Notes under the pieces: generated by a model | Databases searched by the model: none | What the model saw: only the letters and a program-made list of their open reading frames with translations | Told to the model about the DNA's origin: nothing | Assembly: GCF_015694525.1 (NCBI RefSeq) | Contig: NZ_JADQDM010000017.1 | Coordinates: 1-64,000 of the forward strand | Origin: Hymenobacter ruricola | Lineage (GTDB): Bacteria > Bacteroidota > Bacteroidia > Cytophagales > Hymenobacteraceae | Direction: 5' to 3' | DNA length: 64,000 nt | Part shown: piece after piece, positions 1 to 64,000 of the stretch | Numbering within the stretch: position 1 is the stretch's first letter | Layout: each line of letters begins with the position of its first letter | Position numbers and translations under genes: made by a program

Positions 1-881
1 ATGGCGCAGTCGGCCTGGGCCAGCGCCTCGCCCGTGCGCGCCCGGTACTCGTCCTCGTCGAGCGGGCAGTCGAAGTTGGGCACCACCCGCAGCCCCGCCT
101 TGGCGCACACCAGCGCCAGCTCCTCGCGCCGCCCCGCCAGCTCCTTCGACGTCCACGCCAAAAACACCACCGGCCCCGTGGCCGACGTAACAACCGGCGC
201 GGCTTCCACTGCGGCTGCGGCGCCGGCCAAAACGGGCGCGGCCGCCGGCGGCGCATAGGCAGGCAGCGGCGGCGCGGCGGGCTGCCGGGCGGCGGCCACC
301 AGGTCCTTGATGGCGTTGGCCACCTTATTGATTTGGTTGCGGTAGAGCAGCCCGCCCGCTGGGCGCGGCAGTTCATCGTCCTTCGGCCGCAAGGGGCGGT
401 TGACGCCCAGCTCTTGGTAGACGAAGTCGATGCTGCGCAGCGGCCCGCCCATGGTCTGCTCGAGCAGGCGCACGTCCTCAGAATCCAGGTTATGGATGCG
501 CAGCGGCAGCACCCGCGAGCCCACGTTGCCGCTGGCCAGGCGCAGGTGCAGCCCAAGGGGGTCGGTTTGGGCCAGCTGCAAAAAGGGCATAAACTCGTGC
601 TGCCAGGAGTAGCGCGCCGTGTCGCAGTAGGTGAGCGAAAGCAGGGGAATCAGAATCAGCGCCCGCAGGCGGTGGTCCAGGCTGGCGTTCACCTGGTGGG
701 TCTCGCCCAGCCCGTCGGCCGGGTTCTGGTCGAAGTAAATTCGCAGCTCCCCCTTCACCGTCGCCCGCAGCTCGTCCTTCAGGTGCTGCACGAACTCGCT
801 CACCCACCCGTCGAACTGGTTGTCGTTGTGCCGGTAGCTGATGAAAATGTCGTACTCGTATTCAGGACTTGAGGGGGCCAT
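1..881 (-). CDS. TIR-domain protein, C-terminus beyond window edge
   Basis: The frame starts with ATG at 881 and stays open to the window edge, so only the first 293 residues are visible. Residues 10-165 are a TIR domain (YDIFISYRHND at 10-20, then IYFDQNPADGLGETHQ and the YSWQHEF block) of the type common in Bacteroidota. An Ala/Pro-rich linker (about 198-235) leads into a second Rossmann-like segment beginning GPVVFLAWTSKEL, which resembles the TIR-like/DUF4062 modules of STAND-type proteins and is cut off. Bacterial TIR domains are often NAD-consuming or nucleotide-signalling enzymes in anti-phage defence; whether this one is catalytic cannot be judged. The gene lies at the edge of a defence-gene-rich stretch. 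The TIR call is firm; the second domain is tentative. Confidence 0.85.
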   Translation of the reverse strand, partial: MAPSSPEYEYDIFISYRHNDNQFDGWVSEFVQHLKDELRATVKGELRIYFDQNPADGLGETHQVNASLDHRLRALILIPLLSLTYCDTARYSWQHEFMPFLQLAQTDPLGLHLRLASGNVGSRVLPLRIHNLDSEDVRLLEQTMGGPLRSIDFVYQELGVNRPLRPKDDELPRPAGGLLYRNQINKVANAIKDLVAAARQPAAPPLPAYAPPAAAPVLAGAAAAVEAAPVVTSATGPVVFLAWTSKELAGRREELALVCAKAGLRVVPNFDCPLDEDEYRARTGEALAQADCA

Positions 882-993
882 GCGGGGTAGAACGAAGGGC
901 CCGCCGCCATACCGGCCGCGGGTCCATCAAATATAGCGGCTTCGTAGACTTATGCCAAGTCAGACTATAACCGCGCCCGCCGCGCCGCACCTG

Positions 994-3042
994 TCAGCCC
1001 GCCAGAAAAGTGGTGCGCTCGCCGGCGTGCGTGAGCGTGAGGCGGTGCATGGCCCGGGTGCAGGCAATGTACAGCATGCGCTTATCGACTTCCGTGTGGT
1101 AGTTCCCGGCCGATACAAACGGCACGATGACCGCATCAAACTCCAGTCCCTTCGCCAGGTGGGCCGTGGTGATGACCACGCCTTCGCGGAAAGCCGTGGA
1201 CTCGTCGGTGAGCAGGTACACGCCGGGGCCCTGCAGCGCCTCGTGCACCTGCTCGGCCTGCTTCAGGGTTTTGCAAATGATGCCCAGCGACTGCGGGGCC
1301 GAGCCAGGCGCCGCCGTCAGCATTCCCTGCAGGGCCTGCAGTTCCTCGGCCGCACTCCCGAACCCGGCCACCACGGGCGCGGGGCCGTGGCGCTCCAGCG
1401 GGATGATGTCGGGGTTGGGCGCGAGGCGCTGGGCGAAGGCTGTAATTTCCACCGTGGAGCGGTAGCTGCGGTAGAGCTTCACCACCTCGGCCTGCGGAAA
1501 CACGCGCTCGATGGTTTCGGCCGACGACGCGCTGTAGGGGTTCACCGTCTGGCTCACGTCGCCGAGAATGGTTTTGCGGCACGAAAACAGCCGCCCCAGC
1601 ACGGCGTACTGCACGGGGGTGTAATCCTGCATCTCGTCCACCAGCAGGTGCTTCACGTGGTCGTAGGCGGCGGAGCCTTCCAGCCGGATGCGCAGGTAAA
1701 TCAGCGGAAAGACGTCGGCGTATTCCAGGCTCGTGCCGGGCTCGTAGCGGAACAGCGCCGGCTGGCCCAGCCAGCGGTAGAAGTCGCGGTAGAAATCCAG
1801 CACATTATTGAATTTGAACATGCGCGGAATGGCTTCGCCGATGGTGGCTTTCTCGCCCCCGCTGAGCTTGCGGCCGGTGGCGGCGCGCACGTGGTTGCGC
1901 ACGTCCTCGGCCACCAGCGCAAAGCGCTTCAGCAGCGGCACCCGGTGGTAGGCCCGGAACCGCGCCTGCAAAAACGCCAGCGGCACCACCGCGCTGCCCA
2001 CCCGCAGCGCGGCCCCGGTGAAGTAGTGGTTTTCGACGTGCAGCAAATACTGGTTGAGCTGGCCCAGAAACTCAAACGAGGCCTTGAACCGAATGCGCTC
2101 GACGAAGGCCGGGGCGGGCGTTTCGAGCAGCGCCGATACCTGCTCAAAAAACGTCTGGAACGGGTACTGCTGGCCGAGCAGGTCGGCGGCCAGCTCCTCC
2201 ATGCCCAGCTCGGGCAGGTGCTCTTCGCCCAGCTCGGGCAGCACGTTCGAGATGTAGTCGGCAAACACCTTGTTGGGCGAGATGATGAGCACGTCGCGGG
2301 CCGCCAGGGTTTCGCGGTAGCGGTAGAGCAGGAAGGCGATGCGGTGCAGGGCAATGGAGGTTTTGCCCGAGCCGGCCACGCCCTGGATGACCATGACCGG
2401 CGCGGTTTCGTTGCGAATCACCGCGTTCTGGTCGCGCTGAATGGTGGCGACGATGTTTTTCATCTTGTCGTCCGACGACTTGGCCAGCTCGCGCTGCAGC
2501 ACGTCGTCGTGGATGTTCACGTCGTTTTCGAGCATGAATTCCAGCCGCCCGTCCCGAATCTTGTACTGCCGCTTCCGCCCGATGGCGCCGTGGATGACGC
2601 CGGACGGCGTGGCGTAGAAAGCGTCGCCCAGCTCGAAGTCGTAGAACATGGACGAGATGGGCGCGCGCCAGTCAAAAATCAGCCCCCGCCGCCGCCGCTC
2701 GTCCATGAAGGAATGCACGCCGATGTACACCGGCGTGGCCTCCCGGCTACCGCGCGGCGCGAAATCGATGCGGCCAAAGTAGGGCGACTGGGCCAGCTTC
2801 ATGAGGCGGCGCTTGCGGCCCACGGCGGCCTCGCCCGTGAAGGCCATGCGGTTGATGGACTGGTCGGCGGCCACCAGGTCGGCCTCGTCCAGGCCGGACT
2901 GGTGCTCGTGGAGGTACTGCTTTTTCTCGCGCAGCTCGGCCGACTGCTGCCGCACGGCGTCGTCGCCGCGGCGGATGGCCAGCGCCAGCTTCTCCTTGAT
3001 TTCTTCCAGGTACTCTCGTTCTTCTTGCTCGGTGGCGTTCAT
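994..3042 (-). CDS. helD: HelD-like UvrD-family helicase/ATPase
   Basis: This 682-residue superfamily 1 helicase-fold protein begins with a charged coiled-coil arm (residues 1-60), as HelD proteins do. The Walker A motif GVAGSGKTS is at 221-229, the Walker B/Q-rich motif LLVDEMQDYTPVQY near 465, and the UvrD-type C-terminal motif HLAKGLEFDAVIVP near 630. HelD binds core RNA polymerase and uses ATP to release it from stalled nucleic-acid complexes; that role is known for the Bacillus and mycobacterial proteins and is inferred here. ATG at 3042 gives the expected N-terminal arm. It stands alone between the TIR gene and transposon debris, so a role in a defence locus cannot be excluded. Confidence 0.85.
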   Translation of the reverse strand: MNATEQEEREYLEEIKEKLALAIRRGDDAVRQQSAELREKKQYLHEHQSGLDEADLVAADQSINRMAFTGEAAVGRKRRLMKLAQSPYFGRIDFAPRGSREATPVYIGVHSFMDERRRRGLIFDWRAPISSMFYDFELGDAFYATPSGVIHGAIGRKRQYKIRDGRLEFMLENDVNIHDDVLQRELAKSSDDKMKNIVATIQRDQNAVIRNETAPVMVIQGVAGSGKTSIALHRIAFLLYRYRETLAARDVLIISPNKVFADYISNVLPELGEEHLPELGMEELAADLLGQQYPFQTFFEQVSALLETPAPAFVERIRFKASFEFLGQLNQYLLHVENHYFTGAALRVGSAVVPLAFLQARFRAYHRVPLLKRFALVAEDVRNHVRAATGRKLSGGEKATIGEAIPRMFKFNNVLDFYRDFYRWLGQPALFRYEPGTSLEYADVFPLIYLRIRLEGSAAYDHVKHLLVDEMQDYTPVQYAVLGRLFSCRKTILGDVSQTVNPYSASSAETIERVFPQAEVVKLYRSYRSTVEITAFAQRLAPNPDIIPLERHGPAPVVAGFGSAAEELQALQGMLTAAPGSAPQSLGIICKTLKQAEQVHEALQGPGVYLLTDESTAFREGVVITTAHLAKGLEFDAVIVPFVSAGNYHTEVDKRMLYIACTRAMHRLTLTHAGERTTFLAG

Positions 3043-3122
3043 TTCCGCGGCTCTTGGTAAATGGCCCGCAAAGGTCAGCGCAAACGGCGGTTCGCGGCAT
3101 CGGCGGGGCAGGGGCCGTGGGG

Positions 3123-3290
3123 TCAGGCGTAGTGGTCCGCGTCGGAGGCACGCGGGTGCTGGCGCTCGTGCCGCGGCAGGATGACGGCGCAGGCACCGCG
3201 GGCGACCAGCGCCGCCACGAGCGGGTCGGCATCGTAGCCGTGGTTGGCGATGAGGCAGGCCGGGGCCAGCCCGTTAGCCGTGACAAGGCC
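3123..3290 (-). pseudogene. IS5/IS427-like transposase remnant
   Basis: Conceptual translation gives LIANHGYDADPLVAALVARG, then ILPRHERQHPRASDADHY and a stop at 3123-3125. This matches the conserved DDE-transposase block of IS5/IS427-like elements (typically DKGYDAD...RG...IPPR..R.HPR.YD...Y). Here the Asp of DKGYD has become Asn. No start, no upstream catalytic region and no terminal inverted repeats are visible. It is a degraded fragment marking an old insertion next to the defence region. Confidence 0.6.
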
Positions 3291-3326
3291 TGCGGGGCGT
3301 TGTGGCGCTGGCTGGCTAGCTGGCCG

Positions 3327-3725
3327 TCAGGCACCCGCGCACGAGCGTCCCTGAGCGAAGGCAACGGCTTCGGCCGCGGTGTCAAAAGGCCATTTGGTTT
3401 CGTTGTCGTAGCTCGACACCACGTACCGCCCTTGGTAGAAGTACAGGCACGGCGACTCGTCGCTCACCAGCGACCCACGGGCCCGGGACGAGCCGGGCAA
3501 ACCCAAGCCCAACCGGCCCAGGCTCACGTAGGGCCAGGCCCGTCGCAACACAGCGAACCGGCCGCAGCGGTCCACCAGTTCCGCGGCTTGTTGCGGGTGG
3601 AAATGGGCAGGAAATCCCAACAGGTGCTTCCGGACCCAGGCCCATTGCCGGCCTTGTGGCGTGTAGTCAAACCGAACTTGCACGAGCTGGTTGGCACGAA
3701 GGCCCTTCCTGGACTGCTTCAACAT
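3327..3725 (-). CDS. hypothetical protein, 132 aa
   Basis: A 132-residue basic, Trp/Tyr-containing protein starting at ATG 3725, with no signal peptide or membrane segment. The central sequence CGRFAVLRRAWPYVSLGRLGLG and the C-terminal YFYQGRYVVSSYDNETKWPF look like folded-protein sequence rather than a random frame. I recognise no family. It shares its reading frame with the transposase scrap downstream, separated by its own TGA. It may be a short accessory gene. Confidence 0.45.
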   Translation of the reverse strand: MLKQSRKGLRANQLVQVRFDYTPQGRQWAWVRKHLLGFPAHFHPQQAAELVDRCGRFAVLRRAWPYVSLGRLGLGLPGSSRARGSLVSDESPCLYFYQGRYVVSSYDNETKWPFDTAAEAVAFAQGRSCAGA

Positions 3726-3962
3726 GGTACGAATAAAGCCTCATTCAGTTGAACAGCGCGTTAATGTTCGTTTACCTCTCGGCTGAACTGCCCGAAAAAT
3801 ATCTTTTATGCAATGGGGGAAGAAGGCTAGGATAGCCCCTCCATGCAATTCAGGGAGGATTAGCACTTAGCCCAGATGGTCGCGTTGCCGCCTTTGTCGA
3901 CTGCAGAAACCCTTGCCGATGGTCCACGTTGATTTGGCATCAACCATTTCAACGCTTAGCGT

Positions 3963-4646
3963 ATGGCAGATGCGGCAAACCGTACCGATGACCTCTTGGA
4001 ACGGGTCAATCAACTGGAAAAACAAGTAAAGCGCCAGCGCCTGGCGGGGGCGGTGGGGGGCCTGCTCCTGCTGGGCATTGGCCTCAGCAGCTGGGTGGCC
4101 AAGGCCCCCGCCTACCTGCGGGTGCGCGGCCTCACCGTTGTCGACGCCCAGGGCCGGGCCCGCATCCTGCTCGGCGCCCCGGCCGAAACCGCCGGTCGCC
4201 GACGCAAAGACGCCGCCACGGCCTCGCTGGTGGTGCTGGGCCCGCGGGGGCAGGACCGGGTCATTCTGGGCGAGGCGCCCAATCCTGTGCTTCACGGCAA
4301 GGTTTACCCGCGCATTGCCGCTTCCTACGGAATGACCATCCACGACTCGACCGGCCAGGAGCGCGGCGGCATGAGCTTTCTCGACAACGGGCGCGGCGTC
4401 ATTGCCCTGGACCGGCAAAATCAGGACGCGGTGGAGATGATAGTGAACGACCAAAGCGGCTTTGCGGGGCTCACCATGAACTACGAGCGGCCTTTTGGCC
4501 AGTACAAGGAGGCCGTGCGCATCGGCACGAAAGGCCCGCAGGTGTGGTGGGCCCTGTCCGACACCGCCGAGGCGGAGCGGGCCAGCCTCTGCATCCAAAA
4601 TGCCCAAGCCCCCAAGCTCGTCCTAAAGCCGGCGGGAAGCAAGTAA
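3963..4646 (+). CDS. membrane-anchored hypothetical protein with N-terminal coiled coil
   Basis: The 227-residue protein begins with a short heptad-like helix (DDLLERVNQLEKQVKRQR) followed by one hydrophobic segment (about 29-46, AVGGLLLLGIGLSSWVA). It then has a soluble beta-rich domain with repeated motifs of the kind LTVVDAQGRARILLGAP, LVVLGPRGQDRVILGE and MTIHDSTGQERGGMSFLDN. Each looks like a short beta-hairpin repeat, which suggests a periplasmic beta-structured domain tethered to the inner membrane. ATG at 3963 is the natural start. No family is recognised and the neighbours are gene remnants. Confidence 0.6.
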   Translation: MADAANRTDDLLERVNQLEKQVKRQRLAGAVGGLLLLGIGLSSWVAKAPAYLRVRGLTVVDAQGRARILLGAPAETAGRRRKDAATASLVVLGPRGQDRVILGEAPNPVLHGKVYPRIAASYGMTIHDSTGQERGGMSFLDNGRGVIALDRQNQDAVEMIVNDQSGFAGLTMNYERPFGQYKEAVRIGTKGPQVWWALSDTAEAERASLCIQNAQAPKLVLKPAGSK

Positions 4647-4883
4647 GCCCGGTTTTACTCCATTTCATGCTCCTGCAAATGCGCCGCGTTTTCCAGCCGG
4701 CTTCCTTTTCTTCCTGATTCCACTGGCTAGAGGCAGCAGACGCGCCCGATGGTGCTCGTCCTCCTGTTGGGGATGGTGTTTTGACTAAATTGACTGTTGC
4801 CAGGAACTACGCCTGATATTACCCATCAAGACAATGCGCCGGCCAACCCATTGGAGTACTGGGTTACTGAGCAAAACCGGCGC

Positions 4884-5703
4884 TTACTCCACCAGCAGGC
4901 GCAGGGTGCTGGGGCCGCTGCGCACCACGTACACGCCGGCCGCCAATCCGGCCGGCAGCGCCTGCTGGGCCGTGCCCGCCGCATCAGCCGGGGCAGCGGC
5001 TACCAGGCGGCCCAGCGCATCGAAGAATTCCACCGGCGCCCCGGCCGAAATGCCCCCCATCGTCACCGTTCCGTGGGCCGGATTGGGGTAGAGCGTGAGC
5101 AGCGGTTTGCCACTCAGCGTCACGGCTTGGACGGGCGAGTAAATGGCTGTGCCGTCGAGGTCTATTTGCCGCAGGCGGTAGTAGATGGGCGCAGGGCTGG
5201 TGCTGGTTTTGGGGGCCTGGCTGTCCAGGTAAGCGTAGTCCGTGGGACTGGTTTTAGAGCCTTGGCCGGCTACTGAGCCAATTCTATCAAACTGCTGCCC
5301 GTTCAGGCTGCGCTCGACTTCAAAGCAGGCGCTGTTCTTTTCGCTGGCGGTGCGCCAGTTCAGTTGCACGTTCGGCGCTTTGGCTGTGGCGGTGAAGGCC
5401 GTCAGCTCCACGGGCAGCGGGGCCGTGTTCTCGTTCAGGCGCACGGCTACGGTGGTGGCGCCGCTGGTGGAAGCCAGGTCGAGGTCACCGTCGTTGTCCA
5501 CGTCGGCCAGCGTCACAAAATTCGCTCCCCCGGCTACCGTGCCATTACTGCTGGGCGTAGTGAAAATGCCGCTGCCGTTGTTGAGCCGTATCGAAATCCC
5601 GGTGCTGCCGCCGGCCACCAGGTCCAGGTCACCGTCGGCGTCCACGTCGCCCAGGGCCAGACTGATGGGGCTGGCGGCTACTGCCACTTCTCCATTGGCC
5701 GCG
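4884..5703 (-). pseudogene. T9SS-sorted FG-GAP/VCBS repeat protein, 5' end missing
   Basis: The frame encodes two FG-GAP/VCBS-type repeats (LALGDVDADGDLDLVAGG and VTLADVDNDGDLDLASTS, both with Ca-binding Asp patterns). These are followed by a beta-sandwich region (LPVELTAFTATAKAPNVQLNW..., common before T9SS tails) and a type A T9SS sorting domain (LTLYPNPAHGTVTM ... GVYVVRSGPSTLRLLVE). Homology stops at about 5703. Upstream, the frame runs antisense through an HsdR fragment, so the start, signal peptide and more repeats have been lost. The 3' end is intact. It was probably a secreted or surface protein. Confidence 0.75.
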
Positions 5704-5711
5704 GTGGCCGG

Positions 5712-6385
5712 TGGCGCTACTACAAGCTCGCCACCAAGGCCCACGTGGAGGACGACAAGGAGTATGAGAAAGGCCCCGTGGTGCGCCTGCTCAGCCAGTT
5801 CGTGGACCTGACGGACCACGCCAGCGAGCTGAAAAGCCGGCTCATGCTGGCCCACTTCCATCAGCACACCCAGAAGGCCCTCAAGGGCCGGGCGCGGGGC
5901 ACGGTCGTCACCCGCTCGCGGCTGCACGCCGTGCGCTATAAGCGAAAATTTGATGAGTTGATGGCCGAGCTGAATCTACCTTACCGCGCCCTGGTGGCCT
6001 TTTCGGGCACCGTGACTGCCCCCGACACCGGCAAAGACTACACCGAAGTCGGCCTGAACGGCCTCGACGGCAAAGCCAGCATCGAGGCCGCCCTGAAGCT
6101 ACCGCGCTACCGCCTGCTCATCGCCGCCAACAAGTTCCAGACCGGCTTCGACGAGCCTCTGCTCCACACCATGTACGTCGACAAAAAGCTCGGCGGCATC
6201 AGCATGGTGCAGATGCTGAGCCACCTGAACCGCACCACCCGCCACAAGCACGACACGCTGGTGCTGGACTTCGTGAACGGCCCGGAAGACGTGCAAGCCG
6301 ATTTCCAGGGCTACTACGAAAACAACTTCCTGCCCGAGGACCAGCAAACCGACCCCAACGCCCTCTACGACGGGCGGGTCGCGGT
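5712..6385 (+). pseudogene. hsdR: type I restriction enzyme HsdR fragment (helicase domain 2)
   Basis: In frame from about 5712 the translation reads RYYKLATKAHVEDD..., then ALVAFSGTVTAPDTGKDYTE, LIAANKFQTGFDEPLLHTMY, VDKKLGGISMVQMLSHLNR and HDTLVLDFVNGPEDVQADF. This is the characteristic second RecA-like lobe of HsdR, the motor subunit of type I restriction. The N-terminal nuclease and first helicase lobe are missing. After DPNALYD (about 6370) similarity ends and the frame runs into unrelated sequence with a stop at 6456-6458. No hsdM or hsdS is present. It is a dead remnant broken at both ends. Confidence 0.85.
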
Positions 6386-6488
6386 GCAGGCCCTGTCCGT
6401 GGTAATTAGGATTTTGCGCCTAGCCATTCGTACTTTTCACGCCCTTCGCCACAACTAGGTATTCGTTGATTTAATTTCTACCCAATTA

Positions 6489-9080
6489 ATGCGAGACGAC
6501 TTGTACGCTGCACGCCTCCGTGCGCAGCTCGTGGCCCCCATGCGCCAAAGCTGGGACCTGGAGGCAGTGCCGCTGACCGATTTTGAGTGGCTGAACGCGG
6601 GGCTGCTGGTGCGGCACCGGCAGTTGCCCGCCACCGAGCGGCCACAGCCCTTGTTTGTGGCCCTGCCGGCACACAGCACCGACTTGGGTACGGGCTTGCG
6701 GGCCGCCGCGGCCGCCGCTTGGCTGGCGGGGCACGAGCCGCCGATTGGGCTGGCAACCCCTCTCCTACGGCCCGGCGACCACGTGTTTCACGACGAAACC
6801 ATCTGGAAAGTGGAAGGGGCCTCCGATGCGGCCGGCAAAGTGCCCCTGCGGCGGGTGAGCGACAACCGGGCGCGCAGCGTGGCCGCTACGGCCTGCCGCA
6901 AGCTGGCCGCGCCCTTCGAGTTCGCCGGCTTGCTGGATGACAATCGGGCCGGCTTCCGCTACGTGCATTACCAGGCCTGGCTGGAAAAGCTGCTGGCCGG
7001 CACCCGCCAGGCCCAGCGCCTGTTTCGGATGGCGGACAAGGACAGCATTCCGCGGCCACACGGCGGGCTCACCATTGTGGTAGCTCCGGCCGATGCGTTC
7101 CGCCATTTTGAAGAAACCGTGCTAGAGAAAGTGCCCGGCCTGCCCCTGTGCTGGACCCGCCGCCTGGGCGGCGGCCTCAGCAAGCAGCTGTGGGGCCTGC
7201 CCTTCGCGGCTTCCATCACCGTGGTGGCCTCTGTAGCGGAGGCGCTGGAGCTGCGCACCCAACCTCGGTTTTCGACCATCAAAAACTGGCACCTGAGCGT
7301 GGTGGGGAAGGCCGCCGTGGGCAGTTCGCTGAACGTGGCGCAGTTGGTGCAAGCCTATGCAGGCCAGCAGTGGGCCAGCCTCACCTTTTGGGGTCCCGAC
7401 CTGGGAGTGGGCGAAACGCCGGGCTGCGTGGTCTGGCCGTGGTCGCGCACGGAGGCCCTGGGCCCCCACCACCGCCCCGCCCCCGTGCACCTAACCATTG
7501 TGCCCCTGCCCGCGCCGCCTGCACCCGGTTTGGCCGTGCGGGTGGCAGCGGTGCGGCAGGTGCTCGACGGGCTGGGGCTCGTGAGCGAAGCGGCCCCTCT
7601 GGCCGTGCGCCTGCCCCTGGTGTGGCACCTGCTGCACCGCTGCCTGCGCTACGCGCTGCCGCCAGCCGGCACCAGCAGCCACGCCCGCGCTTACCTGGCC
7701 GAGCTGGCCCGGAAGGTAGCCGAATGCCTGGAAAGCGAAGAGCTGGAAGATGCTTTTGACGATGCCAACCGCTGGCGCGACCTAAAGCCTGCGCGCACGG
7801 CTCTGCAAGCGGCTTTTGCCGACCTGCTGGACTACTTTCAGGACCACAGCCCCAAATACGACACCCTGCGAGCGTTGGCCGCTGACGCCTTGGACGAAGG
7901 CCGGCCCGTGGTAGTGGTGGCCGACCGCGAAACGCTGGTGGCCACGCAGGCCGTGTGGCGCGGCGTGCGCGGCGTGGAAGTGCTGCCGCTGCTAAACGGG
8001 GCCGACAACGTGCGTCAGCGCCTGCGCAAAGGCTCTTTCTCTTCCGACGCCGTACTGCTAGTCCCCTTCCTCTTCAACCGCGACCAGTTGGCCGAGCTGC
8101 AAACGGCCCCCTGCCCCGTGCGGCTGGTGTTGCTGGCCGGCGTGGAGGACGGATTGTATGCCCGCACGCAGGCCAGCTTGCACCAGCAGGAGCAGGCCCA
8201 GCTGCGCGCCGGTGGCCGGGCCACCGTGCTGGGCCAGACCTATGAGCAGTTGGTGCCGGCCACTGAAGTAGCGCATCCTGAAAATGCCGCGCCTGACGGG
8301 GCCAACGGGAAAGCCGCTGTCACGGCGGGCCAGCTCGACTATTTTGATGAGCTATATGCCGTGGGCGAAGCCCGCTACGCCAGTGAGCGGCAGCGCGGCC
8401 GGGCCAGCGGCCAGCTCTTCGCGATGGCCTTCGCCGATGGCTACCGCACCGAACTGGACGGCCATACGCGGGTGCTTCGGCGCGAACCCGCCGAAACTGA
8501 AAACGGCCAGGCCAACCTGGTTCCCTGCCAGGTAGATGAGCTGCAGGACGGCGACCGCATTATTTTCTACGAAAACGACCAGCCCAAGCTCATTGCCCAG
8601 ATTTTGCGCCAGCACGACCGCAATGGCCTCGTTGGGCGCATCGACCAAGCTTCGGCGGTGTGGCAGGAAGCCTTGCAGCAGCTAGCGGCGCACTATCCTG
8701 GCACCTCAGCGCTGTACACTGCCCTGCAGGTGCATGGCGGCCTGGATGTGGGACTGCAAACGCTGCGCCATTACCTGGAAGGCAAACGGCGCTTCCCCGG
8801 CGACCCCACCACACTGCCCGCCCTGCTGAAGCTGGCCCGCCACGTGGAGCTATTGGACTGCCGCCTGCTACAGCCCGGTGAGGCGGAAGAGGTGCGTCAC
8901 TGCCGCACCAAGTTTCATCAGCTAAGCATTGCCTTGGGCAAAGGTTTGAGCGAGGAGGTGCTGCGCTACCGGCTGACCGGGGCCAAGGGCAGCCTGCTAA
9001 GCAAGCTGGAACCCGATACGCTAGAGCTGGTGCTGCTGAGCGCTGTGGAGCGCACCGTGTACCGCATCAGCCCGCGCTAA
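6489..9080 (+). CDS. DrmE-like first protein of a DISARM-like operon
   Basis: An 863-residue soluble protein, first gene of the operon, 42 bases before drmA. No Walker A motif is visible. Residues about 480-570 (RPVVVVADRETLVATQAVW, then SDAVLLVPFLFNRDQL) resemble a helicase C-lobe-like Rossmann fold. Residues about 680-860 form a C-terminal region with LQDGDRIIFYENDQPKLIA, and LDVGLQTLRHYLEGKRRFPG, which looks like a helix-turn-helix or winged segment. DISARM class 2 loci encode a large protein of unknown function, DrmE; the size, gene position and C-terminal pattern make this the likely counterpart. That assignment is inference from context and faint similarity, and the protein could be a new component. 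Confidence 0.55.
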   Translation: MRDDLYAARLRAQLVAPMRQSWDLEAVPLTDFEWLNAGLLVRHRQLPATERPQPLFVALPAHSTDLGTGLRAAAAAAWLAGHEPPIGLATPLLRPGDHVFHDETIWKVEGASDAAGKVPLRRVSDNRARSVAATACRKLAAPFEFAGLLDDNRAGFRYVHYQAWLEKLLAGTRQAQRLFRMADKDSIPRPHGGLTIVVAPADAFRHFEETVLEKVPGLPLCWTRRLGGGLSKQLWGLPFAASITVVASVAEALELRTQPRFSTIKNWHLSVVGKAAVGSSLNVAQLVQAYAGQQWASLTFWGPDLGVGETPGCVVWPWSRTEALGPHHRPAPVHLTIVPLPAPPAPGLAVRVAAVRQVLDGLGLVSEAAPLAVRLPLVWHLLHRCLRYALPPAGTSSHARAYLAELARKVAECLESEELEDAFDDANRWRDLKPARTALQAAFADLLDYFQDHSPKYDTLRALAADALDEGRPVVVVADRETLVATQAVWRGVRGVEVLPLLNGADNVRQRLRKGSFSSDAVLLVPFLFNRDQLAELQTAPCPVRLVLLAGVEDGLYARTQASLHQQEQAQLRAGGRATVLGQTYEQLVPATEVAHPENAAPDGANGKAAVTAGQLDYFDELYAVGEARYASERQRGRASGQLFAMAFADGYRTELDGHTRVLRREPAETENGQANLVPCQVDELQDGDRIIFYENDQPKLIAQILRQHDRNGLVGRIDQASAVWQEALQQLAAHYPGTSALYTALQVHGGLDVGLQTLRHYLEGKRRFPGDPTTLPALLKLARHVELLDCRLLQPGEAEEVRHCRTKFHQLSIALGKGLSEEVLRYRLTGAKGSLLSKLEPDTLELVLLSAVERTVYRISPR

Positions 9081-9122
9081 AATACCCGCCAACATCATTC
9101 ATCCCTTTTTCTCTGCAGAGCC

Positions 9123-12100
9123 ATGCCGACTGCCGCCGCACCGCGCGACTTCTTCACTCACCGCCTCGAAAGCTCGTTGTTGGGACCGGGCAGTGATACC
9201 TATACCGGCGACCCGGCAACCGAAGTGCTGGATGATTTCCCCTTGCAACGCTATTACACTGGCATTCTCTTCCCGGACCGAGCCGCGGAGCAAGACCCTG
9301 GCACCGACGAGGAAGAATACGCCCGGGCCAATCTGGCCGATGAGCCGGACGAAGCCGATGACAACGAGCCCACCGGTGCCGAAATACACCCCGAGGCCGG
9401 CGTAGCCGCCGATGGCATACCAGCCCCGGTGCCCGCCGATGCCCCCGAGGGCCGGGATGAATATGCCGCCGCCAACCACTACTTCCCGAGCAATTTGGGC
9501 CTGACCTGTTGCGTGCCTGCCGCAGCCGGGCAGCTGCGCGTAACGGTGCGCGGCGCCAGCTACCGGCCCTGGCAGGCGGGCCGCGACCACCTGGCGGTGC
9601 GGCTGGCCCCCAATGAATGGGCGCGCCTGCAAGCGGCCCTTTCCGGAACGCTGCGGCAGAAGCTGGCTTACGACGAGCCGAGCACAACGCTGGCGCTGGT
9701 GGCCGCCCCCAAGGGCAACAGCCGCCGCAACCGCAGCGAGGATTTCGCCGAAGTCGACCGCCTGGGGGCCAAAGCCAGTGAGCTGCGCAACAGCCCCGGC
9801 GTAGCCGCCCTCGACAAGCTGCTGCGCCCCGCCAACCGCCTCTGGCAGCGGCAGCCCTTTGAATGGACGTTTCTGGCCGACCTCAACCAATCGGAGACCA
9901 AATACACCGCCGGGGCCGACGGCCCGGAAGGGCTGGTGTGCTGGGTAAAAACCTACACCGTCGCCGCCGAGCCCCAGCGCGGAGAACCAGCCCGACGCTA
10001 CATTAAACTACTGGTGCATAATGCAATAGAGCAGCATCCGGCGCGCGAGTTCAGCAATGCCAACGAGAAGCTGAACGAAAAAAGCCGCTTCCAGGTAACC
10101 GTAGCGGCGAGTCTACCCGATGGCACCGCACTGCTACCCTACAAGCCCGACTTCAACCGCTTCACGGCCGGCGACCAAGAAGCGGCCATTCTGAATTATC
10201 AATACCGCGACTGCCCTTCCTACGGCATTGGCCACGGGGCGGCGGCGGCATGGGAAGGTAGCCCGGCCAACCCGCCAACGGAGTTACGCTCCACTTTCCT
10301 GCCGACGGTGGACGTGCCCGGCGTGAGCACGGTGCCGCGGCCCGCCGCTACCGCCGCACAAAACCAAGCCATGGTTGAAGTGCTGGACCTGCGCAACCTT
10401 TCGCATTGGGGCAAGGCAGCCTATCCGGCCCAGCGCCTGCAGGAACTCCTGACGTTGTTCCTCGACGAGTACGCCGCCTGGACGCGCCGCCAGGCCGCCG
10501 AAGCCCGCCAGGAGCCCGTGAACGAAGACTGCTACGAGCCGCTGCTGACCAACCAAGCCGAAGCCCTGCACCGGATGCGCCACGCGGTGACGCTGCTGGG
10601 AAGCGACCCGCGCGTGCTCGACGCCTTCCGCCTGGCCAATACGGCCATGCTCTTGCAGATGATAGTATCGGATGACCTGGCTTATGCGGGCGAGCCCAAA
10701 CCCTACGACGATTTTGTGGCGCACCACGCCGCCACGAACTATACCGGGCTGGAAGGGTTTCGCAACCACCCGGGGCGGCGGGCGCGGGGCGGCCATATTC
10801 CGTTCAGCTATCGGCCTTTTCAATTGGCTTTCCTGCTCATCAGCCTCAATTCGGTGACGGTGAATGAGGCGCGGGCGGCGGGAACCGCTACCCAAACGAC
10901 GGCCGACCGGTTGCCCGACCGGGAGCTGGTGGACCTCATCTGGTTTCCGACCGGCGGCGGCAAAACCGAAGCCTACTTAGCCGTAACCGCGCTGGCGATT
11001 ATCTGGCGGCGCTGGCACGGAGGAGAGCGCGGGCAAAAGGGCGTGGCCGTGCTCATGCGCTACACCCTGCGGCTGCTCACGACGCAACAATCAGAGCGGG
11101 CCAGCCGGCTGATGTGCGCGCTGGAATTTCTGCGCACGACGTGGCGGGACGCTACCGGCCGGAAGGTACTCGGCCGCGAGCCGCTCACGCTGGGCTTGTG
11201 GGTGGGCCAGGCCACCACGCCCAACACCCGCGCCGAAGCCGGCCAGGCCTACGAGGACCTGCTGGAAGAAATCCGGCAGACCAATTACCAGCTAAGCCGG
11301 TCCAAAGCGAAGCCCAAAGCGGGGGACTACACCCGCAAACCCAGCTTTCAGAAAAATGTGTTTCAACTGGCCTCGTGTCCGTGGTGCGGCTGCGAAACCA
11401 TCAGCATTCAGCGCGGCCAGTACCACACCGGCTTCGACGCCACCGGCCAACTCACCTGCCTGAACGAGCGCTGCCACTTCGGGCAGCGCGATGCCGCGGG
11501 GCAGGCCACGCACCCAGTGCCAGTGAGCGTGGTGGACGAGGAGCTGTATAAGCACCCGCCGACCCTGCTTTTTGCCACGGTTGATAAGTTTGCCATGCTG
11601 CCGCATAAGGAGAAAGCGGGGCTGTTTTTCCGGCAGGCCGGCACGGCGCCTCCCGGGCTCATCATTCAGGACGAACTGCACCTGTTGAGCGGTCCGCTGG
11701 GGTCGCTCACCGGGTTGTTTGAGCGCGTGGTAAAGGAATTGTGCACCGACCCGCTGGGCCAGCGCCCGCCCAAGATTATTGCTTCGACGGCGACCACCCG
11801 CAACACGGCGGCCCAGGTGCGGGCGTTGTACGACCGGCCGGTGGCCATTTTTCCGCCGGCTGGCATTCGCTACGACGATTCGTTTTTCGCCTACAACACC
11901 GCCGAAAGCCAGCGCCGCCACGTGGGCGTGATGGCCACCGGTAAAACCAACCTCGACATGCAGTTGCAGTTGGTTTCGCTGCTACTGCTGGCCCGCACCG
12001 AGGCCTGGCGCGCCCTGCGGCCCACCTACGCCACCGAGGCCGACGCCCTTGCCCGCCTGGACCGCTACTGGACCCTGGTGCTGTACTACAACAGCCTGCG

Positions 12101-13013
12101 CGACGTGGGCAAAATGTATAACAAAGTCAGTTCGGAGGTTTTTGGCCTGCTGCAGGCCGCGCATCAGCACTGGAACCTGGACGGCCCCGGCCAGCAATGG
12201 CCCTACTACGGCCTGATGAGCCGGACCCGCGAGCTGACCAGCCGCGTGGAAAGCAACAAAATCAAGGACGCGCTGCACGAGCTGGGCGAGCCCCTGAAGC
12301 TGAACGCGGCCGACAGTGAGCAGCGGCGGGTGGTGAGCGGTGTGGATTTGGTACTGGCCAGCAATATGTTGTCGGTGGGCATCGATATTGGCCGCCTGAA
12401 CCTGATGGTGCTGTGCGGACAGCCGCGCAACAGCGCCGAATACATTCAGGCCAGCTCGCGCGTGGCCCGCAACGACCAGGGGCTGGTGTTCAGCCTGCTA
12501 GACGCCAACCGCGCGCGCGAAAAATCCATTTTTGAGCAGTACACCGGCTTCAACCAGACCTACTACAAGCACGTCGAGCCACTCAGCCTGACCCCGTTCA
12601 CGCCCCAAACGCTGGACCGCATGCTCAACAGCCTGCTGGTGACCTGGGTGCGGCACTACAAGGGCCAGCCCGCCGCGGCGTTTGAGCTGGAAATGGCCAC
12701 CGCCCTGGGCGAGCTGCTGGGCGAGCAACTCACCGCCGATTCCGCGCTGGCGGCCAACCTGCAAGCCCGCCTGGCCAACCTGGCCGAAGATTGGCTGGCC
12801 AAAAAGCAGGCCGGCCGGAGCGTGGACAAACCCCTGCACTACAAGAACAAGCGGCACAATACCCCGCTGCTCAGCAAAGAGCCCGGCGAGCCCCACCACC
12901 CCAACTACTGGAACCTGCCCACCTCCATGCGGGAAGTGGACACGGAAACGACGCTGGGCTTCCGGCCCGAAGCCGAGCCCGTGGCCGCCGCGCCCGCCCT
13001 GCCAACCATCTAG
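9123..13013 (+). CDS. drmA: DISARM-type helicase DrmA
   Basis: A 1296-residue superfamily 2 helicase. Walker A is WFPTGGGKTEAYL with Lys614; the Walker B/DExH motif is IIQDELHLLSGPLG near 850; motif III-like is ASTATTRNTAAQ; motifs V/VI are SNMLSVGIDIG and QASSRVARND (about 1110). A zinc-knuckle-like insert, CPWCGCETIS ... CLNERC, lies at about 750-780 between the helicase motifs. The long N-terminal part (about 1-590) has no recognised enzyme motif. DrmA is one of the three core DISARM proteins and acts with DrmB on incoming phage DNA. The gene sits 42 bases after the DrmE-like gene and 22 bases before drmB. A Druantia DruE helicase is the alternative, but there DUF1998 is fused rather than separate. 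Confidence 0.85.
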   Translation: MPTAAAPRDFFTHRLESSLLGPGSDTYTGDPATEVLDDFPLQRYYTGILFPDRAAEQDPGTDEEEYARANLADEPDEADDNEPTGAEIHPEAGVAADGIPAPVPADAPEGRDEYAAANHYFPSNLGLTCCVPAAAGQLRVTVRGASYRPWQAGRDHLAVRLAPNEWARLQAALSGTLRQKLAYDEPSTTLALVAAPKGNSRRNRSEDFAEVDRLGAKASELRNSPGVAALDKLLRPANRLWQRQPFEWTFLADLNQSETKYTAGADGPEGLVCWVKTYTVAAEPQRGEPARRYIKLLVHNAIEQHPAREFSNANEKLNEKSRFQVTVAASLPDGTALLPYKPDFNRFTAGDQEAAILNYQYRDCPSYGIGHGAAAAWEGSPANPPTELRSTFLPTVDVPGVSTVPRPAATAAQNQAMVEVLDLRNLSHWGKAAYPAQRLQELLTLFLDEYAAWTRRQAAEARQEPVNEDCYEPLLTNQAEALHRMRHAVTLLGSDPRVLDAFRLANTAMLLQMIVSDDLAYAGEPKPYDDFVAHHAATNYTGLEGFRNHPGRRARGGHIPFSYRPFQLAFLLISLNSVTVNEARAAGTATQTTADRLPDRELVDLIWFPTGGGKTEAYLAVTALAIIWRRWHGGERGQKGVAVLMRYTLRLLTTQQSERASRLMCALEFLRTTWRDATGRKVLGREPLTLGLWVGQATTPNTRAEAGQAYEDLLEEIRQTNYQLSRSKAKPKAGDYTRKPSFQKNVFQLASCPWCGCETISIQRGQYHTGFDATGQLTCLNERCHFGQRDAAGQATHPVPVSVVDEELYKHPPTLLFATVDKFAMLPHKEKAGLFFRQAGTAPPGLIIQDELHLLSGPLGSLTGLFERVVKELCTDPLGQRPPKIIASTATTRNTAAQVRALYDRPVAIFPPAGIRYDDSFFAYNTAESQRRHVGVMATGKTNLDMQLQLVSLLLLARTEAWRALRPTYATEADALARLDRYWTLVLYYNSLRDVGKMYNKVSSEVFGLLQAAHQHWNLDGPGQQWPYYGLMSRTRELTSRVESNKIKDALHELGEPLKLNAADSEQRRVVSGVDLVLASNMLSVGIDIGRLNLMVLCGQPRNSAEYIQASSRVARNDQGLVFSLLDANRAREKSIFEQYTGFNQTYYKHVEPLSLTPFTPQTLDRMLNSLLVTWVRHYKGQPAAAFELEMATALGELLGEQLTADSALAANLQARLANLAEDWLAKKQAGRSVDKPLHYKNKRHNTPLLSKEPGEPHHPNYWNLPTSMREVDTETTLGFRPEAEPVAAAPALPTI

Positions 13014-13035
13014 CGACTTTCTTTTTTGCCAACCG

Positions 13036-15096
13036 ATGCCTGCCACTGATTCCTTACAAACCCGCAAGCTGTGCAGCGCCTATGGCGGCGTGGGCTCGCT
13101 CATTGAGTCGCGCCTGGGAGCCCTGCGCATCCTGCCCGCCAACGAATGGCCTTACCTGCGCGGCCAGAACCCCCGCGCCTACCGCGAGGAAAACCGCCTG
13201 AACGATATGCGGCTCCTGGCCCGCCTGCGCTGCCTGTTCCCGGAACTGCGCCGCCTGGCCCGTATGCCCTCCAACCCACCGCTGGCATTTGCGGGCGCCC
13301 CCAGCCGGCCCCGGGTGGCCGTGGATTTTTTCCCGAAGTGGATGTACTGCCCCAGCTGCGCCCGCTTCGACCACCACGCCAACTGGCGCCGGCAATGGTA
13401 CCTGACGGCCACCCGCAAGACGGCTTTTGAAGTAAGCCGCTTTGAGGACGCGCCGCGCTGCGACTACTGTTTCCACAACGACAAGCTGAGCGGCCCGGCC
13501 CGCTGGCAAACGCTGGAGCAGGTGCGCTTCGTGATGACTTCGCCGGCCGGCAGCATTGCCGATGTGCCGTGGCCACACTGGGCGCTGCGGCATCGGCAGG
13601 AAAAAGAAGCGACGGCTCCTGAAATGATGGCCGATGATGCAAACGCGCCCGATGAAGCCGGGGAAGCCAGCACCACCACGCTGGCCATGCGGCGGGACGT
13701 GCCCAAAGGCACGGAGCTGTACTACCGCACATCGGGCCGCCTCAACGACCTCAAAGGCATCACCATTGAGGCGCGGCGACGGCTGGCTGATGGCGGCACC
13801 GAGCGCCTGGGCAGCGCCACGCTGGCGGGCTTGTTTGGCCTGCGGGTGCCGGAAACCGATATGGAGGAGTACGGCGTGGCGCGCCCCCGCCGTGGCGTGC
13901 CAATGAAACCGGTGCTGCGTGCCAGCAACAGCGTGTACTACCCACACATCGTGCAAAGCCTCTACCTGCCAGGCGAGCAGCCGGAGGTAGTGGGGGCCGA
14001 AGCGGATGGTCCTTCGACCATCCGCTTCGGCCTTACACCGGAAATGGCGCAAGTCCTTAAGGAAAACCACGAGGACGAGATGCCGGTGCACCGCAACCTG
14101 AACCGGTTGCTGACCAAACACGGCATTGAGCTGAGCCCGGAGCAATTTGAGCAACTCCGCGCCGCCGATTTTATCGTTCCGGAGCCCATTTCCGCTATGC
14201 CGCCCGTGCCCGAAGCCAGTCAGCCGGGGGAGGAAGACTATCGCCGGGCCGAATACCGCTACCTCACCACGGAAGCCACCCCAGCGGATTCCAAGGAGCT
14301 CCTGCTGCGCCCGCTCGATTTGGCGGTCCAGCTGCCCGGTCTGGGGCCGGCCTGGCAGCTGGACCGCCTGAAAATGACGGCTGTGCAAACCTCTTATACC
14401 CGGCAGCAGCCGCTGGACCGGGATGCCATTCTGACGCAGGATGAGAAAGGCAGCCCGCTGAGCATCCGCCGGCGTTTCACCTTCAAGTACGGTCTCAAAA
14501 CCCACACCCTGCTCGGCGTGGAAAGCTACGGAGAAGGCCTGTTCTTTACCCTGGATGCCGAACGGCTGCAGCAGTGGGAAAACAAGCCGGCCGTGTTGAA
14601 AAGGCTCGACCAATTACTGGCCAACCAGAAAGCCTTGTCGGCGGGCTCGCCGGGCGCAGCGCGCAAAGCCACGGCCCGCTTCGTGCTGCTGCACACGCTC
14701 AGCCACCTGCTGGTGCGTGAGCTGGAGTTTCAGTGCGGCTATCCAGCCACCTCCTTGCAGGAACGGCTGTACGTAGGACCGGGGATGCAGGGCCTGCTCA
14801 TCTATACCATTGCCGGGTCGGAGGGCTCGTATGGCGGGCTGGTATCGCTGGGCCGCACCGGCAAGCTGCCCGGCTTGCTAAAATCGGCCCTGCACCGGGC
14901 CACCGACTGCGCGGCCGACCCCATTTGCTGGCACACCGATGCACAGGGCCAGGGCGTGGGCGGGCTCAACATGGCCGCTTGCGCGGCCTGCGCGCTGCTG
15001 CCCGAAACCTCGTGCGAGGAGTTCAATTCGCTGCTGGACCGCCGGCTGGTGGTTGACAAAGACTTCGGCTATTTCCGCGAGTTGCTACACCAATAG
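13036..15096 (+). CDS. drmB: DISARM-type DUF1998 protein DrmB
   Basis: A 686-residue protein; ATG at 13036 follows drmA by 22 bases and gives the conserved-looking start MPATDSLQTRKLCSAYGGVGSLI. Two CxxC pairs (FFPKWMYCPSCARFDHH and RCDYCFHN, residues about 97-150) suggest a zinc site. The C-terminal third is a DUF1998 domain: FVLLHTLSHLLVRELEFQCG near 546, SYGGLVSLGRTGKL, and the terminal cysteine cluster MAACAACALLPETSCEEF (about 638-655). DrmB partners the DrmA helicase in DISARM and is needed for DNA binding by the complex; this is family knowledge, not seen here. No catalytic motif is evident. Confidence 0.85.
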   Translation: MPATDSLQTRKLCSAYGGVGSLIESRLGALRILPANEWPYLRGQNPRAYREENRLNDMRLLARLRCLFPELRRLARMPSNPPLAFAGAPSRPRVAVDFFPKWMYCPSCARFDHHANWRRQWYLTATRKTAFEVSRFEDAPRCDYCFHNDKLSGPARWQTLEQVRFVMTSPAGSIADVPWPHWALRHRQEKEATAPEMMADDANAPDEAGEASTTTLAMRRDVPKGTELYYRTSGRLNDLKGITIEARRRLADGGTERLGSATLAGLFGLRVPETDMEEYGVARPRRGVPMKPVLRASNSVYYPHIVQSLYLPGEQPEVVGAEADGPSTIRFGLTPEMAQVLKENHEDEMPVHRNLNRLLTKHGIELSPEQFEQLRAADFIVPEPISAMPPVPEASQPGEEDYRRAEYRYLTTEATPADSKELLLRPLDLAVQLPGLGPAWQLDRLKMTAVQTSYTRQQPLDRDAILTQDEKGSPLSIRRRFTFKYGLKTHTLLGVESYGEGLFFTLDAERLQQWENKPAVLKRLDQLLANQKALSAGSPGAARKATARFVLLHTLSHLLVRELEFQCGYPATSLQERLYVGPGMQGLLIYTIAGSEGSYGGLVSLGRTGKLPGLLKSALHRATDCAADPICWHTDAQGQGVGGLNMAACAACALLPETSCEEFNSLLDRRLVVDKDFGYFRELLHQ

Positions 15097-15115
15097 CTTC
15101 ACCTATCGTACGCGC

Positions 15116-17953
15116 ATGCCCCTCGTCGAAACCCCGCTCCTGCTCGGCCGCGATGCCGCTGGCCGCCTTGCTTACGGAGCGGGGCCGGGTGTGGGCATGG
15201 CCTTCATTGAAGGATATTTTCCGCAGGCGCAACGGGTGCTACGGATAGCGACGGCGTACTTCACGCTACGGGGCTACCAGCTGGGCCGGGAGCACATTGC
15301 GCAGCCTGCCCAGTTGCGCATTTTAGTGGGCCACTCCGAGGAGAAACACGCTTACGAGGCCGTGGTGGACGAGATACTTGCCGAGCTCGGACAGTGCCAG
15401 ACCGACCTGATGCGTACCGTAGCCGACTTGCTGCAGCGCATCCGCACCGGGCAGTTTTTTATTCGGGAAGCCCGCTCCATGCGCGTGCCCTTTCACTGCA
15501 AGTTTTACCTGATTGACGAGCAGGTGCTGTGGCACGGCTCCTGCAACTACACCTACAAAGGGCTGAAAATAGCAGCCGAGCAGGCCAGCGCCAGCCATGA
15601 GTCAGTTGAAATACAGGCTTGGATTACCTGGTACGACGAGGTGGCGGCGCAAGCGCACGATTTGCTGCGCGAGCTGGAAGAGCGGCTGAACAAGTGGTAC
15701 CTCCTGGCTACTCCGTTTGAAGCTTACCTCAAGATGCTGCAGTTGCTCGACCATTTGCCCGAGTTGCCGCAACGGCCTGGCGTTTATCCACCCACTTTTT
15801 ACCAGCGTGGGGTTATTGCTCGGGCACTGCGCCAAGAGCGGCAATACGGTGGAGCCTTGATAGTGGCGGCCACTGGCTTGGGCAAAACCATTATCGGAGC
15901 CGAAATAGCCGAGCGTTTGCAACTGGCTGGGCACATCAAACGAACCGTATTGATTGCCCCGGCGGGGGTAAAGCGCGAGTGGCATCAGCAGCTGGCGGGC
16001 CGCGATGTGAATTATAGCTTCTACACCTCGCAGGTCATTTTTCGTGACACCTCCGACCAGCCTCACCACCGCATATATGAGCTGGAGCAGGAAATTCAGC
16101 GGGCCGACCAACACACGCTGCTTCTGATTGACGAAGCGCACTTCTACCGCAACCAGTTGCTGGTAGATGAGTCGGAGCGCCGGGCCATCCGCAGCCGGGT
16201 GTACGAGCGCATCCGGCCGCTGCTGGCCAATGGGGCCCGCGTGGTGCTGCTCACGGCCACCGTATACGGCACCAGCCTGAAAAACCTCGACAGCCTGCTG
16301 CACTTGCTCCCGCCGCAGCACGATACTGCCACCGGCACCAGTCAGCCCTGGAAGGCTACTTCGGCCGAAAAGTTCTTGCACCTGCCGGTGGTAACGGTGC
16401 TGGGCCTGCCGCACGTGCTGCGCCTGGCCAATGAGCGCGGCGACGTGGATGAGCACGGCCGGACGTTCATCCAATTTGCCCACGAGCGGCGCTACCTGCC
16501 TCCCTTCCTACGGCTGCGCACCGAAACCTACCGCTTGCTGCTACAGCCCGAAATGGAGCAGGCCGCCGACGCCCGCTGCTTTGACCAGCAGTACAAAGTC
16601 ATGCAGTCGTTTTTTGTCGATGAGGTGGCCCAAACCCAAGTGGGCCTGACCGACGCCGTGTACAACAGTACGCTGGGCAGTTGGCTGAGCTCACCGGCCG
16701 CGGTAGCGGTGTCGTTGGACAAAAACCTGCATTCGCTGGGAGCCGATGGCCAGCGTCCCGCCGGGAAGCGCCCGCGCCGAGGAGCAGCCAAATATGAGTC
16801 TCCTTTATTTCTACCAGCCGATGAGCGTGGCAAGTACCTTGAGCCACTACTGACGGTTTTTCGAGGCAGCGGAATAGCCCGGGATGCCAAATACCAACTG
16901 CTGGCTGGCATCGTGGCGCGCCACTGCGTGGCCACGCGTGGCAAGGTGCTGATTTTCGTCAACCGCTTGTCTACAGCAATTTACTTAAAACAGGCTTTGC
17001 GCCAAGAGTTTGCTGATGTGCGAGTGGGCTGCACGGTGGTAAGCAGCCGGGGCGTGGTGCGGCTAGCTTCGGCCGACTTGCGTAGCGCCGAGCTGCGCGG
17101 GTTTTCGCCCAAGTCGCACTACCCATCTACCGGCCCTGATAAGTACGAAGTGCTGATTTGCACCGATGCCGACGGCGTGGGGGTCAATCTGCAGGACTGT
17201 GCCACCGTCGTCAACTACGACCCACCCGGTGGGGCCGATGTGCTGTTTCAGCGCGTGGGGCGGATACTGCGCATGACGACGGCACCTGACCGTGACGTGC
17301 ACGTGTACACCTTGCTCCCCACTATCCTTGAAGAAACAACCAACGAAAGCCGGCTAGCCCAGAGCATTCGCCGGTTATTTGAACGAATGACGCAGCGCCA
17401 CGAGAAATCACGGGGTATCATGGGGTCGGCGGCCTTTACAAGCAGCCCACGAGTGGATATTGCCCTGAACGGCGACATCGATGCCCTCCACTTTGTGAGG
17501 CAAGATGAGCTGCTGACCGAGGTAGGCGGCTCAGGCGCAGCATCTTTTCTGACCCACAGCGCCACCCTAGAAAAACACCGGGCTCAAGCCAGCCAGCTCC
17601 CCGCATATTTATTGAGCACAAAGCTGTATGCCCGGGCCCAGCACCGAGTTGTCGTACTGATTCGGCAGGGCCCCTCTTACCGGTTGATTTGTTATAACTA
17701 TCGGCAGCAACAGTTAGAGAGTTTTCAGGATTGGGAGCTGCTTGATTGGATAAGATGCGACAGCGCCGCACTGAAAGCTCCCGTGCCGGCTGAACAGGTA
17801 GAACATGCCGCGAACGAGGCAGTACAACGATGGGCCACCGAACAGCAATGCAGCATAGAGGACATCACCAAGCTTAGCGCAGTGTATCTGCTACCTGCTA
17901 ATGCCAGAGCTAACCAAGTACGGCAGCTTATCAGCAGATTGGCTAAGTCTTAG
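15116..17953 (+). CDS. PLD-nuclease/DEAH-helicase fusion protein
   Basis: A 945-residue protein; ATG at 15116 lies 19 bases after the drmB stop. Residues 1-195 are a phospholipase D-like nuclease with a single HKD motif (H127-x-K129-x4-D134, in FHCKFYLIDEQVLWHGSCNY), so it probably works as a dimer. From about 225 follows an SF2 helicase: AATGLGKTII with Lys257, LLIDEAHFYR near 338, LLTATVYGTS, ICTDADGVGVNLQDC and FQRVGRILRM near 712. In known DISARM loci a separate small PLD protein (DrmC) and, in class 1, a separate SNF2-like helicase (DrmD) occur; here both activities are in one chain. The base composition is visibly more AT-rich than in drmA/drmB, which may mean a different origin. Confidence 0.85.
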   Translation: MPLVETPLLLGRDAAGRLAYGAGPGVGMAFIEGYFPQAQRVLRIATAYFTLRGYQLGREHIAQPAQLRILVGHSEEKHAYEAVVDEILAELGQCQTDLMRTVADLLQRIRTGQFFIREARSMRVPFHCKFYLIDEQVLWHGSCNYTYKGLKIAAEQASASHESVEIQAWITWYDEVAAQAHDLLRELEERLNKWYLLATPFEAYLKMLQLLDHLPELPQRPGVYPPTFYQRGVIARALRQERQYGGALIVAATGLGKTIIGAEIAERLQLAGHIKRTVLIAPAGVKREWHQQLAGRDVNYSFYTSQVIFRDTSDQPHHRIYELEQEIQRADQHTLLLIDEAHFYRNQLLVDESERRAIRSRVYERIRPLLANGARVVLLTATVYGTSLKNLDSLLHLLPPQHDTATGTSQPWKATSAEKFLHLPVVTVLGLPHVLRLANERGDVDEHGRTFIQFAHERRYLPPFLRLRTETYRLLLQPEMEQAADARCFDQQYKVMQSFFVDEVAQTQVGLTDAVYNSTLGSWLSSPAAVAVSLDKNLHSLGADGQRPAGKRPRRGAAKYESPLFLPADERGKYLEPLLTVFRGSGIARDAKYQLLAGIVARHCVATRGKVLIFVNRLSTAIYLKQALRQEFADVRVGCTVVSSRGVVRLASADLRSAELRGFSPKSHYPSTGPDKYEVLICTDADGVGVNLQDCATVVNYDPPGGADVLFQRVGRILRMTTAPDRDVHVYTLLPTILEETTNESRLAQSIRRLFERMTQRHEKSRGIMGSAAFTSSPRVDIALNGDIDALHFVRQDELLTEVGGSGAASFLTHSATLEKHRAQASQLPAYLLSTKLYARAQHRVVVLIRQGPSYRLICYNYRQQQLESFQDWELLDWIRCDSAALKAPVPAEQVEHAANEAVQRWATEQQCSIEDITKLSAVYLLPANARANQVRQLISRLAKS

Positions 17954-18134
17954 CTGTAACGAACGACAGCTAGCTGCACAGTTACCAAGGATGAATTGGC
18001 ACGCCCATTTACGAAAATGAGGAAAACCGATATGACAGCTATTGCGAACTGAAATTACCACTTAGTAGAACTTATCAAGGGAAATTGCCATGCTAGTGCA
18101 TACTCTTATCTAATATTTCAGCCATCCATCAACT

Positions 18135-18156
18135 GTAGGCCCCACCGTAGGCCCCA
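18135..18156. repeat. tandem GTAGGCCCCA direct repeat next to tRNA-Gly
   Basis: GTAGGCCCCA occurs at 18135-18144 and again at 18147-18156. On the + strand one frame reads TVGPTVGPKTKTAT followed by a stop, which resembles the tails of some Bacteroidota phage-type integrases. No other integrase sequence is present. It lies between the defence operon and the 3' end of the tRNA gene, where integrated elements often end. Confidence 0.5.
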
Positions 18157-18162
18157 AAACCA

Positions 18163-18198
18163 AAACAGCCACCTAGCGCCCCGGCTAAATGGCTGTTT
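18163..18198 (-). terminator. probable terminator of tRNA-Gly
   Basis: AAACAGCCA (18163-18171) pairs with TGGCTGTTT (18190-18198), a 9-bp stem with an 18-base loop. Read on the minus strand just past the tRNA, the second arm runs into TTTTGGTTTTGG. It may also stop transcription coming from the helicase gene. Confidence 0.55.
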
Positions 18199-18205
18199 CT
18201 GAATG

Positions 18206-18278
18206 AGCGAGAAACGAGGTTCGAACTCGCGACCCTCAGCTTGGGAAGCTGATGCTCTACCAACTGAGCTACTCTCGC
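18206..18278 (-). tRNA. tRNA-Gly (anticodon CCC)
   Basis: The minus strand folds as a cloverleaf: acceptor GCGAGAG, D arm AGCTCAGTTGGTAGAGC, anticodon stem TCAGC/GCTGA enclosing TTCCCAA, and T arm with GGTTCGAAC-type sequence (GAGTTCGAACCTC). The loop places CCC at positions 34-36, reading GGG glycine codons. No CCA is encoded, as is usual in this phylum. Its 3' end faces the defence operon. Confidence 0.93.
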
Positions 18279-18371
18279 GGGGTGACTTGGTGATACGAAA
18301 TTACGCCAAAGAACCGGATTCGCAACCGGGGCCCAACCCCGCCTTCCGGGCCCGCGTAAGAACCAGACACG

Positions 18372-18641
18372 ATGCCTACCCCACCGCTCCCGCCCGCTAC
18401 GCGCCGTTTGGTTGGCCTGCTGCTCATGCTGAGCGGGGGGCTGCTGGGCCTGGGGATGCTGCTGAAAGTGTACGTGGCCGTGTACATGTGGTACGCCGGC
18501 GGCAGCCAGAGCCCGCAGGCCCTGCTGCTCTCGGCCTACCTAGTGGGCCTGCTGGCCAGCGGCCTGCTGGTGCGCATGGGCCTGCAAATGCGCCGCGGCG
18601 ACGGCGACCACCGCGACCCCAACGCCAACGAGATGCTGTAA
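18372..18641 (+). CDS. small two-helix membrane protein
   Basis: An 89-residue protein with two hydrophobic helices (about 12-37, VGLLLMLSGGLLGLGMLLKVYVAVYM, and 50-71, ALLLSAYLVGLLASGLLVRMGL) and a polar C-terminal tail. It sits 29 bases before the acetyltransferase gene, perhaps in one transcript. The family is not recognised; a function cannot be stated. Confidence 0.6.
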   Translation: MPTPPLPPATRRLVGLLLMLSGGLLGLGMLLKVYVAVYMWYAGGSQSPQALLLSAYLVGLLASGLLVRMGLQMRRGDGDHRDPNANEML

Positions 18642-18670
18642 ATCACCGGCCACTGCCCCACCTTTGTGCC

Positions 18671-19216
18671 ATGTCATCTCCCCTGCGCATTTCCCTGGCC
18701 AAGGCCAACGCTGCCACCGCCGCCCAACTGGCCGACCTGGGCCGGCAAACGTTTCAGGACACCTTTGCCGCCAATAATGCCCCGGCCGACATGGCCGCCT
18801 ACCTGGCCGAAAACTTCGGCCCGGATATTCAGCTGGCCGAGCTGCAGGACCGCGAAAACACCTTCCTGCTGGCCCACATGCAGGCCGAGCTGGTGGGCTA
18901 CGCCAAGCTGCGCGACAATTCCGCCCTGGGCCTGACCGATGGGCAGCACCCGGCCGGACGCCTCGAAATCGAGCGCCTCTACGTGCGCGACGACTGGCAG
19001 GGCACCGGCCTGGGCGCGGCCCTCATGCGCGGCATTCTGGCCCTGGCCGAACAGCTGCACTGCACGGCCGTGGTGCTGGGCGTGTGGGAGAAAAACGACA
19101 AGGCCCGCGCCTTCTACCAGCGGTTCGGGTTTCGGGAAATTGGCCAGCACGAATTCCGGCTGGGGCAGGACGTGCAAACGGACCTTATTCTGCGCAAGGG
19201 GCTGGCCGGGCGCTAA
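18671..19216 (+). CDS. GNAT-family N-acetyltransferase
   Basis: A 181-residue GNAT-fold enzyme that transfers an acetyl group from acetyl-CoA to an unidentified amine. The acetyl-CoA-binding P-loop is DDWQGTGLGAALMRGILALA (around 113-132), preceded by LEIERLYV and followed by the motif B segment KARAFYQRFGFREIG. The ATG at 18671 is chosen because residues SSPLRISLAKANAATAAQLADLGRQTF form the usual first strand and helix. It is close to the spermidine/PaiA-like branch of small GNATs; the substrate is unknown. Confidence 0.85.
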   Translation: MSSPLRISLAKANAATAAQLADLGRQTFQDTFAANNAPADMAAYLAENFGPDIQLAELQDRENTFLLAHMQAELVGYAKLRDNSALGLTDGQHPAGRLEIERLYVRDDWQGTGLGAALMRGILALAEQLHCTAVVLGVWEKNDKARAFYQRFGFREIGQHEFRLGQDVQTDLILRKGLAGR

Positions 19217-19232
19217 CCCGCTACTTTTGGGA

Positions 19233-20279
19233 ATGCCTATGCCCGATTTGATGCGCCTTCGGATGCGCCGCGCCGCGACGGGCCTGCTTGGGCTGGCCCT
19301 GGCCGCGGCCGCCTGCCAGTCGCCGTCTGACCGCGCTGGTTCTCCAGCGCCCCCGCCCGTGGGGCACTACGCCGGCAGCCTCAGCCGGCCCGGGCGGCCC
19401 GAGCTGCGCGTAGCGCTCGACATTCGCCACCCCAGCCCCGGCCACTACGAAGCCGAACTGACCGTGCCCGCCGCGCCGGCCCTGAGCTTCGTGGCCGACA
19501 CCGTTATTTTCGCCCAGAACCAGCTGCGCCTCGCCCGCCCCCTGCGCCCCGGCCAAACCCTGGCCCTGACCCTGGAGGGCGACTTCTGGCGGGGCACGGC
19601 GGGGCTCGATTCGGCCACGGCCACGGCCGTGCTGCTCAAGCGCGGCGGGCCCTTGCCCAGCACCTACCGCGTGGAGGAAGTGCCGCAGGCCGAGGGTTCG
19701 GCCTGGCTGTATGCCCCGGCCGACGTGGGCATGGCCGGCCCCGCGCTGGCCCTGCTGCCCGATTCGGCCACGGGCGCGGCGGCCCCCATCTGGGCCGATG
19801 CCTTGGCCCGCGAAGGCATCATCGTGCTGGTACTACCCGCAACCAACACCGCCAGCCCCGAGGCCGACGCTACCCAGCTGCTCGCGGCCCTGCGCCTGCT
19901 GCGCAACACGGCCGGGGCCGACACCGCCCACCTGGGCGCCTGGGCCGCCGGGCCCCGGGCGGCCGCGCTGGCGCAAGCCTTGGCTGCCCCTGCCGCCCCG
20001 CGTGCGGCCTACCTCATTGCCCAAAATGCCCCGCTCGACGCCGCTGCCCGAGCCGCTTTCCGGCAGCTGAAGGGCCGCAAGCTGCCGGTGCTGGGGCTGT
20101 GCGGTGGCCCCGCAGCAGCCCCGCAAGCGGCGGCCCTGCGCGGCGCGCTAGGCGGCCGAAGCGCTGCTGTACGGGCCTACCGCACGGCCGGCGCCGACCT
20201 GCTGGTGCCGGGCGAGCCGAGCCGGCAGTTGGGCCCGGGCCTGCCCGCCGACGTGGTGCAGTGGCTGCGCAGCCGGTAG
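19233..20279 (+). CDS. lipoprotein with alpha/beta-hydrolase-like C-terminal domain
   Basis: A protein of about 348 residues. A lipoprotein signal (MRRAATGLLGLALAAAAC, lipobox ending in Cys near residue 28) implies membrane anchoring. The N-terminal half is beta-rich; the C-terminal half (about 165-345) has a Rossmann-like order: ALLPDSATGAAAPIW, GIIVLVLPATN, ADTAHLGAWAAGPRAAALA. In alpha/beta hydrolases the last block would be the nucleophile elbow GxSxG, but here it is GAWAAG with no Ser, so hydrolase activity is doubtful. ATG at 19233, 19239 or 19251 are all possible starts. It follows the acetyltransferase by 16 bases. Confidence 0.65.
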   Translation: MPMPDLMRLRMRRAATGLLGLALAAAACQSPSDRAGSPAPPPVGHYAGSLSRPGRPELRVALDIRHPSPGHYEAELTVPAAPALSFVADTVIFAQNQLRLARPLRPGQTLALTLEGDFWRGTAGLDSATATAVLLKRGGPLPSTYRVEEVPQAEGSAWLYAPADVGMAGPALALLPDSATGAAAPIWADALAREGIIVLVLPATNTASPEADATQLLAALRLLRNTAGADTAHLGAWAAGPRAAALAQALAAPAAPRAAYLIAQNAPLDAAARAAFRQLKGRKLPVLGLCGGPAAAPQAAALRGALGGRSAAVRAYRTAGADLLVPGEPSRQLGPGLPADVVQWLRSR

Positions 20280-20346
20280 CCTGCACTGCCTCCGGTTACT
20301 TTTTCTACGTTCTCTCGCCTGCTCCGGTCCAGCTGTTTACCATCAG

Positions 20347-22608
20347 TTACACCAGCAACAAGCCCTTTTCGCGCAGCAGCTGCCAGGCCGGGCCTTGCAG
20401 AAAAGCCTCAAACGGGCCTTCCGACTGCGGGAAGGTGGCCGCCGCGTCGCGCAGCAAAACTTTGGCGTCGTAGTCGTGGCTGAGCTGCAGCAGGAGCTGG
20501 TGCAGCCAGCGGCCGGCGGCTTCGGTGGTTTTCACTTCAAAATCCTCGGCCTGCTCGTAGCAGGTGAGCACGGCTCGGGGGGCCTTTTTGCCGGGTTCGA
20601 GGCGCAGCTCGGGGGCGTTGCCCAGCCAGAACAGGCGCTGGTTCTGGCGGGCGAAGTCGGGCTTGTCGGGCGCCTGCAGGGCCTGCTGCACGAGGTGGCG
20701 CGGGGTGGTGGGGCGCGGGGTTTTGAAGTCGAACCAGCGGGCCAAGGGCTCGTCGAGGGCCACGTGGTGCAGGTAGTTGTAGAGCGACTTGGCCAGGCCG
20801 GGGCCGAAGGCTTCGTGGTCGGCGCCGAGGGGGTCGTCGTGCCAGAGGTCGTTCCAGGCGAAGCCGGCGGGCTCGGGACCGACGGCCTGCACCTGGTATT
20901 TCGCGGGGTTTTTGCCCACGGGCGAGTGCGCCGTCATCGAGAAGCGGTGCCAGTAGCCGCTCTGCACCACGCCGGCGGCGAAGAGCTGGCGCACCACTTC
21001 GAGGCTGTCGATGGTTTCCTGAGCGGTTTGGGTGGGAAAGCCGTACATCAGGTAGGCGTGCACCATGATGCCGGCCTGGGTAAAGCCGTCGGCCACGCGG
21101 GCCACCTGGGCAATGGTGACGCCCTTTTCCATGAGCGCCAGCAGCCGGTCGGAGGCCACTTCTAGGCCGCCGCTCACGGCGATGCAGCCCGACGCGGCCA
21201 GCAGCCGGCAAAGGTCGAGCGAAAAGGTTTTCTCGAAGCGGATGTTGCCCCACCAGGTGATGGGCACGCGGCGCTTGAGCAGTTCCACGGCCAGGTCGCG
21301 CAGGGCCAGCGGCGGGGCGGCCTCGTCCACGAAGTGAAAGCCGGTCTGGCCCGTTTGCTGAATGATTTGCTCGATGCGGTCGACCAGCAGGGTGCTGGGC
21401 GCCGTTTCGTATCGCGAGATGTAGTCCAACGTCACGTCGCAGAACGAGCAGCGCTTCCAGTAGCAGCCGTGGGCCACGGTGAGCTTGTTCCAGCGGCCGT
21501 CGCTCCAGAGGCGGTGCATGGGGTTCAGCACCTCCAGCACCGAGAGGTACTCGGTGAGGGGCAGGTCGGAGTAGTCGGGGGTGCCCACTTCGTGGTGAGG
21601 CACGTCGGGAAACGGGTGGTTGACGTACTCGATTTCGCCCTGGTTGTTCCTTAAAAACGTGCGCTGTAGGGGCGGGGCTTGCCCCCGCCCGTCGTCGGAC
21701 AAAACAATTCCTCCAATTGCAGGCGGCGCAGACGTCCGGGCGGGGGCAAGCCCCGCCCCTACCTGTTCTAATATCCGCAGCCAGGGCCCTTCGCCATCGT
21801 CCAACGTCAGAAAGTCGATGTAATCAAAGAAGCGGGGTTCTTGGATGGTGCGCAGCTCGGTGTTGGGGTAGCCGCCGCCCATGATGGTCACGGTTTCGGG
21901 GCTGAGGTGCTTGATGTGCTTGGCCAGCCGCAGCGCGCCGTAAAGGTTGCCGGGGAAGGGCACGGTGAAGCCCACAATGTCGGGCCGCACGCGCTGCAAA
22001 AGAGGCTCCAGCTCCTCCAGCAGCATGGTGTCGAGCAGGCCGGGGGCGGCTTCCAGCTCGCGGTGCAGGGGCTCGAAGCTGGTGGCGGAGAGGGCCAGCT
22101 TCTCGGCGTAGCGCGAAAAGCCAAAGTGCGGCCCCACGGTTTCCTTGAGCAGGTCGGCCAGGTCTTCGAGGTAGAGGGTGGCCAGGTGGCGGGCCTGGTC
22201 GGTGAGGCCCATGGTGCCGAAGGCGGTTTCCAGGTCGGCCACGTTGTCGAAGCGGCTGGCTTCGGGCAAAAAGCGGCCGTGGCAGATGCGCGGGGCCAGG
22301 GTGAGGTCCTTGTTTTGGAGGAAGCGGATGACCGGCCCGATGGTGGCGAGGTAGCGGTTTTGCAGGCGCAGCATGCGCCGGGCGTTGTCGCTCAGGTCAA
22401 AACTTCCGGCTTCAATTTCCTGAAAAACCCGTTTCAGCCCGGCCCCCGAAAACAGCCGCAGCACCAGCTGCAGGCCCAGGTCGGCCTGCGTCACGGCGTA
22501 GCCGCGCCCGCCCAAAAAGCCCTTGATGTAGGCCGTGGCCGGGTACGGGGTATTCAGCTGCGTGAGCGGCGGCGTGAGCAGCAGGATGCGGGGCGAGGCA
22601 GTGGGCAC
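20347..22608 (-). CDS. B12-binding-domain radical SAM protein
   Basis: A 753-residue protein starting at GTG 22608. The N-terminal part (about 1-260) is a cobalamin-binding-like Rossmann domain (RILLLTPPLTQLNTPYPATA, then VGFTVPFPGNLYGALRLAKH and TIMGGGYPNTEL). The radical SAM core follows, with the iron-sulfur motif CYWKRCSFC near residues 382-390 and ISRYE soon after. Such proteins use SAM and often cobalamin for methylation or other radical chemistry; the substrate is unknown. Residues about 283-314 are encoded by a palindromic repeat inserted in frame (21666-21762), which replaces the usual linker between the two domains. Genes for B12 uptake lie 4 kb away, but no operon links them. Confidence 0.85.
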   Translation of the reverse strand: MPTASPRILLLTPPLTQLNTPYPATAYIKGFLGGRGYAVTQADLGLQLVLRLFSGAGLKRVFQEIEAGSFDLSDNARRMLRLQNRYLATIGPVIRFLQNKDLTLAPRICHGRFLPEASRFDNVADLETAFGTMGLTDQARHLATLYLEDLADLLKETVGPHFGFSRYAEKLALSATSFEPLHRELEAAPGLLDTMLLEELEPLLQRVRPDIVGFTVPFPGNLYGALRLAKHIKHLSPETVTIMGGGYPNTELRTIQEPRFFDYIDFLTLDDGEGPWLRILEQVGAGLAPARTSAPPAIGGIVLSDDGRGQAPPLQRTFLRNNQGEIEYVNHPFPDVPHHEVGTPDYSDLPLTEYLSVLEVLNPMHRLWSDGRWNKLTVAHGCYWKRCSFCDVTLDYISRYETAPSTLLVDRIEQIIQQTGQTGFHFVDEAAPPLALRDLAVELLKRRVPITWWGNIRFEKTFSLDLCRLLAASGCIAVSGGLEVASDRLLALMEKGVTIAQVARVADGFTQAGIMVHAYLMYGFPTQTAQETIDSLEVVRQLFAAGVVQSGYWHRFSMTAHSPVGKNPAKYQVQAVGPEPAGFAWNDLWHDDPLGADHEAFGPGLAKSLYNYLHHVALDEPLARWFDFKTPRPTTPRHLVQQALQAPDKPDFARQNQRLFWLGNAPELRLEPGKKAPRAVLTCYEQAEDFEVKTTEAAGRWLHQLLLQLSHDYDAKVLLRDAAATFPQSEGPFEAFLQGPAWQLLREKGLLLV
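21666..21762. repeat. REP-like inverted repeat inside a coding sequence
   Basis: Two perfect 26-base inverted arms lie at 21666-21691 and 21737-21762 around a 45-base spacer; each begins or ends with GTAGGGGCGGGGCTTGCCCC or its complement. The element sits wholly within the radical SAM gene without a frameshift or stop, adding a peptide that starts VGAGLAPARTSAPP. Its structure is like that of intergenic REP/BIME pairs. Confidence 0.9.
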
Positions 22609-22661
22609 AGTGGCAAGTAACCCGGCCGGGGCGGCCAGGGTTCATTTCCGGCAAAGGTCGG

Positions 22662-22759
22662 GTAGCGCGGACTTTGTAGTCCGCGTCCCCGGCGGCAACC
22701 CGAACGACGTGCAAACGGCTCTAACGGTGCAGGGACGCGGACTGCAAAGTCCGCGCTAC
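22662..22759. repeat. REP-like inverted repeat, GTAGCG family
   Basis: The arms at 22662-22689 and 22732-22759 are 28 bases each and complementary except for one base (core GTAGCGCGGACTTTG). The right arm contains the TAG stop (22756-22758) of the Met/His-rich outer-membrane protein. The same family recurs at 30516-30589. It probably forms a stable hairpin at the 3' end of the transcript. Confidence 0.9.
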
Positions 22760-24411
22760 ATCTTCATCTTCATCCAGGGGGCCGTGAGGCGCAGGTACAC
22801 CGAGGCCGACAGCGGCATCTTGCCGTAGCCCGGGCCGGCGTAGGTGGCGCCGTACTGCCCCACTCGCAGGCTCTGCGGAATGAAATAACCCGTGAGCTGC
22901 CCGCCCACGCTCAGCTCCGGGCCGCGGGGGCCGCCCAGGCTGGCCAGGCGGTAGCTGCTGCCCAGCGTGAGGGCGTGGATGTTGTAGACGCTTCGCACCA
23001 GGTTGTCGGAAGAGCCGGCGGCGTAAAACTCCAGCTCCTCGCTGTCTTTCTGCACAAACTCGTAGCGGCCGTAGAACGTGGGCCGGCCCAGCGTGAGGTT
23101 GGTTTCGGCCAGCACGGCGTGCTCGCCGCGGTGGCCGTCGCCGTGCTCGTTCAGCCCCCACACCAAGGCTGAGGCCAGGTAGCGGCGCTCGCCCCAGGTG
23201 CGGCTGTGCAGCACGCTGGCGGTGGTGCGCGTCACGTCCTCGCCGGGGTGCAGGTCTTCGGGGCTTTTGATGAAGGCGCGGCTCACCTGCAGGGCCAGGC
23301 TGCGGCTGGGGTTCCAGTTGAGGCGGCCGGCCCAAGAGTCGGCGCGGGGCCGGTCGAAATCGTAGCGCTTCTCGTCGGGCTCGCGGCCGGTGAAGTTGCT
23401 GCCTTCCAGCTTGAACTGCTTGTAGCGCACGCCCAGCGTGGCCACGCCAAAGGTGATGTGCGTGGCGTCGGTCCAGTGGTGCGAAAGCGGCGCGTCGGGG
23501 TTGGGCATGGCCGAAATGCGGTGCATGAAGGCCACCGGCCCAATGGCGGGCTCGCCGGGGTAGCCCACGTAGAGGCTCACGTCCACGTCCTCGCTCACGG
23601 CGTGGGTGTAGCTGGCCGTCAGGCCCGAAATCAGGTCGTGCGGGTGCTGCTTGTCGATGAGCGGCTGGCCCTGGTAGCTCTCGCCGGTCTGGAACAGCAG
23701 CGGGTAGCCGCCGTTGGTTTCGGTGAGCGGGTCGAGGCTGACCATCAAACTCAGGTTCAGCAGGCCGCGCGCCCCAATTTCGCGCTGGGCCATCACCATC
23801 CCCCAGTTCGGCCCGTCGATGGCGTTGGCGTGGCCACGGGCGTTGTTATGATTGACATTCTGGCTGGTGTAGCGGCCGAAGGCGGCGCCGTGGTACATCA
23901 GCATCCAGGGGCCGCGGTGCTGCATCCACATGTACATGGGCGTCGCGTCGGGGTGCCAGCTGGTGCCCGAGCCGTTGCGGCTCATCTGCAGGCGGCGCGA
24001 GAGGGCGTGGCTCATGCCGGGCATGGCCATGGTGCTGCCGTGGGCCATGTTCATGCCACCCATGTCGTGGGTGGTGCCCTCCATTTTCATGCTTTCGGGG
24101 TGCCCGGCGTGGTTCATGGGGGCGGTGGGCTGAGGCGCAGTGGGCACCGGCATATCCATGCCTTCCATTGAATGCTGGCGCCCCGCGTGGTAACTGGTAT
24201 CGGCGGCCGGCACGGGCGTAGCCGAAGAAGCGGGCCTGGCAGCGGCTGGCACGGCTTTTTTCGGGGCTGGGGTGGGCTGGGGCGCGGCTGGCCGGGGCTG
24301 GGCCGGCTTGGGCATCGCCATGTCCATGTGCTCGTGCGTCTGAGCCAGGACCGACAGCAGGGGGGCAGCCGAGAGGAAGGCAATCAGTAACAGCCTGTTT
24401 AATAGGACCAT
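22756..24411 (-). CDS. Met/His-rich outer-membrane beta-barrel protein, probably metal (copper) related
   Basis: About 551 residues from ATG 24411, which begins a signal peptide (MVLLNRLLLIAFLSAAPLLSVLAQ); a more distal GTG/ATG start would mask it. Residues 25-155 are extremely rich in Met, His and Pro, with clusters such as THEHMDMAMPKP and HDMGGMNMAHGSTMAMPGM, typical of Cu(I)/Cu(II)-binding segments. The rest (about 170-551) has alternating beta-strand sequence ending in an aromatic/hydrophobic strand, as in an outer-membrane barrel. An HMA-AraC regulator lies nearby. Copper handling is inferred from composition and neighbourhood. The stop codon lies in an inverted repeat. Confidence 0.7.
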   Translation of the reverse strand: MVLLNRLLLIAFLSAAPLLSVLAQTHEHMDMAMPKPAQPRPAAPQPTPAPKKAVPAAARPASSATPVPAADTSYHAGRQHSMEGMDMPVPTAPQPTAPMNHAGHPESMKMEGTTHDMGGMNMAHGSTMAMPGMSHALSRRLQMSRNGSGTSWHPDATPMYMWMQHRGPWMLMYHGAAFGRYTSQNVNHNNARGHANAIDGPNWGMVMAQREIGARGLLNLSLMVSLDPLTETNGGYPLLFQTGESYQGQPLIDKQHPHDLISGLTASYTHAVSEDVDVSLYVGYPGEPAIGPVAFMHRISAMPNPDAPLSHHWTDATHITFGVATLGVRYKQFKLEGSNFTGREPDEKRYDFDRPRADSWAGRLNWNPSRSLALQVSRAFIKSPEDLHPGEDVTRTTASVLHSRTWGERRYLASALVWGLNEHGDGHRGEHAVLAETNLTLGRPTFYGRYEFVQKDSEELEFYAAGSSDNLVRSVYNIHALTLGSSYRLASLGGPRGPELSVGGQLTGYFIPQSLRVGQYGATYAGPGYGKMPLSASVYLRLTAPWMKMKM

Positions 24412-24537
24412 GTTGCCGGGAGATGGGATACTGCAAAACACTGCCTGCTATACCCTTCGCCATCCGCGATGGTTCACCTAGCACCGCGTAGCATTCAGCC
24501 TAAAACGTACAGCATCCTGGCGCCCGGGCGGCGCCGC

Positions 24538-24735
24538 TCAGCGGCGCCCGCGCAGCACCTCCAGGGTTTCGCGGTGGCGCTTTTCGGCCAAATCCTGGCT
24601 GCGCGAAGCCACGCCCCAGATGGCGGCCGGAATCCAGCCAATGAAGGTAATCTGCAGAATGAAGCACAGGATGCCCTTCAGAATGTGGCCGTTTACCATC
24701 ATGGAAAAACCCGGGAGCAAAATGGCGAGTAGCAT
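24538..24735 (-). CDS. YqaE/Pmp3-family small membrane protein
   Basis: A 65-residue protein with two transmembrane helices, MLLAILLPGFSMMVNG and KGILCFILQITFIGWIPAAIWGV, matching the Pmp3/YqaE (UPF0057) pattern of LPP-type first helix and GWIPG/A-type second helix. ATG at 24735 is chosen over longer starts because those would overlap the terminator at 24773-24807. The family is linked to membrane potential and stress tolerance, with no known biochemical activity. Confidence 0.75.
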   Translation of the reverse strand: MLLAILLPGFSMMVNGHILKGILCFILQITFIGWIPAAIWGVASRSQDLAEKRHRETLEVLRGRR

Positions 24736-24772
24736 CGGAACAAAAGAAAACAATGAAGCGGCAAACCTAACG

Positions 24773-24807
24773 AAAAAGGCGGCTGCCCAGGTAGACAGCC
24801 GCCTTTT
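24773..24807 (-). terminator. rho-independent terminator after AraC gene
   Basis: AAAAAGGCGGCTG (24773-24785) pairs with CAGCCGCCTTTT (24796-24807) around a 10-base loop. On the minus strand it follows the regulator's stop by about 25 bases and ends in T residues. Confidence 0.85.
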
Positions 24808-24832
24808 CGCGGGCAAGAAAACGATGCCGCGC

Positions 24833-25405
24833 CTACGCCAGCGCGTCGAGCGACATGCGGCCGGGCATCATCAGGCGGCGGAACTCGCTCACGGAATAGC
24901 CCGTCACCTGGCGGAACTGGTTGCTCAGGTGCTGGCCCGAGCTGTAGCGCATCTGGTCGGCTATCTGGTTCAGGGTCAGCTCGCCGTAGCTGAGCATTTC
25001 TTTCACGCGCTCAATCTTGAGGCGAATGAGGTACTTCTCGATGGTGAGGTGGGCGGTGCGCGAAAACACCTTGCTCAGGTGCGAGTAGGTGGCCGCAAAC
25101 CGGTCGGTGAGGAAGGCCGACGTGGTGAGCGGCGAGCGCGCCGTGCGCAGGTGCTCCAGGTACTCGGCCAGGGTGGTCTTGATTTGTTCGGTGAGCTGCT
25201 CGGCCCGGCCGCGCAGCAGCTCGAAGCCGGCGGCGTGCAGCAGCGGGGCCAGGGCCTCGGGGTCGGCGGGGGTGGCTTCGTCGAGCTCGGCCACGCCGAG
25301 CGTGACGGCCTTGGGCCGGTAGCCGGCCCGCTCCAGTAAACCATGAACGGCCTCCACGCACCGGGGGCACACCATGTTCTTGATATGCAGTAGGTTGGTT
25401 TTCAA
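24833..25405 (-). CDS. AraC-family regulator with N-terminal HMA-like metal-binding motif
   Basis: A 190-residue protein. The N-terminus MKTNLLHIKNMVCPRCVEAVHGLL is an HMA-like fold start with CxxC, and the C-terminal 90 residues (FSRTAHLTIEKYLIRLKIERVKEML ... GQHLSNQFRQVTGYSVSEFR) are the paired helix-turn-helix of AraC. This architecture is frequent in Bacteroidota near copper and other metal genes. The start is a TTG at 25405; ATG at Met11 would remove the first strand of the HMA fold, so TTG is preferred. It lies 5 bases after the upstream gene and probably shares its transcript. The regulated metal is inferred, not shown. Confidence 0.8.
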   Translation of the reverse strand: MKTNLLHIKNMVCPRCVEAVHGLLERAGYRPKAVTLGVAELDEATPADPEALAPLLHAAGFELLRGRAEQLTEQIKTTLAEYLEHLRTARSPLTTSAFLTDRFAATYSHLSKVFSRTAHLTIEKYLIRLKIERVKEMLSYGELTLNQIADQMRYSSGQHLSNQFRQVTGYSVSEFRRLMMPGRMSLDALA

Positions 25406-25410
25406 GGTCT

Positions 25411-25767
25411 TTATCGGGTTTCGGGCCGCCGTGGGGCGGCCGGTGAAGGATGAGAACGAGCCGGCGCAGCACCGGCGGCGCGGCGCGGGCGGGGCGCCGG
25501 AGTGGACACTTCGGCCCAGCCCCGCCCGAACCAGTGCGCCGTGGCCCAGGTCACAAACGGAACCACGGCCAGGAACGTCACCGCCAGCAGCCAGAACAGT
25601 ACGAGAAAAGCGGAAAAAAGTCGACCGAAAAAATGGTCACTCACCCCAAACAAATAAACCACCAGCATTAGTGCCAGGGCCAGGGCCACGCCGGCCAGCA
25701 CGCCCACCCGCCGCCAGGGCCAGGCGGCAACGTGTTTTTGGAGGCGACGGCGCAGCGGAAGGGGCAT
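25411..25767 (-). CDS. small two-helix membrane protein
   Basis: A 118-residue protein with a basic N-terminus, two membrane helices (about 22-43, VGVLAGVALALALMLVVYLFGV, and 50-77, LFSAFLVLFWLLAVTFLAVVPFVTWA) and a Pro/Ala/Arg-rich tail. Its stop is only 5 bases from the regulator gene, suggesting cotranscription. No family is recognised. Confidence 0.6.
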   Translation of the reverse strand: MPLPLRRRLQKHVAAWPWRRVGVLAGVALALALMLVVYLFGVSDHFFGRLFSAFLVLFWLLAVTFLAVVPFVTWATAHWFGRGWAEVSTPAPRPRRAAGAAPARSHPSPAAPRRPETR

Positions 25768-25821
25768 AAAGGACCGAATTGGGAGGGTGAAAATAAGGGA
25801 AATTTTGGTTGGGCCCCGCCC

Positions 25822-26427
25822 CTACCCCACCAGCGCCAGCAGCTCGCGTTGCACCGCGGCGCCGTGGTCGTCCTCGTACCAGGCGTTCATGGCCTTAATT
25901 ATCTGGTTGGTGTGCAGGGTTTTATCGGCGTGCAGCTGGTGGGCCAGCGCCTGCGCCTCGGCCGGGCGCGGGCCCCAGTCGCCGAGGTCGGCGCCGGTGG
26001 CCGCGTCGCGCCGAATGAGCTTGGGAATGCTGTTGCCGCCGTTGGTTTGGTGGGCGGCCATCAGGGCGGGGTGGTCGGAGCGCAGCAGCACGCGCAGCTC
26101 CACGTGGCCCGCGCTCACGTCGGCCAGGTGGGCCAGCACGGGCAGGGTGTGGGCCGTGTCGCCGCACCAGGCTTCGCCCAGCACCAGCCACTGCTCGGGG
26201 CGGGCCAGGTGGGTGAGCCGGCCGACCAGCTCCGGCAGCAGCGGTTCGCCCAAAGCCCGGTCGAGGTGGGCCTGGTTTTGGTCGGTGAAGCGCACGTAGG
26301 CGGGGTTTTGGTCGGGGCCGCTGGTGCGGTGCTCGGCGGCCAGCGTGCGCACCAGCTGCCGGAACTCGGCGTAGGTGAAGACGGGCGTGGGAACGGCGGC
26401 GGGCGAAGGAACGAAGTTGCTGGACAT
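25822..26427 (-). CDS. thioredoxin-family protein with altered active site
   Basis: A 201-residue protein from ATG 26427 without a signal peptide, so cytoplasmic. The thioredoxin-like core has WLVLGEAWCGDTAHTLPVLAHLA near 105-125 and NSIPKLIRRD later (cis-Pro region). The usual CxxC is replaced by CGDT, with only one cysteine, as in the Thioredoxin_9-like branch. Disulfide exchange is therefore unlikely; a thiol-binding or peroxidatic role is possible but unproven. Confidence 0.75.
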   Translation of the reverse strand: MSSNFVPSPAAVPTPVFTYAEFRQLVRTLAAEHRTSGPDQNPAYVRFTDQNQAHLDRALGEPLLPELVGRLTHLARPEQWLVLGEAWCGDTAHTLPVLAHLADVSAGHVELRVLLRSDHPALMAAHQTNGGNSIPKLIRRDAATGADLGDWGPRPAEAQALAHQLHADKTLHTNQIIKAMNAWYEDDHGAAVQRELLALVG

Positions 26428-26595
26428 CAGGAAGAAAGTGAGGGCGGGCCGACCGGGGCGCACTTTTGCGCAACCTTGAGGCGGCTCCTGCCGCTACAAC
26501 CGTACCCCCGGCCGATGGTTCGGGTTGCGCGGCGGCGAGTTATTTTTCTACCTTGCGGCATCGCATTCTTTCACCCCCTTCACATTCGCTCCTTC

Positions 26596-26871
26596 ATGCT
26601 CCTGAAACAGTTCCTCCGCCCCTTCGCCGTGGCCTGCGTTGTCACCGCCACGTTTAGCGCCTGCAGCTCGGGCACCAAAGACGGCGACACCAACGTGGAG
26701 CGCGGCTACACCAAGAAAGGCCCCGCCGCGCCCACCGATGGCGTGGCCAACGGCGACTCCGTGACGGCGGGCGTGCAGCGCGACACCGGCACCCACCAGC
26801 CCACCGGCAAGGAGCTCTACAAAGCCGCCGGCGACGCCAAAGACCGCAACCACGACGGCATCGCCGACTAA
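26596..26871 (+). CDS. small lipoprotein, hypothetical
   Basis: A 91-residue protein starting MLLKQFLRPFAVACVVTATFSAC, a lipoprotein signal with the lipid-bearing Cys near 23. The mature part is short, polar and probably disordered, ending GDAKDRNHDGIAD, a DxNxDG-type calcium-loop-like end. It runs into a shared terminator. The function is unknown. Confidence 0.65.
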   Translation: MLLKQFLRPFAVACVVTATFSACSSGTKDGDTNVERGYTKKGPAAPTDGVANGDSVTAGVQRDTGTHQPTGKELYKAAGDAKDRNHDGIAD

Positions 26872-26893
26872 ACCAGCTGGCTTTCAAACCAAC

Positions 26894-26928
26894 AAAAAGG
26901 CCCCCACCTTCCGGCAGGGGCCTTTTTC
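26894..26928. terminator. bidirectional rho-independent terminator
   Basis: AAAAAGGCCCC (26894-26904) and GGGGCCTTTTT (26918-26928) form a stem with A/T tracts on both sides. It serves the small lipoprotein on the + strand and btuG on the minus strand. Confidence 0.88.
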
Positions 26929-26962
26929 TTATTTGCAGGGCGAAGGTGAAGGTGACTGGGGG

Positions 26963-28057
26963 CTAGTAGAACACGAAGCCGTTGGGGCCCGCGCCCACGG
27001 CGGCGGAGTCGAGGGCCGCGCCGCTGCTCTGGTAGCGAATCATCTTGTCGGTGCCCAGGAAGGTGCCGGTGCCGCCGTAGATGACGCCGGTGTTCGGGTC
27101 GACGCCGAGGCCGTACAAATTGCGCCGGATGAAGGGCGCCGTGAAGGCCGGCAAGGCGGCGTCGGCAATGCCGAGGCGGAACACCGGACCGGTGTAGGTC
27201 ATGGCGTCGGCGGCGCGGAAGAGCAGCTGGTCGCCGGCGGGGCTGAGGTGCAGGTCGGTGGGCTGCAGGCGGTTGCTGCCGAAGGTGCGGGTGCCGGCCA
27301 CGGCGCCCGCGGCGGCGTTCACGCTCACCAGCTTGCCGGGCGTGGTGGTGGTGTAGTCCACGTCGAAAGTGGGGGTATACACCACGTTGCCGCCGCACAG
27401 CACCCAAAGCAGGCCGTTTTTGTCCACGGCCAAGCTGTTCGGCGCATCGCCTACCACGAGGGTGCTCGTGACGCGGTTGGTGGCCGGGTCGATGACCGTC
27501 AGGGTGTTGCTGCCGGAGTTGGCCACGAACACCTTGCCGTTCAGCAGCAGCAACCGCTCGGGCCGTAGGCCCGTGTCGATGCTGTCGACCACGGCCAGGG
27601 TGCCCAGGTCGATGATTTTGATGCGCGAGGCCGAGCCCGTGTAGTCGCCCCACTGCGTGACGTAGCCCCGGGTGGCGCTCACGGGCAGGAAGTAGCGGGG
27701 GCCTTTCAGGCGGCTGCGCACCACGCCCACCGAGCGAAAATCGGGCAGCGACACCACTTCAATCTTGTTGGAGTTGTTGGCCACGAGGTAAGCCCGGTTG
27801 TTGGCAATGGCCATGTGCTGCACCACATCGCCCGTCTCGCGGCCGTTCACCGCACGAAACAAGTCGAGGCTCAGGGCCTTGTTGGCGGGGTTGAACAAGC
27901 TAATCGAGCCATTGGAGCGGCCCACGTTGCCTTCGTTGATGACGAACACATTGTTGGCGTCCTGCACGGGCGCCACCACGGGCTCGTCGTCGGGCGAGCA
28001 ACTGGCCAGGCCGGCCACAGCCAGCAGCGAAATCGCCAGGTATTTAGAAAAACGCAT
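26963..28057 (-). CDS. btuG: BtuG-like beta-propeller surface lipoprotein
   Basis: A 364-residue lipoprotein; ATG 28057 opens the signal MRFSKYLAISLLAVAGLASC. The mature part is a DUF5074/YncE-like beta-propeller with repeated NNVFVINEGN, SNKIEVVSLPDFRSVG, NGKVFVANSGSNTLTVIDPATNRV and YTPTFDVDYTTTTPGKLVSV blades. In Bacteroides, BtuG binds cobalamin with high affinity at the cell surface and passes it to BtuB. Here the gene is 65 bases downstream of btuB and behind the same cobalamin riboswitch, which strongly supports this role. Confidence 0.85.
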   Translation of the reverse strand: MRFSKYLAISLLAVAGLASCSPDDEPVVAPVQDANNVFVINEGNVGRSNGSISLFNPANKALSLDLFRAVNGRETGDVVQHMAIANNRAYLVANNSNKIEVVSLPDFRSVGVVRSRLKGPRYFLPVSATRGYVTQWGDYTGSASRIKIIDLGTLAVVDSIDTGLRPERLLLLNGKVFVANSGSNTLTVIDPATNRVTSTLVVGDAPNSLAVDKNGLLWVLCGGNVVYTPTFDVDYTTTTPGKLVSVNAAAGAVAGTRTFGSNRLQPTDLHLSPAGDQLLFRAADAMTYTGPVFRLGIADAALPAFTAPFIRRNLYGLGVDPNTGVIYGGTGTFLGTDKMIRYQSSGAALDSAAVGAGPNGFVFY

Positions 28058-28122
28058 TAAAAAACGAGGTAAAATGGTGATTATTAAAAAATGAAAGCAA
28101 GAATATGAACGCTGGCTCGGCC

Positions 28123-30123
28123 TCAGCGCCAGCTTAGGCGCAGGCTTAGCAAGGCGGCGCGGGGCGGCGCGGGGCGGCCTTCGTAGCTGTCGTAAGCCCG
28201 GTTCAGCAGGTTGGTGCCTTGCACCTGAAGCAGGGCCTCCACCCGCCCCGGCAGCGCCAGCGCGTAGCCCAGGCCGCCGCCCAGCAGGCCGTAGCCGGGC
28301 AGGAAAGCCACGCCCCCGGCGTCGGTGTAGCGGTAGCTGGTGAAGGTGGCCTGCGCCGCAGCCCGCCACGGGCCCCGGCCGTAGTCGAGGGTGCCGGCGG
28401 CGGTGTGGGCCGGCACGTAGGGCAAGGGCAGGCCGGCGGGCACGGGGTCGGCGGGGGTGGCGCGGTGGGTATGGGCCCAGGTGTAGGCATAAGCCAAGCG
28501 GGCGCTGAAGCGGTGGCGCCCGCGCTGCCAGGTGGCGCGGCTACTGGCTTCCAGGCCCTGGGTGAGCACCTGGCGCAGGTTGCGCGGGCTCCAAAGGCCG
28601 TCGAGGCCGGGGGCCCACTGCACCCAGTCGTCCACCAGTTGGCGGTAGCCGGTGAGGGCGTGCTCCAGCGCCAAGTGGCGGGTGGGCTGCGAGCGCAGCG
28701 TGAGGCCGGCTTCGTAGCCCAAGCCGGTTTCGGGGCGCAGGTTGGGGTTGCCGCCCACTTGCCAGTACCGCTCGTTCAGGGTGGGCGCGCGGTAGCTGCG
28801 AGCCGCGCTGGCCCGGAAGGTGAGCCGGGAGGCGCGGGCGGGCGCGAGGGTGTCGGCGGTTGCGGCGGGGGCCCACACGTCCCATTCCAGGCCGGCGGTG
28901 GGCGTGAGGGGGTTGGCCTGGGGCAGCACGGCCTGCCGCAGGTTGGCCGAGAGGCGCAAGCGGGGCACGGGGTCGAAGCGCAGCAGGGCGAAAGCGGCGG
29001 CCCGGTTCTCGGTGGCGTTGGGGCGGCCGTACTCGGCCACGGCGGCGCTGAAATGCTGGGCTTCGGCGCCCACGCGCAGGGTGGCGCGCGCGCCCAGGGC
29101 GGCCGTGTACTCGGCCTGGGCCTGGGTGGTGCGCACGCGGGAGCGGCTGTCCTGGCCGTCGTCGCGGTAGTTCAGCACGTCTTCAAACCAGGCCCCGCGC
29201 ACCGTCCACTGGGTGCGCGCCGAGGCTTGGTGCTGGTACGCCAGCACCAAGCGCCGGCTCTGGTCGCGCTCGCGGGCGTGGCGGTCGGTGGTGCCCACGG
29301 CGGGCTGAATGTCACGGTCGGCATCCGTAAGCCAGGCCGTGGCCGTGAGCTGGCCGGCGCCACTCAGGCGCCAGGCCACTTCCGGGGCCACGCTCCACTG
29401 GTGGCGCAGCGCGGCCGAGGTGAGGGTGTAGCGCACCGGCCCGCCAAACTCGGGCCGGAGGTAGGTGTAGTTGTTTTGGGCCTGGCGGTAGCTGGCGGCC
29501 ACGCGCATGGCCACGGCCGCGCTGGCGGCGCTGGCTTCGAAGCTGCCGCCGCGCAGGCCGAAGCTGCCGGCATCGGCCTGCAGGCTGGCGCGCGGGCCGG
29601 GGCGCCAGTCGGGGGCGGTGGTGAGGAGCACGGCGCCGCCCACGGCGCCGCTGCCGTAGAGCGCGGCGGCCGGGCCGAGCTGCACGGCCAGCTGGGTGTT
29701 AGCAGAGAGGGGCAGCAGGGCAAAGTCGTTTTGCCCCAGCGTGGGCAGCATGATGTTGAGGCCATTCCAGAGCACGGCCGTGTGCTGGGCCGAGGTGCCG
29801 CGCAGCGTGGGCGTGGCCAGCTGGCCGGGGCCGTAGCTTTTGAGGTAGAGGGGCGTGCGGGCGGCCAGGGCCTCGGCCACCGTGCCGCCCCGAAACTGGC
29901 TCAGCGTGGCCGAATCGAGCGCCAAGCGGGAGCTGCCCACGGCGAACTGCTCGCGGCCCACGGCGCGCACCCGCACCTCGGCCAGCCGGTGGGCGCGCCG
30001 CGCCAGCCGGGCCGAATCGGGCGGGGCGGCCCCGGGAAGCTGCTGCGCCCGCGCGGCCCCGCTGCCCACGCCCAGCAGCAGGCCGCCCCCAAGCAGGGCA
30101 GAAACCAGTGAAAAACGATGCAT
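28123..30123 (-). CDS. btuB: BtuB-like TonB-dependent cobalamin receptor
   Basis: About 666 residues from ATG 30123, with a signal peptide (MHRFSLVSALLGGGLLLGVGSGAARAQ). The plug domain spans about 45-170 (AEVRVRAV ... LRGTSAQHTAVLWNGLNI ... AAALYGSGAVGGAVLL). A 22-strand-type barrel follows, with RASAARSYRAPTLNERYWQV and the final NLLNRAYDSYEGRP ... SLRLSWR. It lacks the CarboxypepD_reg domain typical of SusC proteins. The cobalamin riboswitch directly upstream and btuG downstream identify the substrate as vitamin B12 or a related corrinoid. Confidence 0.9.
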   Translation of the reverse strand: MHRFSLVSALLGGGLLLGVGSGAARAQQLPGAAPPDSARLARRAHRLAEVRVRAVGREQFAVGSSRLALDSATLSQFRGGTVAEALAARTPLYLKSYGPGQLATPTLRGTSAQHTAVLWNGLNIMLPTLGQNDFALLPLSANTQLAVQLGPAAALYGSGAVGGAVLLTTAPDWRPGPRASLQADAGSFGLRGGSFEASAASAAVAMRVAASYRQAQNNYTYLRPEFGGPVRYTLTSAALRHQWSVAPEVAWRLSGAGQLTATAWLTDADRDIQPAVGTTDRHARERDQSRRLVLAYQHQASARTQWTVRGAWFEDVLNYRDDGQDSRSRVRTTQAQAEYTAALGARATLRVGAEAQHFSAAVAEYGRPNATENRAAAFALLRFDPVPRLRLSANLRQAVLPQANPLTPTAGLEWDVWAPAATADTLAPARASRLTFRASAARSYRAPTLNERYWQVGGNPNLRPETGLGYEAGLTLRSQPTRHLALEHALTGYRQLVDDWVQWAPGLDGLWSPRNLRQVLTQGLEASSRATWQRGRHRFSARLAYAYTWAHTHRATPADPVPAGLPLPYVPAHTAAGTLDYGRGPWRAAAQATFTSYRYTDAGGVAFLPGYGLLGGGLGYALALPGRVEALLQVQGTNLLNRAYDSYEGRPAPPRAALLSLRLSWR

Positions 30124-30289
30124 CCGAATCAAATTCTCAGCGAAGAAAATTCGATTCAAAATCCGCCGTCAGTCCGCCTCCCGAGAGAAGCCGGCTGCCG
30201 TCAGACCGAGGCCGAAAAACAGGGGTAATCTGGCCGCCCGGGGGCCGCCGCTGTTCTCTTTCTCCATCCGTCCTCCGCGAATGCTGAAC

Positions 30290-30500
30290 CTGTGAATGCC
30301 CGGGCAGGTCTCCTGGCTTGCTCCGCCGGGTGGGCCGCCTTCCCATTCGCAACCGGTTTTTCTCAGCGAAAAACCAGCGCCGAACAGTGGCGTGCGGGGC
30401 CCACCCCGATGTGAAGCGTACAGTTGCGGGGACAGCTCCGGCCTTGAACCGGATTCCCTTTTCAGCCGCGCCCCGCGAGTGGGGGTTGGCACCTTGGCGA
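30290..30500 (-). promoter_or_regulatory. cobalamin riboswitch
   Basis: On the minus strand the region contains the hallmarks of a cobalamin riboswitch: GGTGCC start, GGAATCCGGTTCAAGGCCGG with the following AGCTGTCCCCGCAACTGTA block (about 30424-30463), GCCACTG (30385-30391) and the terminal AGCCAGGAGACC (30307-30318). It lies in the leader of btuB-btuG, about 165 bases before the btuB start. Binding of cobalamin would be expected to turn the operon off. Confidence 0.95.
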
Positions 30501-30515
30501 GCGCAAAGGTAACGT

Positions 30516-30589
30516 GTAGCGTCGACTCTGCGAGTCCGCGCATCGCACCAGCCGTTCGCCTATGCGCGGACTCGCAGAGTCCACGCTAC
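30516..30589. repeat. REP-like inverted repeat, GTAGCG family
   Basis: The arms at 30516-30543 and 30562-30589 (28 bases each) are complementary except at one position, with core GACTCTGCGAGTCCGCGCAT. It belongs to the same family as 22662-22759. It lies one base from the stop of the next minus-strand gene. Confidence 0.9.
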
Positions 30590-30590
30590 A

Positions 30591-31445
30591 TTACCGGCGG
30601 AAGGTGAAGCCCACAAAGTACTCGTGGTCGCTGAGGCGGTTCAGGGCCAGGTGGGTGCCGAGGTCGAGCTGCAGGTTGGGGGTGACTTTGAAAATGGGGG
30701 CTACGTTCACGGAGGACTGCCAGCGGCGCTGCTCAGTGTTCCACATGGCCACGGCTTCGGTCACGAGGCCCAGCTTCTCGGTGAAGTCGTACTCGAGGGC
30801 CGTGGAGGGAATAAAGCGCACATAGCGCTGGTCCTGGTCGCGGTCGTAGTTGAGGTCGGTTTCGAGTTGGGCTTCGAGGTTGGCCTTGTCGCTCAGCTCC
30901 ACGTCGAGGGGCAGCACCGCGCCGTATTCGGCGGCGCCGTCGCCCACGGTGCCGCCGCTGGGCAAACGCACGTAGCCGATGACGGACATAGCAAATTTAC
31001 CCTGCTGGTCGTCGCCGATGAAGTTGTGCTTCACGCGCAGGGTGAGGTCGCCGAAGCCGGCGTGGCGCTCTTCCCAGTCGTCGGCGTCGGTGGCGCGCTG
31101 CTTGGCAATGGCGTAGAGCGGCACTTCGAGTTGCACGTCGGTGCGGCGACCGAGGCCCAGTTTGAGCATGGTGTAGGCCATTTTCAGGTCCCGTTCGCGC
31201 TGCTCGTTGCCAGTGCCGCCGTTGCGCAGGCGCAGCAGGTCCATTTCCACCTGCGCGTGGCCGGCATCCACCGTGAAAGGGCTTTCGGTAATGCCGGGAC
31301 GGTCGGGCTGCAGCTCGCGCAGGCGGTTGCGCGGCACCGGCTTGCGCCAGCTAAAATGGGCCGAGTCGTAGGGCGTGGGCTTGTGGGTTTCCTGGGCCCA
31401 AAGGAGGTTCGGCAGCAGGATAATTAGCCAGAAAAAGTGCTTCAT
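30591..31445 (-). CDS. outer-membrane beta-barrel, phenol-degradation MetA-like family
   Basis: A 284-residue protein with a signal peptide (MKHFFWLIILLPNLLWAQ). The body reads QPDRPGITESPFTVDAGHAQVE, LGRRTDVQLEVPLYA, GFGDLTLRVKHNF and FTEKLGLVTEAVAMW, the pattern of the Phenol_MetA_deg (PF13557) outer-membrane family, ending in the aromatic strand YFVGFTFRR. These proteins are presumed porin-like; the substrate is unknown. Between it and the next upstream gene are about 75 bases. Confidence 0.75.
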   Translation of the reverse strand: MKHFFWLIILLPNLLWAQETHKPTPYDSAHFSWRKPVPRNRLRELQPDRPGITESPFTVDAGHAQVEMDLLRLRNGGTGNEQRERDLKMAYTMLKLGLGRRTDVQLEVPLYAIAKQRATDADDWEERHAGFGDLTLRVKHNFIGDDQQGKFAMSVIGYVRLPSGGTVGDGAAEYGAVLPLDVELSDKANLEAQLETDLNYDRDQDQRYVRFIPSTALEYDFTEKLGLVTEAVAMWNTEQRRWQSSVNVAPIFKVTPNLQLDLGTHLALNRLSDHEYFVGFTFRR

Positions 31446-31520
31446 GCGGCCCTCTACGCAGAAAGGGCATTATGGTAGCGTTTACTGAAAATTTCGTCAG
31501 CCCCTTGGCCTCAGCTGCTG

Positions 31521-33980
31521 CTAAAACGGCACCAGCACCTTCACGCCCACGTTGCGGCCGGGGTTATAAATGCCCAGGTGGCCGGTGGGCGAGCTGGCGT
31601 AGTATTCGAAATATTTGAGCCGGTTGAGGTGGGCCTGATAAGCGGTATCAAGCACATTATCAACCTGCACAATGAGCTGGGCCACGCTGCGCCCGGCGCG
31701 GCTGGTGAAGGTGGTACCGGCGCCCAGGCCCAGCAGGGCGTAGCCGGCGGTGGCGGTTTCGGTGTTGTCGAGGGCGTAGAAGCGGTTTTGGGGTGCGCTG
31801 CCGTCCACGCTGGCCCGAAAGTAGGTGCCGGTAAGGCGGCCGGCGCGCGCGGGCAGGGTGGCGCGCAGCTCCGTGCGGGCCCGCAGCGGCGGAATGAGCG
31901 GCAGGTAACGGGCGGCCTCGGCCAGGTGCTCGGGCACGGTGGGCTCGGCGTTTTCGCCGTTCACGAAAGCGGCGCTGCTGTTCCAGGCCAGCCAGGGCAG
32001 CGCGGCGGGCCGCCAGTTCAGGCTGGCTTCGAGGCCGTAGAGACGGGCGGCGGCCTGCTGAAACTGATAGGTGGTATTGCCGGGCACAATGACGACGGGC
32101 TGGCTGTTCGCGTTCAGCAGGCGGGCCTGGTAGATGAAGTTCTGCACGTAGTTGTGGAACAGCTCCACCGACGCGTCCAGCTCGGTTTGGTGCCAGAGCA
32201 GGCCCACGTCCTGCTGCCAGCTGAACTCGGGCTGGAAGCTGCGGTTGCCCAAATACACGATGTGGGCGCCGGGGTCGAGGCCGTTGGAGCCGATTTCGGG
32301 GATGTTGGGGGCGCGGTAGCCGCGGGCCAGGTTGGCGCGCAGCGTCAGGCGCTCAGTGGCCACGAAGCTGGCGCCCAGGCTGGCCGATACGCCCTGATAC
32401 CGCTGCCGAAACGCCGGAAACTGGAGCGTAGCACCGACCGTGCCCGGCCCGCCCGCGCCATCAAAACCGGTGGCCGGGTCCGGTGCCACGTAGAAATCCG
32501 ACCACGTCACCAGTCGCGTGTCGTAGCGCAGGCCGCCGCTCACTTCCAGCTTACCGAAGGGCTTTTTCAGCAGCAAAAACCCGCCCGCGTCCAGCAAATT
32601 GTAGTTGGGAATGGGAAAGTCAGTGGCGTTCTGGTGGCGGTTGAGCTGGCCCATGCCATTGCTGCCCACGCTGGTTTCGAGGCCGTGCCAGGTGGGCAGG
32701 TGGTAACGCACGTCATAGGTGAAGGTGCTAAGGCGCAGGGCCAGGCCCGGCTGGGCGGGCGCCGTGGGGTGGTTGAATTCCTCGCGCTGGTTTTGCTGGG
32801 CGCCCAGCAGCAAATGCAGCTCGCCACCGCCCAGCCGCACCTGCGTTTTGGTGAAGACGCGGTAGTGCCGGATGCGCTGGTGCAGCGGCGCAATGGCGTA
32901 AGAATTTAATTCCTCGTCACGCACCAACGGCCGGTTTTTGATGTCGTCCGGCCCGCTCTCCAGCACCTGCCGCGTGAAGCGCCGGCTGAGCGAGTCGCGG
33001 CTGCCGTCCGGGATTTCCTGACGGTTGTCGTACAGCGTGAGGTACCAGTGCGAGCTGCCCCAGGGCTTGCTTACGCCCGCCATGCCGGTCAGGGTCAGTT
33101 CCTGAAAGCCGGTGTTGTACACCAGGCCATCCACCGCATTGCGGTAGTCGCGTGCCAGGCGGTGGCTGGCCCGGAAGCTGGTTTGAAAACCATTTTTCTG
33201 GTAGTTCAATCCCAGCGAGTTGCCCGCTAAGCCGTTGTTGGACTGGTATTCTGCCAGGGCGTCGCCCTGCAGTTGCCCCTCCGGGCCGCTGGGCAGGGCG
33301 GGCAGCAGGTTCACCACGCCGGCCACGGCATCGGAGCCGTAGAGCAGGCTGGCGGGGCCTTTCACCACTTCCACCCGCTCGATGTCGTAGCCGTCCACTT
33401 CCACGCCGTGCTCGTCGCCCCACTGCTGGCCCTCCTGGCGCAGGCCGTTGTAGAGGGTCAGCACGCGGTTGTAGCCCAGCCCGCGAATAAAAGGCTTCGA
33501 AACGTTCGGCCCCGTCGTGACGGCGCTCAGGCCCGGAATGCCGCGCACGGCCGCGTCAATCACGTTGGTGTTGGCATTGAGGCTGATTTCGCGCCGCCCC
33601 AGGGTGGCAATGGGCACGGGGCTGCGCCGGACTTCGGTGGCCCGGCTCACACCCGTCACCACCACATCGGTGAGGGCAGCAGGGGCCGGCGCCAGCATAA
33701 AGTTTATTTCCAGAACCGCACCCGCGGCCACCGTCACGGGTTGCGTGGCCGTGGTGTAGCCCACGGCACTGGCCACCAGCCGCGCCGGGCCGGCTGGCAC
33801 GCCGGCTATCTCAAAAATGCCTTCGGCATCGGCGGTAGCGCCCAGCCGGGCGGCCGGCAGCACCACACTGGCGAAAGGCACAGGCCGGCGCTGCTCGTCG
33901 CGCACGGTGCCCCGCAGCGTACCGGTTTGGGCCAGCAGCAACCGAGGCAAAAGCAGCAGCGCAAGTAGCAGGTGTTTCAT
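31521..33980 (-). CDS. TonB-dependent receptor, ZnuD-like
   Basis: An 819-residue receptor: signal peptide (MKHLLLALLLLPRLLLAQ), CarboxypepD_reg-like domain (about 20-105), plug (about 108-230, LTDVVVTGVSRATEVRRSPVPIATL ... KGPASLLYGSDAVAGVVNLL) and barrel. The C-terminal half with ARGYRAPNIPEIGSNGLDPG, FYALDNTETATAGYALLGLG and YQAHLNRLKYFEYYA matches receptors of the ZnuD-like zinc-uptake branch. The neighbouring Mn transporter mntH and CDF exporter support a metal role. Zinc rather than another metal is inference. Confidence 0.8.
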   Translation of the reverse strand: MKHLLLALLLLPRLLLAQTGTLRGTVRDEQRRPVPFASVVLPAARLGATADAEGIFEIAGVPAGPARLVASAVGYTTATQPVTVAAGAVLEINFMLAPAPAALTDVVVTGVSRATEVRRSPVPIATLGRREISLNANTNVIDAAVRGIPGLSAVTTGPNVSKPFIRGLGYNRVLTLYNGLRQEGQQWGDEHGVEVDGYDIERVEVVKGPASLLYGSDAVAGVVNLLPALPSGPEGQLQGDALAEYQSNNGLAGNSLGLNYQKNGFQTSFRASHRLARDYRNAVDGLVYNTGFQELTLTGMAGVSKPWGSSHWYLTLYDNRQEIPDGSRDSLSRRFTRQVLESGPDDIKNRPLVRDEELNSYAIAPLHQRIRHYRVFTKTQVRLGGGELHLLLGAQQNQREEFNHPTAPAQPGLALRLSTFTYDVRYHLPTWHGLETSVGSNGMGQLNRHQNATDFPIPNYNLLDAGGFLLLKKPFGKLEVSGGLRYDTRLVTWSDFYVAPDPATGFDGAGGPGTVGATLQFPAFRQRYQGVSASLGASFVATERLTLRANLARGYRAPNIPEIGSNGLDPGAHIVYLGNRSFQPEFSWQQDVGLLWHQTELDASVELFHNYVQNFIYQARLLNANSQPVVIVPGNTTYQFQQAAARLYGLEASLNWRPAALPWLAWNSSAAFVNGENAEPTVPEHLAEAARYLPLIPPLRARTELRATLPARAGRLTGTYFRASVDGSAPQNRFYALDNTETATAGYALLGLGAGTTFTSRAGRSVAQLIVQVDNVLDTAYQAHLNRLKYFEYYASSPTGHLGIYNPGRNVGVKVLVPF

Positions 33981-34080
33981 GCCTAGGACAATAATTATTT
34001 ATGGATATTACAAGCGCCCGTTTGGTGTCAGCGTCCTGAATGAATAGCTATTTCAGTTCCTGGCGCCGTCCGCTTCCTTC

Positions 34081-35403
34081 CTAGCCCGCAGCGGTTTGCC
34101 AGAGCAGGTAGCCGTTCAGCCCCAGAATAATGGCCGACACCGACCACGCCAGCACGCGCACAATGGGCTTGTTCACAAACACGCCCATCTTGGCCCGGCT
34201 GCTGGTGAACAGCACCAGCGGCACCACCGCAAAGCTGAGCTGCATAGACAGTATCACTTGGCTGAAAACCAGAAGCTTTTCGGTGCCGCTTTCGCCATAT
34301 GCAATGGCCACTACCAGGGCCGGCACCACCGCAACCAGCCTCGTAATCAGCCGCCGCACCCAGGGCCGCAGCTTGAGGTCGAGGAAACCTTCCATCACAA
34401 TTTGCCCCGCCAGCGTACCGGTCAGGGTCGAATTCTGGCCCGAGGCCAGCAGCGCCACCCCAAACAGAATGCTGGCTGCTCCTGCGCCCAGCACCGGCGC
34501 CAGCAGCTTGTAGGCGTCTTGAATTTTGGCCACCTCATACAGCCCGTGGTGGTGGAAGGTGGCCGCCGCCAGCACCAAGATGGCCGCATTGATGAAAAAG
34601 GCCACAAACAGCGCCACCGTCGAGTCGATGGTGGCAAACTTGATGGCCATGCGCTTGCCGGCCTCGGTTTGCTCGATGGCCCGCGTCTGCACGATGCTGG
34701 AGTGCAGGTAGAGGTTGTGGGGCATCACTGTGGCGCCCAAAATGCCGATGGCCACGTACAGCATGCCCGGCGTCGTTATCACCTTGGGCTGCGGCACCAG
34801 CCCGTGCGCCAGGGCCACCCAGTCAGGCCGCGACACGATGATTTCGTACAGAAAGCAGCCGAAAATGAGCACCGTGAGTCCCGCCACAATGCTCTCGATG
34901 ATGCGGAACCCCTTGTTCTGGAAAAACAGCACCACCAGCACGTCCAGCGTGGTGAGCACCACGCCCCAAGGCAGCGGCAGCCCAAACAGCAGGTTCAGGG
35001 CAATGGCCGAGCCAATGACTTCGGCCAAATCGCAGGCGGCAATGGCGATTTCGCACAAAAACCACAGCATCAGGCTGATGGGTCGCGAATAATGGTCGCG
35101 GCAGGCCTGGGCTAGGTCGCGGCCCGTCACAATGCCCAGCTTGGCCGCCAGGTGCTGTAGCAGCATGGCAAACAGGTTGGAAATGAGCACCACCGACAGC
35201 AGCGTGTAGCCGTAGCGCGAGCCACCGGCCAGGTCGGTGGCCCAGTTGCCGGGGTCCATGTAGCCCACGGCCACCATCAGGCCCGGGCCCCAAAAAGCCA
35301 TCAGCTTGCGCCAGAAGGACGCGTCGGCGCCCGGCACTTTGATGCTGGCGTACACCTCGCTGAGCGAATTGGCCCGGCGCGGGTGCCGCCAGCCGGCTTC
35401 CAT
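34081..35403 (-). CDS. mntH: Nramp-family Mn2+/Fe2+ transporter MntH
   Basis: A 440-residue membrane protein with about eleven helices. The signature motif DPGNWATD follows MVAVGYM in the first helix and MPHNLYLHSS sits in the sixth; both contribute metal-binding residues in Nramp proteins. It imports Mn2+ or Fe2+ with protons. A TTG at 35460 would extend the frame, but a TAACTTTG promoter box lies at 35463-35470 on this strand, so transcription starts too late for it; the ATG at 35403 is chosen. A palindromic operator overlaps the promoter. Confidence 0.93.
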   Translation of the reverse strand: MEAGWRHPRRANSLSEVYASIKVPGADASFWRKLMAFWGPGLMVAVGYMDPGNWATDLAGGSRYGYTLLSVVLISNLFAMLLQHLAAKLGIVTGRDLAQACRDHYSRPISLMLWFLCEIAIAACDLAEVIGSAIALNLLFGLPLPWGVVLTTLDVLVVLFFQNKGFRIIESIVAGLTVLIFGCFLYEIIVSRPDWVALAHGLVPQPKVITTPGMLYVAIGILGATVMPHNLYLHSSIVQTRAIEQTEAGKRMAIKFATIDSTVALFVAFFINAAILVLAAATFHHHGLYEVAKIQDAYKLLAPVLGAGAASILFGVALLASGQNSTLTGTLAGQIVMEGFLDLKLRPWVRRLITRLVAVVPALVVAIAYGESGTEKLLVFSQVILSMQLSFAVVPLVLFTSSRAKMGVFVNKPIVRVLAWSVSAIILGLNGYLLWQTAAG

Positions 35404-35462
35404 CGGGGCAACGTTGGTTTCGGTAAGCGTAGAAGGTGGCACGTTAAGCGGTTGATTCAAAA

Positions 35463-35495
35463 CAAAGTTACTATATTTTTAGGTTGTCCTAAAAA
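35463..35495 (-). promoter_or_regulatory. mntH promoter with DtxR/MntR-like operator
   Basis: The minus strand has a TAACTTTG box (35463-35470) matching the Bacteroidota -7 element TAnnTTTG. Just upstream lies a perfect palindrome, TTTTTAGG-TTGT-CCTAAAAA (35476-35495), where a bound repressor would block the polymerase. The half-site resembles DtxR/MntR boxes (TTAGG...CCTAA). Manganese-dependent repression is the likely regime. Confidence 0.75.
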
Positions 35496-35675
35496 TTATT
35501 TTCGACTGGCTTAAATACCGGATTCCGACGAAAAGGTTTCGGGCAGCAGCCAGAATTATCTGGCTGCTGCCGGTTGTTTCCCTGCTCCCGAAACCCACAG
35601 TACGGCATTCAACCCGGCCGAGTGGCCCAGCGGTTGCCGCCGCAGGCCCGACCTTTGCTCCGAAACCCGTTTTGC

Positions 35676-36662
35676 ATGACGCCTTCCCAAACCAAGCGCC
35701 GCCTCGGCCTGCTGTCCCTCGTGGTCAGCGTGGGGCTGGTGGCCATCAAGTTCTACGCCTATCACCTCACCCGCTCCCAGGCCGTGCTCACCGACGCCCT
35801 GGAAAGCATCATCAACGTCTTCACGAGTGGCTTTGCTCTCTACAGCCTGCACCTGGCCAGCCTCCCCAAAGACGAAAACCATCCCTATGGCCACGGCAAA
35901 GTCGAGAACCTCTCGCTGGGCTTTGAGGGCGGGCTGATTTTTATGGCCGGGGCCTTCATCTTGTTTTCGGCAGCGCGCAGCTTTCTGCACCCGCACCCGG
36001 TGGGGCAGCCGGACTGGGGCGTGGCTCTGCTGGCCAGCACCGCCGTGGTGAACCTAGCGGTGGGTGTGCTGCTGGTGCGGGCCGGCAAGCGTCTGAAATC
36101 GGTGGCGCTGGTGGGCGACGGGCAGCACCTGTACATCGACGCCCTCACGTCCATTGTGTCGTCCGGGGCGCTGGTGCTGGTGGCGGCCACGGGCGTGGTC
36201 CGGTTCGACTCCGGCGCGGCACTGCTGCTCGGCGGCTTCATTCTGGTGAACGGCTGGCGCATGCTGCGCCGCTCGGTGTCGGGGCTGATGGATGAAACCG
36301 ACACGGCCATCGTGACCGAGGTCATTGCCGAGCTGCAAGCCCAGCGCCGCGCCCCCTGGATTGACGTGCACAACCTGCGCGTGCAGCGCTACGGCGCCAA
36401 CCTGCACATCGACTGCCACATGCAGATGCCCTACTACTTCACTCTCGAAGAAGTGCATTCGCAGCTGTTCGACATCGAGGAGCTAATCAAGGAACGGTTC
36501 GCGGTCGACGTGGAAATGTTTGTGCACGCCGACCCCTGCACGTTTGCCGCCTGTTCGCTGTGCCTCATGGCCGACTGCCCGGTGCGCGTGCACCCGTTTC
36601 GCCACGAAGTCGTCTGGAACGTTCACAACGCCGTCAAGAACGAGCGCCACCACCTAACCTAG
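35676..36662 (+). CDS. cation diffusion facilitator (CDF) metal exporter
   Basis: A 328-residue protein; ATG 35676 is chosen over an upstream in-frame start because it places the first helix at 10-28. It has six membrane helices. The metal-site motifs include LTDALESIINVFTS in helix 2 and GQHLYIDALTSIVSS in helix 5, and HPYGHGKVENL is the conserved loop after helix 2. The cytoplasmic domain (about 205-300) has the ferredoxin-like fold, then a Cys-rich tail HADPCTFAACSLCLMADCP. CDF proteins export Zn2+, Fe2+ or Mn2+. It diverges from mntH, which suggests linked metal import and efflux. Confidence 0.9.
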   Translation: MTPSQTKRRLGLLSLVVSVGLVAIKFYAYHLTRSQAVLTDALESIINVFTSGFALYSLHLASLPKDENHPYGHGKVENLSLGFEGGLIFMAGAFILFSAARSFLHPHPVGQPDWGVALLASTAVVNLAVGVLLVRAGKRLKSVALVGDGQHLYIDALTSIVSSGALVLVAATGVVRFDSGAALLLGGFILVNGWRMLRRSVSGLMDETDTAIVTEVIAELQAQRRAPWIDVHNLRVQRYGANLHIDCHMQMPYYFTLEEVHSQLFDIEELIKERFAVDVEMFVHADPCTFAACSLCLMADCPVRVHPFRHEVVWNVHNAVKNERHHLT

Positions 36663-36704
36663 CCGCGTTGGGATTGGGCCGGTCCGGCCTGGCTGGCCTG
36701 ATAC

Positions 36705-36741
36705 AAAAAAAGGGTGCCGCGAATATCGCGGCACCCTTTTT
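36705..36741. terminator. bidirectional rho-independent terminator
   Basis: AAAAAAAGGGTGCCGCG pairs with CGCGGCACCCTTTTT around ATAT-type loop bases. It lies between the convergent CDF gene and the T9SS type B gene. Confidence 0.9.
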
Positions 36742-36768
36742 CGTGGATGCGGGTAAGCGGTGAGTTGC

Positions 36769-39669
36769 TTAGCGCACTACTTCAATCCAGCCTTTAGTAG
36801 CTACGCCGTTCTTGTCGGTGAGCAAGTAGTAGTACACACCGGCGGGCTGGTTGTCGCCGCCCCAGTTGTTCTGGTAGTTGGTCTGCTCGTACACCTTGCG
36901 GCCCCAGCGGTTGTAGATTTCCAGCTTGCTGTTGGTCCCGGCCGTCGACACCTTGAATACGTCGTTCTGCTGGTCGCCGTTGGGCGTGATAACGTTCGGC
37001 ACTTCCAGGTCGGGCACAATCACGAGGCGTTCATAGGATTCCGTCTTGCAGGTATTGCCGCTGCCCGACAGCGTAGCCGTCATGCGAATCCGGTAGGTGC
37101 CAGCAATGCCCAGGCGCAGTTGGCCAGGATTCTGAAGGTTGTTGCCGAAGGCAGTGGCCGGCTCAGTCACCGGCGTGCCCAGCACGTCCTTGATGCGCTG
37201 ATAGGTCCAGGTGTAAGCAATCGAGTTACCCGCGCCCAGGTTGGCCGCGGTGGGTAGGGTCGTGTTGTTGAAAGTAAAGACTACCGGCGGGCGGTTGGTG
37301 CGCTGGCCGGTGATGCTCAACGAGTCAGCAGTGTTGAAGCGGGCCGTCACGGCCGGCAGCACGCGTACGACCACCGAAGCCGTGTCGGCGCAGCCGGTGG
37401 CCGGGTTGCCCGAAGCCGTTACGCGGTAGCGGGTCGTCACCAGCGGGCTCACCGTGGGGTTGGCCTTGGTCTCGTCAGCAGTGGCCAGGCCGGGGGCCGG
37501 GGCAAAACGGAAGGTGTACGTATCGGGGATGCCCGAAGTCGTGGCCGTGGCCGAGAGCACCACCGGAGTGCCGGGGCAGGAGAACTGCGACGCGGCGGTC
37601 ACGCGCACGGTGGGCGGCGGCGTCACGGTCACCTGCACGGTGTTGGTGGCCGAGCAGCCGTAGGGCGAAGCCCCGGTGGCGGTCACGGTGTAGGTATTCA
37701 CGCCCACGGTGGTGGGGCGCACGGTCAGGGTCGCCCCGGTGGTGTTGGCCGGGATGCCCGGGCCCGACCAGCGGTAGGTGTACACGTCATTCACGCCAGT
37801 GGGGGCATTGGGAATGGATGCCGTCGCGACCAGATTCACGGCCGCGCCGGCGCACACCTGCGGCAGGCTCCGCTGGATGGCCACCACCGGCGGGCCCACC
37901 ACGCGCACCAAGATGGACGTCGTGTCGCCGCAGGAGCCTTGGGCAAAGCCCAGGGTCGGCGCGATGGCCAGGCGGTAGCGGGTCGTCACGGTGGGGTTCA
38001 CGGTGATGTTTTGCGTGTTGGTCACGGCCGGCAGACCGCTGCCACCGGGGGCCACCGACCACTGGAAGGAGTATTGCTGCGCCTGCGTGGTGTTGGTGGC
38101 AATGCGGCGAATGGAGTCCGGGCGTTGCACGTTGCCTTGCAGCGTGAGCGAGCCGCCCGCGCAGATGGCCGGGGGCGTAGCACCGCCAATGCCGGGGCTG
38201 CCGACCGTAGCGGCGGCCGTGGCCACGTTGCCTTTCACAATGCGAATCACCACCACGCGGTTCTGGATGCCCTTGATGGGGCAGGCGTCGTCCTCGACGC
38301 GGATGTTGAGGCGAATGATGCGGCCCACGGTGTTGGGCGAGGGCTGGAAGAAGAACACGCCCCGGGGGTTGGTCGTGTTGTTGTTGCTCAGGCTGAAAGT
38401 GCCCACATCGCCCGAGTCAAGCAGGTTGGGGTCGGTGTTGATGTTGGCCGGCAGCACCACTTTCAGGATTTGGTTAGCACTGGGCGTTTTCAGGTTATCG
38501 GGGTCGGTGAAGTTGAGTTCCACGCGCGAGTAGTTGCACGAGCGCACGTCGATGCGCGTCGTATCGGCCGTGTTCACCGTGCTGGTGCCCGAGTTGACAG
38601 TAATGGGGTTGGCTTCCGGGGGCTTGGGGGTGCTGTTGTTACCGCAGTTAATGACGATGATGTTGGCCTCACGAGTTACCCTACCGATGATGCGGCGCAC
38701 GCCATTAATGCGGCGGTACTCGGTGATGCGCACCGCAATCTGATACTTGTTATTGCCCGTAGGCGTGGTGTCTAAGAACCCAGGGGTGAAGGAAAGCGTA
38801 CGGGCCTGCTGGTTGAAGCGAATCGTGCGCGGTACCCCAGTTTTTACCGGGCAGGTGCCCACCGTGTCCAGGCCCAAGCGGATGGGGTTGGTAGCGCTGT
38901 AGTTGCCGCCCGGAATACCGGGGAAGTTGAAAAAGCACGAGGGGTTACCGGGAATGGGCCCAATGAACGGGGCGCTGCCAGGGAAGGCCTTGTACGTCAC
39001 TGGGCTACCGCAGCCCTGCAGCGGGTCGGTCAGGGTGTAAACAAGCGAGTCGCCGTCGGGCTCAGTAGAAGAGTAGGTGATGGTAGTGGGCTGAGTCCAG
39101 CACACGTACTGAATCGGAATGTCCTGCGGGTCGAACTGGGGCGAGTTGTTGGCCACGGCCGTCGTGCCCTGGTTGCGGTTGTCGAGCGTGGCCTCCACGT
39201 ACAGGTTGCCGTCCACGGCGTTGGCCAGGGCGGGGCGGGCGTTGGAGAAGGTGCTCAGCGCCCAGTTGCCCGGGGGCAGCGTCACGGTGGCCAAGAAGTT
39301 GTACACGTCGTAGTTGGGTAGGCCCGTCGGGCCCTGGCAGGGGCCGGCCGAGGCGGCCGCGCAGAAGGGGTTGCCCGCTTCCACGGCCCCCTGCTGCACG
39401 AACGTGGCCGACACCGAAGACGCCACGTTGCAAAAAGGAAACGTTGCGTTGCCGCCGTTGCGGCATTCCAGCACGAAGTCGCCGGGGGTGGGCAGGATGC
39501 CCGTGCAGTCGCGGTAGAGGCGGAACTTGACCCGGTACTGGTTGTTGCCCAGCGACACGTAGGTCATATCGCCCCCCAGCAAGTGGGACGCGTGCGCCTC
39601 CTGCGCGCTGCCCAGCAGCAGGGCGCACGCAAAGAGCAGCAAGGTGAATGAATGTACTATTTTTCTCAT
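36769..39669 (-). CDS. secreted protein with gliding-motility-type (T9SS type B) C-terminal domain
   Basis: A 966-residue secreted protein; signal peptide MRKIVHSFTLLLFACALLLGSAQEAHA. The first part (SHLLGGDMTYVSLGNNQYRVKFRLYRDC...) is the usual start of a large Bacteroidota surface-protein family. Several Ig/PKD-like beta domains follow with cysteine pairs (QVCAGAAVNL, QFSCPGTPVVLS). The C-terminus, VPNVITPNGDQQNDVFKVS ... LEIYNRWGRKVYEQTNYQNN ... GVYYYLLTDKNG, is the T9SS type B sorting domain. It is likely a cell-surface adhesin-like or gliding-related protein. Confidence 0.88.
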   Translation of the reverse strand: MRKIVHSFTLLLFACALLLGSAQEAHASHLLGGDMTYVSLGNNQYRVKFRLYRDCTGILPTPGDFVLECRNGGNATFPFCNVASSVSATFVQQGAVEAGNPFCAAASAGPCQGPTGLPNYDVYNFLATVTLPPGNWALSTFSNARPALANAVDGNLYVEATLDNRNQGTTAVANNSPQFDPQDIPIQYVCWTQPTTITYSSTEPDGDSLVYTLTDPLQGCGSPVTYKAFPGSAPFIGPIPGNPSCFFNFPGIPGGNYSATNPIRLGLDTVGTCPVKTGVPRTIRFNQQARTLSFTPGFLDTTPTGNNKYQIAVRITEYRRINGVRRIIGRVTREANIIVINCGNNSTPKPPEANPITVNSGTSTVNTADTTRIDVRSCNYSRVELNFTDPDNLKTPSANQILKVVLPANINTDPNLLDSGDVGTFSLSNNNTTNPRGVFFFQPSPNTVGRIIRLNIRVEDDACPIKGIQNRVVVIRIVKGNVATAAATVGSPGIGGATPPAICAGGSLTLQGNVQRPDSIRRIATNTTQAQQYSFQWSVAPGGSGLPAVTNTQNITVNPTVTTRYRLAIAPTLGFAQGSCGDTTSILVRVVGPPVVAIQRSLPQVCAGAAVNLVATASIPNAPTGVNDVYTYRWSGPGIPANTTGATLTVRPTTVGVNTYTVTATGASPYGCSATNTVQVTVTPPPTVRVTAASQFSCPGTPVVLSATATTSGIPDTYTFRFAPAPGLATADETKANPTVSPLVTTRYRVTASGNPATGCADTASVVVRVLPAVTARFNTADSLSITGQRTNRPPVVFTFNNTTLPTAANLGAGNSIAYTWTYQRIKDVLGTPVTEPATAFGNNLQNPGQLRLGIAGTYRIRMTATLSGSGNTCKTESYERLVIVPDLEVPNVITPNGDQQNDVFKVSTAGTNSKLEIYNRWGRKVYEQTNYQNNWGGDNQPAGVYYYLLTDKNGVATKGWIEVVR

Positions 39670-40500
39670 GGGTGAAAAGGGGGTGAAGTGGATGAAAAAC
39701 GCGGTTTGGGTGGTTACCGACGAATCGGCGGACCAAGATACAGGCGGAAAGACAGCGCAGCAAAACCAACTGCTTCCGACCTGATTTAGTGGAGCAAATT
39801 ACGGGCCAGAATTGACAAATTTTTGATAAAATGGAACTTATTTGTGATTAAAATTTAGTTCCTCTCGAATGTTCCCAATCGTGGCCTTAGCCGTCTTATT
39901 AGTAGTGGTTACGCCGACCTTTATTATAAACAAATTACTGATTATCAATAAATTTAGCCAAGCGACAAACGCTTGTGCCATTGCATGCACACGCTGGCCC
40001 CAACGTTCAGGTGCGCCCGCGTTGGTTTAGGCCAAGGTTTGGGACAGCCGAAGTAATACGCCTGCCTCCGCACCACTTGTCCGCATTTCGCCGAATGCCA
40101 ATGGTTCTCGTTGCGCGCGTCGGCCTGTTAAATTAAGGGGTGGCTGAACAAGCGACGCCGGCCAGGGGCGCCTGCGGTATGCACTGCCCGCTTGCAGGCT
40201 CTTTGCCGGGCCGCTCCCCCACCGCCTTTTAATATGGCCCTGCACTCACAAACTTTCCCGAAATATTTGCCGGCGCAAAACTGCGGCAGGAGCGCCGCCA
40301 ACCATCTTTTTGCCTAAAGCTACGTATTCTGCCCGGCCTGAAATACATTTGCTTTTTTGCATCAGGCTACGCTTTCTTTCTACATTACATTGCCAAAAGC
40401 CTATGCCGAAGGGCTGACCTGCTTGCCTGGCTTACGATATTGCCACCCGTTTCATCGCATTTCCACCCGTATTGTTCAATCCTTTTTCCCCCTTCACCTA
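39670..40500. other. intergenic region, 831 bases, divergent promoters expected
   Basis: No gene is supported. The middle (about 39790-39970) is distinctly AT-rich. A TACATTTG box at 40344-40351 matches the -7 promoter element for the + strand gene at 40501, though no well-spaced TTG element was found. A sequence shared with 42778-42795 lies at 40371-40388. Confidence 0.5.
40371..40388 (+). promoter_or_regulatory. shared 18-base leader/promoter element, copy 1
   Basis: GCTTTCTTTCTACATTAC is identical to 42778-42795. It lies 130 bases before the start of the T9SS protein at 40501. TACATTA resembles the -7 element TAnnTTTG only partly. Confidence 0.5.
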
Positions 40501-42633
40501 ATGACGACACCTTTACATGCGCGAAAGCGCGGACCGCTGAGCTGGGCCTTGCTGCTGCTGGCCGCCTTGCTGCTGAACAGCCGTCCGAACCAGGCCCAAA
40601 CGGTTGATACCTATTCGTTCTCGGCCAGTGCGGGCACGTTTACGGCGCTGCCAAACACGGCCACGGCCGTCACGAGCATCAGCAGCGATGATGCCCTTGT
40701 GAATGTTCCTATCGGGTTCAACTTCGTGTTCGATGGTAACGTTTATACCCAGGCGTACGTCAGCTCCAACGGCACCCTCTCCTTCAATGCAGCAGCCCCG
40801 TCCAACGGCCTTGCGTCTTACGACAATGCATTGTCGAGCGTGTCGGCGGCGTCGCGTCCTCTCGTTGCCCCTTACTGGGACGACCTGACCGGCGTAGGCG
40901 GCACTGCAGCTTATCAAACCACTGGCACGACGGGCAGCCGCGTCTTCACGTTTCAATGGTTGAACTGGACCAACCGCATAGGAACCGGGGGAACGTTTTC
41001 GTTTCAGGTCCAGCTGGTAGAAGGCACCAACATCGTTCGTTTCATTTATAATCGAGGAGCTACTGCCAACAGTGGCGCCACGGCATCCATTGGCTTGGCC
41101 GGCACTGGCACGGGCAGCGGTTCGTTTTTGTCGCTGAACAACGCGGGCACTTCGCCCGGGGTCAGCTCGACTACTGAAACGGCCACCATCGGCACGGTAC
41201 CGGCCTCGGGCCAGATTTATTCCTTCGCGCCGCCAATACCGGCGGCCTGCCCGGCCCCGCGCAACCTGAACGCGGCGGCTTCTAACTCCTCGGCATTGGT
41301 GACGTTCACCGCATCGAACGCCAACCCCGGCCCGTTCACCATTCTGTACGGCCCAGCCGGTTTCAACCCGGCGTTGCCCAGCAACCCTACCACCAACCCC
41401 TACTCTAGCACCACCACGGCGCAACTCTTCGCCGTGCTTACGCCCCTCACGGCCCAAACCACTTACCAGTTCTACGTGGTACAGAACTGCGGCGGCTCGG
41501 CCGGCGACAGCAACCGGTCGAATGTCGGCACGTTCACCACCGAACCCAACCCTGCGGCCAACGACAATTGCACGACGGCCCTTCCGCTCACGGTGGCGGC
41601 CACCTGCGCCACGCCCACCAGCGGCACCGTGTTTGGCGCCACGCCGCTCAGTTCCCCCCTCGCGACCAGTTGCACCAGCACCACCGCCAACGACGTGTGG
41701 TACTCCTTCGTGGCCAACGGCCGCTCGCAGACCATCACCTTCGTGCCGCAGTTTGCCGCCGTCCTGGATGTGCGTTCGGGCAGCTGCACCTCTTCCACCA
41801 GCATTTTCTGCACGAGCGCGGCGGCGGGTGCCACTTCTACCAGCAACGTGGGCGGCCTGACGCAGGGCACGACGTACTACGTGCGCGTGTATGCCTCCGG
41901 CAACACGCAGCCCACGGCAGCGACCAGCACGTTCACGCTGTGCGTGGTGACGGGCCCGCCCGTGCCGGCCAACGACGAGTGCACCGGCGCGGTGCCGCTC
42001 AGCCTCGGCACGATTTGCGCAGCACCGGTGGTGGGCACCGTGGTGGCCGCCTCGCAGAGCCTGCCGCCCACCACGGGTTGCACGGGCAGCTCGGCCGTTG
42101 ACGTATGGTACTCCTTCGTGGCCACGGGCACGACGCAAACCCTCACCTTTGCCCCGCAGTTTGCCGCCTCCCTGAACGTGCGCACGGGCACCTGCGCTGC
42201 TACTACCAGCGTTTTCTGCGCTTCGACGGCGGCGATGGCCACTTCGGTTCACAACCTGACCGGCCTGACGCGCAACCAGACGTACTACGTGCGCGTGTAC
42301 GCTTCCGGCACCAGCCAGCCTTCGCCCACGGCCAGCACCTTCATCCTGTGCGGTTCGGGGGCTCCTTCGGCCGCGCGTGCGCAGGCTAACACCGAGGCCC
42401 TGCTGGTGTACCCCAACCCGAGTAATACGGGTCAGCTCACGCTCAAGCTCAGCGGGTCGCATGGCGCGGGCCAGGCTACGCTGCTCAACGCCCTGGGCCA
42501 AGCCGTGCGCCGGCAGGCCCTGACCGGCGCGGCTGAGCAGGTACTTTCCACCCGTGGCCTGGCTCCTGGCCTCTACACGCTGCGCGTGGCCGCCGGCGAG
42601 CAGGTGCTCACCCGTAAAGTCGTGCTGGAATAG
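40501..42633 (+). CDS. large secreted T9SS protein with tandem domain repeats
   Basis: A 710-residue protein with a signal peptide (GPLSWALLLLAALLLNSRPNQAQ). An N-terminal beta-domain is followed by a fibronectin III-like segment (AACPAPRNLNAAASNSSALVTFTASNANPG) and two tandem repeats of roughly 115 residues: NDNCTTALPLTVAATC ... NDVWYSFVANGRSQTITFVPQ and NDECTGAVPLSLGTIC ... DVWYSFVATGTTQTLTFAPQ, each with paired cysteines. The C-terminal type A T9SS domain reads EALLVYPNPSNTGQLTLKL ... GLYTLRVAAGEQVLTRKVVLE. It is probably surface-attached or secreted. It is a paralogue of the gene at 43051. Confidence 0.85.
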   Translation: MTTPLHARKRGPLSWALLLLAALLLNSRPNQAQTVDTYSFSASAGTFTALPNTATAVTSISSDDALVNVPIGFNFVFDGNVYTQAYVSSNGTLSFNAAAPSNGLASYDNALSSVSAASRPLVAPYWDDLTGVGGTAAYQTTGTTGSRVFTFQWLNWTNRIGTGGTFSFQVQLVEGTNIVRFIYNRGATANSGATASIGLAGTGTGSGSFLSLNNAGTSPGVSSTTETATIGTVPASGQIYSFAPPIPAACPAPRNLNAAASNSSALVTFTASNANPGPFTILYGPAGFNPALPSNPTTNPYSSTTTAQLFAVLTPLTAQTTYQFYVVQNCGGSAGDSNRSNVGTFTTEPNPAANDNCTTALPLTVAATCATPTSGTVFGATPLSSPLATSCTSTTANDVWYSFVANGRSQTITFVPQFAAVLDVRSGSCTSSTSIFCTSAAAGATSTSNVGGLTQGTTYYVRVYASGNTQPTAATSTFTLCVVTGPPVPANDECTGAVPLSLGTICAAPVVGTVVAASQSLPPTTGCTGSSAVDVWYSFVATGTTQTLTFAPQFAASLNVRTGTCAATTSVFCASTAAMATSVHNLTGLTRNQTYYVRVYASGTSQPSPTASTFILCGSGAPSAARAQANTEALLVYPNPSNTGQLTLKLSGSHGAGQATLLNALGQAVRRQALTGAAEQVLSTRGLAPGLYTLRVAAGEQVLTRKVVLE

Positions 42634-42654
42634 CCTCCTTTGCCTTTTAACCTT

Positions 42655-42682
42655 AAAGAGCCGGCTTGTGCCGGCTCTTTTT
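42655..42682 (+). terminator. rho-independent terminator
   Basis: AAAGAGCCGGC (42655-42665), a four-base loop, GCCGGCTCTTTTT. It lies 22 bases after the stop of the T9SS gene. Confidence 0.88.
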
Positions 42683-42777
42683 GTTAGTACTGGTAGCTGT
42701 TCGTGCGGTCCGGGGCAATTCTGGCTCAGTCCGGCGGATAAATTCTTCGGCGGCGTTAACTATTCGTGCGGATTCGC

Positions 42778-42795
42778 GCTTTCTTTCTACATTAC
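42778..42795 (+). promoter_or_regulatory. shared 18-base leader/promoter element, copy 2
   Basis: GCTTTCTTTCTACATTAC, identical to 40371-40388. It is 114 bases before the truncated open frame at 42892, and further from the functional gene at 43051. The surrounding leader is otherwise different. Confidence 0.5.
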
Positions 42796-42891
42796 GCAAC
42801 TGAAAGCAACGTCTTGGCTGGCAAGGCTCTTGGCGCGCTGGCGGGCAATTACCCTTTTCACCCCTCATTCACCCCCTTAACCCCTTAACTC

Positions 42892-42963
42892 ATGAAAGCA
42901 ACCTTCCACGTGCGACAGCGCGAACCTTCTGGCAGCACGTCCGGCTTCGGACGATTGCCGTAA
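42892..42963 (+). pseudogene. truncated start of a T9SS-type gene
   Basis: ATG opens a 23-residue frame, MKATFHVRQREPSGSTSGFG..., which parallels the beginning of the gene at 40501 (MTTPLHARKRGPLSW) and follows the same kind of CCCCTTAACCCC-type leader. A stop comes before any signal peptide is complete. It is best read as decayed or duplicated 5' debris next to the live paralogue at 43051. Confidence 0.4.
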
Positions 42964-43050
42964 ACCTTCGGGTGGTTTTTGTCCGGCGTTGCGGGGCCCC
43001 CAAACCGCTCGGCATTTTCCTGATAAGCTGTTCACATTTTCCCTTTTAGC

Positions 43051-45324
43051 ATGTCACACCCAATACCTTCCAAACACCTCTTTATTGCGCAAACAGCCCC
43101 CGCCCGGATTCCCCGGTGGCAGGCTGTTGTTGCGCTGTTCGCCCTGTTGCTGCTGGCCCCTGGTGCCTGGGCACAGACGTACACCATCGGCACGAACCAG
43201 ACCACCTGCGCCGGCACCATCTACGACTCGGGTGGGGCCAACGGGGACTATTCCACCAGCGAGAACCTGACCACGGTGCTCACCCCCGCCACCGCGGGGG
43301 CTAAGGTGGTGCTCACGTTCACCACGTTCGACACGGAAAGCACCTACGATTTTCTGCGCATCTACGACGGGCCCACGGCTTCGGCGCCCCTGCTGGGCGA
43401 ATTCACCGGCACCGACAGCCCCGGCACTGTTAACGCCTCGGCGGCTAATACCAGCGGCCAGCTTACGCTGGTTTTCACTTCCGACGGGTCCGTAGAATAC
43501 GCGGGCTTCGCGGCCACGGTGGCTTGCGCCGCCTCGGTGCCCGGCATCACCAGCTTCGCGCCGGCCAGCGGCCTGCCCGGCACCAGCGTGGTCATCACGG
43601 GCTCGGGCTTCACCGGCACCACGGATGTTACCTTCAACAACGTGCCGGCCACCAGCTTCGTCGTTAATTCGAACACGCAGATAACGGCCGTGGTGCCTGT
43701 GGGCGCCACCACGGGCCGCGTTCGGGTACAGAACACGGCGCTGGCCACCAGCGCCACGAACTTCACCGTGCCGGCCCCCACCGTGACCAGCTTTACGCCC
43801 ACTTCCGGTACGGGCGGCACGGTGGTGACGGTGACGGGCACGGGCTTTACCGGCGCCACTGCCGTCACCATGGGGGGCACGGGCGGCACCGCCGTCAGCA
43901 ATTTCACAGTGGTTTCGGCCACTCAGCTGACGTTGACGGTGCCGAACAACGCCCTGAGCGGTTCGATTTGCGTGACCACGCCGGCCGGCTCTTCCTGCTC
44001 TTCGGCTTCGTTCAACACGGGCACCGCCGCCTACATCATCGGTACCAACCAAACGACCTGCTCCGGCGTCATCTTCGACTCGGGCGGGCCCGGCGGGCAA
44101 TACGGCAACAACGAAAACCGCACCACGGTGCTCACGCCGGCCACGAGCGCGGGCAAGGTCTCGCTCAACTTCACCGCGTTCAACACAGAACCCAATTACG
44201 ACTTTCTGCGCATCTACGACGGGCCGACGGCTTCGGCGCCGCTGCTGGGCACTTACAACGGCGCCGGTTCGCCCGGCATCGTGAGTGCTTCGGCCAGCAA
44301 CCCCACCGGCCAGCTCACCCTGGTTTTCACTTCCGACGGCTCGGGACTCCGCGACGGGTTTGCCGCCGAAATTTCCTGCCTGACCTGCTTCCCGGTGACC
44401 AACCTGGCCGTGGCGAACGTGACCACCAACTCGGCCGTGGTGAGCTTCACGCCGGGGTTGGGCAACACCAGCTACGTGGTGACCTACACGCCCGCCGGCG
44501 GCGCCGCCCAAAGCCGCACCGTGACGGCCTCCCCCGTTACCCTGACCGGCCTGATACCGGGCCCCACCTACACCGTGAGCGTGCAGCCGGTGTGCGCAGC
44601 GGGGCCGGGGGGCTCGCCCGCCCTCTCCACTGAGGCCACCTTTACGACGGTGCTGCCCAACAACGAACCTTGCGCGGCTCTGCCACTCGGGGCCACGGCC
44701 CTCACCGTGTCCAACGTTGGCGCCTCCACCAGCATCCAAAACGGCATCAACACCCCGGCCTGCGGTGGCGGGGCCTTGCCCAAGGACGTGTGGTTCACTT
44801 TCCGGGCCAGCGCCACGTCGTCGACGCTGACGCTGACGGGCAACGCGGCCAGCACGGTGCGCGTGTTCACCAGCCCCAGCTGCTCGGCCGGTCCTTTCCA
44901 GGAATTGTTCTGCCGGACCAGCGGCACCAACAACACGGGCCTGAGCTCGGTGACGGTGCCCGGCCTCACGGCCGGCACGCAGTACTACGTGGCCGTGAAT
45001 GGCTACGGCAGTTCCGACACCCCGGGCATCTTCACCATTGTGGCATCCAACGTACTGGCTGCCAAAGCCCAGGCTGACACCGAAGCCCTGGTGGTATACC
45101 CCAACCCAAGCCACACCGGCCAGCTCACGCTCAAGCTTGGCGGCGCGCACGGCGCAGGGCAAGCCACGCTGCTCAACGCCCTGGGCCAGGCCGTGCTGAC
45201 CCAGACCCTGGCCAATGCCGGCGCCGAGCACACCCTGCTCACGGCCAAGCTGGCCCCCGGCCTCTACACCCTGCGCGTGGCCGCCGATGGCCAGGTGCTT
45301 ACCCGCAAAGTGGTGCTGGAATAA
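43051..45324 (+). CDS. secreted CUB/IPT/FN3 repeat protein with T9SS domain
   Basis: A 757-residue protein with a signal peptide ending AQ near 42 (VVALFALLLLAPGAWAQ). Order: CUB-like domain (TYTIGTNQTTCAGTIYDSGG ...), two IPT/TIG Ig-like domains (PGITSFAPASGLPGTSVVIT and PTVTSFTPTSGTGGTVVTVT), a second CUB-like domain (IIGTNQTTCSGVIFDSGG), a fibronectin III-like domain, a cysteine-containing beta domain, and a T9SS type A tail EALVVYPNPSHTGQLTLKL ... LTRKVVLE. The tail is nearly the same as that of the gene at 40501. These domains bind sugars or proteins in other systems; the ligand is unknown. Confidence 0.87.
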   Translation: MSHPIPSKHLFIAQTAPARIPRWQAVVALFALLLLAPGAWAQTYTIGTNQTTCAGTIYDSGGANGDYSTSENLTTVLTPATAGAKVVLTFTTFDTESTYDFLRIYDGPTASAPLLGEFTGTDSPGTVNASAANTSGQLTLVFTSDGSVEYAGFAATVACAASVPGITSFAPASGLPGTSVVITGSGFTGTTDVTFNNVPATSFVVNSNTQITAVVPVGATTGRVRVQNTALATSATNFTVPAPTVTSFTPTSGTGGTVVTVTGTGFTGATAVTMGGTGGTAVSNFTVVSATQLTLTVPNNALSGSICVTTPAGSSCSSASFNTGTAAYIIGTNQTTCSGVIFDSGGPGGQYGNNENRTTVLTPATSAGKVSLNFTAFNTEPNYDFLRIYDGPTASAPLLGTYNGAGSPGIVSASASNPTGQLTLVFTSDGSGLRDGFAAEISCLTCFPVTNLAVANVTTNSAVVSFTPGLGNTSYVVTYTPAGGAAQSRTVTASPVTLTGLIPGPTYTVSVQPVCAAGPGGSPALSTEATFTTVLPNNEPCAALPLGATALTVSNVGASTSIQNGINTPACGGGALPKDVWFTFRASATSSTLTLTGNAASTVRVFTSPSCSAGPFQELFCRTSGTNNTGLSSVTVPGLTAGTQYYVAVNGYGSSDTPGIFTIVASNVLAAKAQADTEALVVYPNPSHTGQLTLKLGGAHGAGQATLLNALGQAVLTQTLANAGAEHTLLTAKLAPGLYTLRVAADGQVLTRKVVLE

Positions 45325-45345
45325 GCTCACTGCCTTCTTCACAAC

Positions 45346-45378
45346 AAAAAAGCCCCGGCAAGTGCCGGGGCTTTTTTT
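45346..45378. terminator. bidirectional rho-independent terminator
   Basis: AAAAAAGCCCCGGCA-AGT-GCCGGGGCTTTTTTT. It separates the convergent genes at 43051 and 45399. Confidence 0.92.
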
Positions 45379-45398
45379 GGGCTGTTGGTTTTGGCGGG

Positions 45399-46805
45399 CT
45401 ATTCCACCACCAGCTTGCGGGTGGCGCGGCCGCCGGGCCCTTCGGCCTGCACCCAGTAGGTGCCGGCGGGCAGCGAGCTTACGTCGAGCACGGCCGTGGC
45501 GCTGGCCGGCCGGAACTCGCGCACCGGCCGGCCCAGCACGTCCTGCAAGGTGAGGCGGGCCACGAGGGCCGGCAGCTGCACCGTGGCCGTGCCCTGGGCG
45601 GGATTGGGGAAAACCTCAAAGGCGAAGCTCGCCACCCCGGCGCGGACCGCCGAGACAAACGAGCGATTTTCGAGCACGATGATGCGGTCGTCGGTGGGGT
45701 CCGGGGTGCCACCCAGCTGGCCGCGCAGGTTGCTGGTGCCCACGTACACTTTGCCGTCCGGCGACACACAGATGGCCCGCAGGCGGCCAAAAGCGCCCGT
45801 CAGGTAGTCGGCGCGGGAGGTGATGGCCGTGCCCGCGGCATCGAGGGGCAGCTGCAGCAGCTGCTGGCCCTTCAGCGCGGCCAGCAGCAGGCTGCCGCGC
45901 CAGCCGGGAATGGCCGGGTGGTCGTAGTAGGCGAGGCCGCTGGGCGCGATGGTGGGCGTCCAGGTGTAGAGGGGTTCGCGCACGTTGTTGGCGGTGCAGA
46001 AGGCGGCTTCGGCGGGCAGGTTGCAGAAGCCTTCCACGTCGGGCCAGCCGTAGTTGCGGCCGGCCTCAATCTTGTTGATTTCGTCGTCGTTGTTGGGGCC
46101 GTGCTCGGAGCTGTAGAGGCGGCCGTTGGGCAGGCGCACCAGGCCCTGCGGGTTGCGGTGGCCCGAAGTATACACCAGGCTGTTGGGGGTGGGGTTGTCG
46201 GCCGGCACGGTCCCGTCGAGGTTCATGCGCAGAATCTTGCCGTTGACAGCCGCCTGGTTTTGGGCCAGCGAGGACTGCGAGGCGTCGCCGGTGCTTACCA
46301 GCAGCGTCAGGTCGGGCAGGATGAGCAGGCGCGAGCCGCTGTGGGTGTTAAAGGCGGTGATGTTGGCGAGCAGCACCGCGGGCGCGCTCAGCGTGTTGGC
46401 TGCCGCCGAGTAGGTGTAGCGCACCACCTTTTCCTTCAGCACCCCGGCGTCGGTGTAGTTGTACACCACATATACGTAGGGCGAGGTGGAAAACTGCGGG
46501 TGCAGCGCCATGCCCAGCAGGCCGCTTTCGCCCACCGCCGTTACGTCGGGCAGGGTGAGCAGCGGCAGCACCTGCCCCGTGGCCGGGTTGATGCGGCTGA
46601 TGCGGCCGTAGCGCTCGGTGGCCCACAGGAAATTATCGGGGCCCCACACCAGCTCCCATACCACGTCGAGGTTGGAAACCAGGGCCGAAGCGGTGACGGT
46701 GGTGGGGCCCACCGCAAACGTGCTGAGCACGGGCCCCTGGGCCGAAGCGGCCAGGGGCAAGGCACCGGCGCAGGCGGCCAGCAAAGCAAGGCGTAGAAAT
46801 TTCAT
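45399..46805 (-). CDS. secreted PQQ-type glucose/sorbosone dehydrogenase with T9SS tail
   Basis: A 468-residue protein from ATG 46805 with a signal peptide (MKFLRLALLAACAGALPLAASAQ). The six-bladed propeller of soluble GSDH-like proteins shows VWELVWGPDNFLWATERYGRIS, GLLGMALHPQF, SGSRLLILPDLTLLVSTGD, VYTSGHRNPQGLVRLPNGRL, YSSEHGPNNDDEINKIEAG and NYGWPDVEG. Family members oxidise sugars using pyrroloquinoline quinone. The C-terminal 75 residues are a type A T9SS tail (FEVFPNPAQGTATVQL ... GTYWVQAEGPGGRATRKLVVE). Whether PQQ is bound here is unproven. Confidence 0.88.
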   Translation of the reverse strand: MKFLRLALLAACAGALPLAASAQGPVLSTFAVGPTTVTASALVSNLDVVWELVWGPDNFLWATERYGRISRINPATGQVLPLLTLPDVTAVGESGLLGMALHPQFSTSPYVYVVYNYTDAGVLKEKVVRYTYSAAANTLSAPAVLLANITAFNTHSGSRLLILPDLTLLVSTGDASQSSLAQNQAAVNGKILRMNLDGTVPADNPTPNSLVYTSGHRNPQGLVRLPNGRLYSSEHGPNNDDEINKIEAGRNYGWPDVEGFCNLPAEAAFCTANNVREPLYTWTPTIAPSGLAYYDHPAIPGWRGSLLLAALKGQQLLQLPLDAAGTAITSRADYLTGAFGRLRAICVSPDGKVYVGTSNLRGQLGGTPDPTDDRIIVLENRSFVSAVRAGVASFAFEVFPNPAQGTATVQLPALVARLTLQDVLGRPVREFRPASATAVLDVSSLPAGTYWVQAEGPGGRATRKLVVE

Positions 46806-46945
46806 AGCGTTTGACAATTACGTGAAAGGGAAATGATTACGGGTTTGGCTGAGTGACTAACGCAGCGCGCGTCGTTTCGGATGCCGCGCCGGGCCGCCCG
46901 GCGCGGTTTTGTAGCTTGCGGCCGCATTCTTCGCCCCCCGAGCCC

Positions 46946-47398
46946 ATGCCCGAATTTAGCCCCCACACCCGCCCCGATGGCTACTCCCTCAGCACCGACC
47001 CGGCCCGACTCGACGTGGCGGCCATCCACCGCTGGCTGAGCGAGGAGTCGTACTGGGCCCGGCACATTCCGCGCGCCACCGTGGCGCGGGCCATTGCCCA
47101 TTCCCTCAATTTCGGCCTGTACGCGCCCGACGGTGCCCAGGCCGGCTTTTGCCGCGTGGTGACGGACAGGGCCACGTTTGCCTGGCTCTGCGACGTGTTT
47201 GTGCTGCCCGCGCACCGCGGCCGGGGCCTCTCCAAGTGGCTGGTGCAGCAGGTGCTGGCCCACCCCGACCTGCAACACCTGCGCCGCCACCTGCTCGCCA
47301 CCCACGACGCGCACACGCTGTACCAGCGCTTCGGCTACCAGCCCCTGGACCGGCCCGAGCGGTGGCTCGAAATCAAGCAGGAGAACCCCTATGGATGA
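46946..47398 (+). CDS. GNAT-family N-acetyltransferase
   Basis: A 150-residue GNAT enzyme starting at ATG 46946. It has the acetyl-CoA P-loop VLPAHRGRGLSKWLVQQVLA, preceded by ATFAWLCDVFV, and the C-terminal HDAHTLYQRFGYQPLDRPE. This matches a compact GNAT group (with SYWARHIP near the N-terminus) common in many bacteria. The substrate is unknown. Confidence 0.88.
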   Translation: MPEFSPHTRPDGYSLSTDPARLDVAAIHRWLSEESYWARHIPRATVARAIAHSLNFGLYAPDGAQAGFCRVVTDRATFAWLCDVFVLPAHRGRGLSKWLVQQVLAHPDLQHLRRHLLATHDAHTLYQRFGYQPLDRPERWLEIKQENPYG

Positions 47399-48035
47399 GC
47401 CGGAGAACAAAAAGCATGATTATTAAAATCGCCGTTTTGGTGAACGCGCGGTTCCTTGCACCCTCTTCCGCATGCCAGCGGGTTTGCCAGCTCCGCCCGC
47501 GAGAGCGGTTTGGTGGAGCCAGGCAGGTTCACACTAAAACAATTGCGACAAACTGGTGCTAAAAATGAAGCTGGACGCGGCAAAAGACCGAATAGTATTA
47601 TAATTAAACCACTCATTATCAGATGCTGAATGAAATGTTTATCTTCTGAACGAGTGCTGTTAAAAATGAGATAGCGCTTAGGCGCTTAAGCGGGGACATT
47701 TGTAAAGCGCACCGGGTAGCAAGGCGATGCACAAGTCTGGTTTCTACTGGGACGCCTTCTTCTCCGAAAATCCCCATTGGTGAAGAAACTACCATACTTT
47801 TTGCTGCTGAGCTGGCCAGCCCTGGGCGCGGCCGCCAGCCAGCCCATTTTGCCTTTCTTACCGGGCCCCGAATGAGTCAGGATACGGCCTCACAGTGTCC
47901 CTTCCGGAAGTCGAATTCAGTACTTCTGCGTGGGGCAGCAGGTCAAGGAATCCGCCAGCAGCGCTGAAGGATTTGTCCAGCAATTATTCCTTCCTGACGA
48001 CTGGCAAACACAAGATTGCCAGCCACGCATCTACC
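47399..48035. other. AT-richer intergenic region, 637 bases, no intact gene
   Basis: Several short frames exist but none looks coding along its length. From 47780 to 47875, GTG begins MKKLPYFLLLSWPALGAAASQP..., a convincing signal peptide, but a stop follows after 31 residues; it may be the remnant of a secreted-protein gene. The rest shows no recognisable promoter pair or repeat. Confidence 0.45.
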
Positions 48036-50288
48036 ATGAGCCCATATTCCTTGTTGTCTCTCCTGCTTCTGCTTGCCCGCCGCACACTTGCGCCGCGCCG
48101 CACCTGGTTAGCAGGAGGACTCTTACAGCTTTGCTTGGTGGGAATGGTGCCTGCCAAAAACCTAAGCACCCCATCCGCGGCGTTCCCGCGCCCACATCCC
48201 TACCTGCTGACCACCCCGGCCCGCATCCGGCAATTGCGCCAAGCCATTCTCACTCCCTCCTGGCAGGCGCGTAGCTGGCAGCGGCTGAAAAGCTGGGCCG
48301 ACCAATTGCTGACGGAGGACCTCACGCTCCCGTCCCGCGCGGGCAACTGGGAGCACTACTACATCGATTCGCTTTCCGGCGTCGCCCTCGCCCGGGGCAA
48401 GCAAGTGGGCGACTGGCAATGAGAGCATTACAACTCCCAAACGGGGCAGGTGTTTCGCGGCACGCCCACCGTTGCCGCCCGGGATTACGATGGCGTCATT
48501 ATCGGCACCGTGCACGACATTTGGGCAGTGGGGGTGGTCCAGCTCGGCTTGGCCTATCAACTCAGCCAGGACGAGCGCTACGCCCTCAAGGCCCGGCAGA
48601 TTCTGCTGGCGTATGCCGAGCTGTACCCGCGGCTGCCGCTGGTCAACAAATCACGGGGCCGGGACCCCAAAGACGTCAGTTTTGGCAAAATCCACGACGA
48701 GACGCTGTACGACGCGCTTTGGCTGATTGACATGGCGCAGGGCGCGGATTTAATCTGGCCCCGGCTCTCCCAGCAGGACAGGCGGCGGCTGCAAACGCGC
48801 CTTTTCTTGCCCGCCGCGCACCAAGTGGCCCAGCCCGTTCAGCCCGGCCTCAACATCGTGTGCTGGGAAAAAGCCGCCGTCGGCATGGTGGGGCTGTTGC
48901 TGCACGACCAGCCCTTAGTTACGCAAGCGCTGGCCGATTCCGCCCACGGCTATGCCTACCAGGTGCGGCACAATATTACGGCGGAGGGCTTCTGGGCCGA
49001 GCGGGCGACGGGCTACCAGTTCTACACGGCCCAGGCCCTCATCACCCTCGGCCAGGACGCGACCAACGCCGGCGTTGCCGTGGACCTTGCCCCTTTGAAA
49101 AAGCTGCTGGATGCCCCGCTGCAACTGGTGAATGCGGAGTTCGTCATCCCGGGTTTTAACAATTCGCACCCCGCCCACGTGCTTGAGCTGGAATACCTCT
49201 ACGAGTGGGCGTACGCGCAGTTCCACGACCCGGCCTATGCCGCGATTATGCGCCGGCCCACCCGCGGCCATACCCCCAGCCGTGGCCCCTTTTTCCTGGA
49301 TTGGGCCCTGCTCTACGGGGAGCCCGCGATTCCGCCCATGACGCCGCGCCCCATCCGAAGCGTCAATTTTCCCGTCCTGGGCCTGCTGGCCAAAGGCAGT
49401 GGCCGAAGCAACACCTTGTTGTACCTGAAGTACACGCCCGTTGCGGGCGGGCATTCGCACCAGGAGCAGCTCAGCTTCGTGCTCGTGAAGGGCGGCGAAA
49501 TGATTGCCGTTGACCCCGGCGTGAACACCTACGCCGACCCGGCCCACCTCCGCTGGTACAAAAGCACGGCGGCCCACAACACCCTGCTGCTGGACGAGGC
49601 CCCCCAGCAAAACTCCACGGCCCGGTGCCTGGCCTTCGGCAAAACCGCCGGGGTAGACTACCTGACCATGGACACCCGCACCGCCTACGATTCCGTTCGC
49701 CTGATTCGCACGGCCGCCCTGTTGAGCGAGAACCTGGTGCTCCTGGTGGACCAAGCCCAAATGCAGCCGCCGCGCAAGCGGCTGGCCATAGCCTACCACC
49801 AGGCTGGCCACTGGCTGGATTCGCTGCCCGGGGAGCCGTGGGCCAGTCGCCGCGGGGGCTTCCCCTACCTGCGCCACCCGCGCGTTGCGCACCAGCAGCG
49901 CGCCGTGTCGCTGGCCAGCCGCCTGCCCTCCGGGCGGCTGGTGCGGGTGAGCCTCGACGACAGCACGCCGACCGACGTGATTACCGCCAGCGACCCGGCC
50001 GTGACCAACGGGGAAGTGTCCTCGGTTTTCTTTCAGCGCCCCGTGGCCCCGGCCATGGCCGCGGCCTGGTGCATCGCATTAGACGGGCAGCGCGTCGACT
50101 TGGAGGTGGAAGACGTTTCTCCCCCCCAGCGTGCTCCCCGTGCCGCGCCAGTGCTGCGCATCAAGGTGCACACGGCGCAGGGGCAGCGCTGGGAAGTAAT
50201 GGTTAACGCGGACCAGCAGCCAACCTCCTCAGGAAACAGCTCACCGCTGCAAGTCCAAGCCTTAACCGACTCTAAAACAACAAATTGA
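48036..50288 (+). pseudogene. heparinase II/III-like polysaccharide lyase, interrupted by an in-frame TGA
   Basis: One reading frame spans about 750 codons, broken only by TGA at 48420-48422 (GKQVGDWQ-stop-EHYNSQTGQVFRGTP). A signal-like start (MSPYSLLSLLLLLARRTL) and PHPYLLTTPARIRQLRQAI lead into an alpha-toroid domain (DYDGVIIGTVHDIWAVGVVQ, then VCWEKAAVGMVGLLLHD and GFWAERATGYQFYTAQALI). A C-terminal beta-sandwich follows with GGHSHQEQLSFVLVKGGEMIAVD and TAAHNTLLLDEAPQQNS. The layout is that of alginate-lyase/heparinase II/III enzymes (PL families such as 15, 17 and 21). The TGA could be a TGG (Trp) by one base change, or a sequencing error. Without it the enzyme would be whole. Confidence 0.85.
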
Positions 50289-50377
50289 AATTTTCAGACT
50301 TTTTTGTAGTATGGATTCATCGTAGCCTAACTGCTTGCCGTTCGCGCCTGTCTTCCTCCGGTACTTTTCCCTTTCCC

Positions 50378-51796
50378 ATGAATTTTCGCTACCCTTTGCT
50401 GTCACTGCTGGCTTTAAGCAGTTCGCTGGCCCACGCCCAACAGGCCGCTCTTCCTTCCGCTCGGGTGGAGGCCCTACCTCCGCCCTTGCATCCTGAGCCT
50501 GCCCCGCGCCTCAACACCTCTTTTGAAGAGGCGTCAGAGCCCGCCATCAGCGGGTCGCGCCTGCAACCCGTGCGCGACCCTCGCTACGCCCGTACCGGAA
50601 CGAGTTCGCTGCTCATGGTTGGTGGAGCCGCCCGGGCGTACTTCTCGCTTTCCCGGCTAATGCCGGCCCAAGCGGGCCAGCCCCTTACGGCAAGCCTCTA
50701 CGTCAGCTATCCCGCCCAGCCCCGCGCGGCCGCGCATCTGGTGCAAGCGGCCAGCCTGGCCGCAGCGGCTTATGGGCAAAGCCCGGCCCTGGCGCCGCTT
50801 CCGGCAGAGCAGCCCGGCCGGGCCACGAAGCGCCTGTTTCCTTATCTGGGGCTGGGGGTGTCATTCACGCCCTGCTTCCGGCCTTCGCGGCGCGCTGTTC
50901 CCCAGGCGTACCTGAGCTATTCGGTTTACAACGCCGACACCGTTTTGGTGGCCTCCGGCAGTAGCGCCGTGAACCGTTCGGCCCGCGACGACTGGCAGCA
51001 CCTTGCGTGCACCTGGACCATGCCCGTGGATGGCTTTGTCCAGCTCGCCTTCGTTAATGAAAGCCCCCGGCCCGTTCGGGTGGACGACCTTTCCCTGCTC
51101 GTTGCGGCGCCCTCCCCTGTTGGGGCAGACTCCCCTGCCGACCCCAACCGCAAACGTGGAGGGTCGATTGCCAACAATTCGGAATCAAATCTGGATGGCG
51201 GCTGCCTCGGCGAAGTCGTCGTGGGCTCCCCGCCCTTCTGCGAGGTCTATCCCGAGCAATGCCCGCCCCCGCCCCCACCGGACGAACCCGACCACAACGG
51301 CCCGCCCGAACCCAACCCTAACGACCCACCAGACACCACCGACCCGGACTCCAATCCAGGGGTGGGTGCGGGTCCGTCGGAGTGCAGCGTTTGCAAAGAT
51401 GCTTGCAAAACGGCTTATGCCAGGGCCGAAGTGGCGTATGCGCGAGCGATAGCTGCCGCCAATTCGGACCGTACGGTCGCGGCCACGGCTTTGCTGGCAG
51501 AGATAGGTGCTTGCGCAGGAGCGGCCGGTGGATTAGTGCTCAAAGTCTCGGCCGAAGGCCTGATAGTGATTGTCATTCCTGTCATCGGAGAGGTGGTGGA
51601 AACCGGTGCGGTGGCAATAGCGGTTTTAACCGGGCTGGGCGTTTTCGCCACTTGCGGTACGGTTGCAACCCTCGTCTACTTAAACACTATCGACCATATT
51701 GATGCCGACGTCGCGGCGGCCGAAGCCTCCCATGCACAAGCGTACGCGGACTATCTGTCCAATACGATAGGCTGTGGAAGCTGTCCCACCCCATGA
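50378..51796 (+). CDS. secreted two-domain protein with proline-rich linker and hydrophobic C-terminus
   Basis: A 472-residue protein; ATG 50378 begins a signal peptide (MNFRYPLLSLLALSSSLAHAQ). The N-terminal half resembles the sugar-binding-like sandwich seen before RHS regions (FEEASEPAI ... DPRYARTGTSSLLMVGG ... WQHLACTWTMPVDGFVQLAFVNES). A Pro/Asp-rich linker (CPPPPPPDEPDHNGPPEPNPND) follows. The C-terminal 110 residues have CSVCKDACKTAYARAEVAYARAI, two long hydrophobic stretches (GLIVIVIPVIGEVVETGAVA and AVLTGLGVFATCGTVATLVY) and a final CGSC. It may be a secreted membrane-active effector, but no toxin family is recognised. Confidence 0.55.
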   Translation: MNFRYPLLSLLALSSSLAHAQQAALPSARVEALPPPLHPEPAPRLNTSFEEASEPAISGSRLQPVRDPRYARTGTSSLLMVGGAARAYFSLSRLMPAQAGQPLTASLYVSYPAQPRAAAHLVQAASLAAAAYGQSPALAPLPAEQPGRATKRLFPYLGLGVSFTPCFRPSRRAVPQAYLSYSVYNADTVLVASGSSAVNRSARDDWQHLACTWTMPVDGFVQLAFVNESPRPVRVDDLSLLVAAPSPVGADSPADPNRKRGGSIANNSESNLDGGCLGEVVVGSPPFCEVYPEQCPPPPPPDEPDHNGPPEPNPNDPPDTTDPDSNPGVGAGPSECSVCKDACKTAYARAEVAYARAIAAANSDRTVAATALLAEIGACAGAAGGLVLKVSAEGLIVIVIPVIGEVVETGAVAIAVLTGLGVFATCGTVATLVYLNTIDHIDADVAAAEASHAQAYADYLSNTIGCGSCPTP

Positions 51797-51967
51797 TGGG
51801 GCACACCAGGTGGCTTCCGTTACGCCACCGCTATCAGCGGTGCCTCCTGGCCAAGTGCTGCCCGCCGGCGCATCCCTTGCCCTACCTTCAGCTTGGCAAC
51901 AGTCTTCCTGGTAGCGTGCCAACCGCCTCTGCAACAAGCCAACCAAGTAACCCACTATCCCAGAAGC

Positions 51968-52195
51968 ATGAACCCTGCCCTCGATTCCCCTTCCTTCCTG
52001 GTTTTTAGTGTGCTTGCTTTCTTCACGGAAGCGGTGATTCTGCTTTACCTGCTGCACCTGGCCCCTAAAAAGAACCGCAACACCATCGCCGGAGCCTTCC
52101 TGCTGATTTTCATCTCCTCGGTTGCCCTGGTATTCTATGTGCTCCATGGGGGCTTTTCCCATGGAGGCTTTTCCAGCGCTGCCCACAAACCGTGA
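51968..52195 (+). CDS. small two-helix membrane protein
   Basis: A 75-residue protein from ATG 51968 with two membrane helices (SFLVFSVLAFFTEAVILLYLLHL and NTIAGAFLLIFISSVALVFYVLH) and a short tail with a repeated HGGFSHGGFS. It lies 171 bases after the secreted two-domain protein on the same strand. An immunity role is conceivable but unsupported by homology. Confidence 0.5.
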   Translation: MNPALDSPSFLVFSVLAFFTEAVILLYLLHLAPKKNRNTIAGAFLLIFISSVALVFYVLHGGFSHGGFSSAAHKP

Positions 52196-52624
52196 AGACG
52201 GGAGGACTCAGCCCAAGAAAGGCACTCTGCGACGGAGGAATTGTGCGGCCGGCCACGGGCTTGCGGCTGCTCCTGTGGGCAAGAGGCGTTTCGCACGGAA
52301 TCGTCCTGCACAAGCTGCGACTCCGCTCCAGGGTTGTCCTGCCCACGGCGTGGTTCCCGCTAACCCTGACTGCTTGGCTTCTGGGGATGTTATTTGCTGC
52401 ACAACCCACGACTGGCCTCGCCAGTAGAGTGGTCGAATTATAGACTGGATTTAGTAAAGTGCTGTAACCGGGAATCTGCAACTGTTGCACCCACCCTAGT
52501 GTCCGGATAGCGTTTAAGAAACCGGTTCACCCATCCATGTTCACGAAACTCGACTCAGCCATGCGTTTTGTGAACTCAAATTGCGCCCGAAACTACCCGT
52601 CCTCATGCGTACCAGCTAAGAGCC
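52196..52624. other. intergenic region, no supported gene
   Basis: A frame from GTG 52192 to 52443 overlaps the preceding stop but its translation has no recognisable pattern and Leu/Arg/Thr-rich composition. The rest shows no repeat or hairpin that stands out. Confidence 0.4.
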
Positions 52625-53236
52625 TCACTTTGCTGGGCTGGTCCACAGGTTGCCCTTGATGCGGAACCGCCACGGCAGCCCCGCTGCCTCGGGCCCAGCG
52701 TATTCCAGCCCCACGCGGGCGCTGGCCACGACATTAGTCTCTGCGATTTCCTCGCCGTGGTCTTCAAACCAGATAACCTCGCCCGTCACGGGCCGGCCGG
52801 TGAGGGCCGGCGTAATGCCCAGGGCCTGGCTCAGCACCCCGGGACCGGCCGTGAGGGCCCGCCTGGCCTCCGCCAGGCCGCGGCGGCGCAGCATTTCCTC
52901 AATGCCCACGGTGGGCTCCACGGCCCGGATGAGCACGGCGTCGGGGTGGGCGGCGTCGTGGGTGGCGATATTGAACAGCGCGTGGCGGTTGTAGACGGTG
53001 TAGATGTAGGCCGCGCCGCCGGGCACGTGCAGGCCCTGGGCCTGGCGGCGCTTGCGCTGCAGGTGCATCGTCAGCGAATGGTCGCCCTCGTGCCGGTAGG
53101 CTTCGGTCTCAACCACCCGGCCGGCGGTGATAACGCCGTCGATGTTGGTATAGAGGTGCTTGCCGAGCAGCTCGCGCGCAATGGTCAGCACGTCAGGGCG
53201 CTGGAAAAAGGCGGCTGGCAGCTTGGAATGCGGCAT
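52625..53236 (-). CDS. 3-methyladenine DNA glycosylase (AAG/MPG family)
   Basis: A 203-residue enzyme that removes alkylated purines from DNA. It shows the AAG/MPG pattern: ARELLGKHLYTNIDG, GRVVETEAYRHEGDHS with the catalytic Glu context, GAAYIYTVYNRHALFNIATHD, AVLIRAVEP, LTAGPGVLSQALGIT and FRIKGNLWTSPAK. ATG at 53236 gives the usual start MPHSKLPAAFFQRPDVLTIA. It begins 5 bases after the stop of the gene at 53242-55188, so the two are probably cotranscribed, although their functions seem unrelated. Confidence 0.93.
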   Translation of the reverse strand: MPHSKLPAAFFQRPDVLTIARELLGKHLYTNIDGVITAGRVVETEAYRHEGDHSLTMHLQRKRRQAQGLHVPGGAAYIYTVYNRHALFNIATHDAAHPDAVLIRAVEPTVGIEEMLRRRGLAEARRALTAGPGVLSQALGITPALTGRPVTGEVIWFEDHGEEIAETNVVASARVGLEYAGPEAAGLPWRFRIKGNLWTSPAK

Positions 53237-53241
53237 AATCT

Positions 53242-55188
53242 TCAGCGGACGCGGTAGCGCAGCCCAATGCTCAGCAGCCAATGTTGCTGCTGCCACGGCA
53301 GGCGCGTGGTGGGCTGGTCGTTCACGCGCAGGTCTACGTCGGCGCGGGGCAAATCGACGGTCGCGCTGCTCCGGAACAGGAAAAAGCCGCTTTCCTCATC
53401 CAGCTGCAGCTGCGTTTTGCTGCGCAGCGGCACCAGGTAGCTGGCATCGGCCACCAGCTCAAACCGGTGGCTGAGCTCCAGGCCCAGGCCCAGGCTGGGG
53501 CGCAGGGCGTCAATCACGGTCTGGAGGCGGGCGCTTAGCTCGTCGGCGCCGAGGTGGGTGCCGGCCACGCGCAGGCCCGCATCGGGGTTGTCGAAGCGGC
53601 CCAGCGGCAGGTCCACCGTCTGGCGGATATAGCCCAGGCCGGCGCGGCCGTAAAACGGCCGGTGGCGGGGCGTGAAGTTGTGCTGATAGCTCAGGCCCGC
53701 TTCCCAGCCGTCGCCCCCGAACTGCCGGTGCAGGCGTTGCGTGGCCAGGCGCGCGGCCAGTTCCCGCGTCAGGGCATACTCGTACTCAAACTGCGTGAAG
53801 AGCGTCAGGTCCTGGGCGCGCACCGAAGCCGCGCGCTGCACCTGCAAGCCGTAGCCGGCCGGCGCATACGCCACCGCCAGGCCCGCGGCGGGCACGGCCA
53901 GCGGCCAGGCGCCCGCGTGCGTACCGTAGCTGAAGCGTCTCAGAAAGCGGTCGAAGGCACTTGGTTTTTTCTCCTGCGGGTGGGTGCCGGCTTCCGCGGG
54001 CTTAAACAACGAGTTGGCCTGCTGCTGGCGTTGCTGGTCGAACAGGCTTTTTTGCAGCGCCGCTGCGGGCAGCAACGTGGTGTGGCCCTGCCAGAAGGCC
54101 GAGTCGTAGACCACTTTGTTGCGCAGAAACACGTCGTAGAGCTGGGCCCGCTCCAGGTAGCCGGGCCGGGCCGTCTGGGCCGTGTCGATGGCCGTGGTCA
54201 GGAATTCGCCGAAGAACTTCAGCGGCGGGCCCACCGGCAATTTGGCTTCGGTTTGCCACCACACGGTTTTCAGGTGCCAGCGGCCAGCGTAGGGCTGGTA
54301 CGCCACCCGCAGGCTGCGCGAGTCGGCCACGTCGCGCGCCCCGCGGCGCAGGCCGGCGGGCGTGTAGTGCCACTCGGCCCCCAGGAAGGCGTAGCTGTCC
54401 TGCTCGATGTACATGCGGCCCTCGAAGGCCGCACGGCGGTTGCCGGCTTTCGGCCCGAAGGTGATGACGTACACCGCTCGGTCCTGAAACGTGCTGCCGG
54501 GCGCCAGGCGGTAGTCGTAGTCCTTGAAATGGGCGGCGTCGATGAATTCCGAGCGGCGGTGCACAAAGTCGCCCATGTGCGCAATGAACGGCCCGCCCGC
54601 CCAGTCGATGCGAATGGGCGTACGGTCGCGCCGCAAATCGACCTTGCGCGACTGCTTTATCTGAATTTCGCCGTCCGCCGTGCGCCGCAGATACGATTCC
54701 TTAAAGGCCAGCACCAGCCCCTCGGCCAGGTAGCGCGGCTGCCCGGCCGGGTCGTTGTCCGACTCGCGGTAGAAACCCGTGAGCTGGGTGGGTCGCGTGG
54801 GGTAGTTGCGCGGAATGCGCGCCACGGCTTCCCGCACAATGCCCAGCACCGAGCCCGTCACCTGCACCTCGCCCAGCGCGGCGGGCGCAATTTTCAGCTC
54901 AATGCGCAGCTCCGGCCCCGGCAGCGGCGGCAGGGCGCGGGCGTATTTGCGGTAGCCCAGCAGGGCCACTTCCAATTGCTCGCCCAGCAGCGCCGGCGGA
55001 ATGCTCAGCGCAAAGCGTCCGTCTTCGTTGGTGCTGGTGCCAATACGGTTGTCGGCCACGCCCACCTGCGCGTTCGGGATGGGCTGGTGCGTTTCGGCGT
55101 CGACGACCCGGCCGCGCAGCAAAATGGGGCCCTGCGCCAGCGCGGGCCCCATTTTCAGGAAAAGCAACAGAAGAAGAAAACAGCGCAT
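53242..55188 (-). CDS. CarboxypepD-regulatory-like domain outer-membrane protein (DUF5686-like)
   Basis: A 648-residue protein from ATG 55188 with a signal peptide (MRCFLLLLLFLKMGPALAQ). Residues 20-105 are a carboxypeptidase-regulatory-like domain (ILLRGRVVDAETHQPIPNAQVGV ... LLGYRKYARALPP). A long mixed region (EVQVTGSVLGIVREAVARIPRNYPTRPTQLTGFYRES ...) is typical of DUF5686-like Bacteroidota proteins, and the end is barrel-like (HFELVADASYLVPL ... WLLSIGLRYRV). It is probably outer-membrane; the substrate is unknown. It precedes the DNA glycosylase gene by 5 bases. Confidence 0.75.
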   Translation of the reverse strand: MRCFLLLLLFLKMGPALAQGPILLRGRVVDAETHQPIPNAQVGVADNRIGTSTNEDGRFALSIPPALLGEQLEVALLGYRKYARALPPLPGPELRIELKIAPAALGEVQVTGSVLGIVREAVARIPRNYPTRPTQLTGFYRESDNDPAGQPRYLAEGLVLAFKESYLRRTADGEIQIKQSRKVDLRRDRTPIRIDWAGGPFIAHMGDFVHRRSEFIDAAHFKDYDYRLAPGSTFQDRAVYVITFGPKAGNRRAAFEGRMYIEQDSYAFLGAEWHYTPAGLRRGARDVADSRSLRVAYQPYAGRWHLKTVWWQTEAKLPVGPPLKFFGEFLTTAIDTAQTARPGYLERAQLYDVFLRNKVVYDSAFWQGHTTLLPAAALQKSLFDQQRQQQANSLFKPAEAGTHPQEKKPSAFDRFLRRFSYGTHAGAWPLAVPAAGLAVAYAPAGYGLQVQRAASVRAQDLTLFTQFEYEYALTRELAARLATQRLHRQFGGDGWEAGLSYQHNFTPRHRPFYGRAGLGYIRQTVDLPLGRFDNPDAGLRVAGTHLGADELSARLQTVIDALRPSLGLGLELSHRFELVADASYLVPLRSKTQLQLDEESGFFLFRSSATVDLPRADVDLRVNDQPTTRLPWQQQHWLLSIGLRYRVR

Positions 55189-55232
55189 AAGCCGACCGTG
55201 GATGTTCGTAGCCCCAACGCCGCGGGCGCGGC

Positions 55233-56234
55233 TTAATTGCCGGCCGGCACCTGCTGGCTCACCAGGTACTCGGCAATCTGCACGGCGTTGGTGGCGGCGC
55301 CTTTGCGCAGGTTGTCGGCCACCACCCACATATTCAACGTTTTGGGCTGGGTTTCGTCGCGGCGCAGGCGGCCCACCAGCACGGCGTCGCGGCCGTGGCT
55401 GTCCTTGGGCATGGGGTAGCGGTTGGTGCTGGGGTCGTCCACCAATTCCACGCCGGGCGTGCGGGCCAGGATGGCGCGCACGTCGGCCAGCTCAAATTCC
55501 TCGGCAAACTCCACGTTGATGGACTCCGAATGGCCGCCCATCACGGGGATGCGCACGCAGGTGGCCGTCACGCGGATGCCGTCGTCGCCCATGATTTTCT
55601 TGGTCTCGTTCACCATTTTCAGCTCCTCCTTGGTGTAGCCGTTGGCCTCGAACACGTCGATGTGCGGCAGCACGTTCAGGTCGATGGGGTGCGGGTAGGC
55701 GGGGTTGGCGGCGGGCTGGCCGGCGCGCTCCTCCAGGAGCTGGTCCACGGCTTTTTTGCCGGTGCCGGTCACGCTCTGGTAGGTGCTCACCACAATGCGC
55801 AGCGCTTTGTAAGTCTTGTGCAACTCATTCAGCGCCACCACCATCTGAATGGTAGAGCAGTTTGGGTTGGCAATGATTTTATCCTCGGGCGTGAGGGTGT
55901 CGGCGTTGAGCTCGGGCACCACCAGTTTCTTGGTGGGGTCCATGCGCCAGGCCGAGGAGTTGTCGATGACGGTGGTGCCCACGGCGGCAAAGCGCGGCGC
56001 GTGCTCCTTGCTCACCGAGCCGCCGGCCGAGAAAATGGCGATATCGGGCCGGGCCGCGATGGCGTCGTCCATGCTCACGACGGGGTATTTTTTGCCCAGA
56101 AACTCCACTTCCTGGCCCACCGACCGGGCCGAGGCCACGGGCAGCAGCTCGGTGAGCGGAAACCGGCGCTCGGCCAGCACTTTCAGCATCTCGGTGCCCA
56201 CCAGGCCGGTGGCACCCACAACAGCAATTTTCAT
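55233..56234 (-). CDS. asd: aspartate-semialdehyde dehydrogenase
   Basis: A 333-residue enzyme of the aspartate pathway that reduces beta-aspartyl phosphate to aspartate semialdehyde with NADPH, the precursor of Lys, Thr, Met and diaminopimelate. The dinucleotide motif is MKIAVVGATGLVGTEML; the catalytic Cys126 lies in NPNCSTIQ; the substrate-binding run STYQSVTGTGKKAVDQLL and RIPVMGGHSESINVEF are standard. The length agrees with the family. It stands alone, 45 bases before the start of the next minus-strand gene. Confidence 0.97.
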   Translation of the reverse strand: MKIAVVGATGLVGTEMLKVLAERRFPLTELLPVASARSVGQEVEFLGKKYPVVSMDDAIAARPDIAIFSAGGSVSKEHAPRFAAVGTTVIDNSSAWRMDPTKKLVVPELNADTLTPEDKIIANPNCSTIQMVVALNELHKTYKALRIVVSTYQSVTGTGKKAVDQLLEERAGQPAANPAYPHPIDLNVLPHIDVFEANGYTKEELKMVNETKKIMGDDGIRVTATCVRIPVMGGHSESINVEFAEEFELADVRAILARTPGVELVDDPSTNRYPMPKDSHGRDAVLVGRLRRDETQPKTLNMWVVADNLRKGAATNAVQIAEYLVSQQVPAGN

Positions 56235-56423
56235 GGAAAAAGCAGAAAAATAAAAAGCTGCGCCCTCGGCGGGCGCGCAACGGCAAATGTCGCCACAAAT
56301 GGACTACTTTAGACGTCGCGTAGCCCTGCGCCGCGCTTAATCGGGAATGAAAACGGAGCAATGAGGAATTGCTTTTTCAAGTTCCCGGGCTCGTTTTTCG
56401 CTACTTACTCCTCATTGATTTCA

Positions 56424-59400
56424 ATGAAACACCTATACTTTCTGCTTCTGCTCTTGCTGCCCGGCTTCGCCCAGGCCCAGCTGCGCGACGATTTTTCGGA
56501 TGGCAACTTCACCGCCAACCCCGTCTGGACCGGCGACGCAACCGGTTTCCAGGTCGCGACCCAGCAGCTGCAAAGCAACGGCCCGGCCGTGACGACCACC
56601 CAGATTGCCCTGAGCACGCCCTGCCAGGCCACCACCGGCACGGTGTGGGAATTCTGGGCCAACCTGAAGCTGGCCACCAGCTCCGGCAACCTGGCCGACG
56701 TGTGGCTCATGGCCTCGGAGACGGACCTCAAAAACGCCAACAACAAGGGTTACTTCGTGCGCCTGGGCGGCACCGCCGACGAAGTAAGCCTGTTCCGCAA
56801 AGACTCGACCCGCGCCGCCGTGCTCGTCATCGACGGCCTCGACGGCACGCTGGCCAGCACCACCAACAACCTGGTGCGCGTGCGCGTGACCCGCACCACC
56901 GCCAACCAATGGACCCTGGAGCGCGACCTCACCGGCGGGCGCACCTTTGTGGCCGAGGCGGCCCAGCCCGTGGACGCCACCTACCAGCGCAGCGTGGCCA
57001 TGGGGGTGTTTCTGAACTACTCCGCCACCAACAACCGCAATTTCTACTTCGATGACTTTGCCGTGACCGACGCCACGGCGCCGCTCCTGGCCCGCGCCGT
57101 GGGCTTCAGCGCCCGGCAGGTCGACGTGGTGTTCAACGAAGCGGTGGACCCGGCCAGCGCCAGCCGGGCCGCCAACTACCGCCTGCAAAGCGGCGCGGTG
57201 CCGCTGTCGGCGCAGGTGTCGGCCACCAACCCGGCCGTGGTGCGCCTCGCGTTTGCGGCCGATTTCGCGCCCCAAAACGTGGTGGAAGCCCGCAACGTGG
57301 CCGACCTCTACGGCAACGTGGCCACCGGGCCACTCACGGCGCCCTTCAGCGCGCCGCCGGTGGCACCTGCGTTTGGCGACTTGATTATCAGTGAGATATT
57401 TGCCGATGAAACGCCGCAAGTAGGCCTGCCGCTGTCCGAATACGTGGAGATTTATAACCGCAGCACCACCAAAATCCTGAGCCTGCGGGGCGTGCGCCTG
57501 GGCAAAGGCGGCAGCACCACCTACGCCGCCTTTGCCGATACGGCCAAGCTGCTGCCCGGCCAATACGCGGTGGTGTGCGGCAGCACCCGCGTGAGCCAGT
57601 TTGCGCAGCCCGGCGTGAAAGTGTACGGCCCCACCAACTTTCCTTCGCTCACCAACAACACCGACCAGCTCATCCTGCGCGGCCGCGACGGCCACACCCT
57701 GTTCGAGGTGCAGTACTCCGACACCTGGTACCACGACCTTGCTAAGAAGGACGGCGGCTGGAGCCTGGAAATGATTGATACCAACAACTTCTGCGCGGGC
57801 GCCGCCAACTGGACGGCCAGCGCCGACCCGCTGGGCGGCACCCCCGGCAAGGCCAACTCGGTGCGCGCCGCCAACGCCGACACCCAGGCCCCCGCCCTGC
57901 TTCGCGCCGAGCTGCTGAGCACCACGCTGCTGCGCCTGTATTTTTCGGAAAAGCTCGACAGCAGCTCGGTTGGCAACTTAGCACGCTACACCGTCACGCC
58001 CGCCAACGCGGTGGCCGGCGCCACGCCCGTGGGGCCCGATTTTCGGACGGTTGACCTGACCCTGACCACCCCCGTGGCTACCACGGCCATTGTGAGCGTG
58101 AGCGTGCAAAGCGCCACCGACTGCATCGGCAACGCGAGCGGCGCCCTGCAAACCACCACCGTGGCCCCGCCCAGCACGCCGGCCGTGGGCGACCTGATTA
58201 TCACCGAAATATTCGCCGACGAAACGCCGCCGGTGACTCCTAACTCGCCGCCGTCGGAATTCCTGGAGATTTACAACCGTAGCGCCACCAAAACCATCAG
58301 CCTGCGCGGGGTGCGCCTGGGCAAGGGCAGCACCGCCACGGTGGCCGTTTTTGCCGATACCGCCCGCCTAGCGCCCGGCCAGTACGCCGTGGTGTGCGGC
58401 AGTACCCACACCGCCGAGTTTGTGCAGCCCGGCGTGAAGGTGTACGGCCCCACCAGCTTCCCCGCGCTCAGCAACGGCGGCGACCAGCTCATTTTGCGCG
58501 GCGCCGACGGCCGCACGCTGTTTGAGGTGACGTATTCCGACGCCTGGTACCGCGACGCGAAAAAGAAAGAGGGCGGCTGGAGCCTGGAAATGATTGACCC
58601 CAATAACTTCTGCGGCGGGGCCGAGAACTGGACGGCCAGCGTGGCCTCCTCGGGCAGCACCCCAGGCAAAATCAACTCGGTGCGCGCCGCCCTGGCCGAC
58701 GCCACGGCCCCCACCCTGCTCCGCGCCGTGGCCCTGAACGCCACCACGGTGCGGGCGTATTTTTCTGAAAAGCTGGACAGCACCTCGGCTGCCATTGCCG
58801 GCCGCTACGCGCTGGCCGCGCCGGGCCCGGCCGTGGTGCGGGCCGCGCCGGTGGCGCCCGATTTCCGGCAGGTCGACCTCACGCTGGGCGCGGCGCTGCA
58901 AGCCAGCCGCCCCACCACCCTCACCGTGCAGCTGGCCACCGACTGCGTGGGCAACGCCAGCGGCCCGCTGCAATCGGCCGGGCTGGCGCTACCGGAACCG
59001 GCCGTGAGCGGCGACGTGGTCATCAACGAGTTGCTGTTTAACCCGCGCACCGGCGGCGTGCGCTTCGTGGAGCTGCTGAACCGCAGCAACAAGTTCATCG
59101 ACCTGCAGGGCTGGCAGTTCGGCAACCTGAAGCCCGACGCCAGCGTGGATGTCGACGTGCTGGGCACGAGCCCGCTGGTGATGGCCCCGGGCCAGCTGCT
59201 GGCCTTCAGCACCAGCAGCAGCAACCTGCTGGCCTACTACCCCACGTCCAGCGACGCGGCCAACCTGGTGCAGCTGAGCAGCTTCCCGACTTTCCCGGAC
59301 GAAAGCACGGCGCTGCTGTTCAACGCCGTGGGCATTGAAATTGACCGGTTTGCGTACAGCAAGAATATGCATTTGAGCCTGCTGGCCTCTCAGGAAGGCG

Positions 59401-59846
59401 TGTCGCTGGAGCGCATTCGGGCGGCGGGGCTGAGCAACGGCAGCAACTTTCACTCGGCGGCCAGCGCGGTGGGCTACGCCACGCCCGGCCGGCCCAACTC
59501 GCAGGCCCAGGACGCGCCCGGCGGCAACCAGGAGCTGACCGTGGAGCCCGAAGTCTTCACGCCCGACGACGACGGCCAGCAGGATTTTGCCACCCTCAAC
59601 TACCACCTCGACCAGCCCGGCTACGCCGCCACCGTGACGGTATACGACGCCCTGGGCCGCCTCACGCGCCGCCTCACCCGCAACGAAACCCTGCCCACCA
59701 ACGGCTTCGTGCAGTGGGACGGCGTGGACGACCGCGGCCACAAGGCAGCCGTGGGCTACTACATTTTGCTGGTCGAGCTGTTCCGCCCCGCCAGCGGCGA
59801 GAAGCGCGAGTACAAGAAGACAGTGGTGCTGGGGGCACGGTTTTAG
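56424..59846 (+). CDS. secreted lamin-tail-domain protein with FlgD-like C-terminal domain
   Basis: A 1140-residue protein from ATG 56424, signal peptide MKHLYFLLLLLLPGFAQAQ. An N-terminal jelly-roll-like domain (LRDDFSDGNFT ... FYFDDFAVTDATAP) is followed by alternating Ig-like modules (VVFNEAVDPASASRAANYRL; YFSEKLDSSSVGNLARYTV) and three lamin-tail domains (LTD) starting near 318 (LIISEIFADETPQVG), 588 (LIITEIFADETPPVT) and 862 (VVINELLFNPRTGG). The first two are near-copies. The C-terminal 100 residues, VFTPDDDGQQDFATL ... VQWDGVDDRGHKAAVGYYILLV, are a FlgD-like Ig tail used for T9SS sorting. Its role is unknown. Confidence 0.87.
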   Translation: MKHLYFLLLLLLPGFAQAQLRDDFSDGNFTANPVWTGDATGFQVATQQLQSNGPAVTTTQIALSTPCQATTGTVWEFWANLKLATSSGNLADVWLMASETDLKNANNKGYFVRLGGTADEVSLFRKDSTRAAVLVIDGLDGTLASTTNNLVRVRVTRTTANQWTLERDLTGGRTFVAEAAQPVDATYQRSVAMGVFLNYSATNNRNFYFDDFAVTDATAPLLARAVGFSARQVDVVFNEAVDPASASRAANYRLQSGAVPLSAQVSATNPAVVRLAFAADFAPQNVVEARNVADLYGNVATGPLTAPFSAPPVAPAFGDLIISEIFADETPQVGLPLSEYVEIYNRSTTKILSLRGVRLGKGGSTTYAAFADTAKLLPGQYAVVCGSTRVSQFAQPGVKVYGPTNFPSLTNNTDQLILRGRDGHTLFEVQYSDTWYHDLAKKDGGWSLEMIDTNNFCAGAANWTASADPLGGTPGKANSVRAANADTQAPALLRAELLSTTLLRLYFSEKLDSSSVGNLARYTVTPANAVAGATPVGPDFRTVDLTLTTPVATTAIVSVSVQSATDCIGNASGALQTTTVAPPSTPAVGDLIITEIFADETPPVTPNSPPSEFLEIYNRSATKTISLRGVRLGKGSTATVAVFADTARLAPGQYAVVCGSTHTAEFVQPGVKVYGPTSFPALSNGGDQLILRGADGRTLFEVTYSDAWYRDAKKKEGGWSLEMIDPNNFCGGAENWTASVASSGSTPGKINSVRAALADATAPTLLRAVALNATTVRAYFSEKLDSTSAAIAGRYALAAPGPAVVRAAPVAPDFRQVDLTLGAALQASRPTTLTVQLATDCVGNASGPLQSAGLALPEPAVSGDVVINELLFNPRTGGVRFVELLNRSNKFIDLQGWQFGNLKPDASVDVDVLGTSPLVMAPGQLLAFSTSSSNLLAYYPTSSDAANLVQLSSFPTFPDESTALLFNAVGIEIDRFAYSKNMHLSLLASQEGVSLERIRAAGLSNGSNFHSAASAVGYATPGRPNSQAQDAPGGNQELTVEPEVFTPDDDGQQDFATLNYHLDQPGYAATVTVYDALGRLTRRLTRNETLPTNGFVQWDGVDDRGHKAAVGYYILLVELFRPASGEKREYKKTVVLGARF

Positions 59847-59857
59847 GAGCGGTGCTT

Positions 59858-59989
59858 AACTGAGGGGCGTCTGTCATCCTGAGCGCAGCGAAGGACCTTC
59901 TCACGTCGGCTGTCGTCAGTATTTACTGCGGGTCGTTCAACGGTGAAAAGGTCCTTCGCTGCGCTCAGGATGACAGACGCCCCTCAGTT
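59858..59989. repeat. long inverted repeat, 47-base arms
   Basis: The arms at 59858-59904 and 59943-59989 differ at one base only (core CATCCTGAGCGCAGCGAAGG). It lies between the LTD-protein gene and the DUF1800 gene. It is a separate family from the other inverted repeats in this window and would form a large hairpin in the transcript. Confidence 0.92.
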
Positions 59990-60036
59990 ATTCACTCCTC
60001 ATTAAACGAAGTGCCGCTTTTCCCGTCTTACCAGAC

Positions 60037-61599
60037 ATGAACAGCGCCCAGCAACTCCAGCACCTGTACTGGCGCGCCGGCTTCGGCCCGCGCCCCCAAG
60101 ACGTGGCCGCCGGCCTCAGCCCTCGCAAAGCCCTGCGCCAGCTGCTGCACGATTCCGAGAAGTACGAGCCCCTGGCCGGCCCGGCCCTGAACTACGCCAA
60201 CCCGCAGGGCGCGGTGATGACCGACCCGGCCTCGCTCACCAAAAAGCCGGTGCCCGACGGCACGGTCACGACGCCGCCCGACCCGACCATGGCGGCCGGC
60301 GCGGTGCCGCTGCTGCGCCCGCGCTCGGCCCTGCGCGGCGGCACCATCGCGGCCGGGGCGCCGCGCCTGCGCCGCGCCGACCTCACGCCCGCGCAGCGCA
60401 AGATGCAGAACGAGGGCATCCGCGACGCCTTCAACAACATGAGCACGGCCTGGATGGACCGCATGGCCACGTCGCCGGCACAGCTGCGCGAGAAGATGGT
60501 GCTGTTCTGGCACGGGCACTTTGCCTGCCGGGTGCGCCAGCCCGACGCCGCCCTCAGCCTGCACAACGCCATGCGCGAGCACGCGCTGGGCAAATTCCCC
60601 GACCTGCTGCTGGCCGTGAGCCGCGAGCCGGCCATGCTGCAGTTCCTCAACAACCAGCAAAACCGCAAGGAGCACCCCAACGAGAACTTTGCCCGCGAGG
60701 TGATGGAGCTCTTCACGCTGGGCCGCGGCAACTACTCCGAAAACGACGTGAAGGAGGCCGCCCGTGCCTTCACCGGCTGGGGCTACGACTACCAGAACCG
60801 CTTCAAGTTCCGGGAACGGGAGCACGACGCGGGCTCGAAAACCTTTCTGGGCAAAACCGGCAACCTGACCGGCGAGGACGTGCTGCTCCGCATTCTGGAG
60901 CAGCCGGCGGCGGCCACGTTTCTGGTCACGAAAATCTACACTTTCTTCGTGAACGATGTGCCCAACCCGGCCCACATCGAGCCGCTGGCCCGCGACTTCC
61001 GCAAAAGCGGCTACGACCTGGCCGACCTAATGGAGCGCCTGTTTTCGGCCGACTGGTTTTACGACCCGGCCAACGTGGGCACCCACATCAAGAGCCCGGT
61101 GGAGCTGCTGGCGGGCATCCGGCGCACGCTCAACGTGAAGATTGACAACGACAAAACCCTGCTGGGCTACCAGCGAGCCCTGGGCCAAAACCTGTTTCAG
61201 CCGCCCAACGTGGCGGGCTGGCCCGGCGGCCGCAACTGGATAGATTCGTCGTCGCTGCTGCTGCGCCTGCAGCTGCCGGCCATCCTGTTCAAAAACGCCG
61301 AGTTTGCGGTGGCGTTGAAGCAGGACGAAAACGACATCGCCCCCAACCTGACCAAAACGGAGCGCACCGTGCGGCCCGGCGCGGGCGCCCACCTGCCGCT
61401 GGCCCCGCTGCAACAGCTGCTGGGTGCCACGCCCGCCGCGCAGCAACCCGAGAAGCTCAGCCAGTTTCTGCTCCAGACGCCCATTCGGCCCGAAAACCTG
61501 CAGCTTGCGCAGCAGGCCGCCCAGCAGAAAGAGTCTGCCGAAGCGCTGCGCGCCACGCTGGTGACGCTGCTGAGCCTGCCGGAATACCAGCTGGCGTAG
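60037..61599 (+). CDS. DUF1800 family protein
   Basis: A 520-residue protein without an obvious signal peptide. Helix-rich, with LYWRAGFGPRPQDVAAGLS at the start, KMVLFWHGHFACRVRQPDAALS, NRKEHPNENFAREVMELFTLG, YSENDVKEAARAFTGWGYDY and VAGWPGGRNWIDSSSLLLRL, the hallmarks of DUF1800. Members are nearly always paired with DUF1501 proteins, as here 163 bases downstream. A biochemical role is not established. Confidence 0.9.
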   Translation: MNSAQQLQHLYWRAGFGPRPQDVAAGLSPRKALRQLLHDSEKYEPLAGPALNYANPQGAVMTDPASLTKKPVPDGTVTTPPDPTMAAGAVPLLRPRSALRGGTIAAGAPRLRRADLTPAQRKMQNEGIRDAFNNMSTAWMDRMATSPAQLREKMVLFWHGHFACRVRQPDAALSLHNAMREHALGKFPDLLLAVSREPAMLQFLNNQQNRKEHPNENFAREVMELFTLGRGNYSENDVKEAARAFTGWGYDYQNRFKFREREHDAGSKTFLGKTGNLTGEDVLLRILEQPAAATFLVTKIYTFFVNDVPNPAHIEPLARDFRKSGYDLADLMERLFSADWFYDPANVGTHIKSPVELLAGIRRTLNVKIDNDKTLLGYQRALGQNLFQPPNVAGWPGGRNWIDSSSLLLRLQLPAILFKNAEFAVALKQDENDIAPNLTKTERTVRPGAGAHLPLAPLQQLLGATPAAQQPEKLSQFLLQTPIRPENLQLAQQAAQQKESAEALRATLVTLLSLPEYQLA

Positions 61600-61622
61600 T
61601 TAAGGACCATCATGTCGAAGAA

Positions 61623-61721
61623 CGTCATGTCGAGCTTGTCGAGACATCTCGCGTGTGTTACTAACTCAATCGATTGAATTAGTGGTGGCGCGCGAGATGT
61701 CTCGACAAGCTCGACATGACG
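61623..61721. repeat. near-continuous 99-base palindrome
   Basis: Perfect 31-base arms (61623-61653 and 61691-61721, core GTCGAGCTTGTCGAGACATC) flank a centre ACTAACTCAATCGATTGAAT that is itself almost palindromic. It sits between the DUF1800 and DUF1501 genes, and would fold inside their shared transcript. Confidence 0.92.
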
Positions 61722-61762
61722 GCCAGTAGTATTTTTTTCTTCCCTTTCCCCCGAAACAAACC

Positions 61763-62980
61763 ATGGCTACCTCCCGCCGCGACTTCCTCCGCAATTCGGC
61801 CCTGGCCAGCACCTTGCTGCTGGTGCCCAAGTTTCTGCACGCCCTGGACCGGGGGCCCGGCCTGGCCCGCCTGAGTAACGCCCCCGGCGCCCGGCGCCTG
61901 ATTGTGGTGCAGCTCAGCGGGGGCAACGACGGGCTGAACACCGTCATTCCGTTTCGCAACGACCTGTACTACAAGGCCCGGCCCACGCTGGGCATCCGGG
62001 AAGCCGATGGTATTCTGGCCCTGGACAAGGACCTGGGCCTGCACCCGGCCCTAAAAGGCCTGAAAGGGCTGTATGACCAGGGCCATCTGGCGGTGCTGAA
62101 CTCGGTGGGCTACCCCAACCCCGACCGCTCGCACTTCCGCTCCATGGACATCTGGCAGTCGGGTTCGGGCTCGGAACAGGTGGTGAGCACCGGCTGGCTG
62201 GGCCGCTACCTCGACTCGAACTGCCCCGACTGCCAGCGCCCCTACAACGCCCTGGAAGTGGACGACACCCTGAGCCTGGCCCTGAAAGGCAGCCAGCGCA
62301 AGGGTCTGGCCCTGAAAAGCCCCGACAAGTTCCACCAAATCAGCCAGAACCGTTTGCTTGCCAAGGTGAGTAAGGAAGCCAGCACCGAGCACCACAGCCA
62401 GGTAGACTACCTCTATAAAACGCTGGCCGAAACCGCTTCCTCGGCCGATTATCTGTACGACAAGTCCAAAATCTACCAGTCGACGGCGACGTACCCGAAT
62501 TCCGACTTCGGCAAAAACCTGAAAACCACGGCCGAGCTGATTAATTCCGGCGTGGAATCGCGGGTGTACTACCTGGCTTTGTCGGGCTTCGATACCCACG
62601 TGCGGCAGCACGAGCAGCAGCAGCGCCTGTTCACCGACCTCGGCGACGGGCTGGCCGTGCTGGCCGCCGACCTGCAGAAGAACAACCAGTGGGACAACAC
62701 GCTGGTGCTGGTGTTCAGCGAGTTTGGCCGCCGCGTGGGCCAGAACGCCAGCAACGGCACCGACCACGGCACGGCCAACAACGTGTTCCTGGCCGGCGGC
62801 GCGCTTCAGAAAAAAGGCGTGATAAACGACGCCCCCGACCTCGCCAACCTCGACCAGGGCGACCTGCGCCACCAAGTGGACTTCCGCAGCATCTACGCCA
62901 ATATCCTCAAAGACTGGCTGGGGGCCGATGATGCCGCCATTCTCGGCACCGGCTTCGAGCGCATGAGCGGCTTGGTGTAA
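61763..62980 (+). CDS. DUF1501 family protein with Tat signal
   Basis: A 405-residue protein with a twin-arginine-type signal (SRRDFLRNSALASTLLLVPKFL). The sulfatase/alkaline-phosphatase-like fold of DUF1501 shows LIVVQLSGGNDGLNTVIPF, LGLHPALKGLKGLYDQGHLA, NPDRSHFRSMDIWQSG, YLALSGFDTHVRQHEQQ and VFSEFGRRVGQNASNGTDHG. It is probably periplasmic and works with the DUF1800 partner upstream. The TAA stop (62978-62980) is the first triplet of the hairpin that follows. Confidence 0.9.
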   Translation: MATSRRDFLRNSALASTLLLVPKFLHALDRGPGLARLSNAPGARRLIVVQLSGGNDGLNTVIPFRNDLYYKARPTLGIREADGILALDKDLGLHPALKGLKGLYDQGHLAVLNSVGYPNPDRSHFRSMDIWQSGSGSEQVVSTGWLGRYLDSNCPDCQRPYNALEVDDTLSLALKGSQRKGLALKSPDKFHQISQNRLLAKVSKEASTEHHSQVDYLYKTLAETASSADYLYDKSKIYQSTATYPNSDFGKNLKTTAELINSGVESRVYYLALSGFDTHVRQHEQQQRLFTDLGDGLAVLAADLQKNNQWDNTLVLVFSEFGRRVGQNASNGTDHGTANNVFLAGGALQKKGVINDAPDLANLDQGDLRHQVDFRSIYANILKDWLGADDAAILGTGFERMSGLV

Positions 62981-63064
62981 TAGAAGTATGAATTAAAAAT
63001 TATGGGTTATGAATTGCTGTGTTGGCAATTCATAACCCATAATTTTTAATTCATACTTCTATTA
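62978..63064. repeat. perfect 40-base inverted repeat, convergent terminator with both stop codons
   Basis: The arms at 62978-63017 and 63025-63064 match over all 40 bases with a 7-base loop, and are AT-rich (core GAATTAAAAATTATGGG). The TAA of the DUF1501 gene (62978-62980) and the TAA of the minus-strand barrel gene (63062-63064) are the outer triplets of the two arms. It would end transcription in both directions. Confidence 0.93.
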
Positions 63065-63907
63065 TAGCGGCACGTTGAAGCCGAAGGCCCAGATGGCTTG
63101 CAGAGAGCCGAAAACGTGGGTGGCCCGGCCCTGGCGGTCGTCGCCGAGGTAGGTGTTGGTGTAGTCGGCGAAGGCGCCCTGCAGGTCGGTTTGCAGGAAA
63201 ACGTAGCGGAAAATATCGGCTTTCAGGCCCAGACTGGTGCCCACCACCAGGCCGTGGTAGTGGAACGGGCCTTCCTGGTGGTTGCCGAGCACCGTGGAAA
63301 TGGTGTAGGAAATCATGGGCCCCGCCCCCACTTTGCCAATGGCGCTGAGTTGCAGGTGGGGCCGGCTCCAGAGCACCTTACGCTTCACCAGGTTCACCAT
63401 GAGGTAGTTGTTGCCGTTGGTGTGCTGCAGGTGCACGAAATCAGGCGTCACGAGGGTGTCTTTGTCGATTTGGTGGCCCCTAATCTGGCCGCGCACGTGG
63501 ATGAGCTGGTTGTCGTCGACCACGTACTTGAGGTGGTTCCAGCTGATTTCCAGGCCCAGGTCGTGCCGGTCGTGGAAGAGGTAGCCCAGCGTCATGTCGT
63601 ACTGCGGGATAGTCCAGGAGTTGAACCGCCAGAAGTCCTTAAAATCGGGCTTGTCGCTGGCGTGGGCGTTCACGAAGGTGAAATCGTAGTTGTCGGTGGT
63701 GAGGTTTTTGAAGCGGATGTCGCTACGCGTGTACCAGTCGCGGTTGTAGCCCCAGCTGAAATACACGCTGCCGTGGGGCTTGAGCTCCGGCGGCACGGGC
63801 GCTGCTGAGGCGGCGCTGACCGGCTCCGCCGCCGAGGCAAAAGGCTGGGCCCAACCCATCTCCGAAAAGCCCAAGAACAGGCCCAACGCTAGTAAAATAA
63901 ATCGCAT
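63062..63907 (-). CDS. outer-membrane beta-barrel protein, hypothetical
   Basis: A 281-residue protein; signal peptide MRFILLALGLFLGFSEMGWAQ. After a Pro/Ala linker, the sequence alternates as amphipathic strands: HGSVYFSWGYNRDWYTRSDIRF, QYDMTLGYLFHDRHDLGLEISW, NYLMVNLVKRKVLWSRPHLQLS and FGSLQAIWAFGFNVPL, ending in an outer-membrane-type terminal strand. Several paired His residues are seen (FVHLQHTNGNN). No family is recognised with confidence; lipid A-modifying barrels are a possibility. Its stop is in the inverted repeat. Confidence 0.7.
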   Translation of the reverse strand: MRFILLALGLFLGFSEMGWAQPFASAAEPVSAASAAPVPPELKPHGSVYFSWGYNRDWYTRSDIRFKNLTTDNYDFTFVNAHASDKPDFKDFWRFNSWTIPQYDMTLGYLFHDRHDLGLEISWNHLKYVVDDNQLIHVRGQIRGHQIDKDTLVTPDFVHLQHTNGNNYLMVNLVKRKVLWSRPHLQLSAIGKVGAGPMISYTISTVLGNHQEGPFHYHGLVVGTSLGLKADIFRYVFLQTDLQGAFADYTNTYLGDDRQGRATHVFGSLQAIWAFGFNVPL

Positions 63908-64000
63908 TGATAATGAAATAAAAAATCACGCAATAAGCGCAACAATAAAAAAACGCGTGAAGGTAAGCCGCAAGTGCGCGAATTGTTTAGCTTATCCGGA

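Follow-up and report, generated by a model that had tools for sequence, protein, structure and literature searches.

The question raised by this locus is whether a DISARM-type operon can do without a DNA methylase of its own, and whether the nuclease-helicase gene at its 3′ end belongs to the system. DISARM loci of class 2 consist of drmE, drmA, drmB, drmC and drmMII, the last of which encodes a cytosine-5 methylase, and those of class 1 of drmD, drmMI, drmA, drmB and drmC, DrmMI being an N6-adenine methylase. The window analyzed here comprises the initial 64 kb of a contig, 107 kb long, from the Hymenobacter ruricola genome (G000; 5.96 Mb), and the contig begins at window position 1, 6.5 kb upstream of drmE. 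Four ORFs, all open and on the + strand, make up the operon, and re-reading them gave exactly the intergenic gaps reported in the preliminary description of this DNA, i.e. 42 (gene 1/drmA), 22 (drmA/drmB) and 19 bases (drmB/gene 4). The features of the region are as follows:

5714–6403, + strand: relic of hsdR (type I restriction subunit), the 5′ neighbour, outside the system (PADLOC REase_I, homology)
6489–9080, + strand: gene 1, divergent DrmE-like protein, 863 aa (NCBIfam NF038316, weak Pfam DrmE_C match, position)
9123–13013, + strand: drmA, SF2 (YprA-family) helicase, 1296 aa (PADLOC DrmA, NCBIfam DrmAS, PDB 7s9v)
9270–9482, + strand: acidic low-complexity segment of DrmA, residues approx. 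50–120, counterpart of the Serratia autoinhibitory trigger loop
12936–12938, + strand: codon of DrmA Val1272 (Serratia Val1296), placed by the aligned SMREV motif
13036–15096, + strand: drmB, MZB/DUF1998 protein, 686 aa (NCBIfam DrmB_fam, Pfam MZB, PDB 7s9v)
15076–15127, no strand: junction at which the mosaic passes from the drmEAB cassette to gene 4 (DNA homology breakpoint, GC change)
15116–17953, + strand: gene 4, PLD nuclease with SNF2/RapA-like ATPase, 945 aa (Pfam PLDc_2, ResIII, Helicase_C)
15191–15604, + strand: PLD (HKD) nuclease domain of gene 4, residues approx. 26–163 (Pfam PLDc_2, 36–163)
15728–17458, + strand: SNF2-type ATPase domain of gene 4, residues approx. 205–781 (predicted-structure match)
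18205–18278, − strand: tRNA-Gly(CCC), its 3′ end facing the operon, 251 bases past it (ARAGORN)

The identification of gene 2 as DrmA and of gene 3 as DrmB, already proposed from the sequence, was confirmed. Gene 2 matched the PADLOC DrmA model with 546 bits (E 3e-164; DpdJ 15 bits, DruE 18 bits) and the solved Serratia DrmA (PDB 7s9v) with an E value of 1e-120, and its best NCBIfam match was the short type, DrmAS, at 757 bits, which does not reach the equivalog cut-off of 950. Gene 3, described earlier as a DUF1998 protein, scored 270 bits with NCBIfam DrmB_fam (cut-off 240), also matched Pfam MZB, and was aligned with the solved DrmB (PDB 7s9v) at E 3e-36. Profiles and the DrmA tree presented below did not place these helicases outside the DrmA/DrmB clade; a placement outside it had been named in the preliminary description as evidence against its reading.

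The assignment of gene 1 stood in part: its position before drmA agrees with DrmE, but its profile scores lie below the curated cut-offs (27 bits with NCBIfam DrmE_fam, NF038316, cut-off 80; 15 bits with Pfam DrmE_C, cut-off 27, E 0.023). We therefore call it DrmE-like solely because of a weak C-terminal match and its position, its relatives always being found immediately 5′ of drmA in the clade. Several DrmE-like proteins of this clade show no match whatever to the DrmE model, and gene 1 may therefore represent, as judged from the profiles, a separate family distantly related to DrmE. A sequence search matched no solved structure to the DrmE-like family, a single-sequence structure prediction (mean pLDDT 40) was of no use, and a scan of viral contigs detected no relatives of DrmE.

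The values of dN/dS were 0.07–0.21 for drmE, drmA and drmB (compared with G085 and G088), of which the drmE-like gene 1 gave 0.12–0.15 (G085), and 0.11 for gene 4 (G012); those of the more distant pairs are rough values, with dS above 1. The drm genes are under strong purifying selection, which shows them to be real genes.

The absence of a methyltransferase gene from the window, noted previously, was borne out and extends over the whole contig, since neither the window nor the remainder of the 107 kb yielded a DNA-methylase motif. Methylases were also sought across the genome, family by family, and here the answer was divided. No cytosine-5 methylase (PF00145, DrmMII type) is encoded in the whole genome (10 of 14 control genomes were positive), and HsdM is missing from G000 as well. 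There are, on the other hand, five N6/N4 enzymes: three are type III Mod proteins, one is a type II methylase, and the fifth is a type ISP/IIG R-M enzyme in a single chain. The family PF02384 is represented by one protein, a type ISP enzyme, and PF01555 by four. All of these methylase matches lie on contigs other than that of the operon, and none of the N6/N4 enzymes matched DrmMI in a scan with an E limit of 1e-8. The type II N6/N4 methylase adjoins a gene for a HerA-like ATPase, which is an unusual pair (L121:373–3485, contig C28 of the same genome).

DrmA is present in 15 of the 204 genomes of the family Hymenobacteraceae, and in seven of the 15 (G000, G085, G088, G186, G018, G201 and G107) a drmE-like gene lies directly before drmA. 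In a tree of 21 DrmA proteins, that of the window grouped with nine others (support 100/99); drmE is present at all ten loci, and a nearby cytosine methylase was found at one of them. No cytosine-5 methylase lies near any of the seven Hymenobacteraceae drmEAB loci, compared with six of the eight other DrmA loci that have one within approx. 20 kb; the one-sided P of this split is 0.006, but it is only indicative, given that the loci depend on one another and that little flanking sequence is available for G107 and G186.

In seven further genomes that bear drmE (G018, G085, G186, G201, G274, G464 and G562), no match to a cytosine-5 methylase was detected anywhere, while G088 encodes one, approx. 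1 Mb from the locus, and G107 two, both on other contigs. Outside the family, drmE-drmA-drmB was seen without a methylase in the stretches read of G274, G464 and a Haliscomenobacter plasmid; in G260, drmE and a cytosine-5 methylase gene lie four genes apart, one of the genes that separate them encoding Argonaute, and a Lactiplantibacillus plasmid carries the order methylase-drmE-drmA-drmB without drmC, its DrmA being placed elsewhere in the tree. The tree and the neighbour counts support the earlier claim of a DISARM-type cassette without a methylase and extend it to the clade: the absence is a property of this clade, not a quirk of the window.

Defence remnants had been suspected beside the operon, and upstream of it we found a fragment of hsdR (5714–6403) whose DNA is 84% identical to an internal stretch of the complete hsdR beside drmE in Hymenobacter sp. 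DG25B (G085), the nearest relative locus. On the DG25B plasmid and in G018, intact hsdM, hsdS and hsdR genes lie directly before drmE on the same strand; the hsdR has diverged, the G018 protein sharing approx. 43% identity with the relic of the window. No type I R-M methylase gene adjoins drmEAB in the stretches read of G088, G201, G274 and Haliscomenobacter. A methylase in the operon of close relatives, which the preliminary description would have counted against its reading, was thus encountered as an upstream type I system in two of them, and the others, including the second-closest, were without it. The type I system is taken as a frequent neighbour, not a subunit. Its complete form in two relatives, together with the relic in the window, suggests that the core may have lived with HsdM, and the G085 and G018 cassettes may share use of this protein.

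The relic itself has been joined with the end of a gene that runs antisense and whose translation contains VCBS-like repeats and a type IX secretion sorting tail (4884–6458), and the long ORFs on both strands of this segment are chimeras across the joint.

The 3′ part of the operon has a different history. DNA homology to DG25B (86%) covers 6467–15075 and breaks off as drmB ends; that to the G012 locus sets in at 15128, when twelve bases of gene 4 have passed, and the GC content falls at the boundary from 0.64–0.69 to 0.57–0.61. These breaks, and the occurrence of gene 4 alone elsewhere, indicate that the operon is a mosaic and that gene 4 is no DrmC-DrmD fusion.

All three domains of gene 4 (PLDc_2, ResIII and Helicase_C) scored above the Pfam cut-offs, and HxK...D...GSxN is invariant in its PLD domain in two alignments (A1 and A3). 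The predicted model of the protein (mean pLDDT 71; C-terminal part of low confidence) supports the SNF2 motor only: RapA was the first Foldseek match, and residues 205–781 were aligned with the INO80, ISWI and CHD1 motors at VIA-align Z scores of 19–24, which supports the view that this predicted segment is an SNF2/RapA-like motor. The score with DrmD was 72 bits (cut-off 610), and no DrmC model was listed for genes 1–4 at E ≤1 (for gene 4, among the best 25 of 28 PADLOC matches); two members of the gene 4 family match DrmC_I weakly.

Within the family Hymenobacteraceae, orthologs of gene 4 were found in G012 (67%), G068 (63%, broken), G202 (43%) and G026 (41%), and neither drmE nor DrmA was found in these four genomes. 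An alignment-based scan of 84,980 species genomes (the gene 4 sequence alone as a query gave no matches) revealed the family in Nostoc, Anaerolineales, Runella and Spirosoma; one more member is encoded in G450, a genome of the same order. At other loci the gene is solitary or has type I, type IIG or Wadjet genes nearby, more distant forms occur on cyanobacterial plasmids, and a scan of viral contigs detected no relatives of gene 4. Gene 4 thus belongs to a PLD-SNF2 (RapA-like) family in its own right, which stands by itself in other Hymenobacter too. The DrmC-DrmD fusion, i.e. the two activities united in one chain as originally described, is ruled out by the existence of this independent family, alone in several phyla, and by sister drmEAB loci that are without gene 4.

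Two of the ortholog loci deserve mention. That of G068 is broken by a stop codon and is followed by a JetA (Wadjet) gene (L111:4075–6927). In G202 the ortholog adjoins, in the opposite orientation, the genes of a type I R-M system in which two GmrSD-type genes lie between hsdS and hsdR (L112:485–10631).

Other genes occupy the place behind drmB in the relatives. In G088 it is brxL, approx. 50 bases on (L011:5140–6552), in G201 a gene for an McrB-type AAA protein (AAA_5), 13 bases on and followed by mcrC, in G085 a gene for a 180-aa protein without a Pfam match, and in G018 the TmtA gene, approx. 0.7 kb on; the Haliscomenobacter plasmid and G274 have nothing behind drmB on that strand. The tight joining of partners from known defence families behind one drmEAB core suggests an exchange of effectors. 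No BREX gene was noticed near brxL in the stretches read of G088, and drmE-drmA-drmB-mcrB-mcrC of G201 form one tight run, possibly a DISARM/type IV hybrid operon (L040:14520–18163).

The operon was correctly said to end at a tRNA gene: tRNA-Gly(CCC) lies 251 bases beyond it on the opposite strand. Its 3′ end points towards the operon, as at integration sites. The 64-kb window contains no second copy of this 3′ end, and as the contig starts at window position 1, the other end of any integration into tRNA-Gly may be missing from it.

Key residues and segments known from Serratia DrmA recur in DrmA of the window. The Walker A motif and the DExH box are intact, and Lys803 and Arg1294 of Serratia are kept as Lys822 and Arg1270. 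Each of the 21 DrmA proteins compared has an acidic segment that is flanked in the same way; in the window protein it is aligned, as a weak stretch, with Serratia residues 155–261 (trigger loop 176–232). The position of Val1272 is occupied by Val or Ile in each of the 20 proteins (of 21) that reach this point. Serratia DrmAB binds unmethylated 5′-overhang ssDNA with no sequence preference, is kept off by the trigger loop and is inhibited by 5mC, and its Val1296, which contacts the base, has been proposed as the methylation sensor; DrmC was dispensable (PMC9142583). With the proposed sensor residue kept in the window protein, methylation sensing may still matter. All these features are alike at DrmA loci with and without a methylase, so that their conservation is no proof of methyl sensing and also fits recognition of DNA structure.

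By analogy with the Serratia proteins, we infer an anti-phage function, an activation signal and a possible joint action of gene 4 with the core. DrmAB would wait in an autoinhibited state behind the acidic loop until released, presumably by exposed single-stranded or 5′-overhang DNA of an entering or replicating phage, and would then clamp on, translocate and block the use of the phage DNA. The DrmE-like protein would be a putative lineage-specific cofactor, and the gene behind drmB would encode an exchangeable, self-sufficient effector, in the present case an ATP-driven DNA translocase whose PLD nuclease may cut foreign DNA, in an architecture like that of SauUSI. Self would be spared through the rarity of the activating structure in host DNA, and not through methylation by the system.

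We consider it moderately probable that the locus consists of a class 2-like drmE-drmA-drmB core, belonging to a clade without a dedicated methylase or DrmC, and a separately acquired PLD-SNF2 gene behind drmB. An unlikely alternative in our judgement, a single obligate system made up of all four genes, with the PLD-SNF2 protein substituted for DrmC (and DrmD) as a nuclease-translocase recruited by DrmAB, could draw on the 19-base gap, with the same strand and no terminator-like site in it, on the presence of a PLD gene where drmC usually lies, on the weak DrmC_I matches of the two family members and on the proposal that DrmAB borrows PLD nucleases (PMC9142583). It conflicts with the neighbourhoods of both partners: a gene 4 ortholog lies beside the cassette in none of the six other Hymenobacteraceae drmEAB genomes, including G085 and G088, whose cassettes most resemble that of the window, and drmA or drmB at none of 12 other gene 4 loci.

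The missing methylase could also be accounted for outside the operon. Marking of the host in trans by a methylase that belongs to a different R-M system (type ISP, type III or type II N6/N4) agrees with the set of N6/N4 enzymes in the genome and with the frequent location of DISARM loci near R-M systems (PMC10270631), but appears quite improbable: the type ISP enzyme is a one-piece R-M protein, the other methylases adjoin helicase or ATPase genes resembling partners of their own, and a methylase of the C5 type, whose modification is the one tested to inhibit DrmAB, is not among them, nor is there an HsdM. A methylase acting in trans could only be an N6/N4 enzyme that serves a different R-M system. 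Still less credible to us is a stranded remnant, i.e. a cassette which used the upstream type I HsdM as a marker and, once deprived of it, fell silent or began to decay; the intact hsdMSR beside drmE in G085 and G018 and the mere hsdR relic of the window are what it would predict, yet all frames are open, the motifs are intact, dN/dS is 0.07–0.21, and G088, G201, G274 and Haliscomenobacter keep drmEAB without an adjoining type I R-M methylase (stretches read). Beyond the core with a separately acquired effector, we entertain as a tentative extension, somewhat short of probable, that this branch of DISARM abandoned self-marking by methylation and discriminates by DNA structure alone, with PLD-SNF2, BrxL and McrBC swapped as effector cartridges.

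The locus resembles class 2 DISARM in having a drmE-like gene, drmA and drmB in one operon, in the short DrmAS type of its DrmA and in the grouping of this protein with other drmE-bearing loci. It differs by the lack of drmMII and drmC, by DrmE scores below the curated cut-offs and by the differing genes behind drmB in different relatives. With DrmA and DrmB present, DrmE uncertain, and DrmC and DrmMII absent, we do not assign it to class 2 DISARM but regard it as a DISARM-like variant, which probably works like DISARM. The DrmA/DrmB core and the SNF2/RapA-like motor of gene 4, similar to that of DrmD, are shared with class 1, but no DrmMI is encoded in the operon or contig, DrmC is missing, and gene 4 falls below the DrmD cut-off.

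Gene 4 can be compared with SauUSI, a type IV restriction enzyme of approx. 950 aa with an N-terminal PLD nuclease, an ATPase motor and a C-terminal extension, which needs no partner methylase (PMC7913695). Both combine PLD and an SF2 motor in one chain (Pfam PLDc_2, ResIII and Helicase_C in gene 4), but the motor of gene 4 is SNF2/RapA-like and no type IV model was among the best 25 of its 28 PADLOC matches; a C-terminal SRA domain, by which modified cytosine is bound in SauUSI-type restriction, gave no Pfam match in gene 4, whose C-terminal model part is of low confidence. The same combination of PLD and SNF2 is found in PADLOC PLD_Helicase and C3a139 (HKD+Snf2) and in the anti-phage protein of NCBIfam NF042964, from which gene 4, scoring only 31–57 bits, differs as a distinct family.

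Many DISARM-like classes are uncharacterised (PMC12458937). A "DISARM-like" cassette linked with McrBC has been mentioned without detail (PMC11090510, PMC12458937), and G201 resembles it in having genes for a YprA-type helicase and a DUF1998 protein in an operon with McrBC. ARMADA, a later name for related loci, combines a PglX-type methylase with a single-chain YprA helicase (PMC12458937), whereas here there is no methylase and DrmA and DrmB are separate proteins. In the literature searched, which did not cover the original DISARM paper, we found no description of a methylase-less drmEAB branch. Such a branch, if real, is missed by current definitions that require DrmC and DrmMII, and an exchange of BrxL, McrBC and PLD-SNF2 behind one core, if true, shows how defence systems recombine.

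Two ideas exist of how DISARM spares its host, methyl sensing and the recognition of DNA structure. The system restricts phages without its methylation sites, a finding that contrasts with the inhibition of the solved DrmAB by methylated DNA. A natural DrmA/DrmB set that is under strong selection in a genome without a cytosine-5 methylase lets these two ideas be separated directly.

The locus of G260, the one with a cytosine-5 methylase gene four genes from drmE, has an order of its own, with the Argonaute gene directly before drmE, then two more genes and the methylase gene, and a gene for a PD-(D/E)xK nuclease at the other side of the locus (L013:1012–19974).
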